This document shows, piece after piece, positions 1 to 64,000 of a DNA stretch of 64,000 nucleotides; the stretch's first letter is position 1; the number at the start of each line of letters is the position of its first letter. Location: contig JACRPC010000048.1 of NCBI GenBank assembly GCA_016214125.1, forward strand, positions 1 through 64,000. Reading direction: 5' to 3'. This DNA comes from Rhodospirillales bacterium (GTDB taxonomy: Bacteria > Pseudomonadota > Alphaproteobacteria > Rhodospirillales > WMHbin7). Both the position numbers and the translations under genes were made by a program. Under the pieces are notes generated by a model, which saw only the letters and a list, made by a program, of their open reading frames with translations, was not told the DNA's origin and did no database searches.

Positions 1-65
1 AGAGAGTTGCGATCGCCAACAACCGCCTCCAATCGACGGCGGTCCAAGGCGGAAACATTCACCAT
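1..65 (-). mobile_element. IS630-type transposase, N-terminal fragment (runs off the window)
   Basis: Only the first 21 codons are inside the window, read leftward from an ATG at 63-65; an in-frame ATG at 78-80 is an alternative start. The peptide contains RLEAVVGDRNS, which resembles the N-terminal helix-turn-helix segment I remember for IS630-family transposases (typically RLEAVVADRNSP). From this I infer a transposase gene whose body lies left of the window. The terminal inverted repeat was not identified. It could also be another helix-turn-helix protein. Confidence 0.5.
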
Positions 66-136
66 GATACCTGTTCGCATCCGCCCAGATTCGCACGGAT
101 CAATCCCGTCGGGAATCCTATGAATGCGTCAGACCA

Positions 137-622
137 CTAGAGGGCGAGCGGTACTGCCATCTCGGAGGCGCGCAAGATCGTTTGCACCTCGCCAGCGTGC
201 TCCAGGAAGAGCGGCGCATAGCGCATGTCGACCTCCCGCACATGATGGGCAAGCCAATCGCTCAAATAATGGATAACGCTATCGCCAAAGGCGCCGCCCT
301 TGACCTTCTCCAGGCCGGGCAAGACATTTTCCTGCCATTTGGCGAAATCGCGATGCTCCACCAGATGCGCATCCAGCCCGTCGAAACCGAGCGCCGTCAT
401 CAAGCGCTCTTCGCGGGCAAAATGAAGATTGGCGTAGCGGCCAAGGAAATCGGCGATCGATTGGATGCGATTGTTCTCGAGCGACAACATCAGCTCGTTT
501 TCCAACAGGCCGATGGCGATCAGCAGCATCTGATGATCATGGTCGAGCCGATCGACCCCAACGCTCAACGACGGAGTCCATTCGATCGTCCGCATGCCCT
601 GCGGCTTGGAGATGATGGTCAT
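137..622 (-). CDS. Bacteriohemerythrin-like O2-binding protein
   Basis: A 161-residue hemerythrin-domain protein, slightly longer than the usual 130-150. The iron-ligand pattern of the family is visible: LDHDHQ near residue 26-31, HFAREE near 67-72, HLVEHRDF near 86-93 and WLAHHVREVD near 124-133. Such proteins hold a non-heme di-iron centre that binds O2 and serve in oxygen sensing, storage or delivery in microaerobic bacteria. The ATG at 620-622 has a GGAGGG ribosome-binding site 9 bases upstream. It lies downstream of the sulfur operon on the same strand, separated by about 260 bases with a possible terminator, so it is probably a separate unit. Confidence 0.85.
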   Translation of the reverse strand: MTIISKPQGMRTIEWTPSLSVGVDRLDHDHQMLLIAIGLLENELMLSLENNRIQSIADFLGRYANLHFAREERLMTALGFDGLDAHLVEHRDFAKWQENVLPGLEKVKGGAFGDSVIHYLSDWLAHHVREVDMRYAPLFLEHAGEVQTILRASEMAVPLAL

Positions 623-667
623 GGGTTAGCCCTCCACAAGCTAAACTCCCCACCCCTTCCCGGCACG

Positions 668-687
668 AAAACGCCTTCCCCAAGGCG
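668..687 (-). terminator. Probable rho-independent terminator after hdrB
   Basis: On the minus strand CGCCTT, a GGGG loop and AAGGCG form a perfect 6-bp stem (672-687) followed by TTTT (668-671). It lies about 200 bases beyond the stop of hdrB and 46 bases before the hemerythrin start, so it would end the sat-to-hdrB transcript. The remaining 623-882 interval shows no gene. The T-run is short, so this may be only partly effective. Confidence 0.4.
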
Positions 688-882
688 CGTTCGAGAAAGC
701 TAACACCGAATTCCCGATGACCTGAAGAAAAATGCGGTTACGGTGATTACGGATTGCAATCAACGGATTAGAGCCGTTACCTAATAATTTGAATTGCCAG
801 TCAGGCGCTTAACGGCCTTATCCACAGGGCTGGCCCGGTTACAGGCCAAGGCGCGGAATTCGTTTTCGGGCCGGACGGGCGA

Positions 883-1776
883 TCAACGACCGGCCAGGGC
901 CGGCGCCTTGATGATGTTCATCCCCAAAGCGGCGTCCTTGATGGGGTCAAGACCGAAGGCCACCGCCATAAGCTGGCTGTAGAAGACCACCGGAATGGCG
1001 AAATCGGTGCCGAACTTCTGATTGATCATCGGCTGGTACATTTCGACATTGGTCTGGCAGAGCGGACAAGGTGTCGAGATCACGTCGGCGCCGGCGGCCT
1101 TCGCCTCCTCCAGGATCTCCTTGATGAGGTGAAGAGTCTTGTCGGGGCTCATGACCGAGATCGAGCCGCCGCAGCAAGCGGTCTTGCGTTTGAAGGGCAC
1201 CGCTTCGGCGCCGCAGGCGCGGCTGAAATTGTCGAGGAAGCTTGGATCGTCATAACGGTCGAAATGGTTGCCCCGCTCGGTGTCGGCGAAGGGCCGCACG
1301 GTCTGGCAGCCGACATAGCCGGCCACCTTGAGGCCGGCAAGCGGCTTGGTCACCTTGGCCTTGATCGCCTCGAGCCCGACGTCGGTGGCCAGCATCTCGC
1401 AGACATGGCGGACATGCAGGCTGCCGTCATAGGATTTTCCGACCGCCCCCAGCGCCTCGTTCAAATCGGCCTTGAGACCGGCGTCGGCCCGAAGCGATTC
1501 GTTGACGTAATGGGTGTTGAGATAGCAGGCGGCGCAGGGCGTGATGACATCTTCCGGCCCCTGGGCCCGCGCGTTGGCGAGATTGCGGGCCGACAGCGCG
1601 GCGTTGGCGAGATGGCCGCCCTCGATATGACCGACCGAGGCGCCGCAGCAATTCCAATCCTCGATGTCGCGCAGTTCGACGCCCAGGACGGGCAGGATGG
1701 CGCGCAGCGAGCGATCCAAATGCAAGGCCGAGGCCTGCGAGCTGCAACCCGGATAGTAGGTGAGCGTGCGGGTCAT
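883..1776 (-). CDS. hdrB: Heterodisulfide reductase subunit B-like protein of the Qmo-type complex
   Basis: A 297-residue HdrB-family protein. It carries two cysteine-rich CCG domains: YYPGCSSQ near residue 7 with WNCCGA near 41-46 and TPCAACY near 79-85, then YVGCQT near 154, TACCGG near 198 and STPCPLCQ near 234. In the family these bind non-cubane [4Fe-4S] clusters that exchange electrons with disulfide, sulfur or quinone partners. It is the last gene of sat-qmoA-qmoB-hdrC-hdrB, three bases after hdrC. With hdrC it takes the place of the membrane QmoC subunit. The natural electron acceptor cannot be read from the sequence. Confidence 0.88.
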   Translation of the reverse strand: MTRTLTYYPGCSSQASALHLDRSLRAILPVLGVELRDIEDWNCCGASVGHIEGGHLANAALSARNLANARAQGPEDVITPCAACYLNTHYVNESLRADAGLKADLNEALGAVGKSYDGSLHVRHVCEMLATDVGLEAIKAKVTKPLAGLKVAGYVGCQTVRPFADTERGNHFDRYDDPSFLDNFSRACGAEAVPFKRKTACCGGSISVMSPDKTLHLIKEILEEAKAAGADVISTPCPLCQTNVEMYQPMINQKFGTDFAIPVVFYSQLMAVAFGLDPIKDAALGMNIIKAPALAGR

Positions 1777-1779
1777 GAC

Positions 1780-2388
1780 CTAGCCTTCCTTCCCGTGCCG
1801 GGCCTGGATTTCGGCCGCCTTGGCGACGATCGCCTTCAATTCCCCCACGCCCTTCACCTTGTGCGGCATGCCCAGATGCATGCGCTTGGTCTTGACCATG
1901 GCCAGCGCGATCGCCTGATTGGCCATGCCCTTCTTGATCCCCTCGCCCAGACCGGACGAGAAATAATAGCGCGCCGTCACCAGCCGCTCGTCGGTGCGGC
2001 CAAAGACGGTGGCACTCCACCAGAAGGCCTTGGCGAAACGGGCGTTGTCGGCCTTCTTGGCCTCGGCATAACCCTCTTCGATCGCCAGCGCCGACAGATC
2101 GTGCAGGATGTAGGTGATCGGCACCTGGCGCGGGCAACGAACGACGCAGTTGTAGCAGGACACGCAGTTCCAGATGGTGTTCGAGGTCAACACCGCCTCT
2201 TTCATGCCGGCACGGATCATCATGAACAGCTTGCGCGGTCCATGATCCATCTGGGTGCCGATCGGACAGGAGCCCGAACAGGCGCCGCACTGCATGCACA
2301 GTTTCAAGCGCTGGCCGCCATCGATGTGGTCGTAGACGTAGCGGGCGAAGGACAGGTCGTAGGTGCGGCTGGGGGTGGGCGCGGTCAT
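1780..2388 (-). CDS. hdrC: Heterodisulfide reductase subunit C-like iron-sulfur protein
   Basis: A 202-residue protein with two ferredoxin-type [4Fe-4S] motifs, CMQCGACSGSCP (near 30-41) and CVSCYNCVVRCP (near 75-86), as in HdrC. It should pass electrons between the flavin subunits QmoA/QmoB and the CCG subunit HdrB. It has no predicted membrane helices, unlike QmoC, which is an HdrC domain fused to a cytochrome-b-like HdrE domain. It is three bases from qmoB and three from hdrB, so it is clearly cotranscribed. Confidence 0.88.
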   Translation of the reverse strand: MTAPTPSRTYDLSFARYVYDHIDGGQRLKLCMQCGACSGSCPIGTQMDHGPRKLFMMIRAGMKEAVLTSNTIWNCVSCYNCVVRCPRQVPITYILHDLSALAIEEGYAEAKKADNARFAKAFWWSATVFGRTDERLVTARYYFSSGLGEGIKKGMANQAIALAMVKTKRMHLGMPHKVKGVGELKAIVAKAAEIQARHGKEG

Positions 2389-2391
2389 GGC

Positions 2392-4623
2392 TCAAAGCCC
2401 CTTGAACGGGTTGGGACCGATCGTGTCGAAGGTGGCGACCAGCTCGTCGATCACTTTGGGCAGGCGGGCGGAATCGGCGATCGAGGCCTCGACCATGGTC
2501 ACCCGCTCGGGTTCGAGCTGCATGCTCTTCAGGGTCTCGGCGATCTTGGACAGCCGCTCCTTGGCCATCGCGCTGCCCTTGACGAAATGGCATTGGTAAT
2601 CGTCGCCCGGCTTGCAGCCCATCAGCACCACGCCATCATAGCCGCCCGAAAGGGCGTCGTTGATGAGCAGAAGGTTCATCGACCCCAAGCAGCGCACCGG
2701 CAGGATGCGCACGAAGGCCGAATACTGGTGCCGGGCGATGCCGGCCATGTCGAGCGCCGGATAGGCGTCGTTCTCGCAGGCGATGACCAGGATGCGCGGC
2801 TTCTCGTCGAACTCGTCGGGAATGTTGACCGCCTTGACCATGCTCGACAGCATGTCGACCGAGTAATTGTCGAAGGCGATGGTGCGCACCGGGCAGGCGC
2901 CCATGCAGGTGCCGCAGCGCCGGCAGCGGGTGGGGTTGACGACCGGATAATCCTGCTCGGTCTCGTCGATGGCGCCGAAGGGGCATTCGACCGTGCAGCG
3001 CCGGCATTTGGTGCAGGCGCTAAGCCCGATCTTGGGATAGCTGAGATCGCCGACCCTGGGATGGACCGAGGCCCCCTCGGCGGCGTTGGCGATCACCTGG
3101 ATCGCTTTCAGGACGGCGCCCCTGGCGTCGTCGGCGGTTTCGGCCATGTCCATCGGCCGGCGCACCGGGCCGCAGGCGTAGATGCCGGTGCGGCGCGTCT
3201 CGTAGGGGAAGCAGATGTAATGGGAATCGGCGAAACCGTCGGCCAACATCGGCAGATGCGGACCCTGGCGGTATTGCAGATTGAGGATTGGCCCACCCGT
3301 CGGCACGATCGGCGCCGGCTTGTAGGACTCATCGGCCGCCGGATAGGGATTGATGTCGGGATTCAAGAGTTCGGCGCCGTACTCCTGGGCGGGCGCGTCG
3401 ACATCGGTCGAGTTGGGCACCATGCCGGTCGCCAGCACCACCAGATCGAGCGGCCCCAGCGGCACCTCCTGACCCAGCAATTCGTCGGCGACGGTGACGG
3501 TGAGCCCGGCGCCGTTGGCAACCTTGTTCGCCTTGCCCTTCATGAAGATCACGCCGGCGTCCTGGGCGGCGCGATAGAATTCCTCGGCCTGACCCGGGGT
3601 GCGCATTTCCTCATAGACGATGTAGACCATCGTCTGGGGATCGGCCTTGGCAAGCTGGATCGCCTGCTTCAAGGAGACCGAACAGCAGACCGACGAGCAA
3701 TAAGGCAGATGGGCCGGATCGCGCGAGCCGGCGCATTGGATGAAGGCCACCGTCTTGGGCGCCTGGCCGTTCTTGGTCGTCACCTTGCCCGAGGCCAGCT
3801 TGATTTCCAGCTCGACATTGGTGATCACGTCCGGGCTGGCGCCATAGCCCAGATGGCCGAGCTTAGTGGCGTCATAGGGGCGCGAGCCGGTGGCAAGCAC
3901 GATGGCGCCCACCAGGTGGGTCGAGCCGTCGGAAAGCTCGATCTGGAACTTGCCCGGCATGCCCGCGGTCTTCGTGACGGTGGCGTTCCGCGCCACCCGG
4001 ATGGCCTTGTTGGCCTCGACCTTGGCGACGAGGGCCGGAAGGGGATTGTCCTGGGGCTCGCGGTAAGGCGGGTCCGAGGGCACGACTTTCGTCCAGCCCC
4101 GCGCCGACCCGCCCAGTTGGGCCGATTTCTCGACCAAGAGCACGTCATGGCCGGCCTTCACGGCCTCGTTGGCCGCCGTCAGGCCGGCATAGCCGCCTCC
4201 CACCACCAAGAGCGTGGTGGCGAATTCGCCCTCTTTCCAGGGCGTCGGTGCGTTCAACTTGGTGGCCTGGGTAAAGGCCATGCGCAGCATGTCCTCGGCC
4301 AGCATCTGAGTGTCCTCGTCGCCGGCCGGATGCGACCAGATCACCTGCTCGCGCAGATTGGCGCGAAGGACCTGGGCGTTGGGAAACTGGAAGCGATCGG
4401 TCATGACGCGGGGCGAACAGGCGCCGATCACCGGCAGGGTCACCGCACCCGCTTCCAGATCGGCCTTGATCAGGGCCACGCCCTCGTCGCCGCACAGGCA
4501 TGCATGGGTCTTGATGACGGGCAGCTTGAATTCGGCTTTCGCCACCTTTTCCAGGGCGGCGATGTCGAGCGCGTCGCCCAGGCCGCAGCCCTGGCAGAGA
4601 TAGGCGCCGGTTTTCTTGTCCAT
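2392..4623 (-). CDS. qmoB: QmoB/HdrA-like flavoprotein with ferredoxin and MvhD domains
   Basis: A 743-residue protein with the QmoB layout. Residues 10-120 hold a cysteine-containing N-terminal region (CQGCGLGD, HACLCGDEG). An FAD-binding Rossmann motif VVGGGYAGLTAANEA follows near 135, with a CAGSRD...CSSVCC segment near 305-325. Two ferredoxin motifs, CTKCRRCTVECP and CRRCGTCMGACP, lie near 545-595. The C-terminal MvhD-like domain (about 610-743) includes VRCLGSMN and VVLMGCKPGDDYQC. Length matches QmoB (about 750). QmoAB normally links APS reductase to the quinone pool. It follows qmoA by 14 bases. Confidence 0.88.
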   Translation of the reverse strand: MDKKTGAYLCQGCGLGDALDIAALEKVAKAEFKLPVIKTHACLCGDEGVALIKADLEAGAVTLPVIGACSPRVMTDRFQFPNAQVLRANLREQVIWSHPAGDEDTQMLAEDMLRMAFTQATKLNAPTPWKEGEFATTLLVVGGGYAGLTAANEAVKAGHDVLLVEKSAQLGGSARGWTKVVPSDPPYREPQDNPLPALVAKVEANKAIRVARNATVTKTAGMPGKFQIELSDGSTHLVGAIVLATGSRPYDATKLGHLGYGASPDVITNVELEIKLASGKVTTKNGQAPKTVAFIQCAGSRDPAHLPYCSSVCCSVSLKQAIQLAKADPQTMVYIVYEEMRTPGQAEEFYRAAQDAGVIFMKGKANKVANGAGLTVTVADELLGQEVPLGPLDLVVLATGMVPNSTDVDAPAQEYGAELLNPDINPYPAADESYKPAPIVPTGGPILNLQYRQGPHLPMLADGFADSHYICFPYETRRTGIYACGPVRRPMDMAETADDARGAVLKAIQVIANAAEGASVHPRVGDLSYPKIGLSACTKCRRCTVECPFGAIDETEQDYPVVNPTRCRRCGTCMGACPVRTIAFDNYSVDMLSSMVKAVNIPDEFDEKPRILVIACENDAYPALDMAGIARHQYSAFVRILPVRCLGSMNLLLINDALSGGYDGVVLMGCKPGDDYQCHFVKGSAMAKERLSKIAETLKSMQLEPERVTMVEASIADSARLPKVIDELVATFDTIGPNPFKGL

Positions 4624-4637
4624 GAACCCGCCCTCCC

Positions 4638-5882
4638 CTAGCGCCGCACGGCCTGGACGGCGCCCAGCGCCGCCGCGGTGGCGGATTGAACCGACATCGA
4701 GACATCCAAGGGACCGGTGGCAACGCCGGCACCGATCACCCCGCCTTCATGGCCGACGACGAAGCCGTAATCGTCCATCGCCGTCTCCATCGGCGGCTTG
4801 GCCGAGGGCTGCATGCCGGTGGCCAGCACCACCAGATCGTAGGGCTCGGCATAAACCTCGCGGGTCAGCGTGTTCTCGCCGCATACCACCGGGCGGCCGT
4901 CGGCGCCGGGCTCGATGCGGGCCGGCTTCGATTTCAACCAGCGCACTTGGCCGTCGGCCTTGAGCTTGCGGTAGAAGGCCTCGAGTTTGTCGTGGGCGCG
5001 GATGTCGATGTAGTAGATGTCGACTTGGGCATCCGGGTGCTGCTCGCGGACATAGAGGGCGTGCTTCATCGAGGCCAGGCAGCAGATGCGCGAGCAATAG
5101 GGCAGATGGTTGAGATCGCGCGAGCCGGCGCATTGGATGAGCGCCACCTTCTTGGCCGGCGTCCCATCGGAACGCCGGAGAATCTGGCCCTTGGTGGGGC
5201 CGTCATGGGCGGCCAGACGCTCCATCTCGACATTGGTGATGACGTCGGCAAGCGCGTCGTAGCGATAGGCGGTGAGATTGGTGGCCGGATAGGGCTGCCA
5301 GCCGGTGGCCCAGATCACCGCCCCCACCGAAAGGTCGAAATGCGTGGGTTGCTCGTCGAGATCGATGGCGCCCACCTTGCAGGCGGCCTTGATCGACTGA
5401 CCTTCGGGCGTCCCCGCCACCTCGGGCGCCAGCACATAGCGCATCGGAAAAGCCATGGCATGCGGCAGATAGGCCGCCTTCACCGTGCCCAGCCCGTAAT
5501 TGAAGGCATCGGCAACCTCGCTGGTCGCCACCTTGGCGCAATCGCCGCAGGCCGTGCAATTCGGTTTCACATAGCGCGGCCGGGTGACGATGGTGGCCTT
5601 GAAATTGCCGGGGCCGCCGGTGATCGCCGTCACCTCGCTCATGGTGAAAACCTTGAGGCGCGGATTGCGCTTGATGCGCTGGAAGTTGATTTCCAGCCCG
5701 CAGGTCGGATGGCACATCTTGGGAAAATAGCGGTTGAGCGCCGCCACCCGCCCGCCCAGGCTGGGGCCCTTCTCGATCAACACCACCTCGCAGCCGGTTT
5801 CGGCGGCTTCCAGCGCGGCCGAGATGCCGCCGATGCCACCGCCCACCACGAGCACGGTCTGGCTTTGGGGTTTGGGATTCAT
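4638..5882 (-). CDS. qmoA: QmoA/HdrA-like FAD iron-sulfur subunit
   Basis: A 414-residue protein, matching QmoA (about 410) rather than the longer methanogen HdrA. The FAD motif VVGGGIGGISAALEAAETG is at residues 12-30. Cysteine motifs MCHPTCG (near 56) and CTACGDC (near 108) and the CAGSRDLNHLPYCSRICC segment (near 249) are shared with QmoB. Family role: flavin-based electron transfer with APS reductase in dissimilatory sulfur metabolism. It starts 16 bases after the sat stop, consistent with one operon. No aprBA genes are visible within the window. Confidence 0.87.
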   Translation of the reverse strand: MNPKPQSQTVLVVGGGIGGISAALEAAETGCEVVLIEKGPSLGGRVAALNRYFPKMCHPTCGLEINFQRIKRNPRLKVFTMSEVTAITGGPGNFKATIVTRPRYVKPNCTACGDCAKVATSEVADAFNYGLGTVKAAYLPHAMAFPMRYVLAPEVAGTPEGQSIKAACKVGAIDLDEQPTHFDLSVGAVIWATGWQPYPATNLTAYRYDALADVITNVEMERLAAHDGPTKGQILRRSDGTPAKKVALIQCAGSRDLNHLPYCSRICCLASMKHALYVREQHPDAQVDIYYIDIRAHDKLEAFYRKLKADGQVRWLKSKPARIEPGADGRPVVCGENTLTREVYAEPYDLVVLATGMQPSAKPPMETAMDDYGFVVGHEGGVIGAGVATGPLDVSMSVQSATAAALGAVQAVRR

Positions 5883-5898
5883 CGGCGCGCTCCCTGGG

Positions 5899-7068
5899 TT
5901 AAAGGCTGGCGTAGTATTTGCGCAGGATTTCGACCACCTCGGGCCGGCTGAATTCGGGTGGAATCGGCTCGCCCTTCGACAGCATCTCGCGCTGCTTGGT
6001 GCCCGAGATGTTGATCTGCGATTCGGTGCCGTGCGGGCAGGTCTTGGCGGTCGCCATGCCGTAGCATTTTTTGCAGTAGAAGGTGACGTCGATCTTCAAG
6101 GGCTGGGTGACCAGCGCGCCCGGCCACAGCGTGTCGAAGATGTGCTGGGCGTCGAAGGGGCCGTAATAGCTGCCCACCCCGGCGTGATCGCGCCCGACGA
6201 TCAGATGCGAGCAGCCGAAATTCTGACGGATCAGCGCGTGCAGCAAGGCTTCGCGCGGGCCGGCGTAGCGCATTTCGATCGGATAGCCAGCCTGGATCAC
6301 CGTGCCCGGCACGAAATAACCGGCGATCATGGCGTCGATCGCCTCGGTGCGGACCTCAGCCGGGATGTCGCCTTCCTTGAGCTTGCCCAGAACCTGATGG
6401 ATGAAGACGCCGTCGGTGACTTCGACAGCGATCTTGACCAGATGCTCGTGGCTGCGGTGCATCGGGTTGCGGGTCTGGAAGGCGGCGACCCGCGACCAGC
6501 CCTTCTCGGCGAAGGCGGCGCGCGATTCGGCCGGGCGCAGATAGAGGCGCTTGTATTTGTCGGGATAGACGCCCTCGGAGAGCGCGCTCACCCGTCCGCC
6601 CAAATTGACCGCGCCCTGCTCCAGCACCTTGGCGACACCCGGATGCTTGGGGTCGGTGGTGCGGTAGACATGCTGACTTTCGAAGGCGCGGTCGATGGCG
6701 TATTTCTCGCTCACCTCCAAGGTCGCCATGATCGCTCCGGTCTCGCCATCGACCAGGGCCACTTCCTCGCCGACGCTGATCGAGCCCGCCAAGGCCTCGT
6801 CGGTCGAAAGTGTGATTGGAATCGGCCAGAAAATCCCGTTGGCCATTTTCATTTCGGCGCAGACGCCCTGCCAATCGGCCTTGCCCATGAAGCCGTCGAG
6901 CGGCGTGTAGGCCCCCATCGCCAGCATGATGACGTCCGAGGTCTCGCGGCTGGTCATCGGCACTTTTTTCAGGCCCTGGGCGCGTTTCAAGGCCGGACCG
7001 CGCTCGATCGACGGCAAGAGCAAAGGCTTGAGCGATCCGCCGCCATGCGGCGGCACCAACTTCGACAT
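5899..7068 (-). CDS. sat: Sulfate adenylyltransferase (ATP sulfurylase, Sat type)
   Basis: A 389-residue homo-oligomeric ATP sulfurylase. It interconverts ATP plus sulfate and APS plus pyrophosphate; in sulfur oxidisers it runs toward ATP. Visible motifs are [12 protein letters not shown] near residue 194 (the nucleotide-binding QxRNP/HxxH site), [12 protein letters not shown] near 278, and a C-terminal [16 protein letters not shown] segment like the zinc site of dissimilatory Sat. I chose the ATG at 7066-7068, with GGAG 8 bases upstream, because the further 46 upstream codons have no family similarity. It is first in the operon with qmoAB-hdrCB, which argues for dissimilatory rather than assimilatory use. 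Confidence 0.93.
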
Positions 7069-7082
7069 GGGCGTCACTCCCA

Positions 7083-7119
7083 GGGTTTTATAATATTCGG
7101 TCCTTATGATATAAAACCC
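7083..7119. promoter_or_regulatory. Perfect 10-bp inverted repeat in the sat leader
   Basis: GGGTTTTATA (7083-7092) and TATAAAACCC (7110-7119) form a perfect inverted repeat with a 17-base gap, 14 bases before the sat start codon. The arms are 27 bp apart centre to centre. It could be an operator for a dimeric regulator of the sulfur operon, or fold as an mRNA stem-loop close to the sat ribosome-binding site. A small GGCTT/AAGCC hairpin just upstream (about 7121-7134) may end the acyl-CoA dehydrogenase transcript. Function is inferred. Confidence 0.45.
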
Positions 7120-7168
7120 GGGCTTTGAAAAGCCTTTTGATTTAGAGGCTGGTAAAACAACAAAATTT

Positions 7169-8827
7169 CTATGTGATAAACGCCTTTTCCGGCAGGGAAT
7201 TGCCATCCGGCAGGCTCTCGACCCGCTCGGCCAGCAGCCGGGTTTCCGGCATCAGGAAGCCCCGCCAATAGAGCGCCGCCGCCTTCAGCCGTTCGGGATT
7301 GGGGGCGCGCTCGGCCTGAGCTTCCAGGCGGAACAGGGCGGCGCCAGCGGCCAGTATGCCGCACAGGCGCAGATAGCTGGCCGCTGCCAGCGAGGGATCG
7401 GTGCGGGCCAGGGTCGCCTTGGTTGCGCCCTCCCACTGGGCAAGCCCGAAGCCCAGCGAGTCGCGGCTCTCCGGCTTGGCCTTGGCGATCGCCATGCCGA
7501 TGTCGTCGCGGAAGGCGGTCAAACAGGCGCCATTGCCCTGGCGGACCAGCCTTCCGGCCATGTTCATAGCGTGGATGCCGTTGGCGCCTTCGTAAATGGC
7601 GGTGATGCGGGAATCGCGCAGGATCTGCTCGACCCGGTATTCCCGAAGATAGCCATAGCCGCCATGAATCTGCACCGCCAGATGGGCCGCCTCGATCGCC
7701 GCCTCGGAGGCGAAGGTCTTGCCGATCGGCGTCAGGAAATCGACCAGGGCCGGGCGCTGGCCGAGATCAAGCTCGACCGCCGTGCGATAAACCAAGGCCC
7801 GGCAGGCCAGGGCGAAGGCTGATTGTGCCATCAGCATCCGCCGGACATCGCCATGGCGGTTGATGAGGGCGGTGGCGCCGTCGCCTCCCCGTCCCTGCTT
7901 GCGCTCGGCCGCATAGGCCTGGGCGCGCTGGCGGGCGATCTCGGCATAGGCGACGCCCTGGATGCCGACATCGACCCTAAGCGCGTTCATCATGGTGAAC
8001 ATGCGCATCAGCCCCTCGCCGGGAGCGCCGACGATTTCGGCCTTGGCGCCGTCGAAAGCCATCTGGCAGGTGGGCGAACCGTGCAGGCCCATCTTGTCTT
8101 CGATGCGCACCACCGAAACGCGGTTGCGCGTGCCGTCGGGCAGGATCGAGGGACAAAGGAACAGGCCCAATCCCTTGGTGCCCAGTTCGGGCCCACCGGT
8201 GCGGGCCAGCACCAGATGGAGGATTCCGTCCACCAGATCGTGATCGCCGCCCGAAATGAAGATTTTGCCGCCCGAGATCGACCAGGAGCCATCCGCCTGC
8301 GGCTCGGCCTTGGTGCGGCAGAGCGCCAGATCGGAACCGGCCTGCGGCTCGGACAGGCACATGGTGGTCAGCCATTCGCCCGAGATCAGGCGGGGCAGCC
8401 ACAGCGTCTTCTGCTCCGCGCTGCCATGGGCGGCGATGGTGCGCAGCGTGCCCTGGATGAGCGCCAGCACCATGTGAAGCGCCGCACAGGACCCAGCCAG
8501 CATCTCGGACAGCGCCGAATAGACGATGACCGGCTGATTCTGGCCGCCGAACGCCTCGGGCGCCGTCAGGCCCGGCCAGCCGCCCGCACGGTATTTCGCA
8601 TAGACCGGCCGAAATCCGGGCGGCAGGCGAACCCGGCCGCCTTCCAGCTTGGCGCCGACGGCATCGGCGACGGGATCCAGCGGCGCCACCTCGGCCTCGA
8701 CGAAGCGCGCCGCCTCACCCAACATCTGGCGCACCAATTCGCCATCCCAGTCGGGCAGGCGATGCGCCTCGGCGCCAACCTCGATGGCGAACAGGATGTC
8801 GTCGAGCGGCGCGCGGTAATCGATCAT
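7169..8827 (-). CDS. Acyl-CoA dehydrogenase, long DmdC/FadE-like type
   Basis: A 552-residue acyl-CoA dehydrogenase, longer than the 380-residue classical enzymes and near the size of the DmdC group. It should oxidise an acyl-CoA to the 2,3-enoyl-CoA using FAD. Seen: [11 protein letters not shown] near residue 157 and [12 protein letters not shown] near 185 (FAD/substrate region), [17 protein letters not shown] near 400, and [16 protein letters not shown] near 418 (C-terminal family signature). It overlaps the feruloyl-CoA synthetase gene by 4 bases. This suggests it acts on the CoA thioester made there, for example a saturated phenylpropanoyl-CoA. The substrate is inferred from context only. 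Confidence 0.85.
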
Positions 8828-10671
8828 AGCAGGCGCACCAGATCGGGATCGTCGGGGCTGGCGTAGAGCCGATCGACCAGGGCGGCGCGGCGGGTCAGCA
8901 CGGCGCGCTGATTGAGGTAGCCCTTATCGGTGATCTCGCCGGCATCGATGTTGGGCGGCTCCTCCATCAGCATCGCCCGGGTGATGCGGGTCGAACTGCC
9001 CTCGCCCTTGCCGGCCAACAGCCCCATGCCTTCGCGCAGGCGGCGCTTGACCTCGGGCCTGGCGAAAAAGGCCGCCAGGGGCGCGTCGGCGGGCAGGTCG
9101 GGGCACAGCTCGCGCAAACCGGCCGGATTGGGGAAGACCAGCATGCCGACCTCGTCGCGGTCATGGCCAGCGATCACCGCATCTTGGATGGCCGGCGCGG
9201 CAGCCGCGATCACCGCCACCCGAAGCGCCCCGGCATGGACCCAGGTGCCGGTGGAGAGCTTGAAATCCTCGGCGATGCGACCGTCAAAGATGATGCCTTT
9301 GGCCGGACGGTCGGGATCATCGAGCCGTCCGGCGTCGCCGATCTTGTAATAGCCCTCCTCGTCGAAGGCGGCCTGGGTGAGATCGTCGCGCTTCCAATAG
9401 CCGGGCGTGACGTTGGGGCCCTTGACCCGCAACTCCATCTTGCCGTTGTTGGGCAGCATCTTGAGCGCCACGCCGGGCAGCGGAATGCCGATCACCCCGG
9501 CCCGATCGATCTCGTAATGGACGCTGGTGATGGCGGGCGCGGTCTCGGTGGCGCCCCAAGACGAGATCATCCGCACCCGCTGGCCGCGATGCTTGATCGA
9601 CAAATCCTCCAGCCGCTCCCACAGCGATTGCGGCAGGGCGGCGGCGGCGTAGAAGATGATGTCGAGATGGCGGAAGAAATTGGCGGCCAGCGCGTCGTCC
9701 TTCTCCAGGAAGGGGATCAGCATGTCGTAGCCGCGCGGCACGTTGAAATAGAGGGTGGGCGCGATCTCCTTCAGATTGGCAGCCGAACGCTCGATCAGAC
9801 CCGGCATCGGCTTGCCCTCGTCGATGTAAAGCGTGCCGCCGTGATAGAGCATCATGTTGAAATTGTGGTTGCCGCCGAAGGTGTGGTTCCAGGGCAGCCA
9901 ATCGACCAGCACCGGCGGCCGCTCGCCCAGGAAGGTCCAGACCTGGGCCATCGCCTTCTGGTTCGAGCCCATCATGCGCTGGGTGTTGATGACGCCCTTG
10001 GGATCGCCGGTTGAGCCCGAGGTGAAGAGCAGTTTGGCGATCGTGTCGGGGCCAACGCGGGCATAGGCCTCGTCGACCCGCCGGGTCGGCTGGGTCGCCA
10101 GCAGGCTGGTGAACAAGGTGCAGGGCCGATCGGCGGGCGGATCGGCGCTCACCACGAATTCGGCGTCGCCCAAGCCCGCCGCCTTTAGGGCCGGTGCGTA
10201 GCGCTGGCCGTTCGAGGCGTAGATGACGCCCGGCTTCACCTGGGCCAGCACCGAGCGCAGCTTGGCGTAGTCCTTGCTCATCAAGGAATAAGCGACCGAG
10301 ATGGGCGCCACCGGAATGCCGACATGCATGGCCCCCAGGCTGATCAGTCCGTGATCGATGGCGTTCTCGGACAGAATCGCCAAGGGCCGATCAGGACCCA
10401 GGCCGCGATCGAGCAGCGCCTGACCTAGCCGGCGCGCGGCATCGAGCGTTTGCGCGAAGGTCACCTTGCGCCAGACTCCGTCGGGCTTGCGCTCGGCCAG
10501 AAAGACCCGTTCGGGCTGGGTGGCCGCCCAATGGACCAGCATAGCGCCCAGCGACAGCGGATAAGGCCCCAGCAATTGCGGCGAGGAAAGGATCATGCCG
10601 CCGCCCGGCAACTGGCGCACATCGACGGCGGCGGGGGCGAAGCTCAAGGGGGCGAAGGGCGGCTTGGTCAT
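8824..10671 (-). CDS. fcs: Feruloyl-CoA synthetase-like AMP-binding ligase
   Basis: A 615-residue ANL-superfamily ligase. It should activate a hydroxycinnamic acid such as ferulate or p-coumarate with ATP to the acyl-AMP and then the CoA thioester. The P-loop-like motif LLFTSGSTGDPKGVINT is near residue 216, and LVDWLPWNHTFGGNHNFN near 256 is characteristic of feruloyl-CoA synthases. SSWGATETAP near 368 and the C-terminal GRIAEDFKLSTGTW near 464 also match. It lies 20 bases after livF and overlaps the acyl-CoA dehydrogenase gene by 4 bases, so import and activation look coexpressed. No enoyl-CoA hydratase/aldolase (Ech) is in the window. Confidence 0.87.
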   Translation of the reverse strand: MTKPPFAPLSFAPAAVDVRQLPGGGMILSSPQLLGPYPLSLGAMLVHWAATQPERVFLAERKPDGVWRKVTFAQTLDAARRLGQALLDRGLGPDRPLAILSENAIDHGLISLGAMHVGIPVAPISVAYSLMSKDYAKLRSVLAQVKPGVIYASNGQRYAPALKAAGLGDAEFVVSADPPADRPCTLFTSLLATQPTRRVDEAYARVGPDTIAKLLFTSGSTGDPKGVINTQRMMGSNQKAMAQVWTFLGERPPVLVDWLPWNHTFGGNHNFNMMLYHGGTLYIDEGKPMPGLIERSAANLKEIAPTLYFNVPRGYDMLIPFLEKDDALAANFFRHLDIIFYAAAALPQSLWERLEDLSIKHRGQRVRMISSWGATETAPAITSVHYEIDRAGVIGIPLPGVALKMLPNNGKMELRVKGPNVTPGYWKRDDLTQAAFDEEGYYKIGDAGRLDDPDRPAKGIIFDGRIAEDFKLSTGTWVHAGALRVAVIAAAAPAIQDAVIAGHDRDEVGMLVFPNPAGLRELCPDLPADAPLAAFFARPEVKRRLREGMGLLAGKGEGSSTRITRAMLMEEPPNIDAGEITDKGYLNQRAVLTRRAALVDRLYASPDDPDLVRLL

Positions 10672-10691
10672 GGGCGCTCTCTCGTTCGGAA

Positions 10692-11399
10692 TTACAGGCC
10701 GAGATAGGCCTTGCGGATGCGGTCGTCGGCCAGCAGTTCGGCCCCGGTGCCGCGCGCCGCGATGCGGCCGTTCTCCAAAACGATCGCATGGTCGGACAAT
10801 TTGAGCGACAAGGCAACGTTCTGCTCGACCAGCACCACCGTCAGCCCCTGCTCGTGCAGGGCGCGGATGATGCGGAAGACCTCTTGAGCCATGGCGGGCG
10901 ACAGGCCGAGCGACGGCTCGTCGAACATGATCAGCTCGGGCGAGCCCATAAGGCAGCGCCCGATCGCCAGCATCTGCTGCTCGCCACCCGACAGCGTGCC
11001 GGCCGCTTGGCGCCTGCGCTCGGCCAGACGCGGGAAGAGATCGAGCACGCGGGCCAGATTGGCGTCGAAACGGGCGCGGCCCCTGGGGATCATCGCCCCG
11101 GTCTCCAGATTCTCCATCACGGTCAGGGTGGGGAAAATCTGGCGGCCCTCGGCCACCTGGCCGATGCCGGCCTCGCAGACCTTATGGCTGGGCCAACCGG
11201 TGATGTCCTGGTCACGATAGCGGATGCGGCCGGCCGAGGGCTTCAGCATGCCGGCGATGGCGCGGATGAGCGAGGTCTTGCCGGCGCCGTTGGCGCCAAT
11301 GATGGCAACGATCTCGCCCTCGGGCACGGTGAATTCGACCCCGGCCAGGGCCTGGGCGTCGCCATAATGGAAATCGAGCCCCTCGACGGCCAGGGTCAT
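10692..11399 (-). CDS. livF: Branched-chain-type ABC transporter ATPase, LivF
   Basis: A 235-residue ATPase subunit of a HAAT-type importer. Walker A is GANGAGKTS near residue 36, the ABC signature LSGGEQQ is near 136, and Walker B LIMFDEPSLGL is near 157, followed by VVLVEQNV. I start at the ATG at 11397-11399, which overlaps the livG stop by 4 bases; a longer reading frame upstream is only the shadow of livG. Partner of LivG, LivH, LivM and the binding protein at 14036-15268. The cargo is probably an aromatic acid given the neighbouring fcs. Confidence 0.92.
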   Translation of the reverse strand: MTLAVEGLDFHYGDAQALAGVEFTVPEGEIVAIIGANGAGKTSLIRAIAGMLKPSAGRIRYRDQDITGWPSHKVCEAGIGQVAEGRQIFPTLTVMENLETGAMIPRGRARFDANLARVLDLFPRLAERRRQAAGTLSGGEQQMLAIGRCLMGSPELIMFDEPSLGLSPAMAQEVFRIIRALHEQGLTVVLVEQNVALSLKLSDHAIVLENGRIAARGTGAELLADDRIRKAYLGL

Positions 11400-12121
11400 G
11401 CCGCCTCCTCGCCCAGATAGCAGTCGCGCACCTTTTGATCGGCGGCGATCTCCTCGGGGGTGCCGGTGGCGATCACCTCGCCGGTGTTCAGCACCACGAT
11501 CCGTTGCGCCAGGGCCATCACGGCGCGCATGACATGCTCGATGAGCAAGATGGTCAGACCCGACTCGCGGTTGAGCTGGCGAAAGATGGCGACCATACGG
11601 TCGGTCTCGGTGGGCCTGAGCCCCGCCATCACCTCGTCGAGCAGCAACAACTTGGGCCGGGTGGCCAGGGCGCGCGCCACCTCCAGGCATTTGCGGTCGG
11701 GCAGCGTCAGCGCGTGTGCCGGCTGGCGCGCCTTGTCGGCCAGGCCCAGAAGATCGAGCACCCGGTCGGCCTCGCGCTCGGCGTCGGCGACCGTCTTGCA
11801 CGAGGCCAGGGCGCCGACGATGACGTTTTCGCGCACCGTGAGGCCGCCGAAGGGTTTGACGATCTGGAAGGTGCGGCCGATGCCGGCTCGGCAGATCTGG
11901 TCGGGCCGCTTTCCGGTGATGTCCCGACCGTCCATCCGCACCCGGCCCTCGTCGGGCGGAAAGACGCCGGCGATCATGTTGAAGACGGTGGTCTTGCCGG
12001 CGCCGTTGGGGCCGATCAGACCCAGGATGGCGCCGGCATCAAGCTCGAACGACACCGCGCTGGCGGCTTTCAAGCCGCGGAAGCTTTTCGAAATGCCGTC
12101 GACGGCCAAGAGCGCGCTCAT
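11396..12121 (-). CDS. livG: Branched-chain-type ABC transporter ATPase, LivG
   Basis: A 241-residue ATPase of the same importer. Walker A GPNGAGKTT is near residue 35. Walker B LLLLDEVMAGL is near 156, with the conserved IEHVM histidine switch near 191. The canonical ABC signature LSxGxx is poorly preserved (ALTLPDRKCLEVA near 137), a known variation in LivG proteins of this kind. It overlaps livM and livF by 4 bases each, so translation is coupled across the operon. Confidence 0.91.
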   Translation of the reverse strand: MSALLAVDGISKSFRGLKAASAVSFELDAGAILGLIGPNGAGKTTVFNMIAGVFPPDEGRVRMDGRDITGKRPDQICRAGIGRTFQIVKPFGGLTVRENVIVGALASCKTVADAEREADRVLDLLGLADKARQPAHALTLPDRKCLEVARALATRPKLLLLDEVMAGLRPTETDRMVAIFRQLNRESGLTILLIEHVMRAVMALAQRIVVLNTGEVIATGTPEEIAADQKVRDCYLGEEAA

Positions 12122-13107
12122 GACGCCTTCTCCCCGTCCAGACCCAACCTTTTCGCCAGTCTTGGCCAGACGCCCTCGCGCCTGAGCGCGATGATGACGA
12201 GCAAGATGAGCCCATAACCGATCTGCTTGACGCCCTCGAAGCCGTGGCCGAAATTCTCGGCCAGGCGGGTGAGGAGTTCGCCCAAAAGGGTGAGCAGAAA
12301 GGCGCCCAGGATGGGCCCGAACAAGGTGCCCATGCCGCCGATGATGGCGCCCAGGATCAGCTCGATCGAGCGATGCATGGCGAAGGCCGATTCGGCGTAG
12401 AGCGTGTTGGTGTAGAAGGCGTAGAAGACGCCGCCCACCGCGGTCAGCGCCGCCGACAGCATCACCGCCGCCATCTTGGCCTTGAAGGTGTCGATGCCCA
12501 AGGCTTGGGCGGCGTCCTGATCTTCGCGGATCGCCCGCCAGTAATAGCCCAGACGGCTGCCCAGGATGCGATGGCAGATCAAGAACACCGCCGCCGACAG
12601 GCCGAGAATGACGTAATAGAACATCGCCGGCCGGCCGCGCAGCAAAAGCAGATTGTCGTGATCGGCCCGCACCACCGGCAGATAAAGGCCGCTCGAGCCG
12701 CCCACCCAGGTGAAATGGTCAAACAGGATGCGGGTGAATTCGGCAAAGGCGATGGTGAGAAGCGCGAAATAGACGCCCTTGACGCCGAAGCGAAAGCCCA
12801 AGAAGCCGATCACGCCCCCCACCAGGGCGGCGATCGCCGCGCCCACGATCATGCCGATCCAGGGCGGCGTGCCGTAATGGAAGAACAGCGCGCCGCCGGC
12901 ATAGGCGCCAAGCCCGACATACAGGGCATGGCCCAGCGAAAGCTGGCCGGCGAAGCCCATCATGATGTTCCAGGCCTGGGCGAGATAGGCGTTGAACAGG
13001 CAAAGGATCAGCACCGACACCAGATAGTCGTTGCCGATGAAGGGGGCCAGCAGCAGCGCCACCATGAGCCCGATCAGCATCCGGGTCGCTCGTCCCATCG
13101 CCATCAC
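12118..13107 (-). CDS. livM: Branched-chain-type ABC transporter permease, LivM
   Basis: A 329-residue polytopic inner-membrane permease with about 8-10 hydrophobic segments, from residue 8 through 310. The LivM family loop YYWRAIREDQDAAQALGID is near residue 188, and this segment contacts the ATPases. It pairs with LivH to form the translocation path. It overlaps livH upstream and livG downstream by 4 bases. The C-terminal tail is basic and short, as usual in the family. Confidence 0.91.
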   Translation of the reverse strand: MMAMGRATRMLIGLMVALLLAPFIGNDYLVSVLILCLFNAYLAQAWNIMMGFAGQLSLGHALYVGLGAYAGGALFFHYGTPPWIGMIVGAAIAALVGGVIGFLGFRFGVKGVYFALLTIAFAEFTRILFDHFTWVGGSSGLYLPVVRADHDNLLLLRGRPAMFYYVILGLSAAVFLICHRILGSRLGYYWRAIREDQDAAQALGIDTFKAKMAAVMLSAALTAVGGVFYAFYTNTLYAESAFAMHRSIELILGAIIGGMGTLFGPILGAFLLTLLGELLTRLAENFGHGFEGVKQIGYGLILLVIIALRREGVWPRLAKRLGLDGEKAS

Positions 13108-13973
13108 GCGCCCCGCCCCAACAGGCCGTTCGGCCGAAAGAGCAGCACCAGGATCAACAGCCCGAAGGCGAACATGCTTTTCATCGAGGCGGCCAGGAAG
13201 AAGCCGGCGAAGGCCTCGGAAAGGCCGATCAGCACGCCGCCCAAAAGCGCGCCCGGCAAACTGCCCAAGCCGCCGATGATGACGATGATGAAGCCCAAAA
13301 GCGTGTAGTCGGTGGTCAGATGCGGATGAACATCGACCAGGAGCAGCATCAGCGCGCCCCCGGCGCCCACGCAGGCCGCCCCCAGACCGAAGGTGACGGC
13401 GTAGAGATGCTTGACATCGAGCCCCACCACCTGGGCGCCGGTGAGGTTGTCGGCGCAGGCGCGGATCGCCTTGCCGGTGCGGGTCTTGGCGAAGAACAGG
13501 CCCAAGAGGGCGGCGATCAAGACGGCGATGACGGCGGCGATCAGCCGCACCTTGTCGATCACCAGCGGGCCGACATTGTAGGAATCGAAGGCATAGGGCA
13601 ATTGCACGCCGCGCGCATCGGGTCCGAAGATCATCAGGAAGGCATTGGTGAAGACCATTGCCACCGCCAGAAGCAACAGGAACTGGACGTGCTCGGGCAC
13701 TTCGATGAAGTAATTCACCAGATAGCGTTGCAGCAGATAGCCGACGACGAACAGCCCCAGGGCCGCCACCGGCAGCATCATGATCGGGTCGAGCCCCATC
13801 GTCTTGTAGAGCAGATAGGCGATGTACATGCCGCCCACCATCATCTCGCCATGGGCGAAATTGACCACCCGCATGACGCCGAAAATGGCCGAGAGGCCCA
13901 AGGCCATCAGGCCGTAGACGGCGCCGGTGAGCGTGCCGGCGATCGCGATGCCGAGAATGAATTCGGGCGACAT
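13104..13973 (-). CDS. livH: Branched-chain-type ABC transporter permease, LivH
   Basis: A 289-residue LivH-family permease. The N-terminal GLMALGLSAIFGVMRVVNFAHGEM stretch around residues 21-44 and RTGKAIRACADNLTGAQVVGLD around 160-181 are family hallmarks. It is mostly hydrophobic, with about eight membrane helices. It starts 62 bases after the binding-protein stop, with a strong stem-loop in between that may set its lower expression relative to the binding protein. Confidence 0.91.
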   Translation of the reverse strand: MSPEFILGIAIAGTLTGAVYGLMALGLSAIFGVMRVVNFAHGEMMVGGMYIAYLLYKTMGLDPIMMLPVAALGLFVVGYLLQRYLVNYFIEVPEHVQFLLLLAVAMVFTNAFLMIFGPDARGVQLPYAFDSYNVGPLVIDKVRLIAAVIAVLIAALLGLFFAKTRTGKAIRACADNLTGAQVVGLDVKHLYAVTFGLGAACVGAGGALMLLLVDVHPHLTTDYTLLGFIIVIIGGLGSLPGALLGGVLIGLSEAFAGFFLAASMKSMFAFGLLILVLLFRPNGLLGRGA

Positions 13974-13991
13974 GGAACGGTTGGCAAGGCG

Positions 13992-14017
13992 GGGCGCGAC
14001 CCCGAGGGATCGCGCCC
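13992..14017 (-). other. Stem-loop between the binding-protein gene and livH
   Basis: GGGCGCGA (13992-13999) and TCGCGCCC (14010-14017) form a perfect 8-bp GC-rich stem with a 10-base loop. It lies just downstream of the binding-protein stop codon and before livH, with no T-run. Such hairpins after a periplasmic-binding-protein gene often protect the upstream message or partly terminate transcription, giving excess binding protein over permease. That role is inferred from position. Confidence 0.5.
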
Positions 14018-14035
14018 GACCCTAGCCTCTCCCGA

Positions 14036-15268
14036 TCAGCGCTTGCTCCAGGCGGGCACCGGGTAAACCGGCTTCATCACCGCGAACTGGTCGGGCAGCA
14101 CGACTTGCGGCTTGCCGTCGCGGTTCTGCACCGCCACGACCTGATTGCCGTTGTTCTGGCCCTTCTCGTCGAAGGCGATGGCGGTGCCGGTCAGCAGCCG
14201 CTTGGCGATGCTGGTCTTGCGCAACGCCTCGGTCAGCGCCTGCGGGTTGGCCGAGCCGGCCCGCTTGTAGGCGTCGGCGGCCACCAGCACGGCCTCGAAG
14301 GTGAAGCCGAAATTGATGTCGTAGGTCTCGTCGGGGAAGGCCTTGGTGAAGCGGGGTTCCAATTCCTTGTTGAGGTCCGAGCGCGGATCGAACCAGGGAA
14401 TGTTGGTGACGCAGTAATCGGCATACTTGCCCAGCGTCTTGGCGAATTGGCGCTCGTACATGCCGGGGCTGCCGGGGCTGATGATGCCCTGGGTCTCGTA
14501 TTGCTGCTTGACCATCTCGCGCACCATCAAGATGGCGTCGTTGAGCCGCGTCACCACCATGTGCATGTCGGCCTTAGCGGCCTTGGCCTTGGCGACCTCG
14601 ATCGACAGGTCCTTGGCCCGGGGATCGTAGGCGATGGTCTCGACGATCTTGAAGGGCATCTCAAGCTTGGGCATCAAGGCGTTGACGCCGGCCAGCATCG
14701 ACATGCCGAAGCTGTCGTTGACATGCATGAAGACGGCGGTCTTGGGCGTGGTGCCGGTTTGGGCGAACAGGGTCTTCATCAGCCCCATGCCGCCGGCGCC
14801 GAGCTGCGGGCTGGTCGGGAAAACGCGGAAGGTATATTTGTAGCCCTGCTCGGTGATCTTGGGGTCCGAGGCGATGTTGACCACGAAGGGAATGCCCTTC
14901 TGCTCGGCCACCTGCGCCACCGACATGGTGGTGGCGGAATCGAAGGTGCCCATCAGCATCTGCGCCCCTTCGCGGATCAGCTTTTCCGCCTGGGTGCGCC
15001 CGACATCGGGGCTCGATTCGGTGTCGGCGTTCATGACCTCGATGTCGTAGCCCATGTCCTTCAGGACCGGCAAACCCATATCGACGCCGCGCTGACAAGC
15101 CTGACCGATCAGGGCCAGGAAACCCGAGCGCGGAAGGAGGACGCCCAGCTTCAAGGGCGCGGCGGCATGCAGCCGGCGCATCGGCAGGGCGGCAAGAGCC
15201 GCGCCGGCGGCGGCGCTCTTCAAGAGCGTGCGGCGGCCAAGCGGAAAAAGGGTGCTGGTGCGGGTCAT
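14036..15268 (-). CDS. Periplasmic substrate-binding protein of the Liv-type importer
   Basis: A 410-residue type I periplasmic binding protein. The ATG at 15266-15268 has GGAG about 8 bases upstream. The N-terminus carries GRRTLLKSAAAGAALAALP (about residues 9-27), a twin-arginine-like signal peptide ending near an alanine-rich cleavage site. The mature part starts APLKLGVLLPRSGFLALIGQ, typical of LivJ/K proteins. It captures the ligand for LivHMGF. Coexpression with fcs suggests a hydroxycinnamate or benzoate-like ligand, comparable to the coumarate importer of Rhodopseudomonas. The ligand itself cannot be read from the sequence. Confidence 0.88.
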   Translation of the reverse strand: MTRTSTLFPLGRRTLLKSAAAGAALAALPMRRLHAAAPLKLGVLLPRSGFLALIGQACQRGVDMGLPVLKDMGYDIEVMNADTESSPDVGRTQAEKLIREGAQMLMGTFDSATTMSVAQVAEQKGIPFVVNIASDPKITEQGYKYTFRVFPTSPQLGAGGMGLMKTLFAQTGTTPKTAVFMHVNDSFGMSMLAGVNALMPKLEMPFKIVETIAYDPRAKDLSIEVAKAKAAKADMHMVVTRLNDAILMVREMVKQQYETQGIISPGSPGMYERQFAKTLGKYADYCVTNIPWFDPRSDLNKELEPRFTKAFPDETYDINFGFTFEAVLVAADAYKRAGSANPQALTEALRKTSIAKRLLTGTAIAFDEKGQNNGNQVVAVQNRDGKPQVVLPDQFAVMKPVYPVPAWSKR

Positions 15269-15382
15269 GAAGGACACTCCCTGTTGTGATTTCGCTCCGC
15301 GTTCGTCCACCGGGACGAGCGGTTTGAGCGGGATTCTCCCGGAAGCCGGCAGGCGCGTCAAGCCTTAGAAAACCCTAGAAAT

Positions 15383-15895
15383 TCATGCCTGGGCGGGCCG
15401 GGCCTGGAATCGGCAGACCGAAGCCCCCAGGGCCACGCATTCCAGCTCGTCCGCCACCATCGGTCGGCCAGTCGCCAGACCGGCGACGGCGGTGAACATG
15501 CCGGCGATCGGCGCGCAGATCGGCCGATCGGCCTTGGCCTCGTAATCGGCGGCGAAGGGCGAGTTGCGCACCGTCAGATTCAGAAGGTCACCGTCGCGCT
15601 CGATGGTCCAGCGTCCCCAACCCAATTGCGGGCTGGTGGCGTGAATGGTGGCAAACAAGGCCTCGGCATCCAGATTGCCCATCTGCTGGTAGCGGCTGGC
15701 CGATTTGCGGCCATGCTCGATGGTCGAGTTCTTGAAGGCGTCGAGCGCCCGCGCCCGCTCGGCGGGTTCCAGGCGGGCGAAGATGCCCATCAGCGTGTCG
15801 GGCCGGATGAGCAAGTAGCGGACCGGGCCGTCGCGCATCTCGCCCTTCTCAAGGTCCCAGGTTAGGCGCTCGCGGAAGGTCGTGGGATTGGTCAT
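15383..15895 (-). CDS. V4R-domain (4-vinyl reductase-like) small-molecule-binding protein
   Basis: A 170-residue single-domain protein. The C-terminal half has the V4R features: hydrophobic strands RWTIERDGDLLNLTVRNSPF near residue 94 and the cysteine pattern LECVALGASVCRFQ near 151-164. V4R domains bind small hydrophobic or aromatic ligands and are found in regulators such as XylR/DmpR and in bacteriochlorophyll biosynthesis (BchJ). Here it is free-standing, without an AAA or DNA-binding domain. Its ATG overlaps the stop of the MFS transporter by 4 bases. Function unknown; ligand binding linked to the aromatic-acid unit is an inference. Confidence 0.68.
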   Translation of the reverse strand: MTNPTTFRERLTWDLEKGEMRDGPVRYLLIRPDTLMGIFARLEPAERARALDAFKNSTIEHGRKSASRYQQMGNLDAEALFATIHATSPQLGWGRWTIERDGDLLNLTVRNSPFAADYEAKADRPICAPIAGMFTAVAGLATGRPMVADELECVALGASVCRFQARPAQA

Positions 15896-17085
15896 GGGCT
15901 TCCTCCTTGGCGGCGATGGAAATACTGGCCGAGATAATGGCTGATCAGGCCGGCCAGGCTGGCCAACAGCATCAGCCAGACCAGCGTTCGCGCCGTGCCG
16001 GGCAGAACGCCGATCGAGAAACTGCCCAAGGCGGCGAAGGTCATCTGCAGGAAGCCGACCAGGCCGGAAGCCGAACCGGCACGGCGTGGATCGACACTGA
16101 CCGCCCCGGCCACCGCCGAGGAGACGCTGAAACCCTGGGCGAGCGAAATGCCGCCGGCGGCCAGAAACAGCGGCATCACGCTCAGCCGCCCCACCTCCTC
16201 GAACACCACCAAGAGGAAGGAGAACAGGACGCCAAAGGCGACGCCGCCGCGAATGAGCCGTTCGATCCCAATCCGAGGTGAGAACCGGCCGGCCAGGAAA
16301 TTGGCCAGCATGTATTGCGACGGCACCATGATGAAATAGAGGCCGAAATGGTGGGGTGCCACCCCCATCCCGTCGACCGCGACATGCGCCGCGCCGCCAA
16401 CGAAGGCAAAAAACACCATCGTCGAGAAGCCAAGCTGGAAGGCGTAGCCGCAAAAGGCCGGCTGGCGCAAGAGCAGGACGAAATCGTGCAGCATGGCGAT
16501 CGGGCTCGATCCCGTCAGGCGCTCGCGCAGCGTTTCCGGCATGGCGAGATGCGCCCAGATCTGGACCAGGATTCCGACCACCAGGAGAAAGACGAACAGC
16601 GACCGCCAACCGAACCAAAGCTCGAGATAGCCGCCGATCGCCGGCGCCAGCATCGGTCCCAGCGCCAAAGCCATCGTCATGTAGGCGACCATGCTGGCGG
16701 CTCGCTCGCGTTCGTAGACGTCGCGGATGACGGCGCGCCCCAGGACGGTGCCGGCGCAGGAGCCGATCGCCTGCAACAAGCGCCCGCTGTTGAGGGTCAG
16801 GATGTCGGGGGCCACCAGGCAGATCACCGTGCCGATCTGAAAGAGCGTGAGCCCCGCCAGCAAGGTCGGTCGCCGTCCGATCCGATCCGACACCGGCCCG
16901 TAGACCAACTGCGCCACCGCGAAGCCGAACAGATAAAGGGTGAGCGTGAACTGAACGACGGTGGTGTCGGTCTTCAAGGCCTGCGCCAGCACCGGCATCA
17001 CCGCCGGAATGATGTTGAGCCCCAGAAGCCCGATCGCCGCCACGGCAATCAGCAAGGTGAAATGAGGCGCTTGAGGTCGGGTCAT
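15892..17085 (-). CDS. MFS transporter, Bcr/CflA drug-resistance type
   Basis: A 397-residue major facilitator with about 12 membrane helices. The loop-2 motif QLVYGPVSDRIGRRPTLLAG is near residue 59, and GRAVIRDVYERERAASMVAYM near 116 matches the Bcr/CflA subfamily. It is probably a proton-driven exporter of drugs or toxic aromatics. It is first in the leftward unit and overlaps the V4R gene by 4 bases, suggesting an exporter with a dedicated ligand-binding partner. The TRAP operon is divergent. Confidence 0.84.
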   Translation of the reverse strand: MTRPQAPHFTLLIAVAAIGLLGLNIIPAVMPVLAQALKTDTTVVQFTLTLYLFGFAVAQLVYGPVSDRIGRRPTLLAGLTLFQIGTVICLVAPDILTLNSGRLLQAIGSCAGTVLGRAVIRDVYERERAASMVAYMTMALALGPMLAPAIGGYLELWFGWRSLFVFLLVVGILVQIWAHLAMPETLRERLTGSSPIAMLHDFVLLLRQPAFCGYAFQLGFSTMVFFAFVGGAAHVAVDGMGVAPHHFGLYFIMVPSQYMLANFLAGRFSPRIGIERLIRGGVAFGVLFSFLLVVFEEVGRLSVMPLFLAAGGISLAQGFSVSSAVAGAVSVDPRRAGSASGLVGFLQMTFAALGSFSIGVLPGTARTLVWLMLLASLAGLISHYLGQYFHRRQGGSP

Positions 17086-17179
17086 CGTGCGTTTCGGCGG
17101 TCAGCGGGGAGGCGCATGCTAGTGCACTTTTCGCCAAAGAGAAACCGGAACCGGTGCCGTCGTTTTACAAGCTGTCCCC

Positions 17180-17216
17180 TTGACAGGACGTCAGGGCCTC
17201 TCGAATGTTCAGAGGC
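17180..17216 (+). promoter_or_regulatory. Putative promoter and operator of the TRAP operon
   Basis: TTGACA (17180-17185) is a perfect -35 hexamer. About 10 bases downstream GCCTCT (17196-17201) and AGAGGC (17211-17216) form a perfect 6-bp inverted repeat with a 9-base gap, which would overlap the -10 region. The -10 itself is poor (GAATGT/AATGTT). A regulator binding the repeat is plausible. The start codon of dctP follows at 17243. Confidence 0.4.
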
Positions 17217-17242
17217 GCATAAGAAAGACCTTGGAGGCGACG

Positions 17243-18259
17243 ATGACAGCATCCCTTTTCCGCACCGCTCTCATCCTGACCGGCGTGGGACTGGCCGGCA
17301 CCGGCTGGGCCGCCGATCCGATCCCGTTCCGCATCACCTTGGAAACCAGCCCCACCCACATCAAGACCAAGGCGGTGGAGGCCTTCGTCGCCGACCTCGG
17401 CCCCAAGACGGTCGGCCAGTTGGACATCAAGGTTTTCCATTCCGCGCAATTGTTCAAGGAGCGCGACGTCGGCAAGGGCCTGCGCCAGGGCGCCGTCGAA
17501 ATGGCCCTGCCGGCCTCGGTCCATCTCGATGGTTACGAGCCCAACGCCGGCGCGGTGCTCCTGCCCGCCTTCTACGGCCTCGATCGGGACGCCACCCATC
17601 GCATCACCGACGGACCGGTCGGCCGGGAACTGAACCGGCGCCTGGAGGCAAAATTGGGGGTCAAGGTCATCGGCCGCTATCTCGATCTCGGGCCGGTGCA
17701 CACCTACACCAGCACGAAGAAGATCGCCGCTCACGAGGACTTCGCCGGCTTGAAGATCCGCGTCCAGGGCGGCGCCGCCAACATCATGCGCTACAAGTTC
17801 TTCAACGCCAACGCCGTCGCCATTCCCTGGCCCGACGTGCCGATGGCACTGACGCAACGCACCGTCGACGGCATTTCCAGCTCGCATGAAAGCGTGCGCA
17901 GCGCCAAGCTGTGGGAGGCCGGCATCCGCTACGTCTTCGAGGACAATCAGTGGTTCGGCCAATACATCCCGATGGTCAGCCTGGCGGTGTGGGACAAGCT
18001 CTCGCCCTCGCTGCGCGCCACCATCGAGGCCACCTGGGAGGCACATGTCGAGGAATCGCGCGCCCTCGCGGCGGCCAGCGACCGCGAAGCCCGCCAGGCC
18101 CAGATCGACAACGGCATCACCATCGTTAGCCCCTCGCAGGCGGAATTGGCCAAGCGCCGCACCGCCCTGCTCACCACCCAGGAGGCTCTGGTCAAGGATT
18201 TGGGCATCGATGCCGCCTTCATGGCCTTGGTGGTCAAGGAAGTGGCCGCCTTGAAATAA
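17243..18259 (+). CDS. dctP: TRAP transporter substrate-binding protein, DctP
   Basis: A 338-residue periplasmic receptor. The ATG at 17243 has TTGGAGG 6-8 bases upstream; the 21 upstream codons lack similarity. The signal peptide ends near GTGWA-A at residue 24. The mature protein begins PIPFRITLETSPTHIKTKAVE, and the DctP signature AGLKIRVQGGAANIMRYKF near 166-184 contains the arginine (R171) that in the family contacts the ligand carboxylate. It should bind an organic acid and deliver it to DctQM (9 bases downstream). The CoA-transferase at the operon end suggests an acid that is converted to a CoA ester. Confidence 0.88.
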   Translation: MTASLFRTALILTGVGLAGTGWAADPIPFRITLETSPTHIKTKAVEAFVADLGPKTVGQLDIKVFHSAQLFKERDVGKGLRQGAVEMALPASVHLDGYEPNAGAVLLPAFYGLDRDATHRITDGPVGRELNRRLEAKLGVKVIGRYLDLGPVHTYTSTKKIAAHEDFAGLKIRVQGGAANIMRYKFFNANAVAIPWPDVPMALTQRTVDGISSSHESVRSAKLWEAGIRYVFEDNQWFGQYIPMVSLAVWDKLSPSLRATIEATWEAHVEESRALAAASDREARQAQIDNGITIVSPSQAELAKRRTALLTTQEALVKDLGIDAAFMALVVKEVAALK

Positions 18260-18268
18260 GGTCCGCGT

Positions 18269-18775
18269 ATGCTTGCCCTGTGGAACACCGCCGAGCGTTG
18301 GCTGGTCGGAGTGCTGGCCGGAGCCGCGCTCGCCCTAGCCTTCTACGCCATGACCATGCGCTATGTCGCCCCCCGCCTGTCGCCCGACTGGAGCGACGAA
18401 GTCGTCATCTTCCTCATCCTCTGGGCGGTTTTCCTGGCCGGCAGCGCCCTGGTGCGCGACGAGCGGCACGTGCGCGCCGATCTGGTGGTTCGCCTGCTGG
18501 CGCCGGCGCTGCAGCGCTGGATCGAAGTCGTCAACAGCCTGGCGGCGCTGATCTTCTGCGCCCTGCTCGCCGGCTGGGGCTGGGCGGCGACCGACGATGC
18601 CCGGCTCTTGGGCGAGCGCACGGTGAGCACCCTGCACCTGCCGATGTGGATCTACTATCTGTGCCTGCCCACCGGCTGCGCCCTCATGACCCTACGCTAC
18701 GGCCAGCGCCTGTATCGCCTGCTCTTCGCCCACGATCCCGACGCCTTCCTGGGGCGCGAGCGCAGCCATGAATAG
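18269..18775 (+). CDS. dctQ: TRAP transporter small permease, DctQ
   Basis: A 168-residue protein with four hydrophobic segments (about 12-30, 45-65, 88-110, 125-148), as in DctQ. The WSDEVVIFLILWAVFLAGSALV stretch near 43-64 and HVRADLV near 69 are typical. It forms the membrane complex with DctM. It lies 9 bases after dctP and 11 before dctM. Confidence 0.87.
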   Translation: MLALWNTAERWLVGVLAGAALALAFYAMTMRYVAPRLSPDWSDEVVIFLILWAVFLAGSALVRDERHVRADLVVRLLAPALQRWIEVVNSLAALIFCALLAGWGWAATDDARLLGERTVSTLHLPMWIYYLCLPTGCALMTLRYGQRLYRLLFAHDPDAFLGRERSHE

Positions 18776-18786
18776 GGGCGCCTGAA

Positions 18787-20064
18787 ATGGGAGCCCTGGC
18801 GCTGTTTTTCGGCTTCTTGATCGCCGGCATGCCGATCTTCCTGGTTCTCGGCCTGACGGCGATGATCCTGTTCGCCCTGGGCGGACGGCCGATGATCGCC
18901 ATTCCGCAAAAGATGCTCGACGACTTGAACGGCTTCTCGCTGATGGCGGTGCCGTTCTTCGTCATGGCCGCCACCCTGATGCAGAAGGGCGGCATCGCCC
19001 GCGCCCTCATCGACGCCGCCAACGCCTGGATCGGCGGGGTGCGTGGCGGCCTGGCGGTGGTCTGCGTCGTCGCCACCACCGGCTTCGCCGCCATCTGCGG
19101 CTCCTCGGTCGCCACCGCGATGGCGATGGGCACCGTTCTGGTGCCGGCGATGCTGGAACGGCGCTACCAACGCCCCTTCGCCCTGGGCGTGGTCGGCGCC
19201 TCAGGCACGCTGGGCATCATCATACCGCCCAGCCTGTCGATGATCGTCTACGCCATCATCGCCGAGGAATCGGTTCCCCGGCTCTTTCTGGCCGGCGTCA
19301 TTCCGGGGCTGATGCAGGCGGCGTTGTTTCTGCTCTATGTCGGCTACCACGTCCGCCGGCACGATTACCCGCGCGAACCGGCGCCGAGCCGGCGCGACTT
19401 CTGGCGGGCCAACGGGCGCGCCGTTCCTGCCCTTCTGGTACCCGGCATTGTCCTCGGCGGCATCTATGGCGGCATCGTCACCGTCACCGAGGCGGCGGCG
19501 CTGTCGGCGGTGGCGGCGCTGGCAGTCAGCTTGTTCTTCTACCGCGAGATCAAGCCGTCGGCGATGGTGGGCGTGCTCGCCCAGGCGATGCACAGCGCCG
19601 CCACCATCATGCTGATCATCGCCACCGCCCTGGTCTTCGGCCATTGGATCACCGAGTCGGGCGCGCCGGCCCGCCTGGTGGCCTGGATCAACGGGCTGGG
19701 GCTGTCGTCCTGGCACTTTCTGCTCATCATCAACGTCATTCTCCTCGTCCTCGGCATGTTCCTCGAGGTCGTCTCGATTATGCTGATCACCCTGCCGCTG
19801 ATCGTGCCGGTCCTCAAACCGCTTGGCATCGATCCGGTGCATTTCGGAGTGGTGATGACCATCAACATGGAGCTGGGCTTGATCACGCCGCCGGTCGGGC
19901 TCAATCTTTATGTTCTGTCCTCGATCGCCCGCGCCTCCATCGACGAGGTGGTGCGCGGCATCGTCCCCTTCATCGGTTTGTTGCTGCTGTTGCTGGGCCT
20001 GGTCACCTATATCCCCGAGCTCTCCCTATGGCTTCCCAACGCTCTGATCGGAATCCGCCGATGA
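18787..20064 (+). CDS. dctM: TRAP transporter large permease, DctM
   Basis: A 425-residue large TRAP permease with about 12 membrane helices. Family segments include [19 protein letters not shown] near residue 98, [19 protein letters not shown] near 140, and [16 protein letters not shown] near 362. It carries out Na+- or H+-coupled transport. Its TGA stop overlaps the ATG of the CoA-transferase gene (ATGA), so the two are translationally coupled. Confidence 0.92.
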
Positions 20065-21269
20065 CCCGCCGCACCGTTCTGTCGCTCGAACAGGCCTTGT
20101 CGCTGCCGCACGCCACGCTGCGTTTCGTGCATCTGGGCTGGCGGGTGATCAAGATCGAGGCGACCCCGGCCGGCGAAGGCCTGCCCGGCGATCCCAACCG
20201 TTGGATCGGCAAGGTCTTCGCCGAGACCGACCGGCGGTCCTATTTCGTGGCGCCCAATGTCGGCAAGGAATCGGTGGCCCTCAATCTCAAGGACAAGCGC
20301 GGCCAAGCCGTGCTGCACAAGCTGGTGCGGGCGCTCAAGGCCGACGTCTTCACCTGCAACACCCTGCCCGGCCGTTACGCCCAATTGGGCATCGATTACG
20401 ACACGCTGGCGGGCCAGAAGCCCGATCTGGTCTGGGCGGCGATTTCCGCCATGGGCCCCGATTATCCCGACACGCCCGGCTACGACCCCGCCACTCAGGC
20501 CCTGGTCGGCTACATGGAACTGACCGGCGATCGCAACGGGCCGCCGATGCTGTCGGGCGTGCCGCTGATCGACCTCAAGGCCGGCGACGATCTCTATGCG
20601 GCGGTGCTGAATGCCCTCCTGGAGCGGGCCGAGACCGGCCGGGGCAAGCGGATCGATCTCTCGATGCTGCAAGTGGCGGCGTCCTGGCTGATCACCACCC
20701 TGCCGATGATCGATTTCGGCTGCGACGATTCGGAAATCACCCGGGTCGGCAACGAGCATCGCAAATTCGTGCCGACCAACGCCTACCCCACCTTGGACGG
20801 ATTCATCTTCATCACCATCGGCAACGACGTTCAGTGGAAGCGCCTGACCGAGAATCCGAAATTCGCCCCCATCGCCAATCCGGCCCGCAAGACCAACGCC
20901 GGCCGTGCCGCCGAGCGCGCCCAGATCCATGCCGATTTGGCCGCCGTCACCCGCCAGCACTCCACCGCCGAACTGGAAGCCGACCTCAAGCGCGCCACCA
21001 TTCCGCACGCCCGCATCCAGAATCTCCGCCAGGTGTTCGATCTGGCGCCGCTCAAAGGGCGCTTTACCACCACCCGCCTGCCCGACGGTCAGACCATCCG
21101 CATGCAACCCAAGGCCCTGGACGAGCCCAACACCACTGGCACCGAATTTCCCTTGCCGCCCCGTTATGGCGCGCAAACGGCGTCGGTGATGGCCGAGGCC
21201 GGCTTTTCCGAGGAGGATGTGGCAATTCTGGCGCGCGACAAGATCGTCGCGCTGGCCTACGAGCCCTGA
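20061..21269 (+). CDS. Class III (CaiB/BaiF) CoA-transferase
   Basis: A 402-residue family III CoA-transferase. The N-terminus is shortened relative to many members but keeps [20 protein letters not shown] near residue 26-45. Core segments are [22 protein letters not shown] near 126 and [22 protein letters not shown] near 173, whose Asp (D176 or D181) aligns with the catalytic region of the family, then [12 protein letters not shown] near 200. It should move CoA between an acyl-CoA donor and a free carboxylic acid. Coupling by ATGA to dctM implies that the imported acid is its acceptor. The 3' end overlaps the convergent era gene by 13 bases. Confidence 0.82.
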
Positions 21270-22171
21270 TCGAAATCGAGGCCGATCGCCCGATAGCGCT
21301 CGCGGTCGTCCTGCCAGTCGGCACGGACCTTGACGAACAGGAACAGATGGACGCGCCGCTCGAGCAGCGTTTCCAATTCGGCCCGCGCCGCCTGCCCCAA
21401 GGCCTTGATGCGCGCCCCCTTGGCGCCCAGCACGATCGATTTCTGGCTATCGCGTTCGACATAGATGATCTGCTCGATCCGCACCGAGCCGTCCTTCTGC
21501 TCGGTCCAGGCCTCGGTCTCGACGGTGGCGGTGTAGGGCAATTCCTGATGGAGCTGGTGGTAAAGCTGCTCGCGGGTGATTTCCGAGGCCAGCAACCGCT
21601 CGGGCAGATCGGAGATCTGGTCCTCGGGGAACAGGAACGGCCCCGCCGGCAGGCGTTGGGCCAGATCGTCGAGAAGCTGGGGGCAACCATCGCCGGTCTC
21701 GGCGGAAATCATGTAAATGGCGTCGAAGACGCCTTCGCCGTCCAACAGCGCCGCCAGATCGAGCAGGCGTTTCTTGTCGGCCACCTTGTCGATCTTGTTG
21801 AGCGCCAGTAGGGCGCGCCGGCCCGAATCCTTCAGACGGGCGACGATCGCCCGGCTGTCCTCGTCGTAGCCGCGCTTGGCGTCGATCAGGAGAAGCACCA
21901 GATCGGCGTCGGCGGCGCCGCTCCAGGCGGCGGCGACCATCGCCCGGTCCAGACGCCGCCGCGGCTGGAACAGGCCCGGCGTGTCGACGAAAATAAGCTG
22001 GGCCGGCGGATGCTGGACGATGCCAAGGACCCGGCTGCGCGTCGTCTGCACCTTGGCGCTGACGATCGTCACCTTGGCGCCGACCAGATGGTTGACCAGG
22101 GTCGATTTGCCGGCGTTGGGGGCGCCCAGCACGGCAATGAAACCGGCGCGGGTCGGGGCGGCCTCAGTCAC
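21257..22171 (-). CDS. era: GTPase Era
   Basis: A 304-residue Era GTPase needed for 16S rRNA maturation and 30S assembly. GTPase motifs are G1 GAPNAGKST near residue 14, G3 DTPGLF near 60 and G4 NKID near 122. A C-terminal KH domain follows, with [18 protein letters not shown] near 244. I take the GTG at 22169-22171, which overlaps the rnc stop (GTGACTGA), because the GTPase domain begins nine residues later. It is the usual rnc-era pair. Confidence 0.95.
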
Positions 22172-22832
22172 CGACGCTCTCCAAGAGCGCCTGGGCAGCC
22201 GCCTGCTCGGCGATGCGTTTGGTGTTGCCCGTCCCCTGCGCCGGAGGCTGGCCCGGCAAATGCACTTCGACGACGAACTGCGGATCGTGCGGCGGGCCGC
22301 TTTGCTCGACCACGTCGTAGCGGGGCAGGCCGATGCCGCGGCCCTGCGACCATTCTTGCAGCCGGGTCTTGAAATCCTTGGGTGGGGCAAGGTCCTCGCC
22401 CATCAGCCCGGTCCAATGACGGCGGATGAAAGGGTCGGCCACCGCCAGCCCGCCATCGAGATAAAGGGCGCCCAGCACCGCCTCGAAGGCATCGCCCAGG
22501 GTGGTCGGGTTGGCGCGCCCGCCCGAATCGTCCTCGCCCTTGGCCAAGACCAGATGGTCGCCCAGACCGATGGCGCGCGCCACCCGGGCGATGGTGTCGC
22601 GCTTGACCAGAACGGCGTGACGCCGAGCCAGGGCCCCCTCGGGCTCGTGCGGGTAGGATTCGTAGAGCATGGCGGCCACCACCAGCGCCAGCACCCGATC
22701 GCCCAGGAATTCGAGCCGTTCATAGCCGCCCTGGGCATCGGCGCTGGCGTGGATGAGGGCGCGATCGAGCAGATCGGGCCGTTGGAAGCGATGGCCGAGC
22801 GCCGATTCGAGCGCCGCCCGATCGGCGATCAT
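22164..22832 (-). CDS. rnc: Ribonuclease III
   Basis: A 222-residue RNase III that cleaves double-stranded RNA, including the 30S rRNA precursor. The catalytic signature YERLEFLGDRVLALVVAAML lies near residues 36-55 (E and D metal ligands), with a second acidic cluster TLGDAFEAVLGALYLDGGL near 108. The double-stranded RNA-binding domain follows (about 150-220). Start ATG at 22830-22832 overlaps the lepB stop (TGATG). Between lepB and era, the standard order. Confidence 0.95.
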   Translation of the reverse strand: MIADRAALESALGHRFQRPDLLDRALIHASADAQGGYERLEFLGDRVLALVVAAMLYESYPHEPEGALARRHAVLVKRDTIARVARAIGLGDHLVLAKGEDDSGGRANPTTLGDAFEAVLGALYLDGGLAVADPFIRRHWTGLMGEDLAPPKDFKTRLQEWSQGRGIGLPRYDVVEQSGPPHDPQFVVEVHLPGQPPAQGTGNTKRIAEQAAAQALLESVGD

Positions 22833-23614
22833 CACCGAACGCCGCCGAACAGGCGGGCATAGCGGATGGCGAAGGGCCATTTCCAGGGCTCGAACAGCGA
22901 GGCCGAGCCGTCGGTCGAGAAGAACAGGAATTCGGCCCGCCCGACCAGATTTTCCGCCGGCACATAGCCGACATGGGCCATCACCCGGCTGTCCAGAGAA
23001 TTGTCGCGGTTGTCGCCCATGAGGAAGAAATGGCCTTCGGGCACCAGGAAAAGCTCGGTGTCGTCCAGCCGGCCGGTATCGGAAATCTCGATGACCGGAT
23101 GGGTACGGCCGCCCGGCAGGGTTTCGATATATTGGACCATCCGGCTCGTCGAGCCGCGCTCGTCGCGGCTGACGTAATCGGCGATCTTCTCGCGCTTCAC
23201 CGCCTCGCCATTGAGGTGCAGAAGGCCGCCCTTCATCTGGACGCGGTCGCCGGGCAGGCCGACGATGCGTTTGATGTAGTCGGTACGGTTGTCGGTCGGC
23301 AGCTTGAAGACCACCACATCGCCGCGCTGGGGCTCCTGCTGGAACAGCCGGCCCGAGAAGGGCGCCAAGCTCAAGGGAAAGGAATGGCGGCTGTAGCCGT
23401 AGGAATATTTGGAGACGAACAGATAATCGCCGACCAGAAGGGTCGGGATCATCGAACCCGAGGGAATGTTGAAGGGTTCGAAGGCGAAGGTGCGCACCAC
23501 AAGCGCGATCAAGCCGGCATAGAAGACCGTCTTCACCGTCTCCATGAGGCTGCCGCCCTTCTTCTTGCGGACCGCCGCCGTCTTATTGGCCTGAAAGATC
23601 GCCACGATACCCAA
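22832..23614 (-). CDS. lepB: Signal peptidase I
   Basis: A 260-residue type I signal peptidase of the inner membrane that removes signal peptides from Sec and Tat substrates. The catalytic serine is in NIPSGSM near residue 49-55 and the lysine in YIKRIVGLPGDRV near 113-125. The GDNRDNSLDSR box is near 217-227. One membrane anchor spans about 26-44. The start is uncertain: the frame opens with TTG (23612-23614); a GTG at 23603-23605 or the ATG at 23543-23545 are alternatives. KKKGGS before the anchor favours an upstream start. Confidence 0.93.
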   Translation of the reverse strand: MGIVAIFQANKTAAVRKKKGGSLMETVKTVFYAGLIALVVRTFAFEPFNIPSGSMIPTLLVGDYLFVSKYSYGYSRHSFPLSLAPFSGRLFQQEPQRGDVVVFKLPTDNRTDYIKRIVGLPGDRVQMKGGLLHLNGEAVKREKIADYVSRDERGSTSRMVQYIETLPGGRTHPVIEISDTGRLDDTELFLVPEGHFFLMGDNRDNSLDSRVMAHVGYVPAENLVGRAEFLFFSTDGSASLFEPWKWPFAIRYARLFGGVR

Positions 23615-23631
23615 ATGCTCCCTCGAAGAAT

Positions 23632-23670
23632 CGGCCCGAAAAACCGGCCTGAAAAGCCGGTCCGAAAACC
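23632..23670. repeat. Three tandem 13-bp repeats in the lepB leader
   Basis: Units at 23632-23644, 23645-23657 and 23658-23670 share the pattern CGGYCYGAAAAVC. They fill part of the 87-base interval between acpS and lepB. CCGG-containing units could form small alternative hairpins in the lepB leader RNA. Biological meaning unknown. Confidence 0.6.
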
Positions 23671-23701
23671 GGATGGATGAAGACAGCCTTGCCCCGGCCT
23701 G

Positions 23702-24106
23702 TCAAGGCGATTGCGGCCGGGCCTCGAGAATTACCGTCGCCTCGGCCAGCGGATGCTCGTCGGTGAGCGCCAGATGGATATGCGCCCGCATGCCGGGCGG
23801 CGTCAGCGCATCGAGCCGGGCCTTGGCGCCGCCGGTCAGGCGCAGCGTCGGCTGGCCGGTGGGTAGGTTGACCACCCCGATGTCGCGCCAATAGACCCCC
23901 AGGCGAAAGCCGGTGCCCAAGGCCTTGGCGCAGGCCTCTTTGGCGGCGTAGCGCTTGGCTAGGGTGGCGGCCATGTTGGCGCGGCGCCGGGCCTTGGCGA
24001 CCTCCTCGGGCGTGAAGACGCGCTCAAGAAAGCGGTCGCCGAAGCGTTCCAGCGTCTTTTCGATGCGGGTGATGTCGATCAGATCGTTGCCGAGCCCCAG
24101 GATCAC
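23702..24106 (-). CDS. acpS: Holo-[acyl-carrier-protein] synthase
   Basis: A 134-residue AcpS, which transfers 4'-phosphopantetheine from CoA to apo-ACP for fatty acid synthesis. The magnesium-binding motif [20 protein letters not shown] lies at residues 4-23 and the second signature [15 protein letters not shown] is near 52-66. Its ATG overlaps the pdxJ stop by 4 bases. Confidence 0.95.
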
Positions 24107-24843
24107 CGCCGTCGCGCCTCGTCCATGCGCTGGCGCATCCGGCGGATGGCCACCTCGAAGCCGACGAAAATCGCCTCGCCGACCAGAAAATGGCCGATGT
24201 TGAGTTCGACGAGGGTGGGAATGGCCGCCACCGGACCGACGCTCTCATAGGCCAGGCCATGCCCGGCATGGCATTCGAGGCCCAGGCGGGCGGCCTGGGC
24301 GGCGGCCGCTTCGATGCGGGCCAATTGCGCGGCCTGGGCGGCGCCTTGGGCTTCGCAATAGGCGCCGGTGTGCAGCTCGACCACCGGCGCGCCGATCGCC
24401 TTGGCCGCCGCCAATTGCCCGGAATCGGGCTCGACAAACAGCGACACCCGAATGCCCGCCCCCACCAGGCGGCGGACGATCGGCTCCAGATGGGCCCGCC
24501 CGCCGGCAACGTCAAGGCCGCCCTCGGTGGTGCGCTCCTCGCGCCGCTCGGGCACCAGGCAGCAGGCGTGCGGCTTATGCTTGAGCGCGATCGCCACCAT
24601 CTCCTCGGTCGCCGCCATTTCGAGATTGAGGGGCTTGGCGATTTCGGCGCGCAGCCGGGCAATGTCGCCATCCGAGATGTGGCGGCGATCCTCGCGCAGA
24701 TGGGCGGTGATGCCGTCGGCGCCGGCCTGGACCGCGAGCTGGGCGGCGCGGATCGGATCGGGAAAGGCGCCGCCACGGGCGTTGCGGATGGTGGCGACGT
24801 GATCGATGTTGACGCCAAGACGCAGAAACGGGGGCGCGGTCAC
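24103..24843 (-). CDS. pdxJ: Pyridoxine 5'-phosphate synthase
   Basis: A 246-residue PdxJ that makes pyridoxine 5'-phosphate from deoxyxylulose 5-phosphate and 3-amino-2-oxopropyl phosphate. Recognised by the N-terminal [17 protein letters not shown] at residues 8-24 and by [12 protein letters not shown] near 45-56. [11 protein letters not shown] is near 191. It is in the standard alphaproteobacterial order between rsh and acpS. Confidence 0.95.
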
Positions 24844-24865
24844 GGGTTCGGGTTCCTTATCGGGA

Positions 24866-27010
24866 TCAATTGCGCGCCCGCTCGACCGAGCTGATCACCG
24901 GGGTGGCGCGAAGTGCGGCGATGATGTTGGTGAGGTGGCGCAGATCGCGCACCTCGACATCGACGATCATCTCGAAGAAATCGGTCGAGCGGTTGGTGAT
25001 CTTGAGATTGGTGATGTTGCCGAGATTTTTGGCGATCACCGTCGACAGGTTGCCCAGGCTGCCCGGCTCGTTGGTCACCACCAGATGGACGCGCGCCATG
25101 TGGCTTTCGCCCCCTTCGGCGGCGTCGTTCCACGCGAGATCGAGCCAGCGCTCGGGCGCGTCGGCGAATTGGGCCAGAGTGTCGCAATCGATGGTGTGGA
25201 TGGTCACACCCTTGCCGGTGGTGACGATGCCGACGATGCGATCGCCGGGCAGCGGATGGCAGCAGCCGGCGAAGTGCATGGCCATGCCGGGGATCAGGCC
25301 CTTGATCGGCACCATTTCCTTGCGCGCCGGCTTGGACCGGGCCTTGGCGATCGGCACCACGTTGGAATCGGGCTTCGCCGGCGCCTTCAAGACCGGATAG
25401 ACCGCCGTCAGCACGTCGCGGGCGGTGACGTGGCCCTCGCCCACCGAAACCACCAGGTCTTCGGCGCTCGCCGCCTTGAACTGGCGCAAGACGGCCTCGA
25501 GCGCCTTGTCGGTGAAGTCGAAATTCTCCTGGCGAAAGGCCTTGGCGAGAATCGAGCGGCCGAGATGGGCGTATTGGCCGCGTTGCTGGGTGCGGACGAA
25601 GCGGCGGATGCAGGCCCGGGCCTTGCCGGTGACGACGAAGCGCTCCCAAGTGGGCGACGGCGTCTGCGCCTTCGAGGTGACAATCTCCACCTGATCGCCG
25701 TTCTTCAGCACCGTCTTCAAGGGCATCATGCGGCCGTTGATCTTCGAGCCCACGCAGGTGTCGCCGACCTGGCTGTGGACCGCGTAGGCGAAATCGACCG
25801 GACAGGCGCCCCTGGGCAGGGCGATCAGATCGCCCTTGGGGGTGAAGCAGAACACCTGGTCTTGGAACATCTCGAGCCGCGTGTGCTCGAGAAACTCTTC
25901 CGGACCGGCGGCATGGTCGAGAATGTCGAGAAGCTCGCGCAGCCAGCGATATTGGCGGCCGTCGGTGTTGCGGGCGCCCGACTTGTACTGCCAGTGGGCG
26001 GCGACGCCCAGTTCGGCCACCTCGTGCATCTCCTGGGTGCGGATCTGCACCTCGATGCGCTGGCGCTCGGGGCCGAAGATGCCGGTGTGCAGCGAGCGGT
26101 AGCCGTTCGGCTTGGGCAGGCTGATGTAATCCTTGAAGCGCCCCGGCACCACCGGGTAATGGCTGTGCAACACGCCCAGCGTCTTGTAGCAATCCTCGAT
26201 CGAGGGCACAACGATGCGGAAGGCCATGATGTCGGAAAGCTGCTCGAAGCCGATGTTCTTCTTCTGCATCTTGCGCCAGATCGAATAGGCGGTCTTCTCG
26301 CGTCCGGTCACCTGGGCCATCACGCCGTTCTCGGCCAGGGTGCTTTTCAAGGTGTCGATCACCCGGCCGACCAGATCGCCCCCTTGGCGGCGCAGGAACT
26401 CGAAGCGGGCGACGATCGATTGGCGAACGTCGGGGTGAAGCTCGGCAAAGGCCAGGTCTTCCAGTTCGCTCTTGATCTCCTGCATGCCGATGCGTTCGGC
26501 CAGGGGTGCGTAGATCTCCATGGTTTCCATGGCGATGCGCCGGCGCTTGTCGGGATTGTCGATGAAGCGCAGGGTGCGCATGTTGTGGACGCGGTCGGCC
26601 AGCTTGACCAGGAGAACGCGGATGTCCTCGCTCATCGCCAGCACCAGCTTGCGGAAATTCTCCGCCTGCTTGGCGTGGTCGCTTTGCAGTTCGATGCGGG
26701 TGAGCTTGGTGACGCCGTCGACCAGCCGGGCGATTTCCGGCCCAAAGAGACGGTTCAGTTCCGGCAAGGTGGCGGGGGTGTCCTCGATGACGTCGTGCAA
26801 CAGCGCGGTGATGATCGAGGCGCCATCGAGCCGAAAGCCGGTGAGGATGCCGGCCACTTCCAGGGGATGGGAGAAATAGGAATCGCCCGAAGCGCGCTTT
26901 TGCGCGCCGTGCATCTTCATGGCGTAGACATAGGCCCGGTTGATCGCCTCTTCGTCGGCGGCGGGATCGTAGGACTTGACCCTTTCGACCAGTTCGAATT
27001 GGCGGATCAT
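24866..27010 (-). CDS. rsh: Bifunctional (p)ppGpp synthetase/hydrolase, RelA/SpoT homolog
   Basis: A 714-residue long RSH enzyme. Order: HD hydrolase domain with [15 protein letters not shown] near residue 67 and HDHA-like metal region intact, synthetase domain with [20 protein letters not shown] near 300 and [21 protein letters not shown] near 324, TGS domain about 385-450, and C-terminal ACT domain about 635-714. Both active sites look complete, so it should make and destroy the alarmone. It follows rpoZ by 55 bases on the same strand; the pair is a classic unit linking omega and ppGpp control. Confidence 0.94.
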
Positions 27011-27065
27011 CGCTGGGGCCAGGCGCTCCTTCTTCTAAGGAGGACGCTGGGGGGCAAAACGCTCC

Positions 27066-27458
27066 CTAGTCGTCCAAATCTTCCGCCGCCGCCAGATCGT
27101 CGGCGTCGGCCTCGCCTTCGACGGTCAAGCCGTCTTCGGCCACTTCCTCGTCAAGATTGGCTTCGCCGACATCGAGCGCCAGATCGGCGGCGACCAGATT
27201 CTCCATCTGATCCTCTTCGGGCTCGTCGACCTCGACATGCTTCTGCAGACCCTGAATGAGCGAGGTGCGCAGAGCCTCGAGCGACACGGTTTCGTCGGCG
27301 ATCTCGCGCAGCGCCACCACCGGGTTCTTGTCGTTGTCGCGATCGATCGACAGGCCGGCGCCCGAGGCGATGTCGCGCGAACGCTGGGCGGCCAGCATCA
27401 CCAGCTCGAACCGATTGGGAATCTTGAGGACGCAGTCTTCTACGGTTACGCGGGCCAT
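27066..27458 (-). CDS. rpoZ: RNA polymerase omega subunit
   Basis: A 130-residue omega subunit that stabilises beta-prime in RNA polymerase and forms part of a ppGpp site. [20 protein letters not shown] opens the protein, followed by [14 protein letters not shown] near residue 22 and [13 protein letters not shown] near 41. The C-terminal third (about 75-130) is a highly acidic tail rich in Asp/Glu/Ala, longer than in E. coli (91 residues) but usual in this class. AAGGAG lies 8 bases before the ATG. Confidence 0.94.
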
Positions 27459-27489
27459 CAGGCGATCTCCTTAGCGGGCTCTCATGTGA

Positions 27490-27518
27490 AATATAATTGC
27501 GCGAACGATCCCTGGCAA
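27490..27518 (-). promoter_or_regulatory. Sigma-70-type promoter of rpoZ
   Basis: Read on the minus strand: -35 TTGCCA (27513-27518), a 17-base spacer and -10 TATATT (27490-27495). Transcription would start near 27483, giving a short leader before the rpoZ ATG at 27458. Hexamer quality and spacing are good. Confidence 0.6.
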
Positions 27519-27553
27519 GCCCAAGGGCCGAAAAAGGGACGTCGGTGCGGCTT

Positions 27554-28201
27554 TCAACTCTTGGCGGCGTCCTCGGCCGAAACCGGGCGGCTCAGCACGA
27601 CCTCGTCGATCAGGCCGAACTCCTTGGCCTCCAGAGCCGTCAGGAACTTGTCGCGTTCCATCGCCCGCTCGATCACCTCCAAAGGCTGGCCGGTGTGCTG
27701 GGCATAGACCTCGTTCAACCGGGCCTTGAGGGCCAGGATTTCGCGGGCGTGGATTTCGATGTCGGTCGCCTGGCCCTGGAAACCGCCCGAAGGCTGGTGG
27801 ACCATGATGCGGGCGTTGGGCAACGCGAAGCGCTTGCCCTTGGCGCCGGCGGCCAAGAGGAGCGAGCCCATCGAGGCCGCCTGGCCGATGCAGACGGTGG
27901 AGACCGGCGAGCGGATATATTGCATGGTGTCGTAGATCGCCATGCCCGAGGTGACCACGCCGCCTGGCGAATTGATGTAGAAGGCGATGTCCTTGTTCGG
28001 ATTCTCCGATTCCAGGAACAGAAGCTGGGCGCAGATCAGGCTGGAGACGTTGTCATGCACCTGGCCGGTGAGGAAGATGATGCGTTCCTTCAACAGGCGC
28101 GAATAGATGTCGTAGGCCCGCTCGCCGCGTGGCGTCTGTTCGATCACCATCGGCACCAGGGTGTTCATGTAGACGTCGATCGGATCGCGCGCGCCCGTCA
28201 T
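27554..28201 (-). CDS. clpP: ATP-dependent Clp protease proteolytic subunit
   Basis: A 215-residue ClpP serine protease. The catalytic serine is in [15 protein letters not shown] near residue 100-114 and the histidine in [13 protein letters not shown] near 126-138, with Asp further on. It forms the barrel that degrades substrates fed by ClpX or ClpA. It lies 2 bases after the trigger-factor stop; clpX is not in the window because rpoZ follows instead. Confidence 0.95.
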
Positions 28202-28203
28202 GG

Positions 28204-29541
28204 CTAGGCTCCCTTGCCGGCTTGTTCGGCTTCCCGCATCAGCTCGTCCAAGGTGACGGACTTGTCGGTCACCTGGGCCATCTCGACGATGAAATCGACC
28301 ACCTTGTCCTCGATGATCGGCGCCTTCAGATGTTCGAGCGCGTGCGGATTTTCGCGGTAGTACTTGAAGACGGCGCTTTCCTGACCGGGATAGCGGCGCA
28401 CCTCGTTCATCAGGGCGCGGTTCAAATCTTCCTGGTTGGCGCTGATGTTGTTCTTGCGCCCGACATCGGCGAGCAGGAGGCCCAGGCGGACCCGGCGCTC
28501 GGCGATGGCGCGGTATTCGCTCTTCAGCTCATCGTCGCTCTTGCCCTTGTCGGCCGCGTCCAGCCGATCGGCCTTCTTGTCCTCCTCGATCTGCTTCCAG
28601 ATCGCCTCGAATTCGGGATCGACGAGGCCCTTGGGCACCGGGAAGGAATGGCGCTCGGCCAAGGCATCCAAGAGAACGCGCTTGAGGCGCATGCGGGTGA
28701 CCTGGGCGTAATTGCGCTCGATCTGCTCGCGCACCTGCTTCTTCATCGCCTCCAGATTGTCGAGCCCGACCGCCTTGGCCAGTTCGTCATCCTGCTTGGC
28801 GGGTACCCGCGCCTTCAATTCCTTGGCGGCGACGGTGAAGCTGGCGGCCTTGCCGGCCAGGGCCTCGCTCGGATATTCGGCGGGGAAGGTGACGGCCACC
28901 TCGCGGGTTTCGCCCGCCTTGACGCCGACCAACTGGTCCTCGAAACCGGGGATGAATTCGCCCGAGCCCAATTCCAGCTCGTAGCCCTCGCCCTTGCCGC
29001 CCTCGAAGGGCACGCCATCGACCTTGCCCTCGAAATCGATCACCACCACGTCGCCCGCTACGGCCGGGCGGGCTTCACTCACCGCTTCCGCCGTGCCGCG
29101 CGACTTGGCGATGTTGTCCATCATCTTCTGGACTTCCTCGTCGGGCACCGCGACCTTGAGCCGCTCGATCGACAAGCTCTTGAAATCGATCGGCTCGATG
29201 GCGGGCAGGGTTTCGACGGCGACGGTGAATTCCAGATCCTTGCCTTCGGCGAAGGCGGTGATCTGCACGTCGGGCTGAACCGCCGGGGTCAGGCTCTTCT
29301 CGGCCATGGCGTGATTGGTGCCGGCGTTGACCGCCTCCTGCACCACTTCGCCCATCACCGAGGGGCCGTATTTCTTGCGCAAGAGCGCCATCGGAATCTT
29401 GCCAGGACGGAAGCCGGGCAGGCGCGCCTCGCGCCCCACCTCTTCCAGGCGGCGCGTCATCATTTCCTCGATCCGGCCGGCGGGAACCACGATCTTGAAA
29501 TCGTGCTTGAGGCCGTCCACGTTGGTCACCGTCACCTGCAT
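28204..29541 (-). CDS. tig: Trigger factor (ribosome-associated chaperone)
   Basis: A 445-residue trigger factor. The N-terminal ribosome-binding signature [19 protein letters not shown] is near residues 38-56. The peptidyl-prolyl isomerase domain spans about 155-240 and the helical chaperone region is C-terminal. I place the start at the ATG at 29539-29541 ([10 protein letters not shown]); the longer open frame upstream runs through the tRNA gene and is not real. The tig-clpP neighbourhood is widespread. Confidence 0.95.
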
Positions 29542-29597
29542 CGAAGCCACTTCCTCTGTCGTCTGGAAATCCTGCTCACCGGATAAGACGAGCGGTC

Positions 29598-29682
29598 TGG
29601 TGCGGGCGAAGGGACTCGAACCCCCACGCCTTGCGGCACTGGAACCTAAATCCAGCGCGTCTGCCAGTTCCGCCACGCCCGC
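29598..29682 (-). tRNA. tRNA-Leu (anticodon UAG)
   Basis: The minus strand reads GCGGGCG at the 5' end and CGCCCGC-A-CCA at the 3' end, a 7-bp acceptor stem with encoded CCA (29598-29600). The anticodon stem CTGGA/TCCAG encloses loop TTTAGGT, giving anticodon UAG (CUA leucine codon). A long variable arm (GCCGCAAGGCGT) marks a class II tRNA, and GGTTCGAGT is the T-loop. Length 85. It sits upstream of tig. Confidence 0.95.
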
Positions 29683-29768
29683 GGGACCGCCCCGGCCCGG
29701 CGCCGAAGCCGCCTTCTATAGCATGGCCGCCAAAAAGCCAACAGGAATACCGACATCGGCCCCTTGGC

Positions 29769-29796
29769 TTGCCTGATCGGCCGGAATGTATATAAT
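29769..29796 (+). promoter_or_regulatory. Promoter of the AhpD-like gene
   Basis: TATAAT (29791-29796) is a perfect -10 hexamer, with TTGCCT (29769-29774) as a -35 at a spacing of 16. Transcription would begin near 29803. This leaves a short leader before the start codon at 29839 and makes the alternative ATG at 29812 nearly leaderless. Confidence 0.5.
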
Positions 29797-29838
29797 AACG
29801 ATCTAATATAGATGGCCGCTCAACCCAGCGAGGCGAAA

Positions 29839-30201
29839 ATGATCAAGGATTGGAACGAACTGGCGAATGGATTGACCGCTTTGGTCGCCCAGGTCCGCCA
29901 AGGCGCGCCCGAGGCGATGAAGGGCTTCGGCGCTCTGGCCCGGGGCGCCACCCAGCCGGGCGCGCTCGACGCCAAGACCAAGGAGCTGATGGCGCTGGCG
30001 ATCGGCATCGCGGTGCGCTGCGACGGCTGCCTGGCCTTCCACGCCAAGGCGGTGGCGGCCCAGGGCGGCAGTCGGGCCGAGGTGATGGAGACCATCGCCA
30101 TGGCGGTCTATATGGGGGGCGGCCCTTCGCTCATGTATGGGGCGATGGCGCTGGAGGCCTTTGACCAATTCGCCGCCAAGGCCCCAACGGCCGCAGCCTA
30201 A
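29839..30201 (+). CDS. AhpD/carboxymuconolactone decarboxylase-family protein
   Basis: A 120-residue AhpD-like protein. The redox motif VRCDGCLAFHAKA (CxxC plus downstream His) lies near residues 55-67, followed by GGSRAEVMETIAMAVYMGGG near 73-92. Family members are thiol peroxidase partners or CMD enzymes; here the CxxCxxxH pattern favours a peroxide-related redox role. I prefer the ATG at 29839 with AGGCG 4-8 bases upstream over the in-frame ATG at 29812. Monocistronic. Confidence 0.83.
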   Translation: MIKDWNELANGLTALVAQVRQGAPEAMKGFGALARGATQPGALDAKTKELMALAIGIAVRCDGCLAFHAKAVAAQGGSRAEVMETIAMAVYMGGGPSLMYGAMALEAFDQFAAKAPTAAA

Positions 30202-30258
30202 TATACGCGGACCAAACTCCGTGACGGCAAAAAGGGGCTGAAAAACTTATCAATGGAG

Positions 30259-30540
30259 CTAGCGGGCGCGATGCACTTTCGTCGCTGCGATTTTATTCGA
30301 GCCAAGGGCCGGCGCCTGAGCATCAACATAGACATCAAGCAAACGACGAATCATGCGTTGATACTGAGTATGGTGCTTGGAAGCCTCGGACTTGAAGAAC
30401 GCGATGCTCTTCTTGCTGAGCGCCAATGTGACCTTTACCCCCTCTTCGCGGAAGGCCAATTCGGCCGGCGACGGGAGAAAGTCGGCGATGACCTGAACCT
30501 TGCCGAGCGGTTCATTCGTGTATTTGATTTTCGCGCTCAT
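30259..30540 (-). CDS. brnA: BrnA-type antitoxin (CopG-like DNA-binding)
   Basis: A 93-residue antitoxin-like protein. MSAKIKYTNEPLGKVQVIAD and VKVTLALSKKSIAFFKSEA (residues 35-53) followed by HHTQYQRMIRRLLDVYVDA resemble the BrnA ribbon-helix-helix antitoxins. BrnA neutralises BrnT and represses its own operon by dimer binding to an operator. Its start lies inside the 3' end of the brnT reading frame (29-base overlap), the usual brnTA arrangement. Lower GC than the neighbours suggests acquisition. Confidence 0.75.
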   Translation of the reverse strand: MSAKIKYTNEPLGKVQVIADFLPSPAELAFREEGVKVTLALSKKSIAFFKSEASKHHTQYQRMIRRLLDVYVDAQAPALGSNKIAATKVHRAR

Positions 30541-30803
30541 AGATGGCCTTTCCCTTGCGCCAATAGCCAGCGCCGATGATACGAATTACCGAGGCGCGGT
30601 AGGTGACGCGCACGGTAAGAACCCCACCATCAACCTCGCCAAAACAATAAAACCGCTCTTCCGCATGACTGTGACCGACGTCTTTGGCGATGACCCGCCT
30701 TGGATCTGCGAAAGCGTATTGGGCACGGGAAAAAGAAACCGCGTGCTTTCGTTAGATTCTCGGCATCCTTAACGGGGTCCCAGTCAAAACGCGCGCCCGT
30801 CAT
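30512..30803 (-). pseudogene. brnT: BrnT-type toxin gene with a frameshift
   Basis: From the ATG at 30801-30803 the first frame reads MTGARFDWDPVKDAENLTK, the start typical of BrnT. At about 30740-30750 the frame must shift by one base to continue as VSFSRAQYAFADPRRVIAKD, then GHSHAEERFYCFGEVDGG and VTYRASVIRIIGAGYWRKG, ending at a TGA at 30512-30514. The total length of 292 bases is not a multiple of three. One extra base in AAAGCACGCGG (around 30746) explains it. BrnT is a ribosome-independent RNase toxin; this copy would be inactive unless the shift is a sequencing error or programmed. Confidence 0.68.
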
Positions 30804-30870
30804 GGACCAAGATTACCATCGCGCAATACAAAAAGCCATACGATGATATGGCCGGCCTGCGTCAAGCCCC

Positions 30871-31596
30871 CTACCCCTTCTTCGAGGTGCCCCAATTGTA
30901 TTGGGTCGATTGGATGGTGCCCTGGGCGACAAAGCGTTCAACATCGGCCTGACTGCGCTCTTTGGCCGGGTCGTAGCGCTCGAAATGAACCATCGCTTCC
31001 AGGGGGCGGCGCGCGCTGGCTTCCGGCTTTTCCTCGGAATAGCCAAGCGGCATCAGGTGATAGACCCGAAGATCCCTGGGAATGCCCAGCATGTGTTTCA
31101 GCATCAGGCTGAAATAGGGCGAACTCACGTCGCTTACATATTGGGTGGACAGCCCCAAGCTTTCCGCCATCAGCATCATCTGCAACAGCGCGTTGGCCAG
31201 ACTGCTGAAGAAATGGGAATCGGCCTTTTCCTCCTGGGTGCGCAGCGGAAAGCTTAAAGCCGTGCGCGGATCGCCCAATTGCAAGATGTGCACCGGCGCC
31301 AAACGGAAACCGACCGAACCGCCGACCGAAGCCTTGCCGCGAATCGTGCGCTCGAGTTCGAGCTTGTCCTGCAACTGCTTCTTGAAGAGATCGGCGATGG
31401 CGTGGCGGGTTTCCTTCTCGCGGATGACGATGAATTCCCAAGGCTGGCCGTTGCCGGCCGAGGGCGCCGCGCGGCCCGCCTCCAGAACCAGGCGCAGATC
31501 CGCGTCGCTCACCGGCTTGTCCTCGCGATAGCCGGTGCGTACGGACCGGCGATTTTGCATCATCGCCAACAGGGAATCGGGATCGGTTGCGGTCAT
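30871..31596 (-). CDS. Nitroreductase-family flavoprotein
   Basis: A 241-residue FMN-dependent nitroreductase-fold protein. NRRSVRTGYREDKPVSDADL near residue 15 and GRAAPSAGNGQPWEFIVIRE near 42-61 are the FMN-binding segments; a C-terminal LRVYHLMPLGYSEEKP near 190 matches the family's second FMN loop. I start at the ATG at 31594-31596; 21 extra upstream codons are unsupported. Substrate unknown (nitroaromatics, quinones or a dehalogenase-like role are all possible). Confidence 0.82.
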   Translation of the reverse strand: MTATDPDSLLAMMQNRRSVRTGYREDKPVSDADLRLVLEAGRAAPSAGNGQPWEFIVIREKETRHAIADLFKKQLQDKLELERTIRGKASVGGSVGFRLAPVHILQLGDPRTALSFPLRTQEEKADSHFFSSLANALLQMMLMAESLGLSTQYVSDVSSPYFSLMLKHMLGIPRDLRVYHLMPLGYSEEKPEASARRPLEAMVHFERYDPAKERSQADVERFVAQGTIQSTQYNWGTSKKG

Positions 31597-31803
31597 CGGC
31601 GGCCTCGTTCTTTGCACGATATTAAACCCATAATGCCCAGCACGGCCCTTGACATTCAACCTCGCTGCGCACTAGCGGCATCAAATGGCGACCGCACCCC
31701 CGGCCGGCGCGTGCCGCCGATCGCCCAAACGACCTCCATTCGACTGATATTGTTCTCCAAAATCACCTTAATGAATGACGTTGGAATTCCCACAAGAAAC
31801 CAT

Positions 31804-31833
31804 TTGACAGCAAATTTGCCGATGTGGCGATAT
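31804..31833 (+). promoter_or_regulatory. Promoter of the TPR/barrel operon
   Basis: TTGACA (31804-31809) is a perfect -35, followed after 18 bases by CGATAT (31828-31833) as the -10. It precedes a leader with GGGGAGG just before the TTG start at 31884. The rest of 31597-31803 holds no gene that I can support. Confidence 0.5.
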
Positions 31834-31883
31834 GCGCTTGCCCCCTGTTGAGCGGGGCTTAAGGGGCTTAAGGGGAGGTCGCC

Positions 31884-33416
31884 TTGATCACACGCATCGT
31901 TTCCGGGCACAGGGCCGGAGTGGCTTTCGCTTGTCTTGCCCTATTTTCGGTTTTTGCCGCCGAGCCCGCTCTGGCCTCCGAAGCGTCCAAGGCGCTCACC
32001 AATAAAGCCGTCGAGGCGCTCCGCGCCTCCGACTTCGCCCTTGCCGCAAGGCACTCCCGGGACGCCATCAAGGCCGACCCCACCGATGGCCATGCCCATT
32101 TCCTTTCCGCCATCGCCGCCAATCGGGAAGGCCGGTTCGCCGACGCTTTGGCGGCGCTCGACACCGCCGCCAAATTGGGAAATTCGTCGCCCGAAATGGC
32201 CTTTGAAGGCGGCTGGGCGCTTGGCGGAATCGGGCTCAATGTCGACGCCATCAACGAGCTTAACCGCTATGAGCGGATGCGACCGGGCAGCGCCGCCACC
32301 AGCGCGCTCCTCGCCCGGACCTACGCCGCCTCGGAATTCCACGGAAGTGCGCTCCGCCACAGCGCCGAGGCCAAACGCCGCGATCCGGCTCTGACGCCCG
32401 CCATGCTGCTCTTGGAAGCGAAATTGGCCGCCGATCAGGGCGACCGGGCGAAGGCCGAGCAGATCGGCAATCAAATCCTCGCCGACTATCCGCAATCTTT
32501 GGAAGCCCGCCGGATAAAGCAGGCGCAGACGCGGGGCGCCAAAAGCGGCAAGCCCTGGGAGGTGCATGGTGAAATAAGCTTCGGCTTCGATAGCAACGTC
32601 ATCGGCATCGGCGACGAGATCACCCGCCCCTCCACCATCTCGCGGCAGAATTCGCTTTTTAGCCACATCGCGGCCGGAACCTCCTACACGATCGCCACCG
32701 ACCCCCGAGGTTCGCTGACCTTCGGTTATGACGGCGGCGGCACCGTCAATTTCCAGGTCGACGGCTTCAACAGCCATTCCCACACGCCCTATCTCGAATA
32801 TGCGCGCCGGCTGTCCGAACGCTGGATTGGCAAGGTGATGATTGGCGCCAACGCGTCCTTTGTCGAAGGCGACGGCCTCTACTCGGTTTCCGGCATCGGC
32901 CAAGCCAGCGCCATGTACCAGTGGGAACCCGGCAGTGCCACCGAGATCAAGGCCGCCATCGTCGGCACCGGCTTCGAGATGAATCCGGCGATGTGGGAGC
33001 AGAACCGCGACGGCGTCACCTACAGCCTGGGCGCGATCCATCACCAACGGGTTCCTGGAACCAAGCTTGATCTGCGCGCCGGCCCGACCGTCTCGATGGC
33101 GGTCACCGAGGGCAGCGATCATGACTATGTCGGCTTCGGCCTTCAGATCGGCGCCCGCCATCCGCTGTGGTGGGGCGTGGTGGGCGACATCGGCTATTCC
33201 TATACCCACACCTGGTATTCGCATCCGCACAGCTACACGAATTTCATTGACGACCGCGACGACGACGTTCACCGCTTCGCCGCCCGCCTGACGCGTCCGA
33301 TCACCGGCAACATCACGGCCTTCCTGCGCTACGATTACCTGCACCAGGAATCGAACATCGTGCTCTACAGCTACGGCCAGCACCAAGCCGCCATCGGCTT
33401 GGCGGTCCAATTCTAG
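31884..33416 (+). CDS. Outer-membrane protein with N-terminal TPR domain and C-terminal beta-barrel
   Basis: A 510-residue exported protein starting at TTG with GGGGAGG 6 bases upstream. A signal peptide ends near AEPALAS (residue 32). TPR-like helical repeats fill about 34-215 (for example ALRASDFALAARHSRDAIKADP). From about 225 to the end it is built of alternating strands with aromatic girdle residues, starting GEISFGFDSNVIGIGD and ending in GLAVQF with a terminal Phe, the C-terminal signal of BAM-inserted barrels. Architecture recalls BcsC- or SLAM-type (TPR plus barrel) exporters of polysaccharide or surface protein. It is followed 17 bases later by a secreted partner. Confidence 0.75.
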   Translation: MITRIVSGHRAGVAFACLALFSVFAAEPALASEASKALTNKAVEALRASDFALAARHSRDAIKADPTDGHAHFLSAIAANREGRFADALAALDTAAKLGNSSPEMAFEGGWALGGIGLNVDAINELNRYERMRPGSAATSALLARTYAASEFHGSALRHSAEAKRRDPALTPAMLLLEAKLAADQGDRAKAEQIGNQILADYPQSLEARRIKQAQTRGAKSGKPWEVHGEISFGFDSNVIGIGDEITRPSTISRQNSLFSHIAAGTSYTIATDPRGSLTFGYDGGGTVNFQVDGFNSHSHTPYLEYARRLSERWIGKVMIGANASFVEGDGLYSVSGIGQASAMYQWEPGSATEIKAAIVGTGFEMNPAMWEQNRDGVTYSLGAIHHQRVPGTKLDLRAGPTVSMAVTEGSDHDYVGFGLQIGARHPLWWGVVGDIGYSYTHTWYSHPHSYTNFIDDRDDDVHRFAARLTRPITGNITAFLRYDYLHQESNIVLYSYGQHQAAIGLAVQF

Positions 33417-33433
33417 AGAGGGAGGAAGACGCC

Positions 33434-34474
33434 ATGAAACCGATCGCCGCCCGCCTTTCCGCCCGCCTCCTCACTCTCGCGGGTCTGGTTCTCCTGCTGG
33501 GCACGGCCCTGGCTTCGCCCGCCCAGGCCCAGGGCAGCGGCCAGCCCTGCACCCATCTCGGCAAGCAGGTGACCTGCCCGCCCGGCGTCAAGCCGGGCAC
33601 CAACTCGGCCGCTTTCAATGCCGATGGCTCCATCACTTGGGGCGACGGGCGGCGCACCCCGGCGGCGCGCTGCTGCACCGACTGGCCCGTCACCAACAAT
33701 CAGAGCCTGCGCGACAACTTCACTCCCAAACCCGTTATGCCGACGATGGAGGATTTCGTCGACATTCTCCTGACCGGTGGTGGCGAAGGCTACGACCGGT
33801 GGCTGGTCAACGCTTACGAATTGGAAGCTCAAGAAGCCGAGTTCGCCGAGGAAGAACGCATAAGGCAACGGTACTACCAGCAATTATTCGATGACATGAA
33901 TCGCCGACTCGCGGCCGAGGCGCGAGCCCGGTCCGCCGGCATGAGCCCGGGGCCCGGTCAGCCCGCCCCCCAACCTCCGAAGATCGAAAACAGGGCCGAT
34001 GGCTCGACCAAGCTTACGCATGCCAACGGGTCGATCACCATCATTACGGCCGATGGGCGGGCGCTGGCGAGGCTCGCCGCTCCGCCATTTAACCTTCCTC
34101 CTCCTCAGCCCGCGATGACGGGCATGACGCCGCCTCCGGCATCGGACGGCGCTCAGGATTCATCGGTGCCCTCGATCCTCGACGATCTGGCCTATCCCGA
34201 CACCTTTACCCGCAACCGCGACCAGCGGGTGAGCGAAAACGCCGACCGGGCGGCCAAGGAAAAGGATTTCCGCAAGGAACTGGAAAAGCTGGCCGATGCC
34301 GGCAACGAGGAAGCCCGCGAAACCTTGGGCACCATGCAGCGCCGGATGCTGGTCGAGAAGGCCAAGACGGACCCCAATTTCCGCGATCTGGCCGAAAAAC
34401 TGGGCGTCGGCCAGGGCCAGCCGGCCCCCTCGCCGCCCCCGGCGCCCGCCGGGTCGGGCAGCGGCCGCCGCTAG
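33434..34474 (+). CDS. Secreted proline-rich protein of unknown function
   Basis: A 346-residue protein I do not recognise. It has a signal peptide ending near ASPAQA-Q (residue 32), then a cysteine-containing N-terminal region (C39, C48, CCTDW near 78), a charged helical segment (about 115-165), a proline-rich linker, a G/T-rich stretch DGSTKLTHANGSITIITADG near 190, another charged helix (about 255-320) and a proline/glycine tail. AGGAAG lies before the ATG. Being 17 bases downstream of the TPR/barrel gene, it is a likely cargo or periplasmic partner. No lipobox and no catalytic motif seen. Confidence 0.65.
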   Translation: MKPIAARLSARLLTLAGLVLLLGTALASPAQAQGSGQPCTHLGKQVTCPPGVKPGTNSAAFNADGSITWGDGRRTPAARCCTDWPVTNNQSLRDNFTPKPVMPTMEDFVDILLTGGGEGYDRWLVNAYELEAQEAEFAEEERIRQRYYQQLFDDMNRRLAAEARARSAGMSPGPGQPAPQPPKIENRADGSTKLTHANGSITIITADGRALARLAAPPFNLPPPQPAMTGMTPPPASDGAQDSSVPSILDDLAYPDTFTRNRDQRVSENADRAAKEKDFRKELEKLADAGNEEARETLGTMQRRMLVEKAKTDPNFRDLAEKLGVGQGQPAPSPPPAPAGSGSGRR

Positions 34475-34489
34475 GCGGTGGCTGCCGCG

Positions 34490-34592
34490 CCATTGCTTGA
34501 CGGAACGTAAGCCGGAGGTCATTCTCGCCGCCTTGTTTATCAGGCGGACCGGACATGCTGCTTCTGATCGATAATTACGACAGCTTCACCTA
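34490..34592 (+). repeat. 103-bp direct repeat, copy A (duplicated trpG leader and start)
   Basis: Identical over 103 bases to 36009-36111 except for A versus G at 34553/36072. It contains the trpG leader hairpin, ribosome-binding site and first 12 codons. After 34592 similarity breaks down (one inserted A, then substitutions). The two copies, offset by 1,519 bases, flank the histidine-kinase gene. Confidence 0.93.
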
Positions 34593-34593
34593 A
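34555..34593 (+). pseudogene. Truncated trpG start (12 codons then stop)
   Basis: The copy A repeat encodes [12 protein letters not shown] followed by TAA, exactly the first 12 residues of TrpG at 36074. An extra A at the edge of the repeat creates the stop. It retains the ribosome-binding site, so a 12-residue peptide might be made, but it cannot be an amidotransferase. Confidence 0.85.
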
Positions 34594-34682
34594 CAATCTC
34601 GGGCGCGGTTTTGGCAAGCTGGAAACAGCCAATCGGCCCGACAACTCGGCGAAGACACCCTCGTTTTTTTCGATCACTCACC

Positions 34683-34700
34683 ATGTGACGGCCATCACAT
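34683..34700 (+). promoter_or_regulatory. Perfect CRP-type palindrome upstream of the histidine kinase
   Basis: ATGTGA-CGGCCA-TCACAT is a perfect inverted repeat that contains the full CRP consensus TGTGA-N6-TCACA. The -10 hexamer TATAAT lies at 34723-34728, so the predicted start is near 34735 and the site is centred near -43. This is close to the class II activator position (-41.5). No -35 hexamer is present at the expected place, in agreement with activator dependence. The rest of 34593-34804 is AT-rich, without a gene. Confidence 0.65.
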
Positions 34701-34804
34701 CCCGCCTGTCTAAAATATATTATATAATGTCATAAAATGTGCGCGGCATTAATTTAGAAAATGACGCGCCATTCTACAATCGGGGCATGTCCGGAGGATG
34801 ATCG

Positions 34805-35929
34805 ATGGCAAGCAACATCGAAGGCATGCATTTAAATGAACCCACAAATGTCAAATTCCCAAGGTTGTCGCTCAAGCCGGTTTACGTCTATGTCCTAAGT
34901 TCGGCTCTGACCCTTGCGATCCTGGTGATCGATGTCTTTTCGCCTGGAGGGGAATCGCATGAAGATCTCTATTATCTCCTCCTGCTGTTCTGCCTGCTGC
35001 TCACAGATCCCCGCGCTCCGGTCGTGTTCGCGTCGGCCATCACGCTTTGCATCGTCGCCGGTTATTCTTTGGGCGCCCTATTGACGCCGGAATTTCATGC
35101 GACTGGAACGGTTTCGGCCTACCATCAGACCATCACGATCGCCATTCTGTGGCTGATTGCCTTCCTGCTCCGCCTTCACAAGATACAAGAGCAGGAAATG
35201 AAGGCGCAACGCGCCCGCCTGGAAAGTCTCAATCTGGAAAAAAGCCGGATGTTCTCGATCATCGCCCATGATCTGAAAAGCCCCCTCAACGCCGTCCTCG
35301 GCTACACCGAGTTGATCGGCCTTTCGAAGGATAAGAGTTCGCTAGAGACCTTAACCGCCTATGCCGCGCGGGCGCACGATGCCGGAAGCCGCCTCTTGAC
35401 CTTGCTGGATTCCCTTCTGTCCTGGGGCCGTCTGCACATGGAAGGCACCGCGTTTCAGCCGCGTCCGATCCACTTGGCCTGGATTATCGACCACGCCGTT
35501 CAGGCCCTGTCGCCTTCGGCCACGCAAAAAAACATAACCATCGCGGTCGATGTTATCGAAAACGCCGACAACATGATTCAGGCCGACGAATCGATGGCCG
35601 ACACCATCGTTCGCAACCTCGTCAACAACGCCATCAAATTCACCCCCGAAGGGGGAACGGTAACGATCCACACCGCCCAGGCCGCCGATCGGGCCGGGGT
35701 GACGGTCGTCGATTCCGGGCCGGGAATTCCCCCCGAACGAATGGCGAAGCTTTTCGCTGGGCTGTCCACCCCGGGAACCAAGGGCGAGACCGGCAACGGC
35801 CTTGGTCTTTCCCTTTGCCGCGATCTGGCGGAAAAAAATGGCGGCACGATCACCGCTGAAAGCGCCCTGGGTGAGGGAACGGCCTTCACGCTCATGCTTC
35901 CAACCCCGCCGTCTGCCGATCGGCGATAG
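34805..35929 (+). CDS. Membrane-bound orphan sensor histidine kinase
   Basis: A 374-residue sensor kinase. Four hydrophobic segments occupy about residues 20-135 (for example VYVYVLSSALTLAILVIDVF), then a coiled linker (about 120-150). HisKA contains the phospho-acceptor H in FSIIAHDLKSPLNAVLGY near 150-167. The ATPase domain has N box VRNLVNNAIKFTPEGG near 277, G1 DSGPGIPP near 304 and G2 GNGLGLSLCRDLAEKNGG near 330. All catalytic boxes are intact. GGAGG precedes the ATG. There is no response regulator gene nearby. It is the only gene between the two trpG-leader repeats. Confidence 0.9.
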   Translation: MASNIEGMHLNEPTNVKFPRLSLKPVYVYVLSSALTLAILVIDVFSPGGESHEDLYYLLLLFCLLLTDPRAPVVFASAITLCIVAGYSLGALLTPEFHATGTVSAYHQTITIAILWLIAFLLRLHKIQEQEMKAQRARLESLNLEKSRMFSIIAHDLKSPLNAVLGYTELIGLSKDKSSLETLTAYAARAHDAGSRLLTLLDSLLSWGRLHMEGTAFQPRPIHLAWIIDHAVQALSPSATQKNITIAVDVIENADNMIQADESMADTIVRNLVNNAIKFTPEGGTVTIHTAQAADRAGVTVVDSGPGIPPERMAKLFAGLSTPGTKGETGNGLGLSLCRDLAEKNGGTITAESALGEGTAFTLMLPTPPSADRR

Positions 35930-36008
35930 CCGAAGCGGAGCCGAAGGCCGTTTCGATTTGAGCCATCCCCGGACGCCGGCCTTGAGCCGGTGAAGGCAAT
36001 AGACCCGT

Positions 36009-36111
36009 CCATTGCTTGACGGAACGTAAGCCGGAGGTCATTCTCGCCGCCTTGTTTATCAGGCGGACCGGGCATGCTGCTTCTGATCGATAATTACGAC
36101 AGCTTCACCTA
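36009..36111 (+). repeat. 103-bp direct repeat, copy B (functional trpG leader)
   Basis: Partner of 34490-34592 with one mismatch. It carries the leader and first 12 codons of the intact trpG. A small CCGGC/GCCGG hairpin (35976-35990) lies just upstream and may mark the end of the kinase transcript. Confidence 0.93.
36047..36066 (+). promoter_or_regulatory. Leader hairpin that covers the trpG ribosome-binding site
   Basis: CCGCCT (36047-36052) pairs perfectly with AGGCGG (36061-36066) around an 8-base loop. AGGCGG is the apparent ribosome-binding site, 7 bases before the trpG ATG (36074). The stem would therefore mask translation initiation unless opened. The same hairpin exists in copy A. 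Regulation is inferred. Confidence 0.4.
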
Positions 36112-36667
36112 CAACCTCTGGCACTATCTGGGCGAGTTGGGGGCCGAAATCGTGGTCAAACGCAACGACGCCCTTAGCGCCGCCGAGGCTCTGGCGCTCG
36201 ATCCGGCCGGCATCGTGCTTTCCCCAGGTCCTTGCGATCCCGACAAGGCCGGCATCTGCCTGGAACTGATCGCCAAGGCGGCCGGAAAAGCGCCGATCCT
36301 GGGCGTCTGCCTGGGCCACCAAGCGATCGGCCAGGCCTTCGGCGGGCGCGTGGTGCGCGCCCCCCAGCCGATGCATGGCAAGGTCGATGCCATTCGCCAC
36401 CAAGGCAGCGGCTTGTTTGCCGGCCTGCCCTCGCCGCTTCAGGCCACCCGCTATCATTCCCTGGTGGTCGAGCGCCAAAGCCTGCCCCCGATTCTTCACA
36501 TCGAGGCGGAAAGCGCCGACGGGCTGATCATGGGCCTTCGCCACGCCATTCATCCCATCTTCGGGGTCCAGTTCCACCCGGAAAGCATCGCCTCGGAGGG
36601 TGGGCACGCGCTCCTCGCCAATTTCCTGGCCGTCTGCGGCCTGTCTCCCAAAAGGATCGCCGCCTGA
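36074..36667 (+). CDS. trpG: Anthranilate synthase component II (glutamine amidotransferase)
   Basis: A 197-residue class I glutamine amidotransferase giving ammonia to TrpE for anthranilate formation in tryptophan synthesis. [15 protein letters not shown] opens it, the nucleophile is in [16 protein letters not shown] near residue 76-91, and the His/Glu pair is in [15 protein letters not shown] near 163-177. Its stop overlaps the trpD start (TGATG). trpE is not in the window. The 5' end is duplicated upstream. Confidence 0.95.
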
Positions 36668-37695
36668 TGACCGCCTCGCTGGCCGCCATGAAGACGCTGT
36701 TGGGCCGACTGGCCCAGGGCGCCACCCTTGCCGAAGCCGAGGCCGAGGAGGCCTTCGACATCATCATGTCGGGCGACGCCACCCCGGCGCAGATCGGCGC
36801 CTTCCTGATGGCGCTCAGGCTTCGCGGCGAGACGGTCGAGGAAATCGCCGGCGCCGCCAAGGCGATGCGGGCCAAAATGCTGCGCGTCAAGGCGCCCGCG
36901 GGCGCCATCGACATCGTCGGCACCGGCGGCGACGCCACCGGCACCTACAACATCTCGACCGCGGCGGCCCTGGTGGCGGCCGGATGCGGCGTCGCCGTCG
37001 CCAAGCATGGCAACCGGGCGCTGTCCTCGAAATCAGGCGCCGCCGACGTGCTGGCGGCGCTGGGGGTCAAGATCGATGCCGATCTGTCCTTGGTCGAGAA
37101 ATCCCTGGTCGATGCCAAGATCGCCTTCCTGATGGCGCCCCGCCATCACGGCGCCATGCGCCATGTCGCCGGCCCGCGAGTCGAACTGGGGCACCGCACG
37201 GTGTTCAACATCCTGGGGCCGTTGTGCAATCCGGCCGGCGTGACCCGCCAGATGACCGGCGCCTTTTCGCCCGATTGGCTGGAGCCGATGGCCCGGGTGC
37301 TGGGAAGACTCGGCAGCGAGCGAGCCTGGGTGGTGCATGGTCAGGGCATGGACGAATTGGCCACCACCGGCCCTTCGCAAGTCGTCGAACTGAAGGACGG
37401 CGCCATCCGCCGTTTCGAGGTGACGCCCGAAGAGGCGGGCTTGAAGCGCGCCACCTTGGCCGAGCTGACCGGCGGCGATCCTGCCCACAACGCCCAGGCT
37501 TTGCGCGACGTGCTGGCCGGCAAGCCTTCGGCCTACCGCGACATGGTGGTCTTGAACGCCGCCGCCGCCCTGGTGGTGGCCGATCGGGCCCCCGATCTCA
37601 AGGCGGGTGCGGCGCTGGCCGCCAAGGCGCTCGACAGCGGCGCCGCCCGCACGGTTCTCGAACGCCTGATCGCCATCAGCCAGAGCGCCCCGTGA
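36667..37695 (+). CDS. trpD: Anthranilate phosphoribosyltransferase
   Basis: A 342-residue TrpD joining anthranilate and PRPP. The PRPP-binding loop VGTGGDATGTYNISTAAAL is near residue 80, KHGNRALSSKSGAADVLAALG near 108-128 and the second conserved region GPLCNPAGVTRQMTGAF near 181-198. The ATG at 36667 overlaps the trpG stop; the 3' end overlaps the trpC start (GTGA). Confidence 0.95.
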   Translation: MTASLAAMKTLLGRLAQGATLAEAEAEEAFDIIMSGDATPAQIGAFLMALRLRGETVEEIAGAAKAMRAKMLRVKAPAGAIDIVGTGGDATGTYNISTAAALVAAGCGVAVAKHGNRALSSKSGAADVLAALGVKIDADLSLVEKSLVDAKIAFLMAPRHHGAMRHVAGPRVELGHRTVFNILGPLCNPAGVTRQMTGAFSPDWLEPMARVLGRLGSERAWVVHGQGMDELATTGPSQVVELKDGAIRRFEVTPEEAGLKRATLAELTGGDPAHNAQALRDVLAGKPSAYRDMVVLNAAAALVVADRAPDLKAGAALAAKALDSGAARTVLERLIAISQSAP

Positions 37696-38513
37696 GCGAC
37701 GTTCTCGAGCGCATCTGCGCCGAAAAGCGCGAACTGGTTATAAAACGCAAGGCGCTGACGCCGCTTTCGGTGCTTGAGGCGGCCGCCAAGGCGGCGGTGG
37801 CGCCGCGCGGCTTTCTCAAGGCGCTGAAAGCCAAGCTCGGGCGCGGCCAATATGGGCTGATCGCCGAGATCAAGCGCGCCTCGCCCTCGGCCGGGCTGAT
37901 CCGGCCCGATTTCGATCCGGCCAATCTGGCCCAGGCCTATGAGAAAGGCGGCGCCGCCTGCCTCTCCGTGCTGACCGACGTCCCCCACTTCCAGGGCGAC
38001 GACCGCTTCATCGGTCTGGCGCGCGGCGCCACCCAATTGCCGGTGCTGCGCAAGGATTTCCTCATCGATCCCTACCAGATCGTCGAATCGCGGGCCTTGG
38101 GCGCCGATGGCGTGCTGATCATCCTGGCCGCCCTGCCGATGGCCCAGGCCATCGAGCTGGAAAGCCTGGCGATGGAGCTGGGCATGGATGTGCTGGTGGA
38201 GGTTCACGACCAGGCCGAGCTTGACCGGGCGCTCGGGCACCTTAAATCTCCCCTGATGGGCATCAACAACCGCAACCTCAAGACCTTGGCGGTCGATATC
38301 GGCACCGCCATCCGCTTGGCGCCGCGCCTGCCGCCCGGCCGGCTGGCGGTGGCGGAAAGCGGCCTTTCCACCCCGGACGATCTGGCGCGTCTGGCGGCCG
38401 CCGGAGCCCGGCTGTTCCTGATCGGCGAGGCCCTGATGCGCCAGCCCGATGTCGAGGCGGCGACAAGGGCGCTGCTGCGCGATCCCGTTCCCCCCCTGCA
38501 ACCCCTGCTCTGA
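37692..38513 (+). CDS. trpC: Indole-3-glycerol-phosphate synthase
   Basis: A 273-residue TrpC barrel enzyme. Start is the GTG at 37692, which overlaps the trpD stop. Seen: GLIAEIKRASPSAGLIRPDF near residue 55 (substrate-binding Lys), VLRKDFLIDPYQIVESRALGADGVLII near 117, GINNRNLKTLAVD near 188 and AVAESGLSTPDDLARL near 219. Third gene of trpGDC. Monofunctional, with no fused TrpF. Confidence 0.95.
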   Translation: MSDVLERICAEKRELVIKRKALTPLSVLEAAAKAAVAPRGFLKALKAKLGRGQYGLIAEIKRASPSAGLIRPDFDPANLAQAYEKGGAACLSVLTDVPHFQGDDRFIGLARGATQLPVLRKDFLIDPYQIVESRALGADGVLIILAALPMAQAIELESLAMELGMDVLVEVHDQAELDRALGHLKSPLMGINNRNLKTLAVDIGTAIRLAPRLPPGRLAVAESGLSTPDDLARLAAAGARLFLIGEALMRQPDVEAATRALLRDPVPPLQPLL

Positions 38514-38524
38514 CGGTGGCACGC

Positions 38525-39001
38525 ATGACCGGCTTCACCCATTTCGACGCCCAGGGCAACGCCCAGATGGTCGATGTCTCGGAAAAGAACCCGACCGAGC
38601 GCATCGCCACCGCCAAGGGCAGCGTCTTGGTGGCGCCCGAAACCATGCGCCTGATCTTGGAGCGCGGCGTCAAGAAGGGCGACGTGCTGGCAGTCGCCCA
38701 GCTTGCCGGCATCATGGGGGCCAAGAAGGCGCCCGATCTGATCCCGCTTTGCCATCCGCTGGCCCTCAGCTCGGTCAAGGTGGAACTGGAATGCGACCCC
38801 GATCGCAACGCCGTCGACATCGTCGCCACCTGCAAGGTGACCGGCCGCACCGGAGTCGAGATCGAGGCGATGACGGCGGTGGCGGTGGCCGCGCTTACGG
38901 TCTATGACATGTGCAAGGCGGTCGATCGGGGAATGCGGATCACCGACATTCGATTGACGCATAAATCAGGCGGCAAATCAGGTACATTCGAGGCGAATTG
39001 A
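38525..39001 (+). CDS. moaC: Cyclic pyranopterin monophosphate synthase
   Basis: A 158-residue MoaC in molybdenum cofactor synthesis. MVDVSEKNPTERIATA near residue 15, KKAPDLIPLCHPLALSSVKV near 74-93 and GRTGVEIEAMTAVAVAALTVYDMCK near 114-138 are the active-site signatures. A GTG at 38516 gives three more residues; the ATG at 38525 has GGTGG just upstream. The trpC-moaC-moeA-lexA order is typical of alphaproteobacteria. Confidence 0.94.
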   Translation: MTGFTHFDAQGNAQMVDVSEKNPTERIATAKGSVLVAPETMRLILERGVKKGDVLAVAQLAGIMGAKKAPDLIPLCHPLALSSVKVELECDPDRNAVDIVATCKVTGRTGVEIEAMTAVAVAALTVYDMCKAVDRGMRITDIRLTHKSGGKSGTFEAN

Positions 39002-40215
39002 TGATTTCAGTCGAAGAAGCGCAGCGCCGCGTTCTGGAACCCCTTTCCCCCATCGGCATCGAACGGGTAAGCCTAGTCGATGGGCTGGGCCGCGTATTGG
39101 CCGAGGATGTGGTGGCGCGCCTTTCCCATCCGCCGGCCGACGTCTCCTCGATGGACGGTTACGCTCTGCGCGCCGCCGATCTGGCCCAGGCGCCGGCCAC
39201 CTTGCCGGTGGTGGGCGAGTCCGCCGCCGGCCATCCCTTTGCGGGCGAGGTCGGACCTGGCCAGGCGGTGCGCATCTTCACCGGCGCCCATCTGCCCAAG
39301 GGCGCCGACGCGGTGGCGATGCAGGAGGATTGCCAGGCGGCCCCGGGCCAGGTGACGGTCAAGGTGGCGGTCAAGCCGGGCAACTTCATCCGTAAGGCCG
39401 GGATGGATTTCGCCGCCGGCCAAGTCGGGCTTTCGGCGGGACGCAGGCTTACCGCCCGCGACATCGGCCTTTTGGCCTCGATGAACATCTGCTGGCTTTC
39501 GGTGCGCCGCCGACCCAAGGTCGCCATCCTCTCCAGCGGCGACGAATTGGCCCTGCCCGGCGATCCGGTGGGGCCGGAGCGGATCATCTCCTCGAACAGC
39601 ATCGGGCTGTGCGCCCTGGTGACCGCCCTGGGCGGCCAGCCCTTCGATCTCGGCATCGCGCCCGACGATCCCGCCGCCCTGGCGGCCTTGGCCCAGCAAT
39701 CCAAGGGCGCCGATCTGGTGGTGACCAGCGGCGGCGCCTCGGAAGGCGAATACGATCACGTCAAAGCGGCGCTGGGGCCTATCGGCCTGGAAGTCGGCTT
39801 CCACAAGATCGCCATGCGGCCGGGCAAACCCTTGATCTTCGGCCGGCTGGGGCAAATGCCGATGCTGGGTCTGCCCGGCAATCCGGTCTCCGCCCTGGTC
39901 ACCGCACAGCTTTTCTTGAAGCCGATGCTGCGCGCCCTGATGGGCGAAAGCCCGGCGGTGTCGCCCTTGGCCCGCGCCCGGCTGGGACGCGACATCGGCG
40001 CCAACGACATCCGCCAGGATTATCTGCGCGCCGCGCTTTCCCTAAACGGCGACGGCGAATGGGTGGCCACCCCCTTCGACCGCCAGGACAGCGCCATGAT
40101 GTCGGCGCTGGCCAAGGCCGATCTTCTGGTCGTCCGCCCGCCCAAGGCCCCTCCCGCCCAGGCCGGCGCCTGGGTCCCTGTTCTCCCCCTGGCCGACGGT
40201 GTTCTCAACACTTGA
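39001..40215 (+). CDS. moeA: Molybdopterin molybdenumtransferase
   Basis: A 404-residue MoeA that inserts molybdate into adenylylated molybdopterin. PPADVSSMDGYALRAADL near residue 42, AVRIFTGAHLPKGADAV near 89, SSGDELALPGD near 178, VTSGGASEGEYDHVK near 241 and MRPGKPLIFGRLGQMPMLGLPGNP near 272 follow the family order. ATG at 39001 overlaps the moaC stop (TGATG); a TTG one codon earlier is possible. Confidence 0.94.
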   Translation: MISVEEAQRRVLEPLSPIGIERVSLVDGLGRVLAEDVVARLSHPPADVSSMDGYALRAADLAQAPATLPVVGESAAGHPFAGEVGPGQAVRIFTGAHLPKGADAVAMQEDCQAAPGQVTVKVAVKPGNFIRKAGMDFAAGQVGLSAGRRLTARDIGLLASMNICWLSVRRRPKVAILSSGDELALPGDPVGPERIISSNSIGLCALVTALGGQPFDLGIAPDDPAALAALAQQSKGADLVVTSGGASEGEYDHVKAALGPIGLEVGFHKIAMRPGKPLIFGRLGQMPMLGLPGNPVSALVTAQLFLKPMLRALMGESPAVSPLARARLGRDIGANDIRQDYLRAALSLNGDGEWVATPFDRQDSAMMSALAKADLLVVRPPKAPPAQAGAWVPVLPLADGVLNT

Positions 40216-40238
40216 CGTTTTTGCTTGACGTTTGTTCC

Positions 40239-40253
40239 GAACTTAATTAGAAC
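40239..40253. promoter_or_regulatory. LexA (SOS) box before lexA
   Basis: GAAC-TTAATTA-GAAC is, on the other strand, GTTC-N7-GTTC, the alphaproteobacterial LexA box. It overlaps the probable -10 (TAGAAC, 40248-40253) of a promoter whose -35 is TTGACG (40225-40230) at a spacing of 17. This placement fits autorepression of lexA. Confidence 0.85.
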
Positions 40254-40320
40254 ATACAAGGTATAGACAGTTCGCCGCTTGGCGCCCGGGGGCGCGACCG
40301 GCCTGAGAGGGAGTTCACCC

Positions 40321-41046
40321 ATGTTGACCAAGAAGCAGTACGAGCTTCTGCTGTACATCGACCGCGCCTTGAAGGAATCGGGCGTGTCGCCCTCCTTCGA
40401 CGAGATGAAGGATGCGCTCAAGCTGAAATCGAAATCGGGCATCCACCGCCTGATCACCGGCCTTGAGGAACGCGGCTTCCTGCACCGCCTGCCGCATCGC
40501 GCCCGGGCCCTCGAAGTCATCCGCCTGCCCGAGAACATGGCCGACGAGCGGCCGGGGCGCATGCAGCCCGCCACCCCCACGGCGCGCTACCAGACCGCCA
40601 ATGTGGTGCGGCCCAATTTCAAGCCGCCGCTGCCCGGCCGGGTGCTCAACATCGAAACCACGGCGGCCCAGATCCCGCTTTGGGGCAAGATCGCCGCCGG
40701 CACGCCGATCGACGCGCTGCGCGACCATTCCGCCACCGTCGACGTGCCCGTCACCCTTCTGGGCAGCGGCGAGCATTACGCCCTGGCGATCGAGGGCGAT
40801 TCGATGGTCGATGCCGGCATCATCGAGAACGACACCGTCATCATCCGCCGCTGCGACACCGCCGAGAACGGCACCATCGTGGTGGCCTTGATCGACAACA
40901 ACGAGGTGACGCTGAAGCGCCTGCGCCGCAAGGGCGATTCGATCGCGCTGGAACCCGCCAACAAGAAGTACGAGACCCGCATCTTCGGCCCCGACCGGGT
41001 CAAGGTGCAAGGCCGGCTGGTCGGGTTGCTCAGGACGTATAATTGA
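40321..41046 (+). CDS. lexA: LexA repressor, alphaproteobacterial type
   Basis: A 241-residue SOS repressor with autoproteolysis. N-terminal winged helix-turn-helix [20 protein letters not shown], with [22 protein letters not shown] near residue 23-44. The cleavage site appears as AAGTP near 122-126, the catalytic Ser in [10 protein letters not shown] near 160, and the Lys in NNEVTLKRL near 195. GAGAGGGAG precedes the ATG at 40321; an upstream frame extension lacks similarity. It is under its own LexA box. Confidence 0.95.
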
Positions 41047-41097
41047 GGGTGCGCACGTTGGCTAAAAGCCTTGAGCTTACGCACTCGGAGTCCGACA

Positions 41098-41943
41098 ATG
41101 AACGAACAAGCTTTTCGGCATGATTATTCAAATTTATTTGAAGAGGTCACGCCAATTGAAAAACAAAAAATAAGACCCACGAAGCGCGTTCAAGGCGGGA
41201 CCACAACGTCCGACGTGGTCATGAGCGCTGCGGTAGGCGATAATAGCGGCCTATTTCAGCAAATTATGGCGTTGCATGTGGAGCCCGGCTCGGTCGTTGC
41301 CGACATTACCTACGGAGGGGGGGTGTTTTGGAGGCTAATTCCAAAAAATCAATATTTACTTCTTCCTACCGATTTAAAAACTGGAACATCCTGGGATAGG
41401 CTTCCCCATAAGGCGAACTCTGTTGATGCCGTCATATTTGATCCTCCCTATATGGAAGGTCTCTATCGCAAGAACAAATCGGAATTAGCTGGTAGCGGGA
41501 CGCATTCCGCCTTCCGCCATTTTTATTCGAATGGCAAAGAGACCAGGGAAGGCCGGAAATGGCATGACGCTGTGCTTGAAGCATATCTATCGGCTCTTCC
41601 AGAAGTTATAAGAATTCTAAAGCATAATGGGAAATTTATTGTAAAATGCCAAGACGAAGTCTCAGCCAATCGACAAAAACTGACGCATGTTGAGCTGATT
41701 TGGGCCCTTGAAGCGGCTGGGTTCTATTGTAAGGATTTATTCGTTTGCATAAGACACAACAAACCAGTGGTATCACGACTTGTAAAACAGATTCACGCAC
41801 GAAAAAATCACAGTTATTTCCTTGTATTCGAGCGCCAGGATCATTTAAAAAGTCTATCGCATTCCAATTTTCGTATATGGCTTACAGATATTGCACGGTC
41901 CGCCTGTAAACATATTATTGGATCAAAGAGAAAAGATCGGTAG
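41098..41943 (+). CDS. DNA methyltransferase of a restriction-modification pair
   Basis: A 281-residue SAM-dependent DNA methyltransferase. The SAM-binding motif is [13 protein letters not shown] near residue 66-78 and the catalytic motif DPPYMEG near 117-123, in the order I then [19 protein letters not shown] near 180 follows. DPPY marks amino-methyltransferases acting on N6-adenine or N4-cytosine. GGAG lies 8 bases before the ATG at 41098; a TTG at 41071 is possible. Codon use and base composition are far more AT-rich than the flanking genes, a sign of transfer. It converges with the endonuclease gene, overlapping by 29 bases. Confidence 0.78.
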
Positions 41944-42544
41944 TCCATTTTCCATCAAGCGGCCATGTGATTTGTTCTGTGCTCGCCAGCAGATACTCCC
42001 TATCCTCTATATTGTATTTTTTACTAACAGTTAGACGACAATCGCGGTTTCTCATATAGGCAAAGCTCCAGTCGCCCGTGAATGGAAACAACGGGACAGC
42101 CAAGAAGTCATATTCCCCCCTTTGATAGCATGTTGTCTGTACATAATTGCCGTTAGGAAGATGAATTCTCCGGGCATCCGAGCCGTCATTCTGAACATCA
42201 GCAACCAATCGTCCAGAATTGATATCGCGGCTTATTGAATTTGTCTGCATGGATTTCAATTGTACGGAATATGATTTTCCACGATAAATAAAAGTTCTAT
42301 CGGATTTATTCCTGCTTCTATCATGGTCATCGTGTTTTGCCACTTCGGTGATTTCAGTGCTTACAGAGCGAATGTGCTTATCAAACATCTCCTCGGCGAT
42401 ATAGCCGAGGATCATGCCACGAAGGCTCGGAGCCCGTTTTATCGACATGATGAGGTCTTCAGGCTTCACAGAATCTATGATTGTTAAAACGCGCTGTCTT
42501 GCCTGAACCGCCTCTGGGTCGTTCTTATCTTTCCGGGACCTCAC
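41915..42544 (-). CDS. Putative type II restriction endonuclease
   Basis: A 209-residue protein starting at GTG, which I do not match to a named enzyme. It has a PD-(D/E)xK-like arrangement: a helix with Glu in [12 protein letters not shown] near residue 48-59, then Asp in [10 protein letters not shown] near 80-89 and QLKSMQ near 95-100 (a Q-x-K in place of E-x-K). This, plus its convergent overlap with a DNA methyltransferase and equally low GC, makes a restriction enzyme the best guess. Recognition sequence unknown. It might instead be an accessory protein of the same islet. Confidence 0.55.
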
Positions 42545-42661
42545 CTAGGTTTTCCTTTATCGGTGGCGAAACAGAGGAAGCATGCCTCGGAAACTTTAAA
42601 ATTCTACGGCGATTTCCCTGCCCGAACCATCCACTACAAACATGGACTGTCGGGTTTGGGT

Positions 42662-42865
42662 TCAAATTATCCCTTCAAAGGTAAAACCGGCATTCTCGAC
42701 GGCGCCCTTGATCTTGGCAGCGTCGTTGAGACCGTCCACCGTCACCGTCTTGGCGGCCAGATCGACCGCCACCTTGGCCTGGGGATCGACGGCCTTGATC
42801 GCCCGCTCGACCGAGCCGGCGCAGCCCATGCAGGTCATGCCGTCGACGCGATATTTCTGGCTCAT
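42662..42865 (-). CDS. Small heavy-metal-associated (CopZ-like) chaperone
   Basis: A 67-residue single HMA domain with the Cu(I)-binding motif VDGMTCMGCAGSVERAI near residue 8-24. It likely carries copper (or another soft metal) in the cytosol to a P-type ATPase, which is not in the window. Monocistronic; 42545-42661 upstream of the restriction gene start holds no gene I can support. Confidence 0.88.
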   Translation of the reverse strand: MSQKYRVDGMTCMGCAGSVERAIKAVDPQAKVAVDLAAKTVTVDGLNDAAKIKGAVENAGFTFEGII

Positions 42866-42931
42866 CGCTTCCTCCTCGCTTGATGGCGCCGATTATACCC
42901 CCTCGCCCGTCCAACGGAAATGGGGCGCCTG

Positions 42932-44161
42932 TTAGGGCCGGGCCGAGGCTTTGGCCGCACTCGTTGCGCCATTGCCGTTACCGTTGGCGTGACGCTTGAC
43001 GATGGCGGAAAGCGGCACCAAGGCCAGCCCGCTTTTTTCCAAGGTGGGCAGCCAGGCCTCCAGCGCATCGAGCGTGGCGTCATGGGGGTGGCCGATGGCG
43101 ATAGCATGGCCATATTGGCGGGCATATTCCTCGAGCTTGTAGAGCTGGATTTCCACCGCCGCCAGGCTGGGCTCGTTGTCGAGAAAGACGTTGCGCTCGG
43201 CAAAGGGCAGGCCGATCTCGCGCGCAATCTCGGCCGCCACCGAGCCGCCCGTCGTCTTTGAATCTAAAAATAACAATCCTCTCGCCTTAAGTTCGGTTAA
43301 CACCACGGCCATGCCCGAACGATCGGCGGTGAATTTGCTGCCCATATGATTGTTGATGCCGACATAGCCAGGAAAGCGATCGAGCGCTCGGCGCAAGCGA
43401 GTCCGGATGTCGTCGGGGCTCATGCCGGCCAGCAGCACGTCGGGGCCGGGATCGGTGTAGGGCCCAAGCGGCTCCATCGGCACATGGATGATGAGTTCGT
43501 GGCCGCGCGCCCGCCCGGCGGCGGTCTGGGCGGCCAGTTCGCCGGAATAGGCCAGGAAGGCCAAGGTCAGCGGCCCCTTGAGCGTAAGCGTGCGGTAGGT
43601 GCGCTTGCGGTCGAGTCCGAGATCGTCCATCACCACCGCCACCATCGGCTTTTTGCCCGGATCGGCGAAGGGCACGGCGTTGCGCAGCCAGGCGGCCATT
43701 TGGCCTCCGGGAACGGGCTTGGGCGCGTTGATGACCGCATCGGGAATGGGCGTGCCGACATAAGGGCCCGATTCCGGCGCCACCGCCGATTGGGCGCCCC
43801 TGGTGTTGGGCAGAGCCAGAGGCGGAATCGGCGGGGCGTTGCGCACTGTGGGGATCGGCTGGCGCGCCGGCTGGGCGGGCGGGCTGGGCAGGGCGGCGGT
43901 TTCCGAAGGCGGCGGGGTCGGCTTGCGCTTGCCCACCATGGCGCCTACCCCCAAGCCAAGCCCGATCCCGAAGGCGAGCAGCACGAATCCCAACAGCGGC
44001 GCCCGCCAGGGACCAAGGGCCTGCCAACGCGACCGGGAGAACCAGGGTGCCAGAGGCTTCCAGGCCTGACGGGCGAACCAACGGGCATGGATGGGCAGTT
44101 CGGCCAGGCGGTCGATCGCGTGAACCAGCCAGGGCGGCGGTTTCTTGATCGTGAAGGCCAT
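42932..44161 (-). CDS. Divergent polysaccharide deacetylase family protein (YibQ type)
   Basis: A 409-residue protein with one N-terminal membrane anchor (about residues 54-75), a proline-rich linker (80-170) and a divergent polysaccharide deacetylase domain. Signatures: VAVVMDDLGLDRKRT near 183, ELIIHVPMEPLGPYTDPG near 231, GINNHMGSKFTADRSGM near 278 and LLFLDSKTTGG near 306. The domain should act on envelope polysaccharide in the periplasm; the exact substrate is unknown. I start at the ATG at 44159-44161. It lies 29 bases after secF on the same strand. Confidence 0.82.
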   Translation of the reverse strand: MAFTIKKPPPWLVHAIDRLAELPIHARWFARQAWKPLAPWFSRSRWQALGPWRAPLLGFVLLAFGIGLGLGVGAMVGKRKPTPPPSETAALPSPPAQPARQPIPTVRNAPPIPPLALPNTRGAQSAVAPESGPYVGTPIPDAVINAPKPVPGGQMAAWLRNAVPFADPGKKPMVAVVMDDLGLDRKRTYRTLTLKGPLTLAFLAYSGELAAQTAAGRARGHELIIHVPMEPLGPYTDPGPDVLLAGMSPDDIRTRLRRALDRFPGYVGINNHMGSKFTADRSGMAVVLTELKARGLLFLDSKTTGGSVAAEIAREIGLPFAERNVFLDNEPSLAAVEIQLYKLEEYARQYGHAIAIGHPHDATLDALEAWLPTLEKSGLALVPLSAIVKRHANGNGNGATSAAKASARP

Positions 44162-44190
44162 CCTCGCCCTTTGGGCGCCTGGAGCGCCGG

Positions 44191-45132
44191 TTACGGTTTG
44201 GCGGCTTCCGCTTCGTCCGCCGCCGCCTCGCCCTCGCCGCTGCGGCGCAGGTTGAAATAGATGAGGATCGGGATCGCCACATAGATCGAGGAATAGGTGC
44301 CGATGATCACGCCCCACAGCATGGCCAGCGAAAAGCCGTGGATCACCTCGCCGCCGAACAGATAGAGCGCCAAGGTGGAGACGAACACCGTGCCGCCGGT
44401 AAGGAAAGTGCGGGCCAAGGTCTCGTTGATGCTGAGATTGAGCAGATCGAACAGCGGCATGGTCTTGTATTTGCGCAGATTCTCGCGCACCCGGTCGTAT
44501 TCGACGACGGTGTCGTTGATCGAATAGCCGACGATGGTGAGGATCGCCGCCACGCTGGTCAGGTTGAATTCCAGACCGGTGATGGAAAAGAGGCCGAAGG
44601 TGGTGATGACGTCGTGGAAGGTGGCGACCAGGGCGCCGACGCCGAACTGCCACTCGAAACGGAACCAGACATAGACGGCGATCGCCAGCACCGACAGCAC
44701 CACCGCCAAGATGCCGCTTTTCACCAATTCCTCGCCCACCTTGGGCCCCACGAACTCGGTGCGCCGGTAGTCATAGCCCTCGCCCAGACTTTCCTTGACC
44801 TTGCGCACGGCGGCCAATTGCGCCTCTTCGCCGCCTTCCTGGCGCTGGACGCGCACCAGCACCAGATCAGCGGCGCCGAATTCCTGCAACGCCACCTCGC
44901 CCAGGCCAAGATTGCCCAGAATGCCGCGCATTTTGCCCAGATCGGCCGGCCCCTTGGTCGATTTCACTTCCATCAGGATGCCGCCGGCGAAATCGATGCC
45001 GAAATTGAAGCCCTTGGTCGTCATGGAAACGATCGAGCCGATCACCAGCACGAGAGTCAGGCCGAAGGCCCACAGGCGCTTGCCGACGAAATCGAATTTG
45101 GTGTCCTGGGGCAGGAAGCGGCGGATGAACAT
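44191..45132 (-). CDS. secF: Protein translocase subunit SecF
   Basis: A 313-residue SecF with six membrane helices and a periplasmic domain. GINFAGG-type motif appears as NFGIDFAGGILMEV near residue 43-56, with IVGYSINDTVVEYDRVREN near 205-223. It uses proton motive force to help SecYEG export. It lies 10 bases after secD. Confidence 0.95.
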   Translation of the reverse strand: MFIRRFLPQDTKFDFVGKRLWAFGLTLVLVIGSIVSMTTKGFNFGIDFAGGILMEVKSTKGPADLGKMRGILGNLGLGEVALQEFGAADLVLVRVQRQEGGEEAQLAAVRKVKESLGEGYDYRRTEFVGPKVGEELVKSGILAVVLSVLAIAVYVWFRFEWQFGVGALVATFHDVITTFGLFSITGLEFNLTSVAAILTIVGYSINDTVVEYDRVRENLRKYKTMPLFDLLNLSINETLARTFLTGGTVFVSTLALYLFGGEVIHGFSLAMLWGVIIGTYSSIYVAIPILIYFNLRRSGEGEAAADEAEAAKP

Positions 45133-45142
45133 GGCAATCCGA

Positions 45143-46708
45143 TCAAATCGGCAAGGTGGTGGGGCGCTTCCAGCGCAGCCACAGGAAGAGCTGAAGGCGG
45201 GTGATCATGATGGCGGTGAAGAGCGAAGTGAACAGTCCGATCGCCAGGGTGACGGCGAAGCCGCGAATGGGGCCGGTGCCGAACTGGAAGAGCAAGATGG
45301 CGGCGATCAGGGTGGTGAGCTGGGAATCGACGATGGTGACCAGCGCCCGGTCGAAGCCGGCGCCCAGGGCCGAGATGACGCCGCGGCCCAGCCGGAATTC
45401 CTCGCGCATGCGCTCATAGATCAGCACGTTGGCATCGACCGCCATGCCCATGGTGAGCACGATGCCGGCGATGCCGGGCAGCGTCAGCGTCGCCCCCACC
45501 GCCGACAGGCAGCCGATCAGGAGCACGATGTTGACGATCAGGGACAGATCGGCGAAGACGCCGAACAGGCCATAGACCACCACCATGAAGATGGCGACGA
45601 AGATCAGCCCGATGATGCTGGCGATCTTGCCGGCCCGGATCGAATCGGCGCCAAGATCGGGGCCGACGGTGCGCTCCTCGAGAATGGTGAGGGGCGCCGG
45701 AAGGGCGCCGGCGCGCAGCAGAAGCGCCAGGTCCTGGGCGCTCTGTATGGTGAAATTGCCCGATATCACCCCCGATCCACCCAGGATCGGCTCGCGAATC
45801 ACCGGGGCGCTGATCACCTTGCCATCCAGGACGATGGCGAATTGCTTCTGCACGTTTTCCTGGGTGATCTGGCCGAACTTCTTGGCGCCCTGGGCGTTGA
45901 AGCGGAAGGAGACCACCGGCATGGCGTCTTGGAAGGTCGATTGGGCGTTGACCAAAGCCTCGCCGCCTAGTTCCACCCGTTTCCGCACCACCACCAGCCC
46001 ACCCGATTGCTGGCGGCTGTCGGCGTCGGGCAGCGCCATCGAGCCGGGCGGCAGGCGGCCGGCGACGGCGTCGGCCGGGCTGACGCCGTAATCGACCAGA
46101 TGGAAGGTGAGCTTGGCGGTCTTGCCCAGCAGACGCTTCACCCGCTCGGGATCGTCGACGCCGGGAAGCTGAACCAGAATCCGATCCTCGCCCTGACGGA
46201 CGATGGTCGATTCGCGGGTGCCCAGCTCGTCGATGCGCCGGCGCACGATTTCGATCGATTGCACCACGGCGGCGGTTTTGCGCTCGGAGAGCGCTTGGGG
46301 CGAATAGCGCAGCAGGAACAGCCCATCCTCGCGCGGCTCGAGATCGAGCCCGGTCTCGATGCCGCGCAAGAGGGTACGGGCCTTGTCGCGTTGATCGGCC
46401 TCGGGAATGCGGACCGACAGGCTGTCGCCTTCCACCCCCAGCCCGACATAGCGGAGGTTGTCCTTGCGCAGCGCGGTGCGTGTGGTCTCGACCAGCGACG
46501 CCAGTTGCTCGCGCAGCACCGATTTCAGATCGACCTCAAGCAGAAGGTGCGAACCGCCCTGCAGGTCGAGTCCCAGACTTACCGGCCCCAACCAGGACGG
46601 CAGCGCCTTTTGCAAGCGCTCGGAAAAGACGTTGGGCAAGGCAAACAGAAACCCGGCTAGGCAAAGGCCCAGCACCAGCACCAGCTTCCAAGTTGGATAA
46701 CGTGCCAT
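45143..46708 (-). CDS. secD: Protein translocase subunit SecD
   Basis: A 521-residue SecD. The N-terminal helix is followed by LGLDLQGGSHLLLEVD near residue 46-61, the P1 periplasmic domain, and a C-terminal six-helix region with GMAVDANVLIYERMREEFRLG near 417-437. It forms the complex with SecF and YajC. It lies 18 bases after yajC. Confidence 0.95.
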   Translation of the reverse strand: MARYPTWKLVLVLGLCLAGFLFALPNVFSERLQKALPSWLGPVSLGLDLQGGSHLLLEVDLKSVLREQLASLVETTRTALRKDNLRYVGLGVEGDSLSVRIPEADQRDKARTLLRGIETGLDLEPREDGLFLLRYSPQALSERKTAAVVQSIEIVRRRIDELGTRESTIVRQGEDRILVQLPGVDDPERVKRLLGKTAKLTFHLVDYGVSPADAVAGRLPPGSMALPDADSRQQSGGLVVVRKRVELGGEALVNAQSTFQDAMPVVSFRFNAQGAKKFGQITQENVQKQFAIVLDGKVISAPVIREPILGGSGVISGNFTIQSAQDLALLLRAGALPAPLTILEERTVGPDLGADSIRAGKIASIIGLIFVAIFMVVVYGLFGVFADLSLIVNIVLLIGCLSAVGATLTLPGIAGIVLTMGMAVDANVLIYERMREEFRLGRGVISALGAGFDRALVTIVDSQLTTLIAAILLFQFGTGPIRGFAVTLAIGLFTSLFTAIMITRLQLFLWLRWKRPTTLPI

Positions 46709-46726
46709 GGCCGATCGGTCCGAAGG

Positions 46727-47155
46727 TCAGGTCTTGTCCTTGCCGGACAGGAGTTTGCCCAGGAAGCCGGCCGCCCCGCCCTTGGCCGCGCCCTCGCCTT
46801 GGGCGGGCTTCGCCTCGTCGGACTTGGCAGTACCGCCCGGCTCGGTGCGGTTCAGCACGTCGGCCACGGTGGCCCGGATCACCTTGACCCGCACGTTCTC
46901 GGCCACCTCGATGGTGATTTCGTTGTCTTCGACCTTGGTGACGGTGCCCAGCATGCCGCCGCCGGTGACGATGCGGTCGCCCTTGCGGATGGTGCCCAGC
47001 ATTTCCTTGTGGCTCTTCATCTTCTTCTGCTGCGGACGGATGAGCAGGAAATAGAAGATGACGAAGATCAGGATCAGCGGCAGGAAGGATTCCAGCCCGC
47101 CCATGGCCGAAGGAGCGGCAGGGGCGGCCTGGGCGTAGGCGGTCGAGATCAGCAT
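46727..47155 (-). CDS. yajC: Preprotein translocase accessory subunit YajC
   Basis: A 142-residue YajC with a single N-terminal membrane helix (FLPLILIFVIFYFLLIRPQQ near residue 25-44) and the family stretch KKMKSHKEMLGTIRKGDRIV near 45-64. The C-terminus is extended (about 110-142) with an Ala/Gly/Lys-rich tail. First gene of yajC-secD-secF. Confidence 0.94.
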   Translation of the reverse strand: MLISTAYAQAAPAAPSAMGGLESFLPLILIFVIFYFLLIRPQQKKMKSHKEMLGTIRKGDRIVTGGGMLGTVTKVEDNEITIEVAENVRVKVIRATVADVLNRTEPGGTAKSDEAKPAQGEGAAKGGAAGFLGKLLSGKDKT

Positions 47156-47232
47156 GTGTTAGTCTCCCAATTCGAACCGTGCGGACTATACCGGTCCCCG
47201 CCAGGGATGCAACACGATATCCGGTGGTGCCG

Positions 47233-48600
47233 ATGCCGATCCCTTCCGCCCCGCCCGCCCCGGTCTCCTTTGCCGAAGCCCTCCGGCTTTGGCTGAAGAT
47301 CGGCCTTATCGGCTTCGGCGGCCCGGCCGGCCAGATCGCCCTCATGCACCGCCTGGTGGTCGAGGAGCGCCGATGGGTGGGCGAGGAACGGTTTCTGCAC
47401 GCTCTTAACTACTGCATGTTGCTGCCTGGCCCCGAGGCCCAACAGCTCGCCACCTATCTCGGTTGGCTTCTGCACCGCACGGCGGGCGGGCTGGCGGCCG
47501 GCATCCTGTTCGTCCTTCCCGGCGCGCTTTTCATGGGGGCCTTGAGCGCCATTTACGTCGCCACCCATGAGATGGCGGTCGTCCAGGCCCTGTTCTTCGG
47601 CATCAAGGCGGCCGTGCTGGCGGTGGTCATCGAGGCGTTGGTGCGAATCGGCAAGCGGGCGCTGCGCAACCGGGCGATGATCGGGCTGATGGCGGCGGCT
47701 TTCCTGGCGCTTTTCCTGTTCGACGCCCCCTTCCCCCTGGTGGTTGCCTTCGCCGGCCTGATCGGCCTGGTCGGCGCCCGGCTCAAACCCGATCTTTTCG
47801 CGCCTGCCAAACCCTCCGATCAGGCGAAAAACAAGGCCGCCATCGACGCCAAGTTCGAGGCCGGCCAATTGGACTGGGCCCGGCCCAGCCTGGCGCGGGC
47901 AGTCCGCACCCTCGCCGTCTGGCTCGCCCTCTGGTTCATACCATTGATATTGTTGTTTATTTGGCTTGGTCAGGATCACGTTTTGGTGCAAGAGGGCATC
48001 TTCTTCAGCAAGATGGCGGTGGTCACCTTCGGCGGCGCCTATGCCGTGCTGGCCTATGTCGCCCAGGAGGCGGTGAACGGCTTCGGTTGGCTCGGTCCGG
48101 GTGCCATGCTCGATGGCTTGGGTTTGGCCGAAACCACGCCCGGCCCCTTGATCCTGGTGCTGCAATTCGTGGGCTTCCTGGCCGCCTTCAACCATCCGGG
48201 CGGACTCGATCCTTGGCTGGCGGGTGGGCTGGGGGCAATCGTCACCCTATGGGCCACCTTCACGCCTTGCTTCCTTTGGATTTTCCTGGGTGCCCCCTAT
48301 ATCGAAATCCTGCGCGGCAACCGGGCCTTGAGCGGCGCCCTGGCCGCCATCACGGCCGCCGTGGCGGGCGTCATCCTCAATCTGGCGATCTGGTTCGCTC
48401 TGCATGTTCTGTTCGCCCGGCTCGACCCCTGGCAGGGCTATGGGCTTCGCCTGCTGATTCCCGATTGGTCGAGCCTTGATCCCTGGGCCTTGCTCCTGGG
48501 AGCGGCCTCGGCCCTGGCGATGCTGCGCTTCAAGGTGAACATGCTCGTGGTGTTGGGCAGCGCGGCGGCGCTCGGCCTGGTGATCCACGCTCTATCGTGA
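47233..48600 (+). CDS. chrA: Chromate transporter, long (two-domain) ChrA
   Basis: A 455-residue ChrA-family membrane protein made of two homologous halves. The first half has IGFGGPAGQIALMHRLVVEE near residue 24 and LLPGPEAQQLATYLGW near 64; the second has VTFGGAYAVLAYVAQEAV near 258 and ETTPGPLILVLQFVGF near 298. It should export chromate (or act as an anion transporter of this family). The ATG at 47233 was chosen; a GTG two codons earlier is possible. Divergent from yajC. Confidence 0.9.
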   Translation: MPIPSAPPAPVSFAEALRLWLKIGLIGFGGPAGQIALMHRLVVEERRWVGEERFLHALNYCMLLPGPEAQQLATYLGWLLHRTAGGLAAGILFVLPGALFMGALSAIYVATHEMAVVQALFFGIKAAVLAVVIEALVRIGKRALRNRAMIGLMAAAFLALFLFDAPFPLVVAFAGLIGLVGARLKPDLFAPAKPSDQAKNKAAIDAKFEAGQLDWARPSLARAVRTLAVWLALWFIPLILLFIWLGQDHVLVQEGIFFSKMAVVTFGGAYAVLAYVAQEAVNGFGWLGPGAMLDGLGLAETTPGPLILVLQFVGFLAAFNHPGGLDPWLAGGLGAIVTLWATFTPCFLWIFLGAPYIEILRGNRALSGALAAITAAVAGVILNLAIWFALHVLFARLDPWQGYGLRLLIPDWSSLDPWALLLGAASALAMLRFKVNMLVVLGSAAALGLVIHALS

Positions 48601-48601
48601 T

Positions 48602-49834
48602 TTAGGGCCAAATGGCGGATCGATCGACCTCCCCATCCCACCCGACCACATCGATCGGCGCCTTGCCACCTCTATTTGCGGCGTTCACGACGGCTGCCAG
48701 ATTCACCGGCCGATAGGGTTGCGGCTTGCCATCGGAATCCTCGGGACAATCGTGTAACACCGCCGGGAGATTCCACCGTTGCAGGGCCGAGATGTGTAGG
48801 TATTCATTGACCGTCGTCAGGCCTTTCGGAACGAGATTGCGCCGGTCGTAATCCTTGAACGTCTGGCGGAACCATTCCCCGAACCCATCCCCTTCCGGTA
48901 CGAGCTGATTGATCAGGCGCTGGTAAGGATAGAGCTTAGAATCCACATAGAAACCGCTGCGGCTTTCATAGCCTTTTCCATCCACGTATTTCGAGGCGTC
49001 GGCAGCGACGATGTCCTTCCAAGAGATGGCAAGCTCCGTATGCTTGCGCACCCGCTTGATCATCCAGTCCAAGGTGATGTCGGAGAGTTTATTGTCGGCA
49101 TAGGAGCCACCGATATTGGAGTGGACGCCTGCAAACCATACTTGTTCGACGATCTGCCCGTCGAATGTCGGCTTTTCCTTTGGGCCCACCCAAAGCGTGG
49201 GCGCGAATGCGCTGCGCTTTTCGTCGATCGCCACCGCATGGAGTGCAACATCGACGGCCGAGCTAAGCTGAACGTCGTGAAACCGGTAAATGTCCGGAAG
49301 AAACCGCCGGCCCAAATCGCCAGGAATGCCGAGCGATCCCACCGTATCCCAGACGCCGACGCATTTGATTCGAACATCGGCGTAGCGCGCAAGATTAAGG
49401 TCTTGGATGGCTTTCTTGCGCGTGTCCAGCTTGGCGGTGTTGCGGCAGATTTCGATGACTTTCACCAAATCCTTTCCCAGACGCTCCGGATGCAGCAGCC
49501 CGCCGGCGGCGATAAATCCCACGAGGCTGCGTGCCGTGTAGGCTCCGCGCGAAAAACCGAAAACGTAGATTTCGTCGCCCGGCATGTAATTGTTGGCAAG
49601 GAAGCGATACCCGTCCATGACGTTCTCGGAAAGCCCCTCGCCCGAAGCGCCACCAACGATTTTATCGAGCATATTCCCGGTTCCCACGCCCCTGTCGTAA
49701 AAGGTGATTTGCCGGGTCTTGAAGGGCGAATCTTCGCATGGAGTCGCGCGCAACAATTTGACGACATTGGTCGATTGGGAGCCGTTATCGGGCGTGTTCC
49801 AGGTCCCGTCGAAAAAAACGACCAAACGAGCCAT
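48602..49834 (-). CDS. DUF2235 alpha/beta-hydrolase, Tle1-like phospholipase candidate
   Basis: A 410-residue DUF2235 protein. FFDGTWNTPDNGSQSTNVVK near residue 7-26 and the nucleophile elbow VFGFSRGAYTARSLVGFI near 93-110 (GxSxG) are the hallmarks. VWFAGVHSNIGGSYADN near 222 gives the later Asp/His-containing block. Relatives include type VI secretion phospholipase effectors (Tle1), but here no VgrG, immunity or T6SS gene is adjacent. AGGAGGAAAAG before the ATG is a very strong ribosome-binding site. GC is somewhat lower than its neighbours. Confidence 0.8.
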   Translation of the reverse strand: MARLVVFFDGTWNTPDNGSQSTNVVKLLRATPCEDSPFKTRQITFYDRGVGTGNMLDKIVGGASGEGLSENVMDGYRFLANNYMPGDEIYVFGFSRGAYTARSLVGFIAAGGLLHPERLGKDLVKVIEICRNTAKLDTRKKAIQDLNLARYADVRIKCVGVWDTVGSLGIPGDLGRRFLPDIYRFHDVQLSSAVDVALHAVAIDEKRSAFAPTLWVGPKEKPTFDGQIVEQVWFAGVHSNIGGSYADNKLSDITLDWMIKRVRKHTELAISWKDIVAADASKYVDGKGYESRSGFYVDSKLYPYQRLINQLVPEGDGFGEWFRQTFKDYDRRNLVPKGLTTVNEYLHISALQRWNLPAVLHDCPEDSDGKPQPYRPVNLAAVVNAANRGGKAPIDVVGWDGEVDRSAIWP

Positions 49835-49955
49835 CTTTTCCTCCTATCGTTCGACAAGTCACATTAATCCAGACATTGATTGCGATGAAGAACAAAATAC
49901 TACTCATTATTGTTTTTCTAAAATGCTCAATGTCTTATCCGCGTGTTGCCCTTCC

Positions 49956-49984
49956 TTGACCCCCCGGGATGGGCTGGCTAGGGT
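49956..49984 (+). promoter_or_regulatory. Promoter of the ATPase gene, predicting a leaderless mRNA
   Basis: -35 TTGACC (49956-49961), 17-base spacer, -10 TAGGGT (49979-49984). The ATG at 49992 is only 7 bases beyond the -10, so transcription would start at or next to the start codon. No ribosome-binding site is visible. The 49835-49955 stretch is AT-rich and without a gene. Confidence 0.5.
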
Positions 49985-49991
49985 GCCGGCC

Positions 49992-50837
49992 ATGGATGAA
50001 AAGACCCTGACCCGCATCGCCCAGGCGCTGGAGCGCTTGGCCCCCCCGGCCCCGCCGGCCACCGATCTTGCGGCGGCCGACGCCTTCGTCTGGCATGCCG
50101 AGGGCGGTTGGCTTGAGCCGGTGCCCTCGGTCAACCGGGTGGAGATCGACCTGCTGCTGGGCATCGAGAACCAGCGCGACACGCTCATGGAGAACACCCG
50201 CCGTTTCGCCAAAGGCCTGCCGGCCAACAACGCCCTGTTGTGGGGGGCGCGCGGCACCGGCAAAAGCTCGCTGGTCAAGGCGGTGCATGCCGCCATCAAT
50301 GCCGAGCGGGCGGGTGCCCTGGTGCTGGTCGAGATCCACCGCGACGATATTCCCTCGCTGCCCCGGCTGCTTTCCCGGCTGCGCGGCCAGCCCAGGCGCT
50401 GCCTGCTGTTCTGCGACGATCTGTCCTTCGACGCCCAGGATACTTCCTACAAATCGCTGAAGGCGGTGCTGGAAGGCGGCATCGAGGGCCGGCCGGAAAA
50501 CGTCGTCTTCTACGCCACTTCGAACCGACGCCACCTGATGGCGCGCGAAATGATCGAGAACGAGCGCTCGACCGCCATCAATCCCGGCGAGGCGGTCGAG
50601 GAAAAGGTATCGTTGTCCGATCGCTTCGGCCTCTGGCTGGGCTTCCACAATGTCGATCAGGCGACCTATCTGGCGATCGTCGAGGGCTATGCCCGGCGCT
50701 TCGGCCTGACGATCAGCGCCGAGGCCATGCGCGCCCAGGCCATCGAATGGGCGATGACGCGCGGTTCGCGCTCGGGCCGTACGGCCTGGCAATTCATCCA
50801 GGATCTGGCCGGAAGGTTGGGCAAGCCGCTGGGGTGA
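49992..50837 (+). CDS. DUF815-type AAA+ ATPase
   Basis: A 281-residue ATPase. Walker A is WGARGTGKSSLVKA near residue 79-92, Walker B LLFCDDLSFDAQD near 138, and FYATSNRRHLM near 172 is the sensor region of the DUF815 family. From what I recall, genes of this family lie next to yajC or the nlpD block in many alphaproteobacteria, so this is probably core rather than accessory. Role unknown. Translation from an earlier in-frame start is unlikely because the promoter lies within that stretch. Confidence 0.83.
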   Translation: MDEKTLTRIAQALERLAPPAPPATDLAAADAFVWHAEGGWLEPVPSVNRVEIDLLLGIENQRDTLMENTRRFAKGLPANNALLWGARGTGKSSLVKAVHAAINAERAGALVLVEIHRDDIPSLPRLLSRLRGQPRRCLLFCDDLSFDAQDTSYKSLKAVLEGGIEGRPENVVFYATSNRRHLMAREMIENERSTAINPGEAVEEKVSLSDRFGLWLGFHNVDQATYLAIVEGYARRFGLTISAEAMRAQAIEWAMTRGSRSGRTAWQFIQDLAGRLGKPLG

Positions 50838-50839
50838 GG

Positions 50840-50857
50840 TGGGCCATTCTTGGCCCA
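50840..50857 (+). terminator. Stem-loop after the ATPase gene
   Basis: TGGGCC and GGCCCA (50840-50845 and 50852-50857) form a perfect 6-bp stem with a 6-base loop, three bases after the ATPase stop. There is no T-run, so it may be a weak terminator or a message-protecting hairpin. Confidence 0.35.
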
Positions 50858-50916
50858 AGCTCGCCTTGAGTTCCGCTCTTGTGTTAGAGTGTCAAAGACT
50901 TAATCGGGCTTTGGCC

Positions 50917-51216
50917 ATGCGGCTTTCGGATCGGGAACGCGACACCATCAAAAACACCGTCGCCAAATGGTTTGGCGCGGACGCTCAAGTGCGTCTGTTC
51001 GGTTCCAGGACTGACGATCGGCTGCGTGGCGGCGATATCGACCTGCACATCGTGACGGCACGGCCCGACCTGGCCAATCTCGATACCGAATTGGCCTTCT
51101 CGGTCGATCTCAAGGATAGGATCGGCGAACAGAAGATCGATGTCGTGCTGCGTCACCAGGCCGAACCGGACCATCCGATCGATCGCCTGGCAAAGGAAAA
51201 GGGTATCTTGCTGTGA
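50917..51216 (+). CDS. MNT-type nucleotidyltransferase (antitoxin of a HEPN/MNT pair)
   Basis: A 99-residue minimal nucleotidyltransferase. LFGSRTDDRLRGGDIDLHIV near residue 28-47 carries the GSx9DxD active-site motif (one residue shorter than the common GSx10DxD), and a third acidic residue may lie in KIDVVL near 81. In HEPN/MNT modules this protein AMPylates and silences the HEPN RNase. I start at the ATG at 50917; the frame before it shows no similarity. It overlaps the next gene by 4 bases (GTGA). Confidence 0.78.
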   Translation: MRLSDRERDTIKNTVAKWFGADAQVRLFGSRTDDRLRGGDIDLHIVTARPDLANLDTELAFSVDLKDRIGEQKIDVVLRHQAEPDHPIDRLAKEKGILL

Positions 51217-51713
51217 ACGCGATCGTCGCCGAAAGTCTGGCTTCGGCCCATAATCTAGGCGCCCGGCTGGCCTGGTCTTACGGCCGGATAAGCCCTCTTT
51301 TCCCGGTCCGTCCCGAGGCGATTGCCGGCTTGAACGAGGAAGCGGTCGAGCGGATCGACGCCTTCCTGTTCCGCTTCAACAGTCTCTTTTCCATGATCCA
51401 GGATCATCTGTTCAAGGGCATCGCGGCCCTCGAGATGGAAGACATTTCCGACAAGTCGAACAAGGACAAATCGAATTTGATGGAAAAGTTGGGCGCCATC
51501 CAATCGGCGACCGGATTCACCACCATGGCCGAACTTCGAAACAAGCTTGCGCACCATTATCCGTTTGAAGCCAAGAAGCAGGCCGAACGGCTCAACGCAG
51601 CTTGGCAACGCTGCCCGGAATTGATCGCGATCCTGAATGGCCTTATCGCTTATGTCGCGGCGAAGAAGCTCGTCGCGGGCCTGCTGCCACTGCCCGCCAT
51701 CCCCCTCAAATAA
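51213..51713 (+). CDS. HEPN-domain putative RNase toxin
   Basis: A 166-residue mainly helical protein starting at GTG that overlaps the MNT stop. The HEPN catalytic motif R-x4-H is present as LRNKLAHHYPFEA near residue 110-122 (Arg, polar Asn, His). Length and gene order fit HepT-like toxins of type VII toxin-antitoxin systems, where the MNT partner adds AMP to a tyrosine near the active site; the Tyr in HHYP two residues after the second His is a natural candidate. Activity untested. Confidence 0.72.
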   Translation: MNAIVAESLASAHNLGARLAWSYGRISPLFPVRPEAIAGLNEEAVERIDAFLFRFNSLFSMIQDHLFKGIAALEMEDISDKSNKDKSNLMEKLGAIQSATGFTTMAELRNKLAHHYPFEAKKQAERLNAAWQRCPELIAILNGLIAYVAAKKLVAGLLPLPAIPLK

Positions 51714-52023
51714 CCGGCGCGCCATAGCCCCAACTGTAGGGAACCGGGCCCGACAGCGCCACCACATCGCCATCGTCGAGCGGCGCCGATTTCGAGATGC
51801 CGCCCAGCCGGTGCGGCGAGGCATCGCGCCCGTTCACCAAGGCCAAATAGATCTCGCTTTCCGCCAGACCCAGGCGGCTGGCGATGTCGCCCAGGGTGGC
51901 GCCGGCGGGCAGGCGCAGGCGATGGCACCAGCCGCCGGCCACCCGATCGGAGAGGCTGTTGTACAGCCGGACCTCGACCGCGATGGTCTGGCCGGCGCTG
52001 TTATGGCCGATGTCGAAATTCAT
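51706..52023 (-). CDS. MoaD/ThiS-like ubiquitin-fold protein without C-terminal Gly-Gly
   Basis: A 105-residue beta-grasp protein. VEVRLYNSLSDRV near residue 17, RLPAGATLGDIASRLGLAE near 37-55, LALVNGRDA near 60 and PLDDGDVVALSGPVPYSWGYG near 81-101 follow the MoaD/ThiS fold order. The family's terminal Gly-Gly needed for adenylation and thiocarboxylation is absent: the chain ends GAPVI. It converges with the HEPN gene, overlapping by 8 bases. Function unknown; perhaps a structural or sulfur-carrier relative. Confidence 0.65.
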   Translation of the reverse strand: MNFDIGHNSAGQTIAVEVRLYNSLSDRVAGGWCHRLRLPAGATLGDIASRLGLAESEIYLALVNGRDASPHRLGGISKSAPLDDGDVVALSGPVPYSWGYGAPVI

Positions 52024-52067
52024 GGCGAAAGCTTAAAAGATCGCCCGGTCGCCTACCCTGACCCCCG

Positions 52068-53102
52068 TCAAGAGCGTTCGAGCTGGTCGCGTGGATCGAC
52101 CGGCCTCGCTCCTTTGCGAATCTCGAAATGGAGCTGGGGGGCTGAGACGCCGCCGGTCGCCCCGACCTTAGCGATGGTCTGGCCGCGCTTCACCTTGTCG
52201 CCGCGCCCGACCAGAAGCTGGTCGAGATGGGCGTAGGCGGTCATCCAACCGCCTTCATGTTTAATAAGAAGAAGGCTGCCGAACCCTTTGAGTTCATTGC
52301 CGGCATAGACGACAACGCCATTCTCCGATGCCTTGACCGGTGTCCCCTTTGGGGCGGCGATGTTAATCCCATCATTCTGAATGCCCTTGCCGCCCCAGCC
52401 ATAGGCGGCGATCACCTTTCCCTTCACCGGCCACAGGAAGGATTTGCCGGCGCGCGGTGGCGGCTTGGGAATCGCCACCGCCTGCGGCTGGGGACCGGGC
52501 TGGGCGGCCGCTGTCGGCTCGGGCGGAGGCGGCGGTTCGGGCGCCTTGGCATGGGAAGGCGGCGGTTCGGGCGGCGGCAGGCTTTCGCTTGCCACGGCCA
52601 GCTCGGCCGGCTTGGGCGGTGCGCCCGGCTCGCCCGGCAATTTCAGGCGCTGGCCGACCCGGATGGTGTAGGGCTCGGCAAGATTGTTAAGCTCGATCAG
52701 GGTGCGCGGGTCGAGATTGTGCCGCCGGGCAATCAGCGCCACGGTCTCGCCCTTCTCGACCACATGGTCGCGGGTCGAGGGTAGCACCAGATGTTGGCCG
52801 GCCTGCAGCCCATAGGGCGGCTTCAGGCGGTTGGCCTCGATCAGCTCGCGCACCCCGACATTGTGACGCCTGGCGATGGCGTGAACCGTGTCCCCCTTCT
52901 CCACGGTCACGCTGGAACCGGGGGGCAATTCGATCACCTTGACGGGGGCCGGCGGTGCCTTGGGCGGCGGCTCGGCCGGTCGGGAGGGTGGCGCTTGAAC
53001 GGCTTTCGGCGGCGCCTTGAAGGCCGGCACGTAATCCTCGACCCAGGCGCAGCCGGCCAGGACCAGAATCGACAGTGCGGCGATCGGGCGTATCGCTCCC
53101 AT
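52068..53102 (-). CDS. nlpD: NlpD-like lipoprotein with two LysM and an M23 domain
   Basis: A 344-residue envelope protein. The N-terminal lipobox LVLAGC (residues 13-18) gives lipidation. LysM repeats lie near 70-112 (VTVEKGDTVHAIARRHNVG) and 114-156 (HVVEKGETVALIARRHNLD). A proline-rich linker follows (160-225), then an M23 domain (about 230-340) with DGINIAAPKGTPVKA and QLHFEIRKG. The zinc-ligand set is incomplete (DGINI instead of HxGxD), as in NlpD-type amidase activators. It should regulate cell-wall amidases at division. Start ATG 53100-53102. Confidence 0.86.
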   Translation of the reverse strand: MGAIRPIAALSILVLAGCAWVEDYVPAFKAPPKAVQAPPSRPAEPPPKAPPAPVKVIELPPGSSVTVEKGDTVHAIARRHNVGVRELIEANRLKPPYGLQAGQHLVLPSTRDHVVEKGETVALIARRHNLDPRTLIELNNLAEPYTIRVGQRLKLPGEPGAPPKPAELAVASESLPPPEPPPSHAKAPEPPPPPEPTAAAQPGPQPQAVAIPKPPPRAGKSFLWPVKGKVIAAYGWGGKGIQNDGINIAAPKGTPVKASENGVVVYAGNELKGFGSLLLIKHEGGWMTAYAHLDQLLVGRGDKVKRGQTIAKVGATGGVSAPQLHFEIRKGARPVDPRDQLERS

Positions 53103-53180
53103 AATGACCAATGTCGGGGAAAAAGCTTGCGAAGCGGTTAATTGGGGCGCCAGAATCGGTTTTGGCAGTCGAGGCCTTGC

Positions 53181-54128
53181 ATGCACACACGATCGATCGC
53201 GTCCTGGCGCCACAGCCATGTCTTTCTCGGTTCCGGCCACGCCGCCAACGAGCGCCGGACCTGGATCGTCGTCGCCCTCACGCTGGCCTTCATGGTGGTC
53301 GAGATCGGCGCCGGCATGCTCTTCCAATCGATGGCCCTGGTCGCCGATGGCTGGCACATGGCGACCCATGCGGCGGCGCTGGCGATCGCCGCCTTCGCCT
53401 ACCGTTTCGCCAGCCGCCATGCCCAGGATGCGCGCTTTACCTTCGGCACCGGCAAAGTGGGCGATCTGGCCGGCTATACCAGCGCGGTCATCTTGGGCCT
53501 TGTCGCCCTCTTGATTGCCTGGGAATCGGCCCAGCGCCTGATCGATCCGCGCCCAATCGCCTTCGCCGAGGCCTTGGCGGTGGCGGTGGCGGGACTGATC
53601 GTCAATCTGGCGAGCGCCGCCCTGCTCGCCAGCCCCAAGACCAATCGTGATCATGGCCACAGTCATGATCACGGCCACAGTCACAGCCACGATGACCCCG
53701 ATCACAATCTCAATTCCGCCTACGCCCATGTGCTGGCCGACGCGCTCACCTCGATCCTGGCGATCCTCGCTTTGGGGCTGGGGCTGCTCTGGAATTGGCG
53801 CTGGCTGGACGCCGTGATCGGGTTGGTGGGAGCGGTGGTGATCCTGACTTGGTCGGTTGGCCTGATGCGCGACGCCGCCGGCACGCTACTCGATGTCGAG
53901 GCCGATGGCGATTTGGCCGCCTCGATCCGCCAGACCATCGAGGCCGATCCGGCCGATCGCATCGCCGATCTGCATCTGTGGCGGGTGGGGCCCGGTCAAT
54001 TCGCCGTCATTCTCTCGATCGTCACCGACCGCGCCATGACGGTCGAAGGCTACCGCGCCCTCCTGGCCGGCGATCCGCGCATCCGCCATCTCACCATCGA
54101 AATTCAGCCCTGCTGCCAAGCGGCCTGA
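53181..54128 (+). CDS. CDF-family metal exporter (DmeF-like)
   Basis: A 315-residue cation diffusion facilitator with six membrane helices. FQSMALVADGWHMATHAAAL near residue 49-68 contains the helix-2 metal site (D and H). DHGHSHDHGHSHSHDDPDH near 159-177 is a His-rich cytoplasmic loop, and AYAHVLADALTSILAI near 182 holds the helix-5 site. The N-terminal SWRHSHVFLGSGHAANERRTW recalls DmeF proteins, which export Co/Ni or Zn. It lies on the opposite strand between nlpD and pcm, genes that are usually adjacent. Start ATG 53181 with GAGG upstream. Confidence 0.87.
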   Translation: MHTRSIASWRHSHVFLGSGHAANERRTWIVVALTLAFMVVEIGAGMLFQSMALVADGWHMATHAAALAIAAFAYRFASRHAQDARFTFGTGKVGDLAGYTSAVILGLVALLIAWESAQRLIDPRPIAFAEALAVAVAGLIVNLASAALLASPKTNRDHGHSHDHGHSHSHDDPDHNLNSAYAHVLADALTSILAILALGLGLLWNWRWLDAVIGLVGAVVILTWSVGLMRDAAGTLLDVEADGDLAASIRQTIEADPADRIADLHLWRVGPGQFAVILSIVTDRAMTVEGYRALLAGDPRIRHLTIEIQPCCQAA

Positions 54129-54135
54129 GCCCCCC

Positions 54136-54774
54136 CTACTCCTCCGCCACGCCGGGCAGCAGGGGCACGAAGCGCACCGGCAGGAAGCTTTCGCGGGTCA
54201 TGCCGGCTTCGGTCTTGACCAGCTTGATCAGATCCTGGGCGTAACCGTCCGAACCGACCGGGATGACCAGAATCCCGCCGACATCGAGCTGATCGACCAG
54301 GGCCTGCGGTATCTCGGTGGCGGCCGCGGTCACCATGATGCGGTCGAAGGGGGCCTGCTCGGGCCAACCCTTCATGCCGTCGCCGGCAATGGCGGTGATG
54401 TTGTGCAGCCTCAGCGCCTTGAAACGCTCCTCGGCCTCCTTCACCAGCGGCTTGTGGCGCTCGATGGTGTAGAGCCGCCGGCAAAGCCTAGCCAGGATCG
54501 CCGCCTGATAGCCCGAGCCGGTGCCGATCTCCAGCACCTTCATCCGCTCGCCCACCTCAAGGGCCTGGGTCATGAGACCGACAACCAGAGGCTGGCTGAT
54601 GGTCTGGCCGCGCCCGATCGGCAGGGCCTGATCCTCATAGGCCTGGTCCTGGAAGGTCTCGGGCACGAACAGCTCGCGCGGCGTGCGCTCGATGGCGGCC
54701 AGAACCCTGGTGTCGACCACGCCGCCGCGCCGAAGCTCCATCAACAGACGGATCTTGCGCGCCGCGACGCTCAC
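54136..54774 (-). CDS. pcm: Protein-L-isoaspartate O-methyltransferase
   Basis: A 212-residue PCMT that methylates damaged isoaspartyl residues. QALPIGRGQTISQPLVVGLM near residue 48-67 and VLEIGTGSGYQAAILARL near 80-97 (SAM site) are characteristic, with DRIMVTAAATEIP near 142. I take the GTG at 54772-54774, which overlaps the surE stop, because the further upstream codons lie in surE. Order surE-pcm-nlpD as usual. Confidence 0.93.
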   Translation of the reverse strand: MSVAARKIRLLMELRRGGVVDTRVLAAIERTPRELFVPETFQDQAYEDQALPIGRGQTISQPLVVGLMTQALEVGERMKVLEIGTGSGYQAAILARLCRRLYTIERHKPLVKEAEERFKALRLHNITAIAGDGMKGWPEQAPFDRIMVTAAATEIPQALVDQLDVGGILVIPVGSDGYAQDLIKLVKTEAGMTRESFLPVRFVPLLPGVAEE

Positions 54775-55553
54775 CGGAACAGGGCCTTCATGGTCTTGAT
54801 GGCCGCGCGGCTGGTGAGATCGAGGCAAAGCGGCGTCACCGTCACCGCGCCGCGATGCACGGCCTCGATGTCGGTGCCCTTAAGCGTCCGGTTCTCGTCG
54901 CGCTGGGCGCCGATCCAGATATAGGGCACGCCCCTGGGGTCCTTGCGCTCCTCGATATGGTCGCCCAGCTTGCGCTTGCCCTGGCCCACCACCTCGATGC
55001 CGGTCACCTGGGCGGCGATGCGGTCGGGGAAGTTGACGTTGACCAGGATGTTGGGCTTCCAGGGCTGGCTGACCAGGGCGCGGATCACCTGGGGGGCGAA
55101 CTGCTCGGCGGTGCCCCATTTCACCGGATGGCGAGGCGAGAAGACCTGGGAAAGCGCGATCGAGCGCACGCCCAGAAGCGTGCCTTCCATGGCGGCGGCG
55201 ACGGTGCCGGAATAGGTGACGTCCTCGCCCAGATTGCCGCCGCGATTGATGCCCGACAGCACCAGATCGGGCTTCTTCTCGCGCAGAACCTTGTGGATGG
55301 CGAGCAGCACGGAATCGGTGGGCGTGCCGTCGACCGAGAAGCGGCGCTTCGAGACTTGGCGCAGCCGAAGGGGCCGGCGCGTGGTGAGCGAATGGCTGGT
55401 GGCGCTTTGCTCCAGTTCCGGCGCCACCACCCAGACGTCTTTAGACAGCGTGCGGGCGATGCGCTCGAGAATCTTGATGCCGGCGGCTTCCAGACCGTCG
55501 TCATTCGAGATCAGGATGCGCGCCTTGGAAAGGTCGACGATCGGCTTGAACAT
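54771..55553 (-). CDS. surE: 5'/3'-nucleotidase SurE
   Basis: A 260-residue survival protein, a divalent-metal nucleotidase for damaged or surplus nucleotides. ILISNDDGLEAAGIKIL near residue 13-29 (metal-binding Asp pair), LVLSGINRGGNLGEDVTYSGTVAAAMEG near 97 (another metal ligand), and TPTDSV near 75 are typical. ATG 55551-55553 overlaps the serS stop (TGATG). Confidence 0.94.
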   Translation of the reverse strand: MFKPIVDLSKARILISNDDGLEAAGIKILERIARTLSKDVWVVAPELEQSATSHSLTTRRPLRLRQVSKRRFSVDGTPTDSVLLAIHKVLREKKPDLVLSGINRGGNLGEDVTYSGTVAAAMEGTLLGVRSIALSQVFSPRHPVKWGTAEQFAPQVIRALVSQPWKPNILVNVNFPDRIAAQVTGIEVVGQGKRKLGDHIEERKDPRGVPYIWIGAQRDENRTLKGTDIEAVHRGAVTVTPLCLDLTSRAAIKTMKALFR

Positions 55554-56824
55554 CAGGCTTCGATCCGTTCCAGCCCGCCCATATAGGGCCTGAGCGCCTG
55601 GGGCACCACGACCGAACCGTCTTCCTGCTGGTAGTTCTCGATGATGGCGATCAGGGTGCGGCCGACCGCCAAGCCCGAGCCGTTCAGGGTGTGGACCGGA
55701 CGGGTGCCCTTCTCGCCCTTGGGCCGATAGCGCGCTTTCATGCGCAGCGCCTGGAAATCGCCGCAGTTCGAGCAAGACGAAATCTCGCGGTACTGGTTCT
55801 GGCCGGGCAGCCAGACCTCGATGTCGTAAGTCTTGCAGGCCGAAAAGCCCATATCGCCGGTGCAGAGCTTCATGACGCGGTAGGAAAGCCCCAGGCGCTT
55901 CAAGACCTCTTCGGCGCAGGTGGTCATCCGCTCATGTTCGGATAGGGAGCGATCGGGATGGGCGATCGACACCAGCTCGACCTTCCAGAATTGGTGCTGG
56001 CGGATCATGCCCCGCGTGTCCTTGCCGGCGGCTCCCGCTTCCGAACGGAAGCACGGCGTCAGCGCCGTCATGCGGATCGGCAGATCGTCCTCGGCCAATA
56101 TTTCGCCGGCCACCAGATTGGTGAGCGGCACTTCGGCGGTGGGGATCAGCCAATGGCCCTGAACGGTGCGGAACAGATCCTCGCCGAATTTCGGCAACTG
56201 GCCGGTGCCGAACAGGGCCTCGTCGCGCACCAGCACCGGCGGGCTCACCTCGGTGTAGCCGAATTCACTTGTGTGCAGATCGAGCATGAAGGAGGCGAGC
56301 GCGCGCTCCATCCGCGCCAGGGCGCCTTTGAGAACCACGAAGCGGGCGCCGGAAAGCCTTGCGGCGCGCTCGAAATCCATCAGCCCCAGCTTGGGGCCGA
56401 TTTCGTCATGCTCCTTGGCCATGAAGGGCAGCAGCGCCGGATCGCCCGAGCGGCGGATTTCCACATTGGCGGAGGCGTCGGCGCCATCGGGCACATCGTC
56501 GGCCGGGCGGTTGGGAATCGCCGCCAACAGGCCCTCCAGTTCCTTGTCCTTGGCGGCCATCGCCGCCTCGGCTTGGGCCTGACGATCCTTGTCGGCCGAC
56601 ACCCGGGCCAGCAGCGCCTGGGTGTCCTCGCCCTTGGCCTTGGCGGCGCCGATCGCCTTGGCCAGCTTGTTGCGCTCGGCCTGGATGTCCTGGGCCTCGG
56701 TCTGGCGGGCCCGGCGTTCGGCATCGAGCGCCATCAGCATCGTCGCCTGCGGCGGCAACCCACGCCGCGCCAGGGCGGCGTCGAAGGCGGCCGGATTGTC
56801 GCGGATCCATTTGATGTCGTGCAT
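55553..56824 (-). CDS. serS: Seryl-tRNA synthetase
   Basis: A 423-residue class II synthetase. [21 protein letters not shown] opens the N-terminal coiled-coil arm (about 30-100). Class II motif 2 is [24 protein letters not shown] near 258-281, and motif 3 includes [21 protein letters not shown] near 378-398. No editing domain. It starts 10 bases after tatC. Confidence 0.96.
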
Positions 56825-56833
56825 CGCGCCTAC

Positions 56834-57652
56834 TTAGCTTTCGTTGAAATCGGTTTCCGAGACCGCGCCGTCGGTGCCGTCATCCTCGTCGGCCTTGCGG
56901 TTCTTCTCGACTATTTTGCACGAATAGATCGACAGCTCGTAGAGCAGCATCAGGGGAAAGGCCAGAAGGAGCTGGCTCATCACGTCGGGCGGGGTCAGGA
57001 TCGCCGCCACCACGAAAATGCCGACAATGGCGTAGCGCCGCTTCTCCGACAGGGACTTGGCGGTGACCAGGCCGGCCCGTCCCATCAGGGTGAGCAGCAC
57101 CGGAAGCTGGAAGGCAATGCCGAAGGCGAAGATCAGCTTCATCACCAGCGACAGATATTCGCCCACCTTGGCTTCGAGTTGGATCGGCACCGATCCTTCC
57201 ATGGCCGGCATCTCGAAGCTCAGGAGGTAGCGCCACAGAAGGGGAATGACGATGAAATAGACCAGCGACGCACCAAGCAGAAACAAGACCGGCGTGGCGA
57301 ACAGGAAGGGCAGGAAGGCCTTCTTCTCGTGCTTGTAAAGGCCGGGCGCGATGAAAGCCCAAAGCTGGCCGGCCGCCACCGGGAAGGAAACGAAAGCGGC
57401 GGCGAAGGCGGCGACCTTGACGTAGGTGAAGAAGACTTCGGTGAGCGCGGTGTAGATCATGCGCCGGTTGCCGCCCATCTCCTCGAAGATGCGCGAAAGC
57501 GGCAGCACCAGAAAGCCATAGATGTCCTGGGCGAAGAAGAAGCAGACGAAGAAGGCCAGTACGAACATCACCATGGCCCAGAGCAGCCGGTTGCGCAGCT
57601 CGACCAGATGCTCGAGCAGCGGCATCTTGGAATCGTTGATGTCGGCGCTCAT
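56834..57652 (-). CDS. tatC: Sec-independent translocase TatC
   Basis: A 272-residue six-helix TatC, the twin-arginine signal receptor. [19 protein letters not shown] near residue 11-29 and [12 protein letters not shown] near 52 are conserved, with [21 protein letters not shown] near 175-195. An acidic C-terminal tail follows. Its start overlaps the tatB stop by 4 bases. Confidence 0.95.
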
Positions 57653-58011
57653 TTGGGCGGCTCGGGCGCGGGCGGAAGGGCGGCCGGCGGCTCGGCCGCC
57701 GGGGCGGGGGTCGGGACTGGGCTTTCCTCGATTTGCAGCGCCTTCTCGACCGAACCGTCGGGGTCGACCGCCTTCTCGACCTCACGCTTGAAATCGACTT
57801 GATTGAAGCTTTCCACCTTCTTCTTCATTTCTTCCAGCTCGGCCTCGCGCACCATGTCGTCGATGCCCTTCTGGAACTCGCCGGCCAGGTTCTTGGCCTT
57901 GCGGGTCATCTGGCCCATCAGGCGCAGCACCTTGGGCAGGTCTTTGGGCCCAATGACGATCAGGGCCACGACCGCGATCACGGCAAGCTCGGAGATATCG
58001 ACGTCGAACAC
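57649..58011 (-). CDS. tatB: Sec-independent translocase TatB
   Basis: A 120-residue TatB: one N-terminal membrane helix ([26 protein letters not shown], residues 4-29), an amphipathic helix, and a proline-rich C-terminal tail. The E-8 residue and GPKDLP are diagnostic. It sits between tatA and tatC. Confidence 0.93.
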
Positions 58012-58046
58012 GGCTCCCTCGGCGCGGGGCTAGCCTATCGGGGATT

Positions 58047-58310
58047 TCAAGGCTTGGCCGCGTGATCCTTTTCGACCGCCGAGGCGGCCGGCGTGGCGGC
58101 GGCGTTGTCGATCGGCTTGGGCTGGGCGGGCTGGGCGGCGTCGCCCGAACCCGAACCGGAAGCGCCCTCGGCCTCGTCCTTCAGACCCGCCTTGAAGGCC
58201 TTGACGCCCTTGGCCATGTCGCCCATCAGGCGCGGAATCTTGCCGGCTCCGAAGAGGAGCAGGACGATGACCAGAACGATGATCCAATGCCAAATGCTTC
58301 CGAAACCCAT
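58047..58310 (-). CDS. tatA: Sec-independent translocase TatA
   Basis: An 87-residue TatA. The N-terminal helix [17 protein letters not shown] (residues 5-21) is followed by [20 protein letters not shown] and an acidic, Gly/Ala/Pro-rich tail. The ATG at 58308-58310 was chosen; a longer open frame upstream is not supported. It heads tatA-tatB-tatC-serS-surE-pcm. A Tat-type signal occurs on the Liv binding protein at 14036-15268. Confidence 0.93.
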
Positions 58311-58482
58311 GATCGGCCCTTTCCTTAGCGCTTTCCGCCCCTTCCCCGGTGACGGAGGCGGATCATCGCAGAACTCGCCCAAGGCCGCAACAGGGGGGCC
58401 GACCCACCCGTCCGATCGCTCTTGGAGCGCCTTGGCAAAGCTGCTAGGCTTTCCGGATCGTGATACTTGGGTATTCGAAGGG

Positions 58483-58851
58483 ATGATGGACGGGTTGGCG
58501 CGCCGATCGGTGGTCTGGATGGGGCTTTTGGCCCTCGTCCTCAATCTGTCTTTGGGCGACCTTCATCACGGCCACCATCTGGGCCAGGGCAAGACCTCGG
58601 CCGGACCGGTCCTGGACATCTGCCTGGCCCCCGGCTCGCAAGCCCCGCTGGATCGCCCCTCCTCGGATGCCGAAGGCGAGGCCTGCCTGTTCTGCCCGGT
58701 CGGCGGTTCGAGCGTCGCCGGCAAGGCAACCACCTTTGCCGCCCCCTTGGGCGCGCCGGTCCGTCTGGCGGGCCTCGAGCCGGGCGCGCCCGTCCCTCTT
58801 CGCGCTCCTTTCTCTCCCCACCGCCCGCGCGATCCGCCCCGCTCTTCCTGA
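58483..58851 (+). CDS. DUF2946-like exported protein, probably copper-related
   Basis: A 122-residue protein with an N-terminal hydrophobic signal or anchor ([19 protein letters not shown] near residue 7-25), then HHGHH and two cysteine features, DICLAPGS near 45 and ACLFCPVGG near 67. This follows the pattern of DUF2946 proteins, usually found near copper genes. Two adjacent ATGs (58483 and 58486) are possible starts. It precedes a Crp/Fnr regulator and a copper chaperone on the same strand. Function unknown. Confidence 0.6.
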
Positions 58852-58941
58852 AGTGACCAATCCGCCTGGGTCCGTCGGTCCGTTTCCTTGGAAACGACCG
58901 CCGGTCCCGAACGATCACTTGGAATTGACGGAGCCACCCTC

Positions 58942-59679
58942 ATGTCACACCTTGCCCAGGTCACCATCGGCTGGAGTGTCGCCGAACGCCAGACCTTAGG
59001 CCGTTCGCCGCTTCTGGCCGACCTCAAAACCTCGACCGCCGACCATCTTCTTGCCCACGCCGAAAGGCTGGGCATCGTCCGCCCGACCTTGTTGTTCAGC
59101 CCCGATTCCCCATCTCAGGCCCTCCATATCCTGATCAAGGGCGAAGTACGGCTCTTAGGGCCGGATGGGCTTTTCCTCGATCTCGTCCAGCCCGGCCAAA
59201 GCTTCGGCGAGACCGCCGTGCTTGGCGCCCACGCCCTCGCGCTGGCCGCCCAAGCGCAAACCGGCGCGGTGATCGCCCGCCTGCCCCGGGCCGTGGTTTT
59301 GGAGGCCATCGAACGGGATTGCGGCTTCGCCTTGGCGTTGATGCGCGCCCTGGCCGCTTGGTGCGAATCCCATCGCCAGGACATCCACGATCTGCGTCGC
59401 CTAAATCCCAGCGAAAGGCTGGCCCGTTTCCTGGTGCGGAACAGCCATGCGCCGGGTCGCCAGGGCCAGCGCCTGCCGATGCGCAAACGCGCCTTGGCCG
59501 AACGGCTGGGCATGACGCCGGAAAGCCTGGCTCGGGCCATCACCCGCCTGGCCGAACACGGAGTCAAGCGGGCCGGCGAAAACCGGATCGCCATCACCGA
59601 CCGCGCGGCGCTCTGCCGTTACGCCGGGCTGCCGCCATCGGCGGAATCCGGCGACGCCCCGCACGCCCAAGCCGCTTGA
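58942..59679 (+). CDS. Crp/Fnr-family transcriptional regulator
   Basis: A 245-residue regulator. The N-terminal cyclic-nucleotide-like sensor domain has LHILIKGEVRLLGPDG near residue 54 and GQSFGETAVLG near 81-91. The C-terminal helix-turn-helix contains MRKRALAERLGMTPESLARAITRLAEHG near 180-207. There is no N-terminal Fe-S cysteine cluster as in Fnr, so another signal (heme, redox, cAMP) is likely. GGAG lies 8 bases before the ATG at 58942. It sits between the DUF2946-like and PCu(A)C genes and may control them. Confidence 0.85.
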   Translation: MSHLAQVTIGWSVAERQTLGRSPLLADLKTSTADHLLAHAERLGIVRPTLLFSPDSPSQALHILIKGEVRLLGPDGLFLDLVQPGQSFGETAVLGAHALALAAQAQTGAVIARLPRAVVLEAIERDCGFALALMRALAAWCESHRQDIHDLRRLNPSERLARFLVRNSHAPGRQGQRLPMRKRALAERLGMTPESLARAITRLAEHGVKRAGENRIAITDRAALCRYAGLPPSAESGDAPHAQAA

Positions 59680-59707
59680 ACCTCTCCCTTTCGAAAGGAC
59701 CCAACCC

Positions 59708-60169
59708 ATGTTTGCTCGTTTGATCACCGCCGCTCTCGTCACGTTTCTTGCCCTGCCCGCCTTGGCGCAACAAGGGCCGATCACCGTCGAAGGCGCCTTT
59801 GCCCGCGCCTCGGCTGGCAACGCCAAGAACGGCGCCGCCTTCATGATCTTGACCAACACCAGCCCCCAGGCCGACCGTTTGCTCGCCGCCAAGGCGGGGA
59901 TTTCGCGTACCGTCGAACTGCACAATGTCGTCAAGAAAGGCGAGGTGATGGCGATGACGCCGGTCGAAGCCATTCCGGTTCCGGCCCAGGGCAAGACCGA
60001 GCTGAAACCCGGCAGCTACCATGTGATGTTTATGGATCTCGCCGACCCGCTCAAGGAAGGCTCCAGCTTCCCCCTGACGCTGCAATTCGAGAAGGCGGGA
60101 ACCGTCACCATCCAGGTGCCGGTGCATGGCGTGGGCGCCATGCCGGCCGCCCCCTCCAAGGGGCATTGA
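59708..60169 (+). CDS. Periplasmic copper chaperone PCu(A)C
   Basis: A 153-residue exported protein with signal peptide (cleavage near LPALA-Q, residue 21). The Cu(I)-binding signature H-x10-M-x21-H-x-M is complete: H78 in VELHNV, the Met of EVMAM, and YHVMFMD near 111. Such proteins deliver copper to the CuA or CuB site of cytochrome c oxidase. GAAAGGA precedes the ATG. It lies 28 bases after the Crp/Fnr gene. Confidence 0.91.
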   Translation: MFARLITAALVTFLALPALAQQGPITVEGAFARASAGNAKNGAAFMILTNTSPQADRLLAAKAGISRTVELHNVVKKGEVMAMTPVEAIPVPAQGKTELKPGSYHVMFMDLADPLKEGSSFPLTLQFEKAGTVTIQVPVHGVGAMPAAPSKGH

Positions 60170-61234
60170 TCAGGCGGGAAAGACGAAGACCTGCGTCGGG
60201 TCGAGGCGAACGGCCAGCCTTTCGCCTTCGGCCGGCAGGAAGCGCCCAGGAATGCGGGCGTGCAGATGCAGCCGCTCGGGCTCGCCCACCGCCAGGTGGA
60301 CGAGGCTGGCGCGCCCCAGCAGGCGGGCGGCCAGCACCCGGGCGAGCGCGGCGCCCTCGACCTCCTCGCTCGCCAGGCGAACCGCTTCCGGGCGGATCAG
60401 CACCAAGGCCTGGGCCCCTTCGGCCAGGCCGGGCGCGGCGAAGGCCCCCAGCGCGGTTGCCACCTTGCCGCCCTGAACGGTGCCGGCAAGCCGGTTGACT
60501 TCGCCGAAGAAGGCGGCGACGAAGGCGTCGGCGGGCCGGAAATAAAGCTCTTCGGGTGGCCCGACCTGAACGATCCGCCCTTCGCGCATCAGGGCGATGC
60601 GGTCGGCCATGAACATGGCCTCCTCGGGATCGTGGGTGACCATCAAGGTGGCAACGCCGCTGGTTTTCAAGATGTGCAGCGTCTGGTCGCGCACCTGATC
60701 GCGCAGGCGGGAATCGAGACCCGAGAAAGGTTCGTCGAGCAGCATCAGGCGGGGATTGGGCGCCAAGGCCCTGGCCAGCGCCACCCGCTGCTGCTGACCG
60801 CCCGAAAGCGTGTGCGGATACTGGGCCTCGGCGCCTTCCATGCCCACCTGGGCCAGCACGGCCCGCACCCGCTGATCGATTTCGGCTTTGGGCCGTCCGG
60901 CCAGACCGAAGGCGATGTTGTGGGCGACATCGAGATGGGGAAACAGGGCGTAATCCTGGAACAGGAACCCGACATGGCGTTCCTCGGGCGGAAGGCGCTG
61001 CTGGGCGTCGGCCACCACGCGCCCGCCCAGCCTTACGCTGCCCTCTTGCGGGTGCTCAAGGCCGGCGGCAATGCGCAGCGTGGTGGTCTTGCCGCAACCC
61101 GAGGGGCCGAGCAGGCAGACCAGTTCGCCCGGCGCCACCGCCAGCGAAACCTCGGCCACCACCTTCTGGCCGCCATAGGCATGGCCGACCGCCGCGAGCA
61201 CCAGCCCGTGATGGAGAGCGTCGGCGGGGTTCAT
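60170..61234 (-). CDS. Iron-type ABC transporter ATP-binding protein (FbpC-like)
   Basis: A 354-residue ATPase. Walker A LGPSGCGKTTTLR is near residue 38, the signature LSGGQQQRVALARAL near 143 and Walker B LMLLDEPFSGLD near 163. A C-terminal TOBE domain (about 255-350) follows. Closest in layout to Fe3+ importers (FbpC/PotA class). It overlaps the permease gene by 4 bases and converges with the copper-chaperone gene with no gap. Confidence 0.88.
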   Translation of the reverse strand: MNPADALHHGLVLAAVGHAYGGQKVVAEVSLAVAPGELVCLLGPSGCGKTTTLRIAAGLEHPQEGSVRLGGRVVADAQQRLPPEERHVGFLFQDYALFPHLDVAHNIAFGLAGRPKAEIDQRVRAVLAQVGMEGAEAQYPHTLSGGQQQRVALARALAPNPRLMLLDEPFSGLDSRLRDQVRDQTLHILKTSGVATLMVTHDPEEAMFMADRIALMREGRIVQVGPPEELYFRPADAFVAAFFGEVNRLAGTVQGGKVATALGAFAAPGLAEGAQALVLIRPEAVRLASEEVEGAALARVLAARLLGRASLVHLAVGEPERLHLHARIPGRFLPAEGERLAVRLDPTQVFVFPA

Positions 61235-62934
61235 CCCTCGTCTCCCGGCCGGGCGCGCGCGATGGCGCGCGAGAGCAGAATGGTCGGCACGATCGAGACC
61301 AGGACGATCGCCAGCGAGGGCAGCGCCGCGTCGGGCAGGCGCTCGTCCGAGGCCAGCTCGAAGGCGCGGATCGCCAGAGTGTCGAAATTGAACGGGCGCA
61401 TCATCAAGGTCGCCGGCAATTCCTTGGTGACGTCGACGAAGACCAGAAGGGCGGCGGTCAGCAGGCTGCCCTTCATCATCGGCAGGTGAATCCGGCGCAA
61501 GGCCCGCAAAGGCGTGGCGCCCAGGGTGCGGGCCGAGGCCTCCATGGCCGGGGTGATGCGGCCAAGGCTGGTCTCGACCGCCTGGAAGGCCACGGCGAGG
61601 AAGCGGACCAGATAGGCGAACAGCACCGCCGCCACCGTGCCGGTGAGGATGAGGCCGCTCGAGAGTCCGAAGGTGCGGCGCAGGAAAGCGTCGAGCGCGT
61701 TGTCGAGGAAGGCGAAGGGCACCAAGACGCCGACCGCGATCACCGAACCCGGCACCGCATAGCCCAGGCTGGCCAGCCGGGCCGCCGCCCGGGTGATCAT
61801 CGTGCGGTCGAGGCGCTTGGCGTAGGCGAGCAGCACCGCCACCGAAACCGCCAGAATCGCCGCCAGGAGGGCCAGGATGAAGGTGTTGCCGGCCAGCCCC
61901 AGGAAGCGGCGATCAAGGGTGCCGGGCACGGTCTCGACCGCCCAGGCGAGCAGCATGGCTCCGGGAACGAGAAAGCCCACCGCCACCGGAAACAGGCAGG
62001 CCACGAAGGCCAGAAGCGCCTTGCCGCCCCGCAGCGGATAGCGCGGCAGATTGCGGTAGCGTCCGGTGGCGTGATGGAAGCGGGCCTGACCGCGCGAAAC
62101 GCGCTCGACCAGCAAAAGCGCCAGCACGAACAGCAAGAGGATCGCCCCCAATTGCGCCGCCGCGCCCGATTGGCCCAGCCCCAGCCAGGTGCGGTAGATG
62201 CCGGTGGTGAAGGTGTCGACGGCGAAATACTGGACGGTGCCGAAATCGTTCAGGGCCTCCATCAAGGCCAGGGCCAGGCCGGCGACGATGGCCGGGCGCG
62301 CCAGCGGCAGGGCGACGGTGCGGAAACTGCGCCAGGGCGTGCAGCCCAAGGTGCGGCTCACTTCCAAGGCGCAGACCGATTGTTCGAGAAAGGCGGCGCG
62401 CGCCAGCATGTAGACATAAGGATAAAGCACGAAGGACAGCATCGCCGCCGCGCCGGGCAGCGAGCGCAGCTCGGGGAACCAGTAGTCGCGCCGGCTTTTC
62501 CAGCCGAAGAGGGCGCGCAAGGCCTCCTGCACCGGTCCGGCAAAGTCGAACAGCCCGGTATAGGCGTAGGCGATGACATAGGCCGGCATCGCCATCGGCA
62601 GCAACAGCGCCCATTCGAAGCTGCGGGCGCCGGGGAAACGGCAAAGCGTCACCAGCCAGGCCGCCCCCACCCCCATGAGAAAGGTGCCGATCCCCACGCC
62701 CAGCATCAGGAACAACGAATTGGCGACGTAGGTGCCCAACACCGTCTGGGCCAAATGGCTCCAGATCGGGCCGGTGGGCAGAAACAGCGAGGCCAGGACC
62801 ACCAGAACCGGAAGCGCCACCAGGCCGGCGATGCCGACGCCGGCGCCGCGCCACCCCCAGCCATCCAAGGGAAACAGGGAATCGAGGCGCCGGCCGGGCC
62901 GCGTGAAAGGGGGATGGGCAACGCCGTTCGGCAT
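61231..62934 (-). CDS. Iron-type ABC transporter permease, two-domain (FbpB-like)
   Basis: A 567-residue double permease with about 12 membrane helices and two EAA-type loops: EVSRTLGCTPWRSFRTVALPLARPA in the first half and EASARTLGATPLRALRRIHLPMMKG in the second. This is the FbpB architecture for ferric-ion import. I prefer the ATG at 62932-62934; a TTG at 62970 in the same frame is possible and would place an AAGGAG inside the coding part. No periplasmic binding-protein gene is nearby. Confidence 0.87.
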   Translation of the reverse strand: MPNGVAHPPFTRPGRRLDSLFPLDGWGWRGAGVGIAGLVALPVLVVLASLFLPTGPIWSHLAQTVLGTYVANSLFLMLGVGIGTFLMGVGAAWLVTLCRFPGARSFEWALLLPMAMPAYVIAYAYTGLFDFAGPVQEALRALFGWKSRRDYWFPELRSLPGAAAMLSFVLYPYVYMLARAAFLEQSVCALEVSRTLGCTPWRSFRTVALPLARPAIVAGLALALMEALNDFGTVQYFAVDTFTTGIYRTWLGLGQSGAAAQLGAILLLFVLALLLVERVSRGQARFHHATGRYRNLPRYPLRGGKALLAFVACLFPVAVGFLVPGAMLLAWAVETVPGTLDRRFLGLAGNTFILALLAAILAVSVAVLLAYAKRLDRTMITRAAARLASLGYAVPGSVIAVGVLVPFAFLDNALDAFLRRTFGLSSGLILTGTVAAVLFAYLVRFLAVAFQAVETSLGRITPAMEASARTLGATPLRALRRIHLPMMKGSLLTAALLVFVDVTKELPATLMMRPFNFDTLAIRAFELASDERLPDAALPSLAIVLVSIVPTILLSRAIARARPGDEG

Positions 62935-62977
62935 CGAGATGGGATCGCTCCTTGGCAGGGTCTCGAACAACCCTATT

Positions 62978-62996
62978 GCAAATGCGATTGATCATC
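62978..62996. promoter_or_regulatory. Fur-box-like element upstream of the iron-type ABC genes
   Basis: GCAAATGCGATTGATCATC matches the classical 19-bp Fur consensus at 12 of 19 positions by hand count. It lies just upstream of the permease start and could mediate iron control. The match is moderate and other iron regulators (Irr, RirA) are possible in this class. Confidence 0.3.
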
Positions 62997-63123
62997 AATG
63001 TCGATCGGCAAGGGGCGAAGCGCCCCGTCCGACCTCACGGGCTTGCCGAACAGAAAACGAAAATCGCCTGGGGAGGACCGAAGGATGCGAGGCGGCCGGC
63101 GTGCGATCGGCGCCGAATCCTTG

Positions 63124-63363
63124 TTAACCTTTCCGGGTTTCGACGCGGATCGCCAAACGTTGCAGCCAGCGCAAGGAGGGCGGACGACCGCGATCGGGCA
63201 GGAAGGCCACAACCGCCGCCGCCGGCGGCAACAGAAAACCGATCGCGGCCCATAGAAGAACCGAACGCCCCACCGCAAAGGCCATGAAGGCGGCCAACAG
63301 CGCGGCAAACATCTGCACCAGCAAAATCGTCAACATCAAGCATGACTCGCGGTTTTGCGTCAC
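63124..63363 (-). CDS. Small membrane protein of unknown function
   Basis: A 79-residue protein with two hydrophobic stretches, LTILLVQMFAALLAAFMAFAV near residue 11 and LLWAAIGFLLPPAAAVVAFLP near 36, and a basic C-terminus. It opens with GTG (63361-63363), with an ATG at 63334-63336 as alternative. It is unrelated to a family I know. Hydrophobic pattern and orientation make a real gene plausible, but it could be noise in a GC-rich region. Confidence 0.45.
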   Translation of the reverse strand: MTQNRESCLMLTILLVQMFAALLAAFMAFAVGRSVLLWAAIGFLLPPAAAVVAFLPDRGRPPSLRWLQRLAIRVETRKG

Positions 63364-63494
63364 TAGGGATCGCGCTGTCGTACGGATCGCTTTTTCAGTT
63401 TATGGGGCAATCGTTTAACATAACTGAACACTCCTAACAAGAGAAATATCACTGCATTTATTTATAAACATCTTCCATGGGTTAACGGGGTATC

Positions 63495-63500
63495 TATAAT
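63495..63500 (+). promoter_or_regulatory. -10 element directly before the last gene
   Basis: TATAAT lies 6 bases before the ATG at 63507, with no clear -35 and no ribosome-binding site. Transcription would begin about at the start codon, so the mRNA may be leaderless. The interval 63364-63494 is AT-rich without a gene. Confidence 0.4.
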
Positions 63501-63506
63501 TTCAGT

Positions 63507-64000
63507 ATGACCAAACAAACCCGCCTCATCGTCACCGGCCTCGACTCGGCCTATTTCGATTTCGGTCTCGACCTGATCCGCTCGATCGCGGGCGCGGCGC
63601 CGGCGCCGGAACGGATGGGCGTGCTCGACCTCGGATTAACGCCCGACGAGCGCGCCCGCTTGCAGGCGATGAACATCACGACCGTCGCGCCCGGCTGGGA
63701 CTATCCCTTCATGAACGACGAACGGGCACCGCGCTGGTTCCAGGCGATGACGGCGCGCCCGCATTTGCCCCGCCATTTTCCAGGATTCGCCACCTATGTC
63801 TGGATCGACGCCGATGCCTGGATTCAGGATTGGGCGCCCGTGCAAACCCTGATCGAGGCCTCGGAAGGCGGCGCCCTGGCGATCGTCGAGGAAAGGCTGG
63901 TGGGGATCGATGCCGAGATCGAGGATGCCGATGGAACGCGGCGCCGCTTCGCCCTCGATCCGGCCCAAGCGACGGCGCAGAACGAGGCCGATTGGCGCGC
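63507..64000 (+). CDS. Glycosyltransferase-like protein, 5' part (cut by window end)
   Basis: The first 164 codons of a gene that continues past the window. MTKQTRLIVTGLDSAYFDFG opens with a short beta-strand pattern of a GT-A-like fold. TYVWIDADAWIQDWAPVQTLI near residue 97 holds a DxD motif in the position typical of sugar-nucleotide-binding transferases. I do not match it to a named family, so substrate and product are unknown. Confidence 0.5.
   Translation, partial: MTKQTRLIVTGLDSAYFDFGLDLIRSIAGAAPAPERMGVLDLGLTPDERARLQAMNITTVAPGWDYPFMNDERAPRWFQAMTARPHLPRHFPGFATYVWIDADAWIQDWAPVQTLIEASEGGALAIVEERLVGIDAEIEDADGTRRRFALDPAQATAQNEADWR

Follow-up and report, generated by a model that had tools for sequence, protein, structure and literature searches.

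An orphan histidine kinase gene lies between two 103-bp copies of the trpG 5' end in a Rhodospirillales genome

An orphan histidine kinase gene (HK) in this Rhodospirillales bacterium is bracketed by two almost identical 103-bp copies of the 5' end of trpG, the second of which continues into the intact gene. We regard the duplication as real and favor, at a probability of roughly 0.55, a one-off recombination between non-allelic sequences that put HK at the trpG 5' end and left a repeat on both sides of it. The window, by which we mean the whole 64-kb stretch of DNA that was analyzed, covers positions 1 to 64000 of an 81-kb contig (C44) of a draft genome (G000; 3.99 Mb in 54 contigs). The features discussed below are all on the forward strand:

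34490 to 34592, + strand: copy A of the 103-bp repeat, comprising the trpG promoter, leader, and 12 trpG codons (from sequence comparison)
34497 to 34525, + strand: promoter-like pair of copy A (TTGACG, 17-nt spacer, CATTCT)
34555 to 34593, + strand: truncated trpG start, a 12-codon minicistron with its stop (TAA, 34591 to 34593)
34593 to 34623, + strand: possible residual likeness to trpG past the repeat, 20/30 bases after a one-base insertion (from shifted comparison)
34593 to 34804, + strand: A+T-rich stretch 5' of HK (48.6% GC) with weak promoter-like sites at 34694 to 34723 and 34753 to 34780
34805 to 35929, + strand: orphan HK, 374 aa, with HisKA and HATPase_c domains (from Pfam and GC content)
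35930 to 36008, + strand: spacer between HK and copy B
36009 to 36111, + strand: copy B of the 103-bp repeat, continuing into intact trpG (from sequence comparison)
36016 to 36044, + strand: promoter-like pair of copy B (TTGACG, 17 nt, CATTCT)
36074 to 36667, + strand: intact 197-aa trpG, for the glutamine amidotransferase of anthranilate or aminodeoxychorismate synthase (TIGR00566)

Sequence comparison places the two copies, offset by 1519 bp, exactly where the earlier note had put them, with a single mismatch (A at 34553, G at 36072). Its description of their content also agrees with the reading frames: the trpG frame in copy A, which follows the leader, is closed by TAA after codon 12, and copy B begins the 197-aa trpG. 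The left edge of the repeat lies 7 bases 5' of the TTGACG-17-CATTCT pair, and the right edge falls after trpG codon 12. A search of the window for direct repeats (minimum, 40 nt; seed, 14) found none longer than this 103-nt pair, the runner-up being 100 nt long and 80% alike. Rfam returned two subthreshold matches over 33000 to 37000, none of them inside either repeat. For the leader of copy B, a single sequence, folding gave a z score of −2.24, with 5 of 200 shuffles as good. An assembly artefact is very improbable as the source of the repeat; the genome is a draft in 54 contigs, but the copies differ at one base, have different flanks, and sit within an 81-kb contig, and most read lengths exceed 103 bp.

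The genome was also surveyed for similar pairs in 44 stretches, the window included, that total 885,295 bases or ~22% of G000 (pair length, 50 to 1500 nt; identity, at least 90%; spacing, 0.3 to 6 kb). One further pair passed this filter (locus L143, 16622 to 16684 and 17547 to 17609); it belongs to the ends of two paralogous genes and is no analogue of HK between its repeats, of which the ~22% sample contained no other case, although others elsewhere in the genome are possible. The paralogous genes of L143 (16616 to 18227) stand in tandem beside a 589-aa open reading frame (ORF) and have in common a 63-bp, 97% identical 3' end (RIDPFTGQPLPPPPDAP). That they are immunity genes is only a guess.

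Against TIGR00566, whose cut-off is 121.05, the intact trpG reaches 243.9 bits, as is expected of a TrpG/PabA amidotransferase. Its promoter-like pair stands 58 bases before the start codon in both window copies. For comparison, trpG was matched in 38 of 40 genomes (G000 included), and the best 30 places were taken as loci, 29 of them from other genomes; one (L007), which has no upstream sequence, was left out of the promoter count. A loose form of the pattern (TTGAC[GCT], 14 to 20 nt, and a set of −10 variants) occurs 5' of trpG in 20 of the remaining 28 relatives, against a mean of 0.125 for mononucleotide shuffles, a contrast that is somewhat flattered since the pattern was devised after viewing the upstream sequences. 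The strict form, TTGAC[GC]-17-CATT[CG]T, counted by eye, is found in 12 of the 28. In the relatives, the distance from the pair to the start codon ranges from 53 to 117 bases.

Because the repeat spans this pair, a second copy of the trpG promoter stands in front of HK, which may now be transcribed from it as a by-product. Alternatively, HK could have been upstream of trpG originally, with the 103-bp trpG promoter segment copied and then retained as its driver. The pair in copy A is complete and correctly oriented, and the whole repeat has undergone one change, as such promoter duplication would predict. However, the copied piece holds 12 codons and a stop that would be superfluous for HK, and the gap between that stop and the start of HK is 211 bases, with promoter-like sites lying nearer, which makes this origin unlikely.

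The edges of the copies behave differently on the two sides. To the left there is no likeness (7/20 bases, a value equaled by 55% of other positions). To the right of copy A, allowing shifts of −1 to +2, identity to trpG is 13/20, 20/30, and 23/40 bases, values for which 244 of 214,996, 4 of 214,896, and 96 of 214,796 control positions, respectively, were equally good; in a rougher test based on local alignment, the score was reached at 16 of 5,000 window positions drawn at random, trpG itself included. The likeness to trpG is thus suggestive, and if it is real, copy A would be a mosaic or partly decayed copy rather than the product of one clean event. With such a shift, 20 of the 30 bases that come after copy A agree with trpG, so the likeness does not seem to end cleanly at 103 bp.

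These data bear directly on the chief rival of a one-off recombination, which holds that copy A is the relic of an older duplicated trpG that has mostly decayed or been replaced by the HK region and in which recent gene conversion from copy B restored 103 bp. The abrupt fall in identity, from 99% to ~67% over the 30 bases that follow the one-base insertion, speaks for this rival. The likeness is gone beyond those 30 bases (8/36), though, and 34593 to 34810 is absent among the best matches listed for the trpG profile HMM. Furthermore, the stretches of the relatives that were searched contain no second trpG-start fragment, apart from two 12-base chance matches. We therefore see conversion of an older duplicate as a possible explanation but clearly a less probable one than a single recombination.

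The origin of HK itself points in the direction of acquisition. The protein has the domains of a two-component sensor, HisKA (42.7 bits; cut-off, 26.9) and HATPase_c (93.7 bits; cut-off, 26.4), and its N-terminal half is putatively in the membrane, judging by eye from hydrophobicity. It is the sole convincing gene between the copies, as previously proposed; the domain scan there covered HK itself, and two antisense ORFs overlap it. Its GC content is 57.9% and its GC3 is 0.70, compared to 65.0% and 0.80 for trpG. Among 317 genomes of the order, with six candidates scored in each, 41 (G000 included) reach an E value of 1e-48 with HK, and the best match outside G000 is 48% identical and covers residues 124 to 366 only. 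The first 145 residues are matched in 6 of 385 genomes of the class (G000 included), the best other match having an E value of 4e-7 and 27% identity. A scan of genome contigs with six exact peptides returned three loci, none of them close; tblastn against plasmids returned three Methylobacterium hybrid kinases that are 37 to 40% identical over the kinase part; and a search of PDB sequences matched the kinase part only. These results suggest that HK is lineage restricted and probably acquired. Weak near-full-length matches (27 to 30% identity) do occur in 3 of 40 relatives (G008, G020, and G030), and, given these, distant vertical descent is possible.

The absence of trpE from the window had been read as a further sign of insertion at the trpG start, on the grounds that trpE is normally just upstream of trpG. 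This argument fails, as the absence has no bearing on the duplication. All four family relatives have trpE far from trpG, at ~120 kb (G001), at ~250 kb (G002), or on another contig (G003 and G004), and the separation is widespread in the order. Of the 29 order loci, 24 have at least 1 kb upstream of trpG, the 5 shorter ones having been set aside, and in only 1 of these 24 is trpE found within ~1.2 to 1.5 kb upstream. Larger stretches from the order give trpE-trpG distances of 1.0, 5.6, and 6.4 kb, and others ~7 and 8.5 kb. Since trpE is distant from trpG in the family relatives, the split most likely predates the insertion, and loss of trpE as an insertion scar is ruled out by the separation in both family and order relatives. 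In G000, trpE is on contig C52, behind ppiD (SurA/PPIase type) and followed by comEC, gltX, and gltA. The recurrence of a TTGAC-type pair 5' of trpG fits the separation of trpG from trpE in the order.

The surrounding gene order is otherwise shared in part with relatives. The four family relatives have the order trpG-trpD-trpC-moaC-moeA-lexA, and tig lies ~6 kb upstream of trpG in the window and in the three relatives whose stretch extends that far (L055 to L057). Apart from trpE, trpG, and trpD, gene names are our own assignments made before the Pfam check; those checked against Pfam are clpP, tig, trpC, moaC, moeA, lexA, ppiD, comEC, gltX, and gltA. Just upstream of copy A (31884 to 34474) are genes for a TPR/beta-barrel protein and a 346-aa protein without a Pfam or NCBIfam match, the gene for the latter stopping 15 bases short of copy A; tblastn at an E value of 1e-8 matched neither protein in the stretches of the family relatives. 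A tRNA-Leu gene (29598 to 29682) near tig was considered as a possible island target.

At the other end of the block, just past lexA, the region from 41071 to 42544 has a low GC content (~42 to 49%, against 64% for the window) and encodes two proteins: one is DNA methylase-like, although its 23.1 bits fall short of the Pfam cut-off (26.7), and the other, of 209 aa, has no Pfam match. It looks like an acquired module, perhaps of a restriction-modification type. Of the 11 stretches from relatives in which lexA is seen, 8 have comEC following it (the exceptions are L055, L057, and L059). In G000, comEC instead follows trpE on C52 (L053, 4214 to 9360) and the low-GC module comes after lexA (window positions 40279 to 42544), a placement that indicates rearrangement at the lexA end of the block too. 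Farther along, the protein encoded at 48602 to 49834 has a phospholipase catalytic domain of the Tle1-like type (Pfam PF09994).

The unit between the copies shows few signs of mobility. It holds no transposase, no integrase, and no resolvase gene, and matches to tyrosine integrase (PF00589) and resolvase (PF00239) are lacking on all of C44, in line with the earlier note. Of 15 inverted pairs with a length of 16 nt or more, none flanks the unit, and ungapped comparisons of the unit's ends over 10 to 24 nt, with four choices of end, were at chance level, since between 50 and 294 of the 300 random pairs did equally well. The duplication, at 103 bp, is not the short target duplication of a DDE transposon or insertion sequence. 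The unit was found once in G000 (40 of 69 first-look candidates scored), and a DNA search with it returned two plasmid records and one phage record, with short conserved pieces covering 3 to 6% of the query. Viral contigs contain no exact copy of a 33-base piece of the leader. On current evidence, the lack of integrase and resolvase matches on C44, the lack of terminal inverted repeats, and the shortness of the pieces in plasmids and phages lead us to reject a known mobile element. As a gene-sized, lineage-restricted segment between direct repeats, the unit does conform to a repeat-flanked variable segment.

The trpG 5' end could also have served as the attachment site of an integrative element (or of its remnant or satellite), with a copy of that end rebuilding the gene and its promoter, as happens at dusA and prfC. 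The integrative elements at those two genes are larger than the HK unit. Six tyrosine-integrase matches and one resolvase match elsewhere in G000 would be compatible with this origin, as would the fact that the target keeps its promoter and start, which is also the case for IMEVchUSA3 in dusA as described in part of PMC8409611. None of those recombinase matches is on C44, however, and the unit has one convincing gene, a single copy found in the genome, only short pieces in plasmids and phages, and a leader without an exact match in viral contigs. The dusA attachment repeats, according to the relevant portion of PMC8409611, are 21 bp long rather than 103. Flanking repeats and an intact trpG are indeed present, but plain recombination would leave the identical picture. 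On the whole, we regard an integrative origin as unlikely.

Two other forms of movement can be considered. The suggestion that the locus represents an unrecognised way of transporting sensor genes is unsupported, given one copy, no analogue in the 22% genome sample, and short plasmid and phage pieces; a plain recombination accident suffices, so no novel transport is needed. A small circularisable unit made up of HK and the 103 bp, devoid of a recombinase, which moves by homologous exchange at the trpG start and brings along the promoter and first codons of its target, thereby doing no harm on insertion and placing the sensor under the trpG promoter, is highly unlikely. What stands of the original proposal of HK insertion is a kinase without a close match in sampled relatives, a direct duplication, and an intact trpG; its trpE argument and novel transport do not.

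In the one-off event that we prefer, illegitimate or homology-facilitated recombination would have joined HK-bearing DNA to a point within the trpG start or next to it. This could have happened after DNA uptake from another strain or through template switching, for example. Only joints that left a complete promoter and start before trpG would preserve tryptophan synthesis, and the event would have survived because trpG retained both. Such a selection filter, acting with no dedicated enzyme, would explain the repeat edges, 7 bases before the −35 box and within the coding sequence. We prefer a single filtered event because the repeat covers just the complete promoter and the gene start; the direction of change, i.e., insertion, is our reading of the arrangement. 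Further points counted in favor of this recombination are the ComEC-type competence protein encoded in G000 (Pfam Competence), the GC3 gap of HK, the single genome copy, the lack of integrase and resolvase on C44, the lack of a close HK match in order and class genomes, the bracketing of promoter to codon 12, and the loose promoter in 20 of 28 relatives without a second trpG-start fragment. End joining at a staggered break is weakened as a route, as Ku was not found.

Comparable loci have been described. In the E. coli, S. aureus, and S. pyogenes alignments treated in part of PMC2884548, 10 to 18% of variable segments lie between direct repeats, the flanking repeats are <30 bp in 66 to 94% of cases, and most of the variation at these microdiversity loci is proposed to stem from illegitimate recombination. 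The HK unit is like them, as far as that account goes, in being a gene-sized segment with no recognised mobility gene and a direct repeat on both sides. It is unlike them in that its repeat of 103 bp is a long one to result from a chance joint and spans a promoter and gene start. The dusA elements, in the portion of PMC8409611 that describes them, encode an integrase, show an imperfect repeat of 21 bp, and alter the N terminus of the target gene. As in these and prfC 5'-end elements, the interrupted gene at our locus retains or regains a promoter and start; unlike in them, the start of trpG duplicates the native one, and the unit lacks an integrase. Large tandem duplications arising by transformation are reported in a part of PMC3784515.

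Homology-facilitated illegitimate recombination during transformation was reportedly described by de Vries and Wackernagel in 2002, and we propose that the trpG event may have been like it in involving foreign DNA that shares homology on one side but hardly any on the second. Our literature search turned up no paper that combines at least three of the following four topics: trpG, histidine kinases, direct repeats, and promoter duplication.

The HK-trpG arrangement by itself does not point to a new mobile element and looks like a one-off recombination accident. It is a clear case of a gene placed at the start of a biosynthetic gene, harmlessly so since the promoter and gene start are duplicated. 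Direct repeats of 103 bp should permit deletion of HK through homologous recombination, and the locus could act as a natural reporter for deletion between them. Through the same duplication, an orphan sensor may have come under the control of a tryptophan gene.
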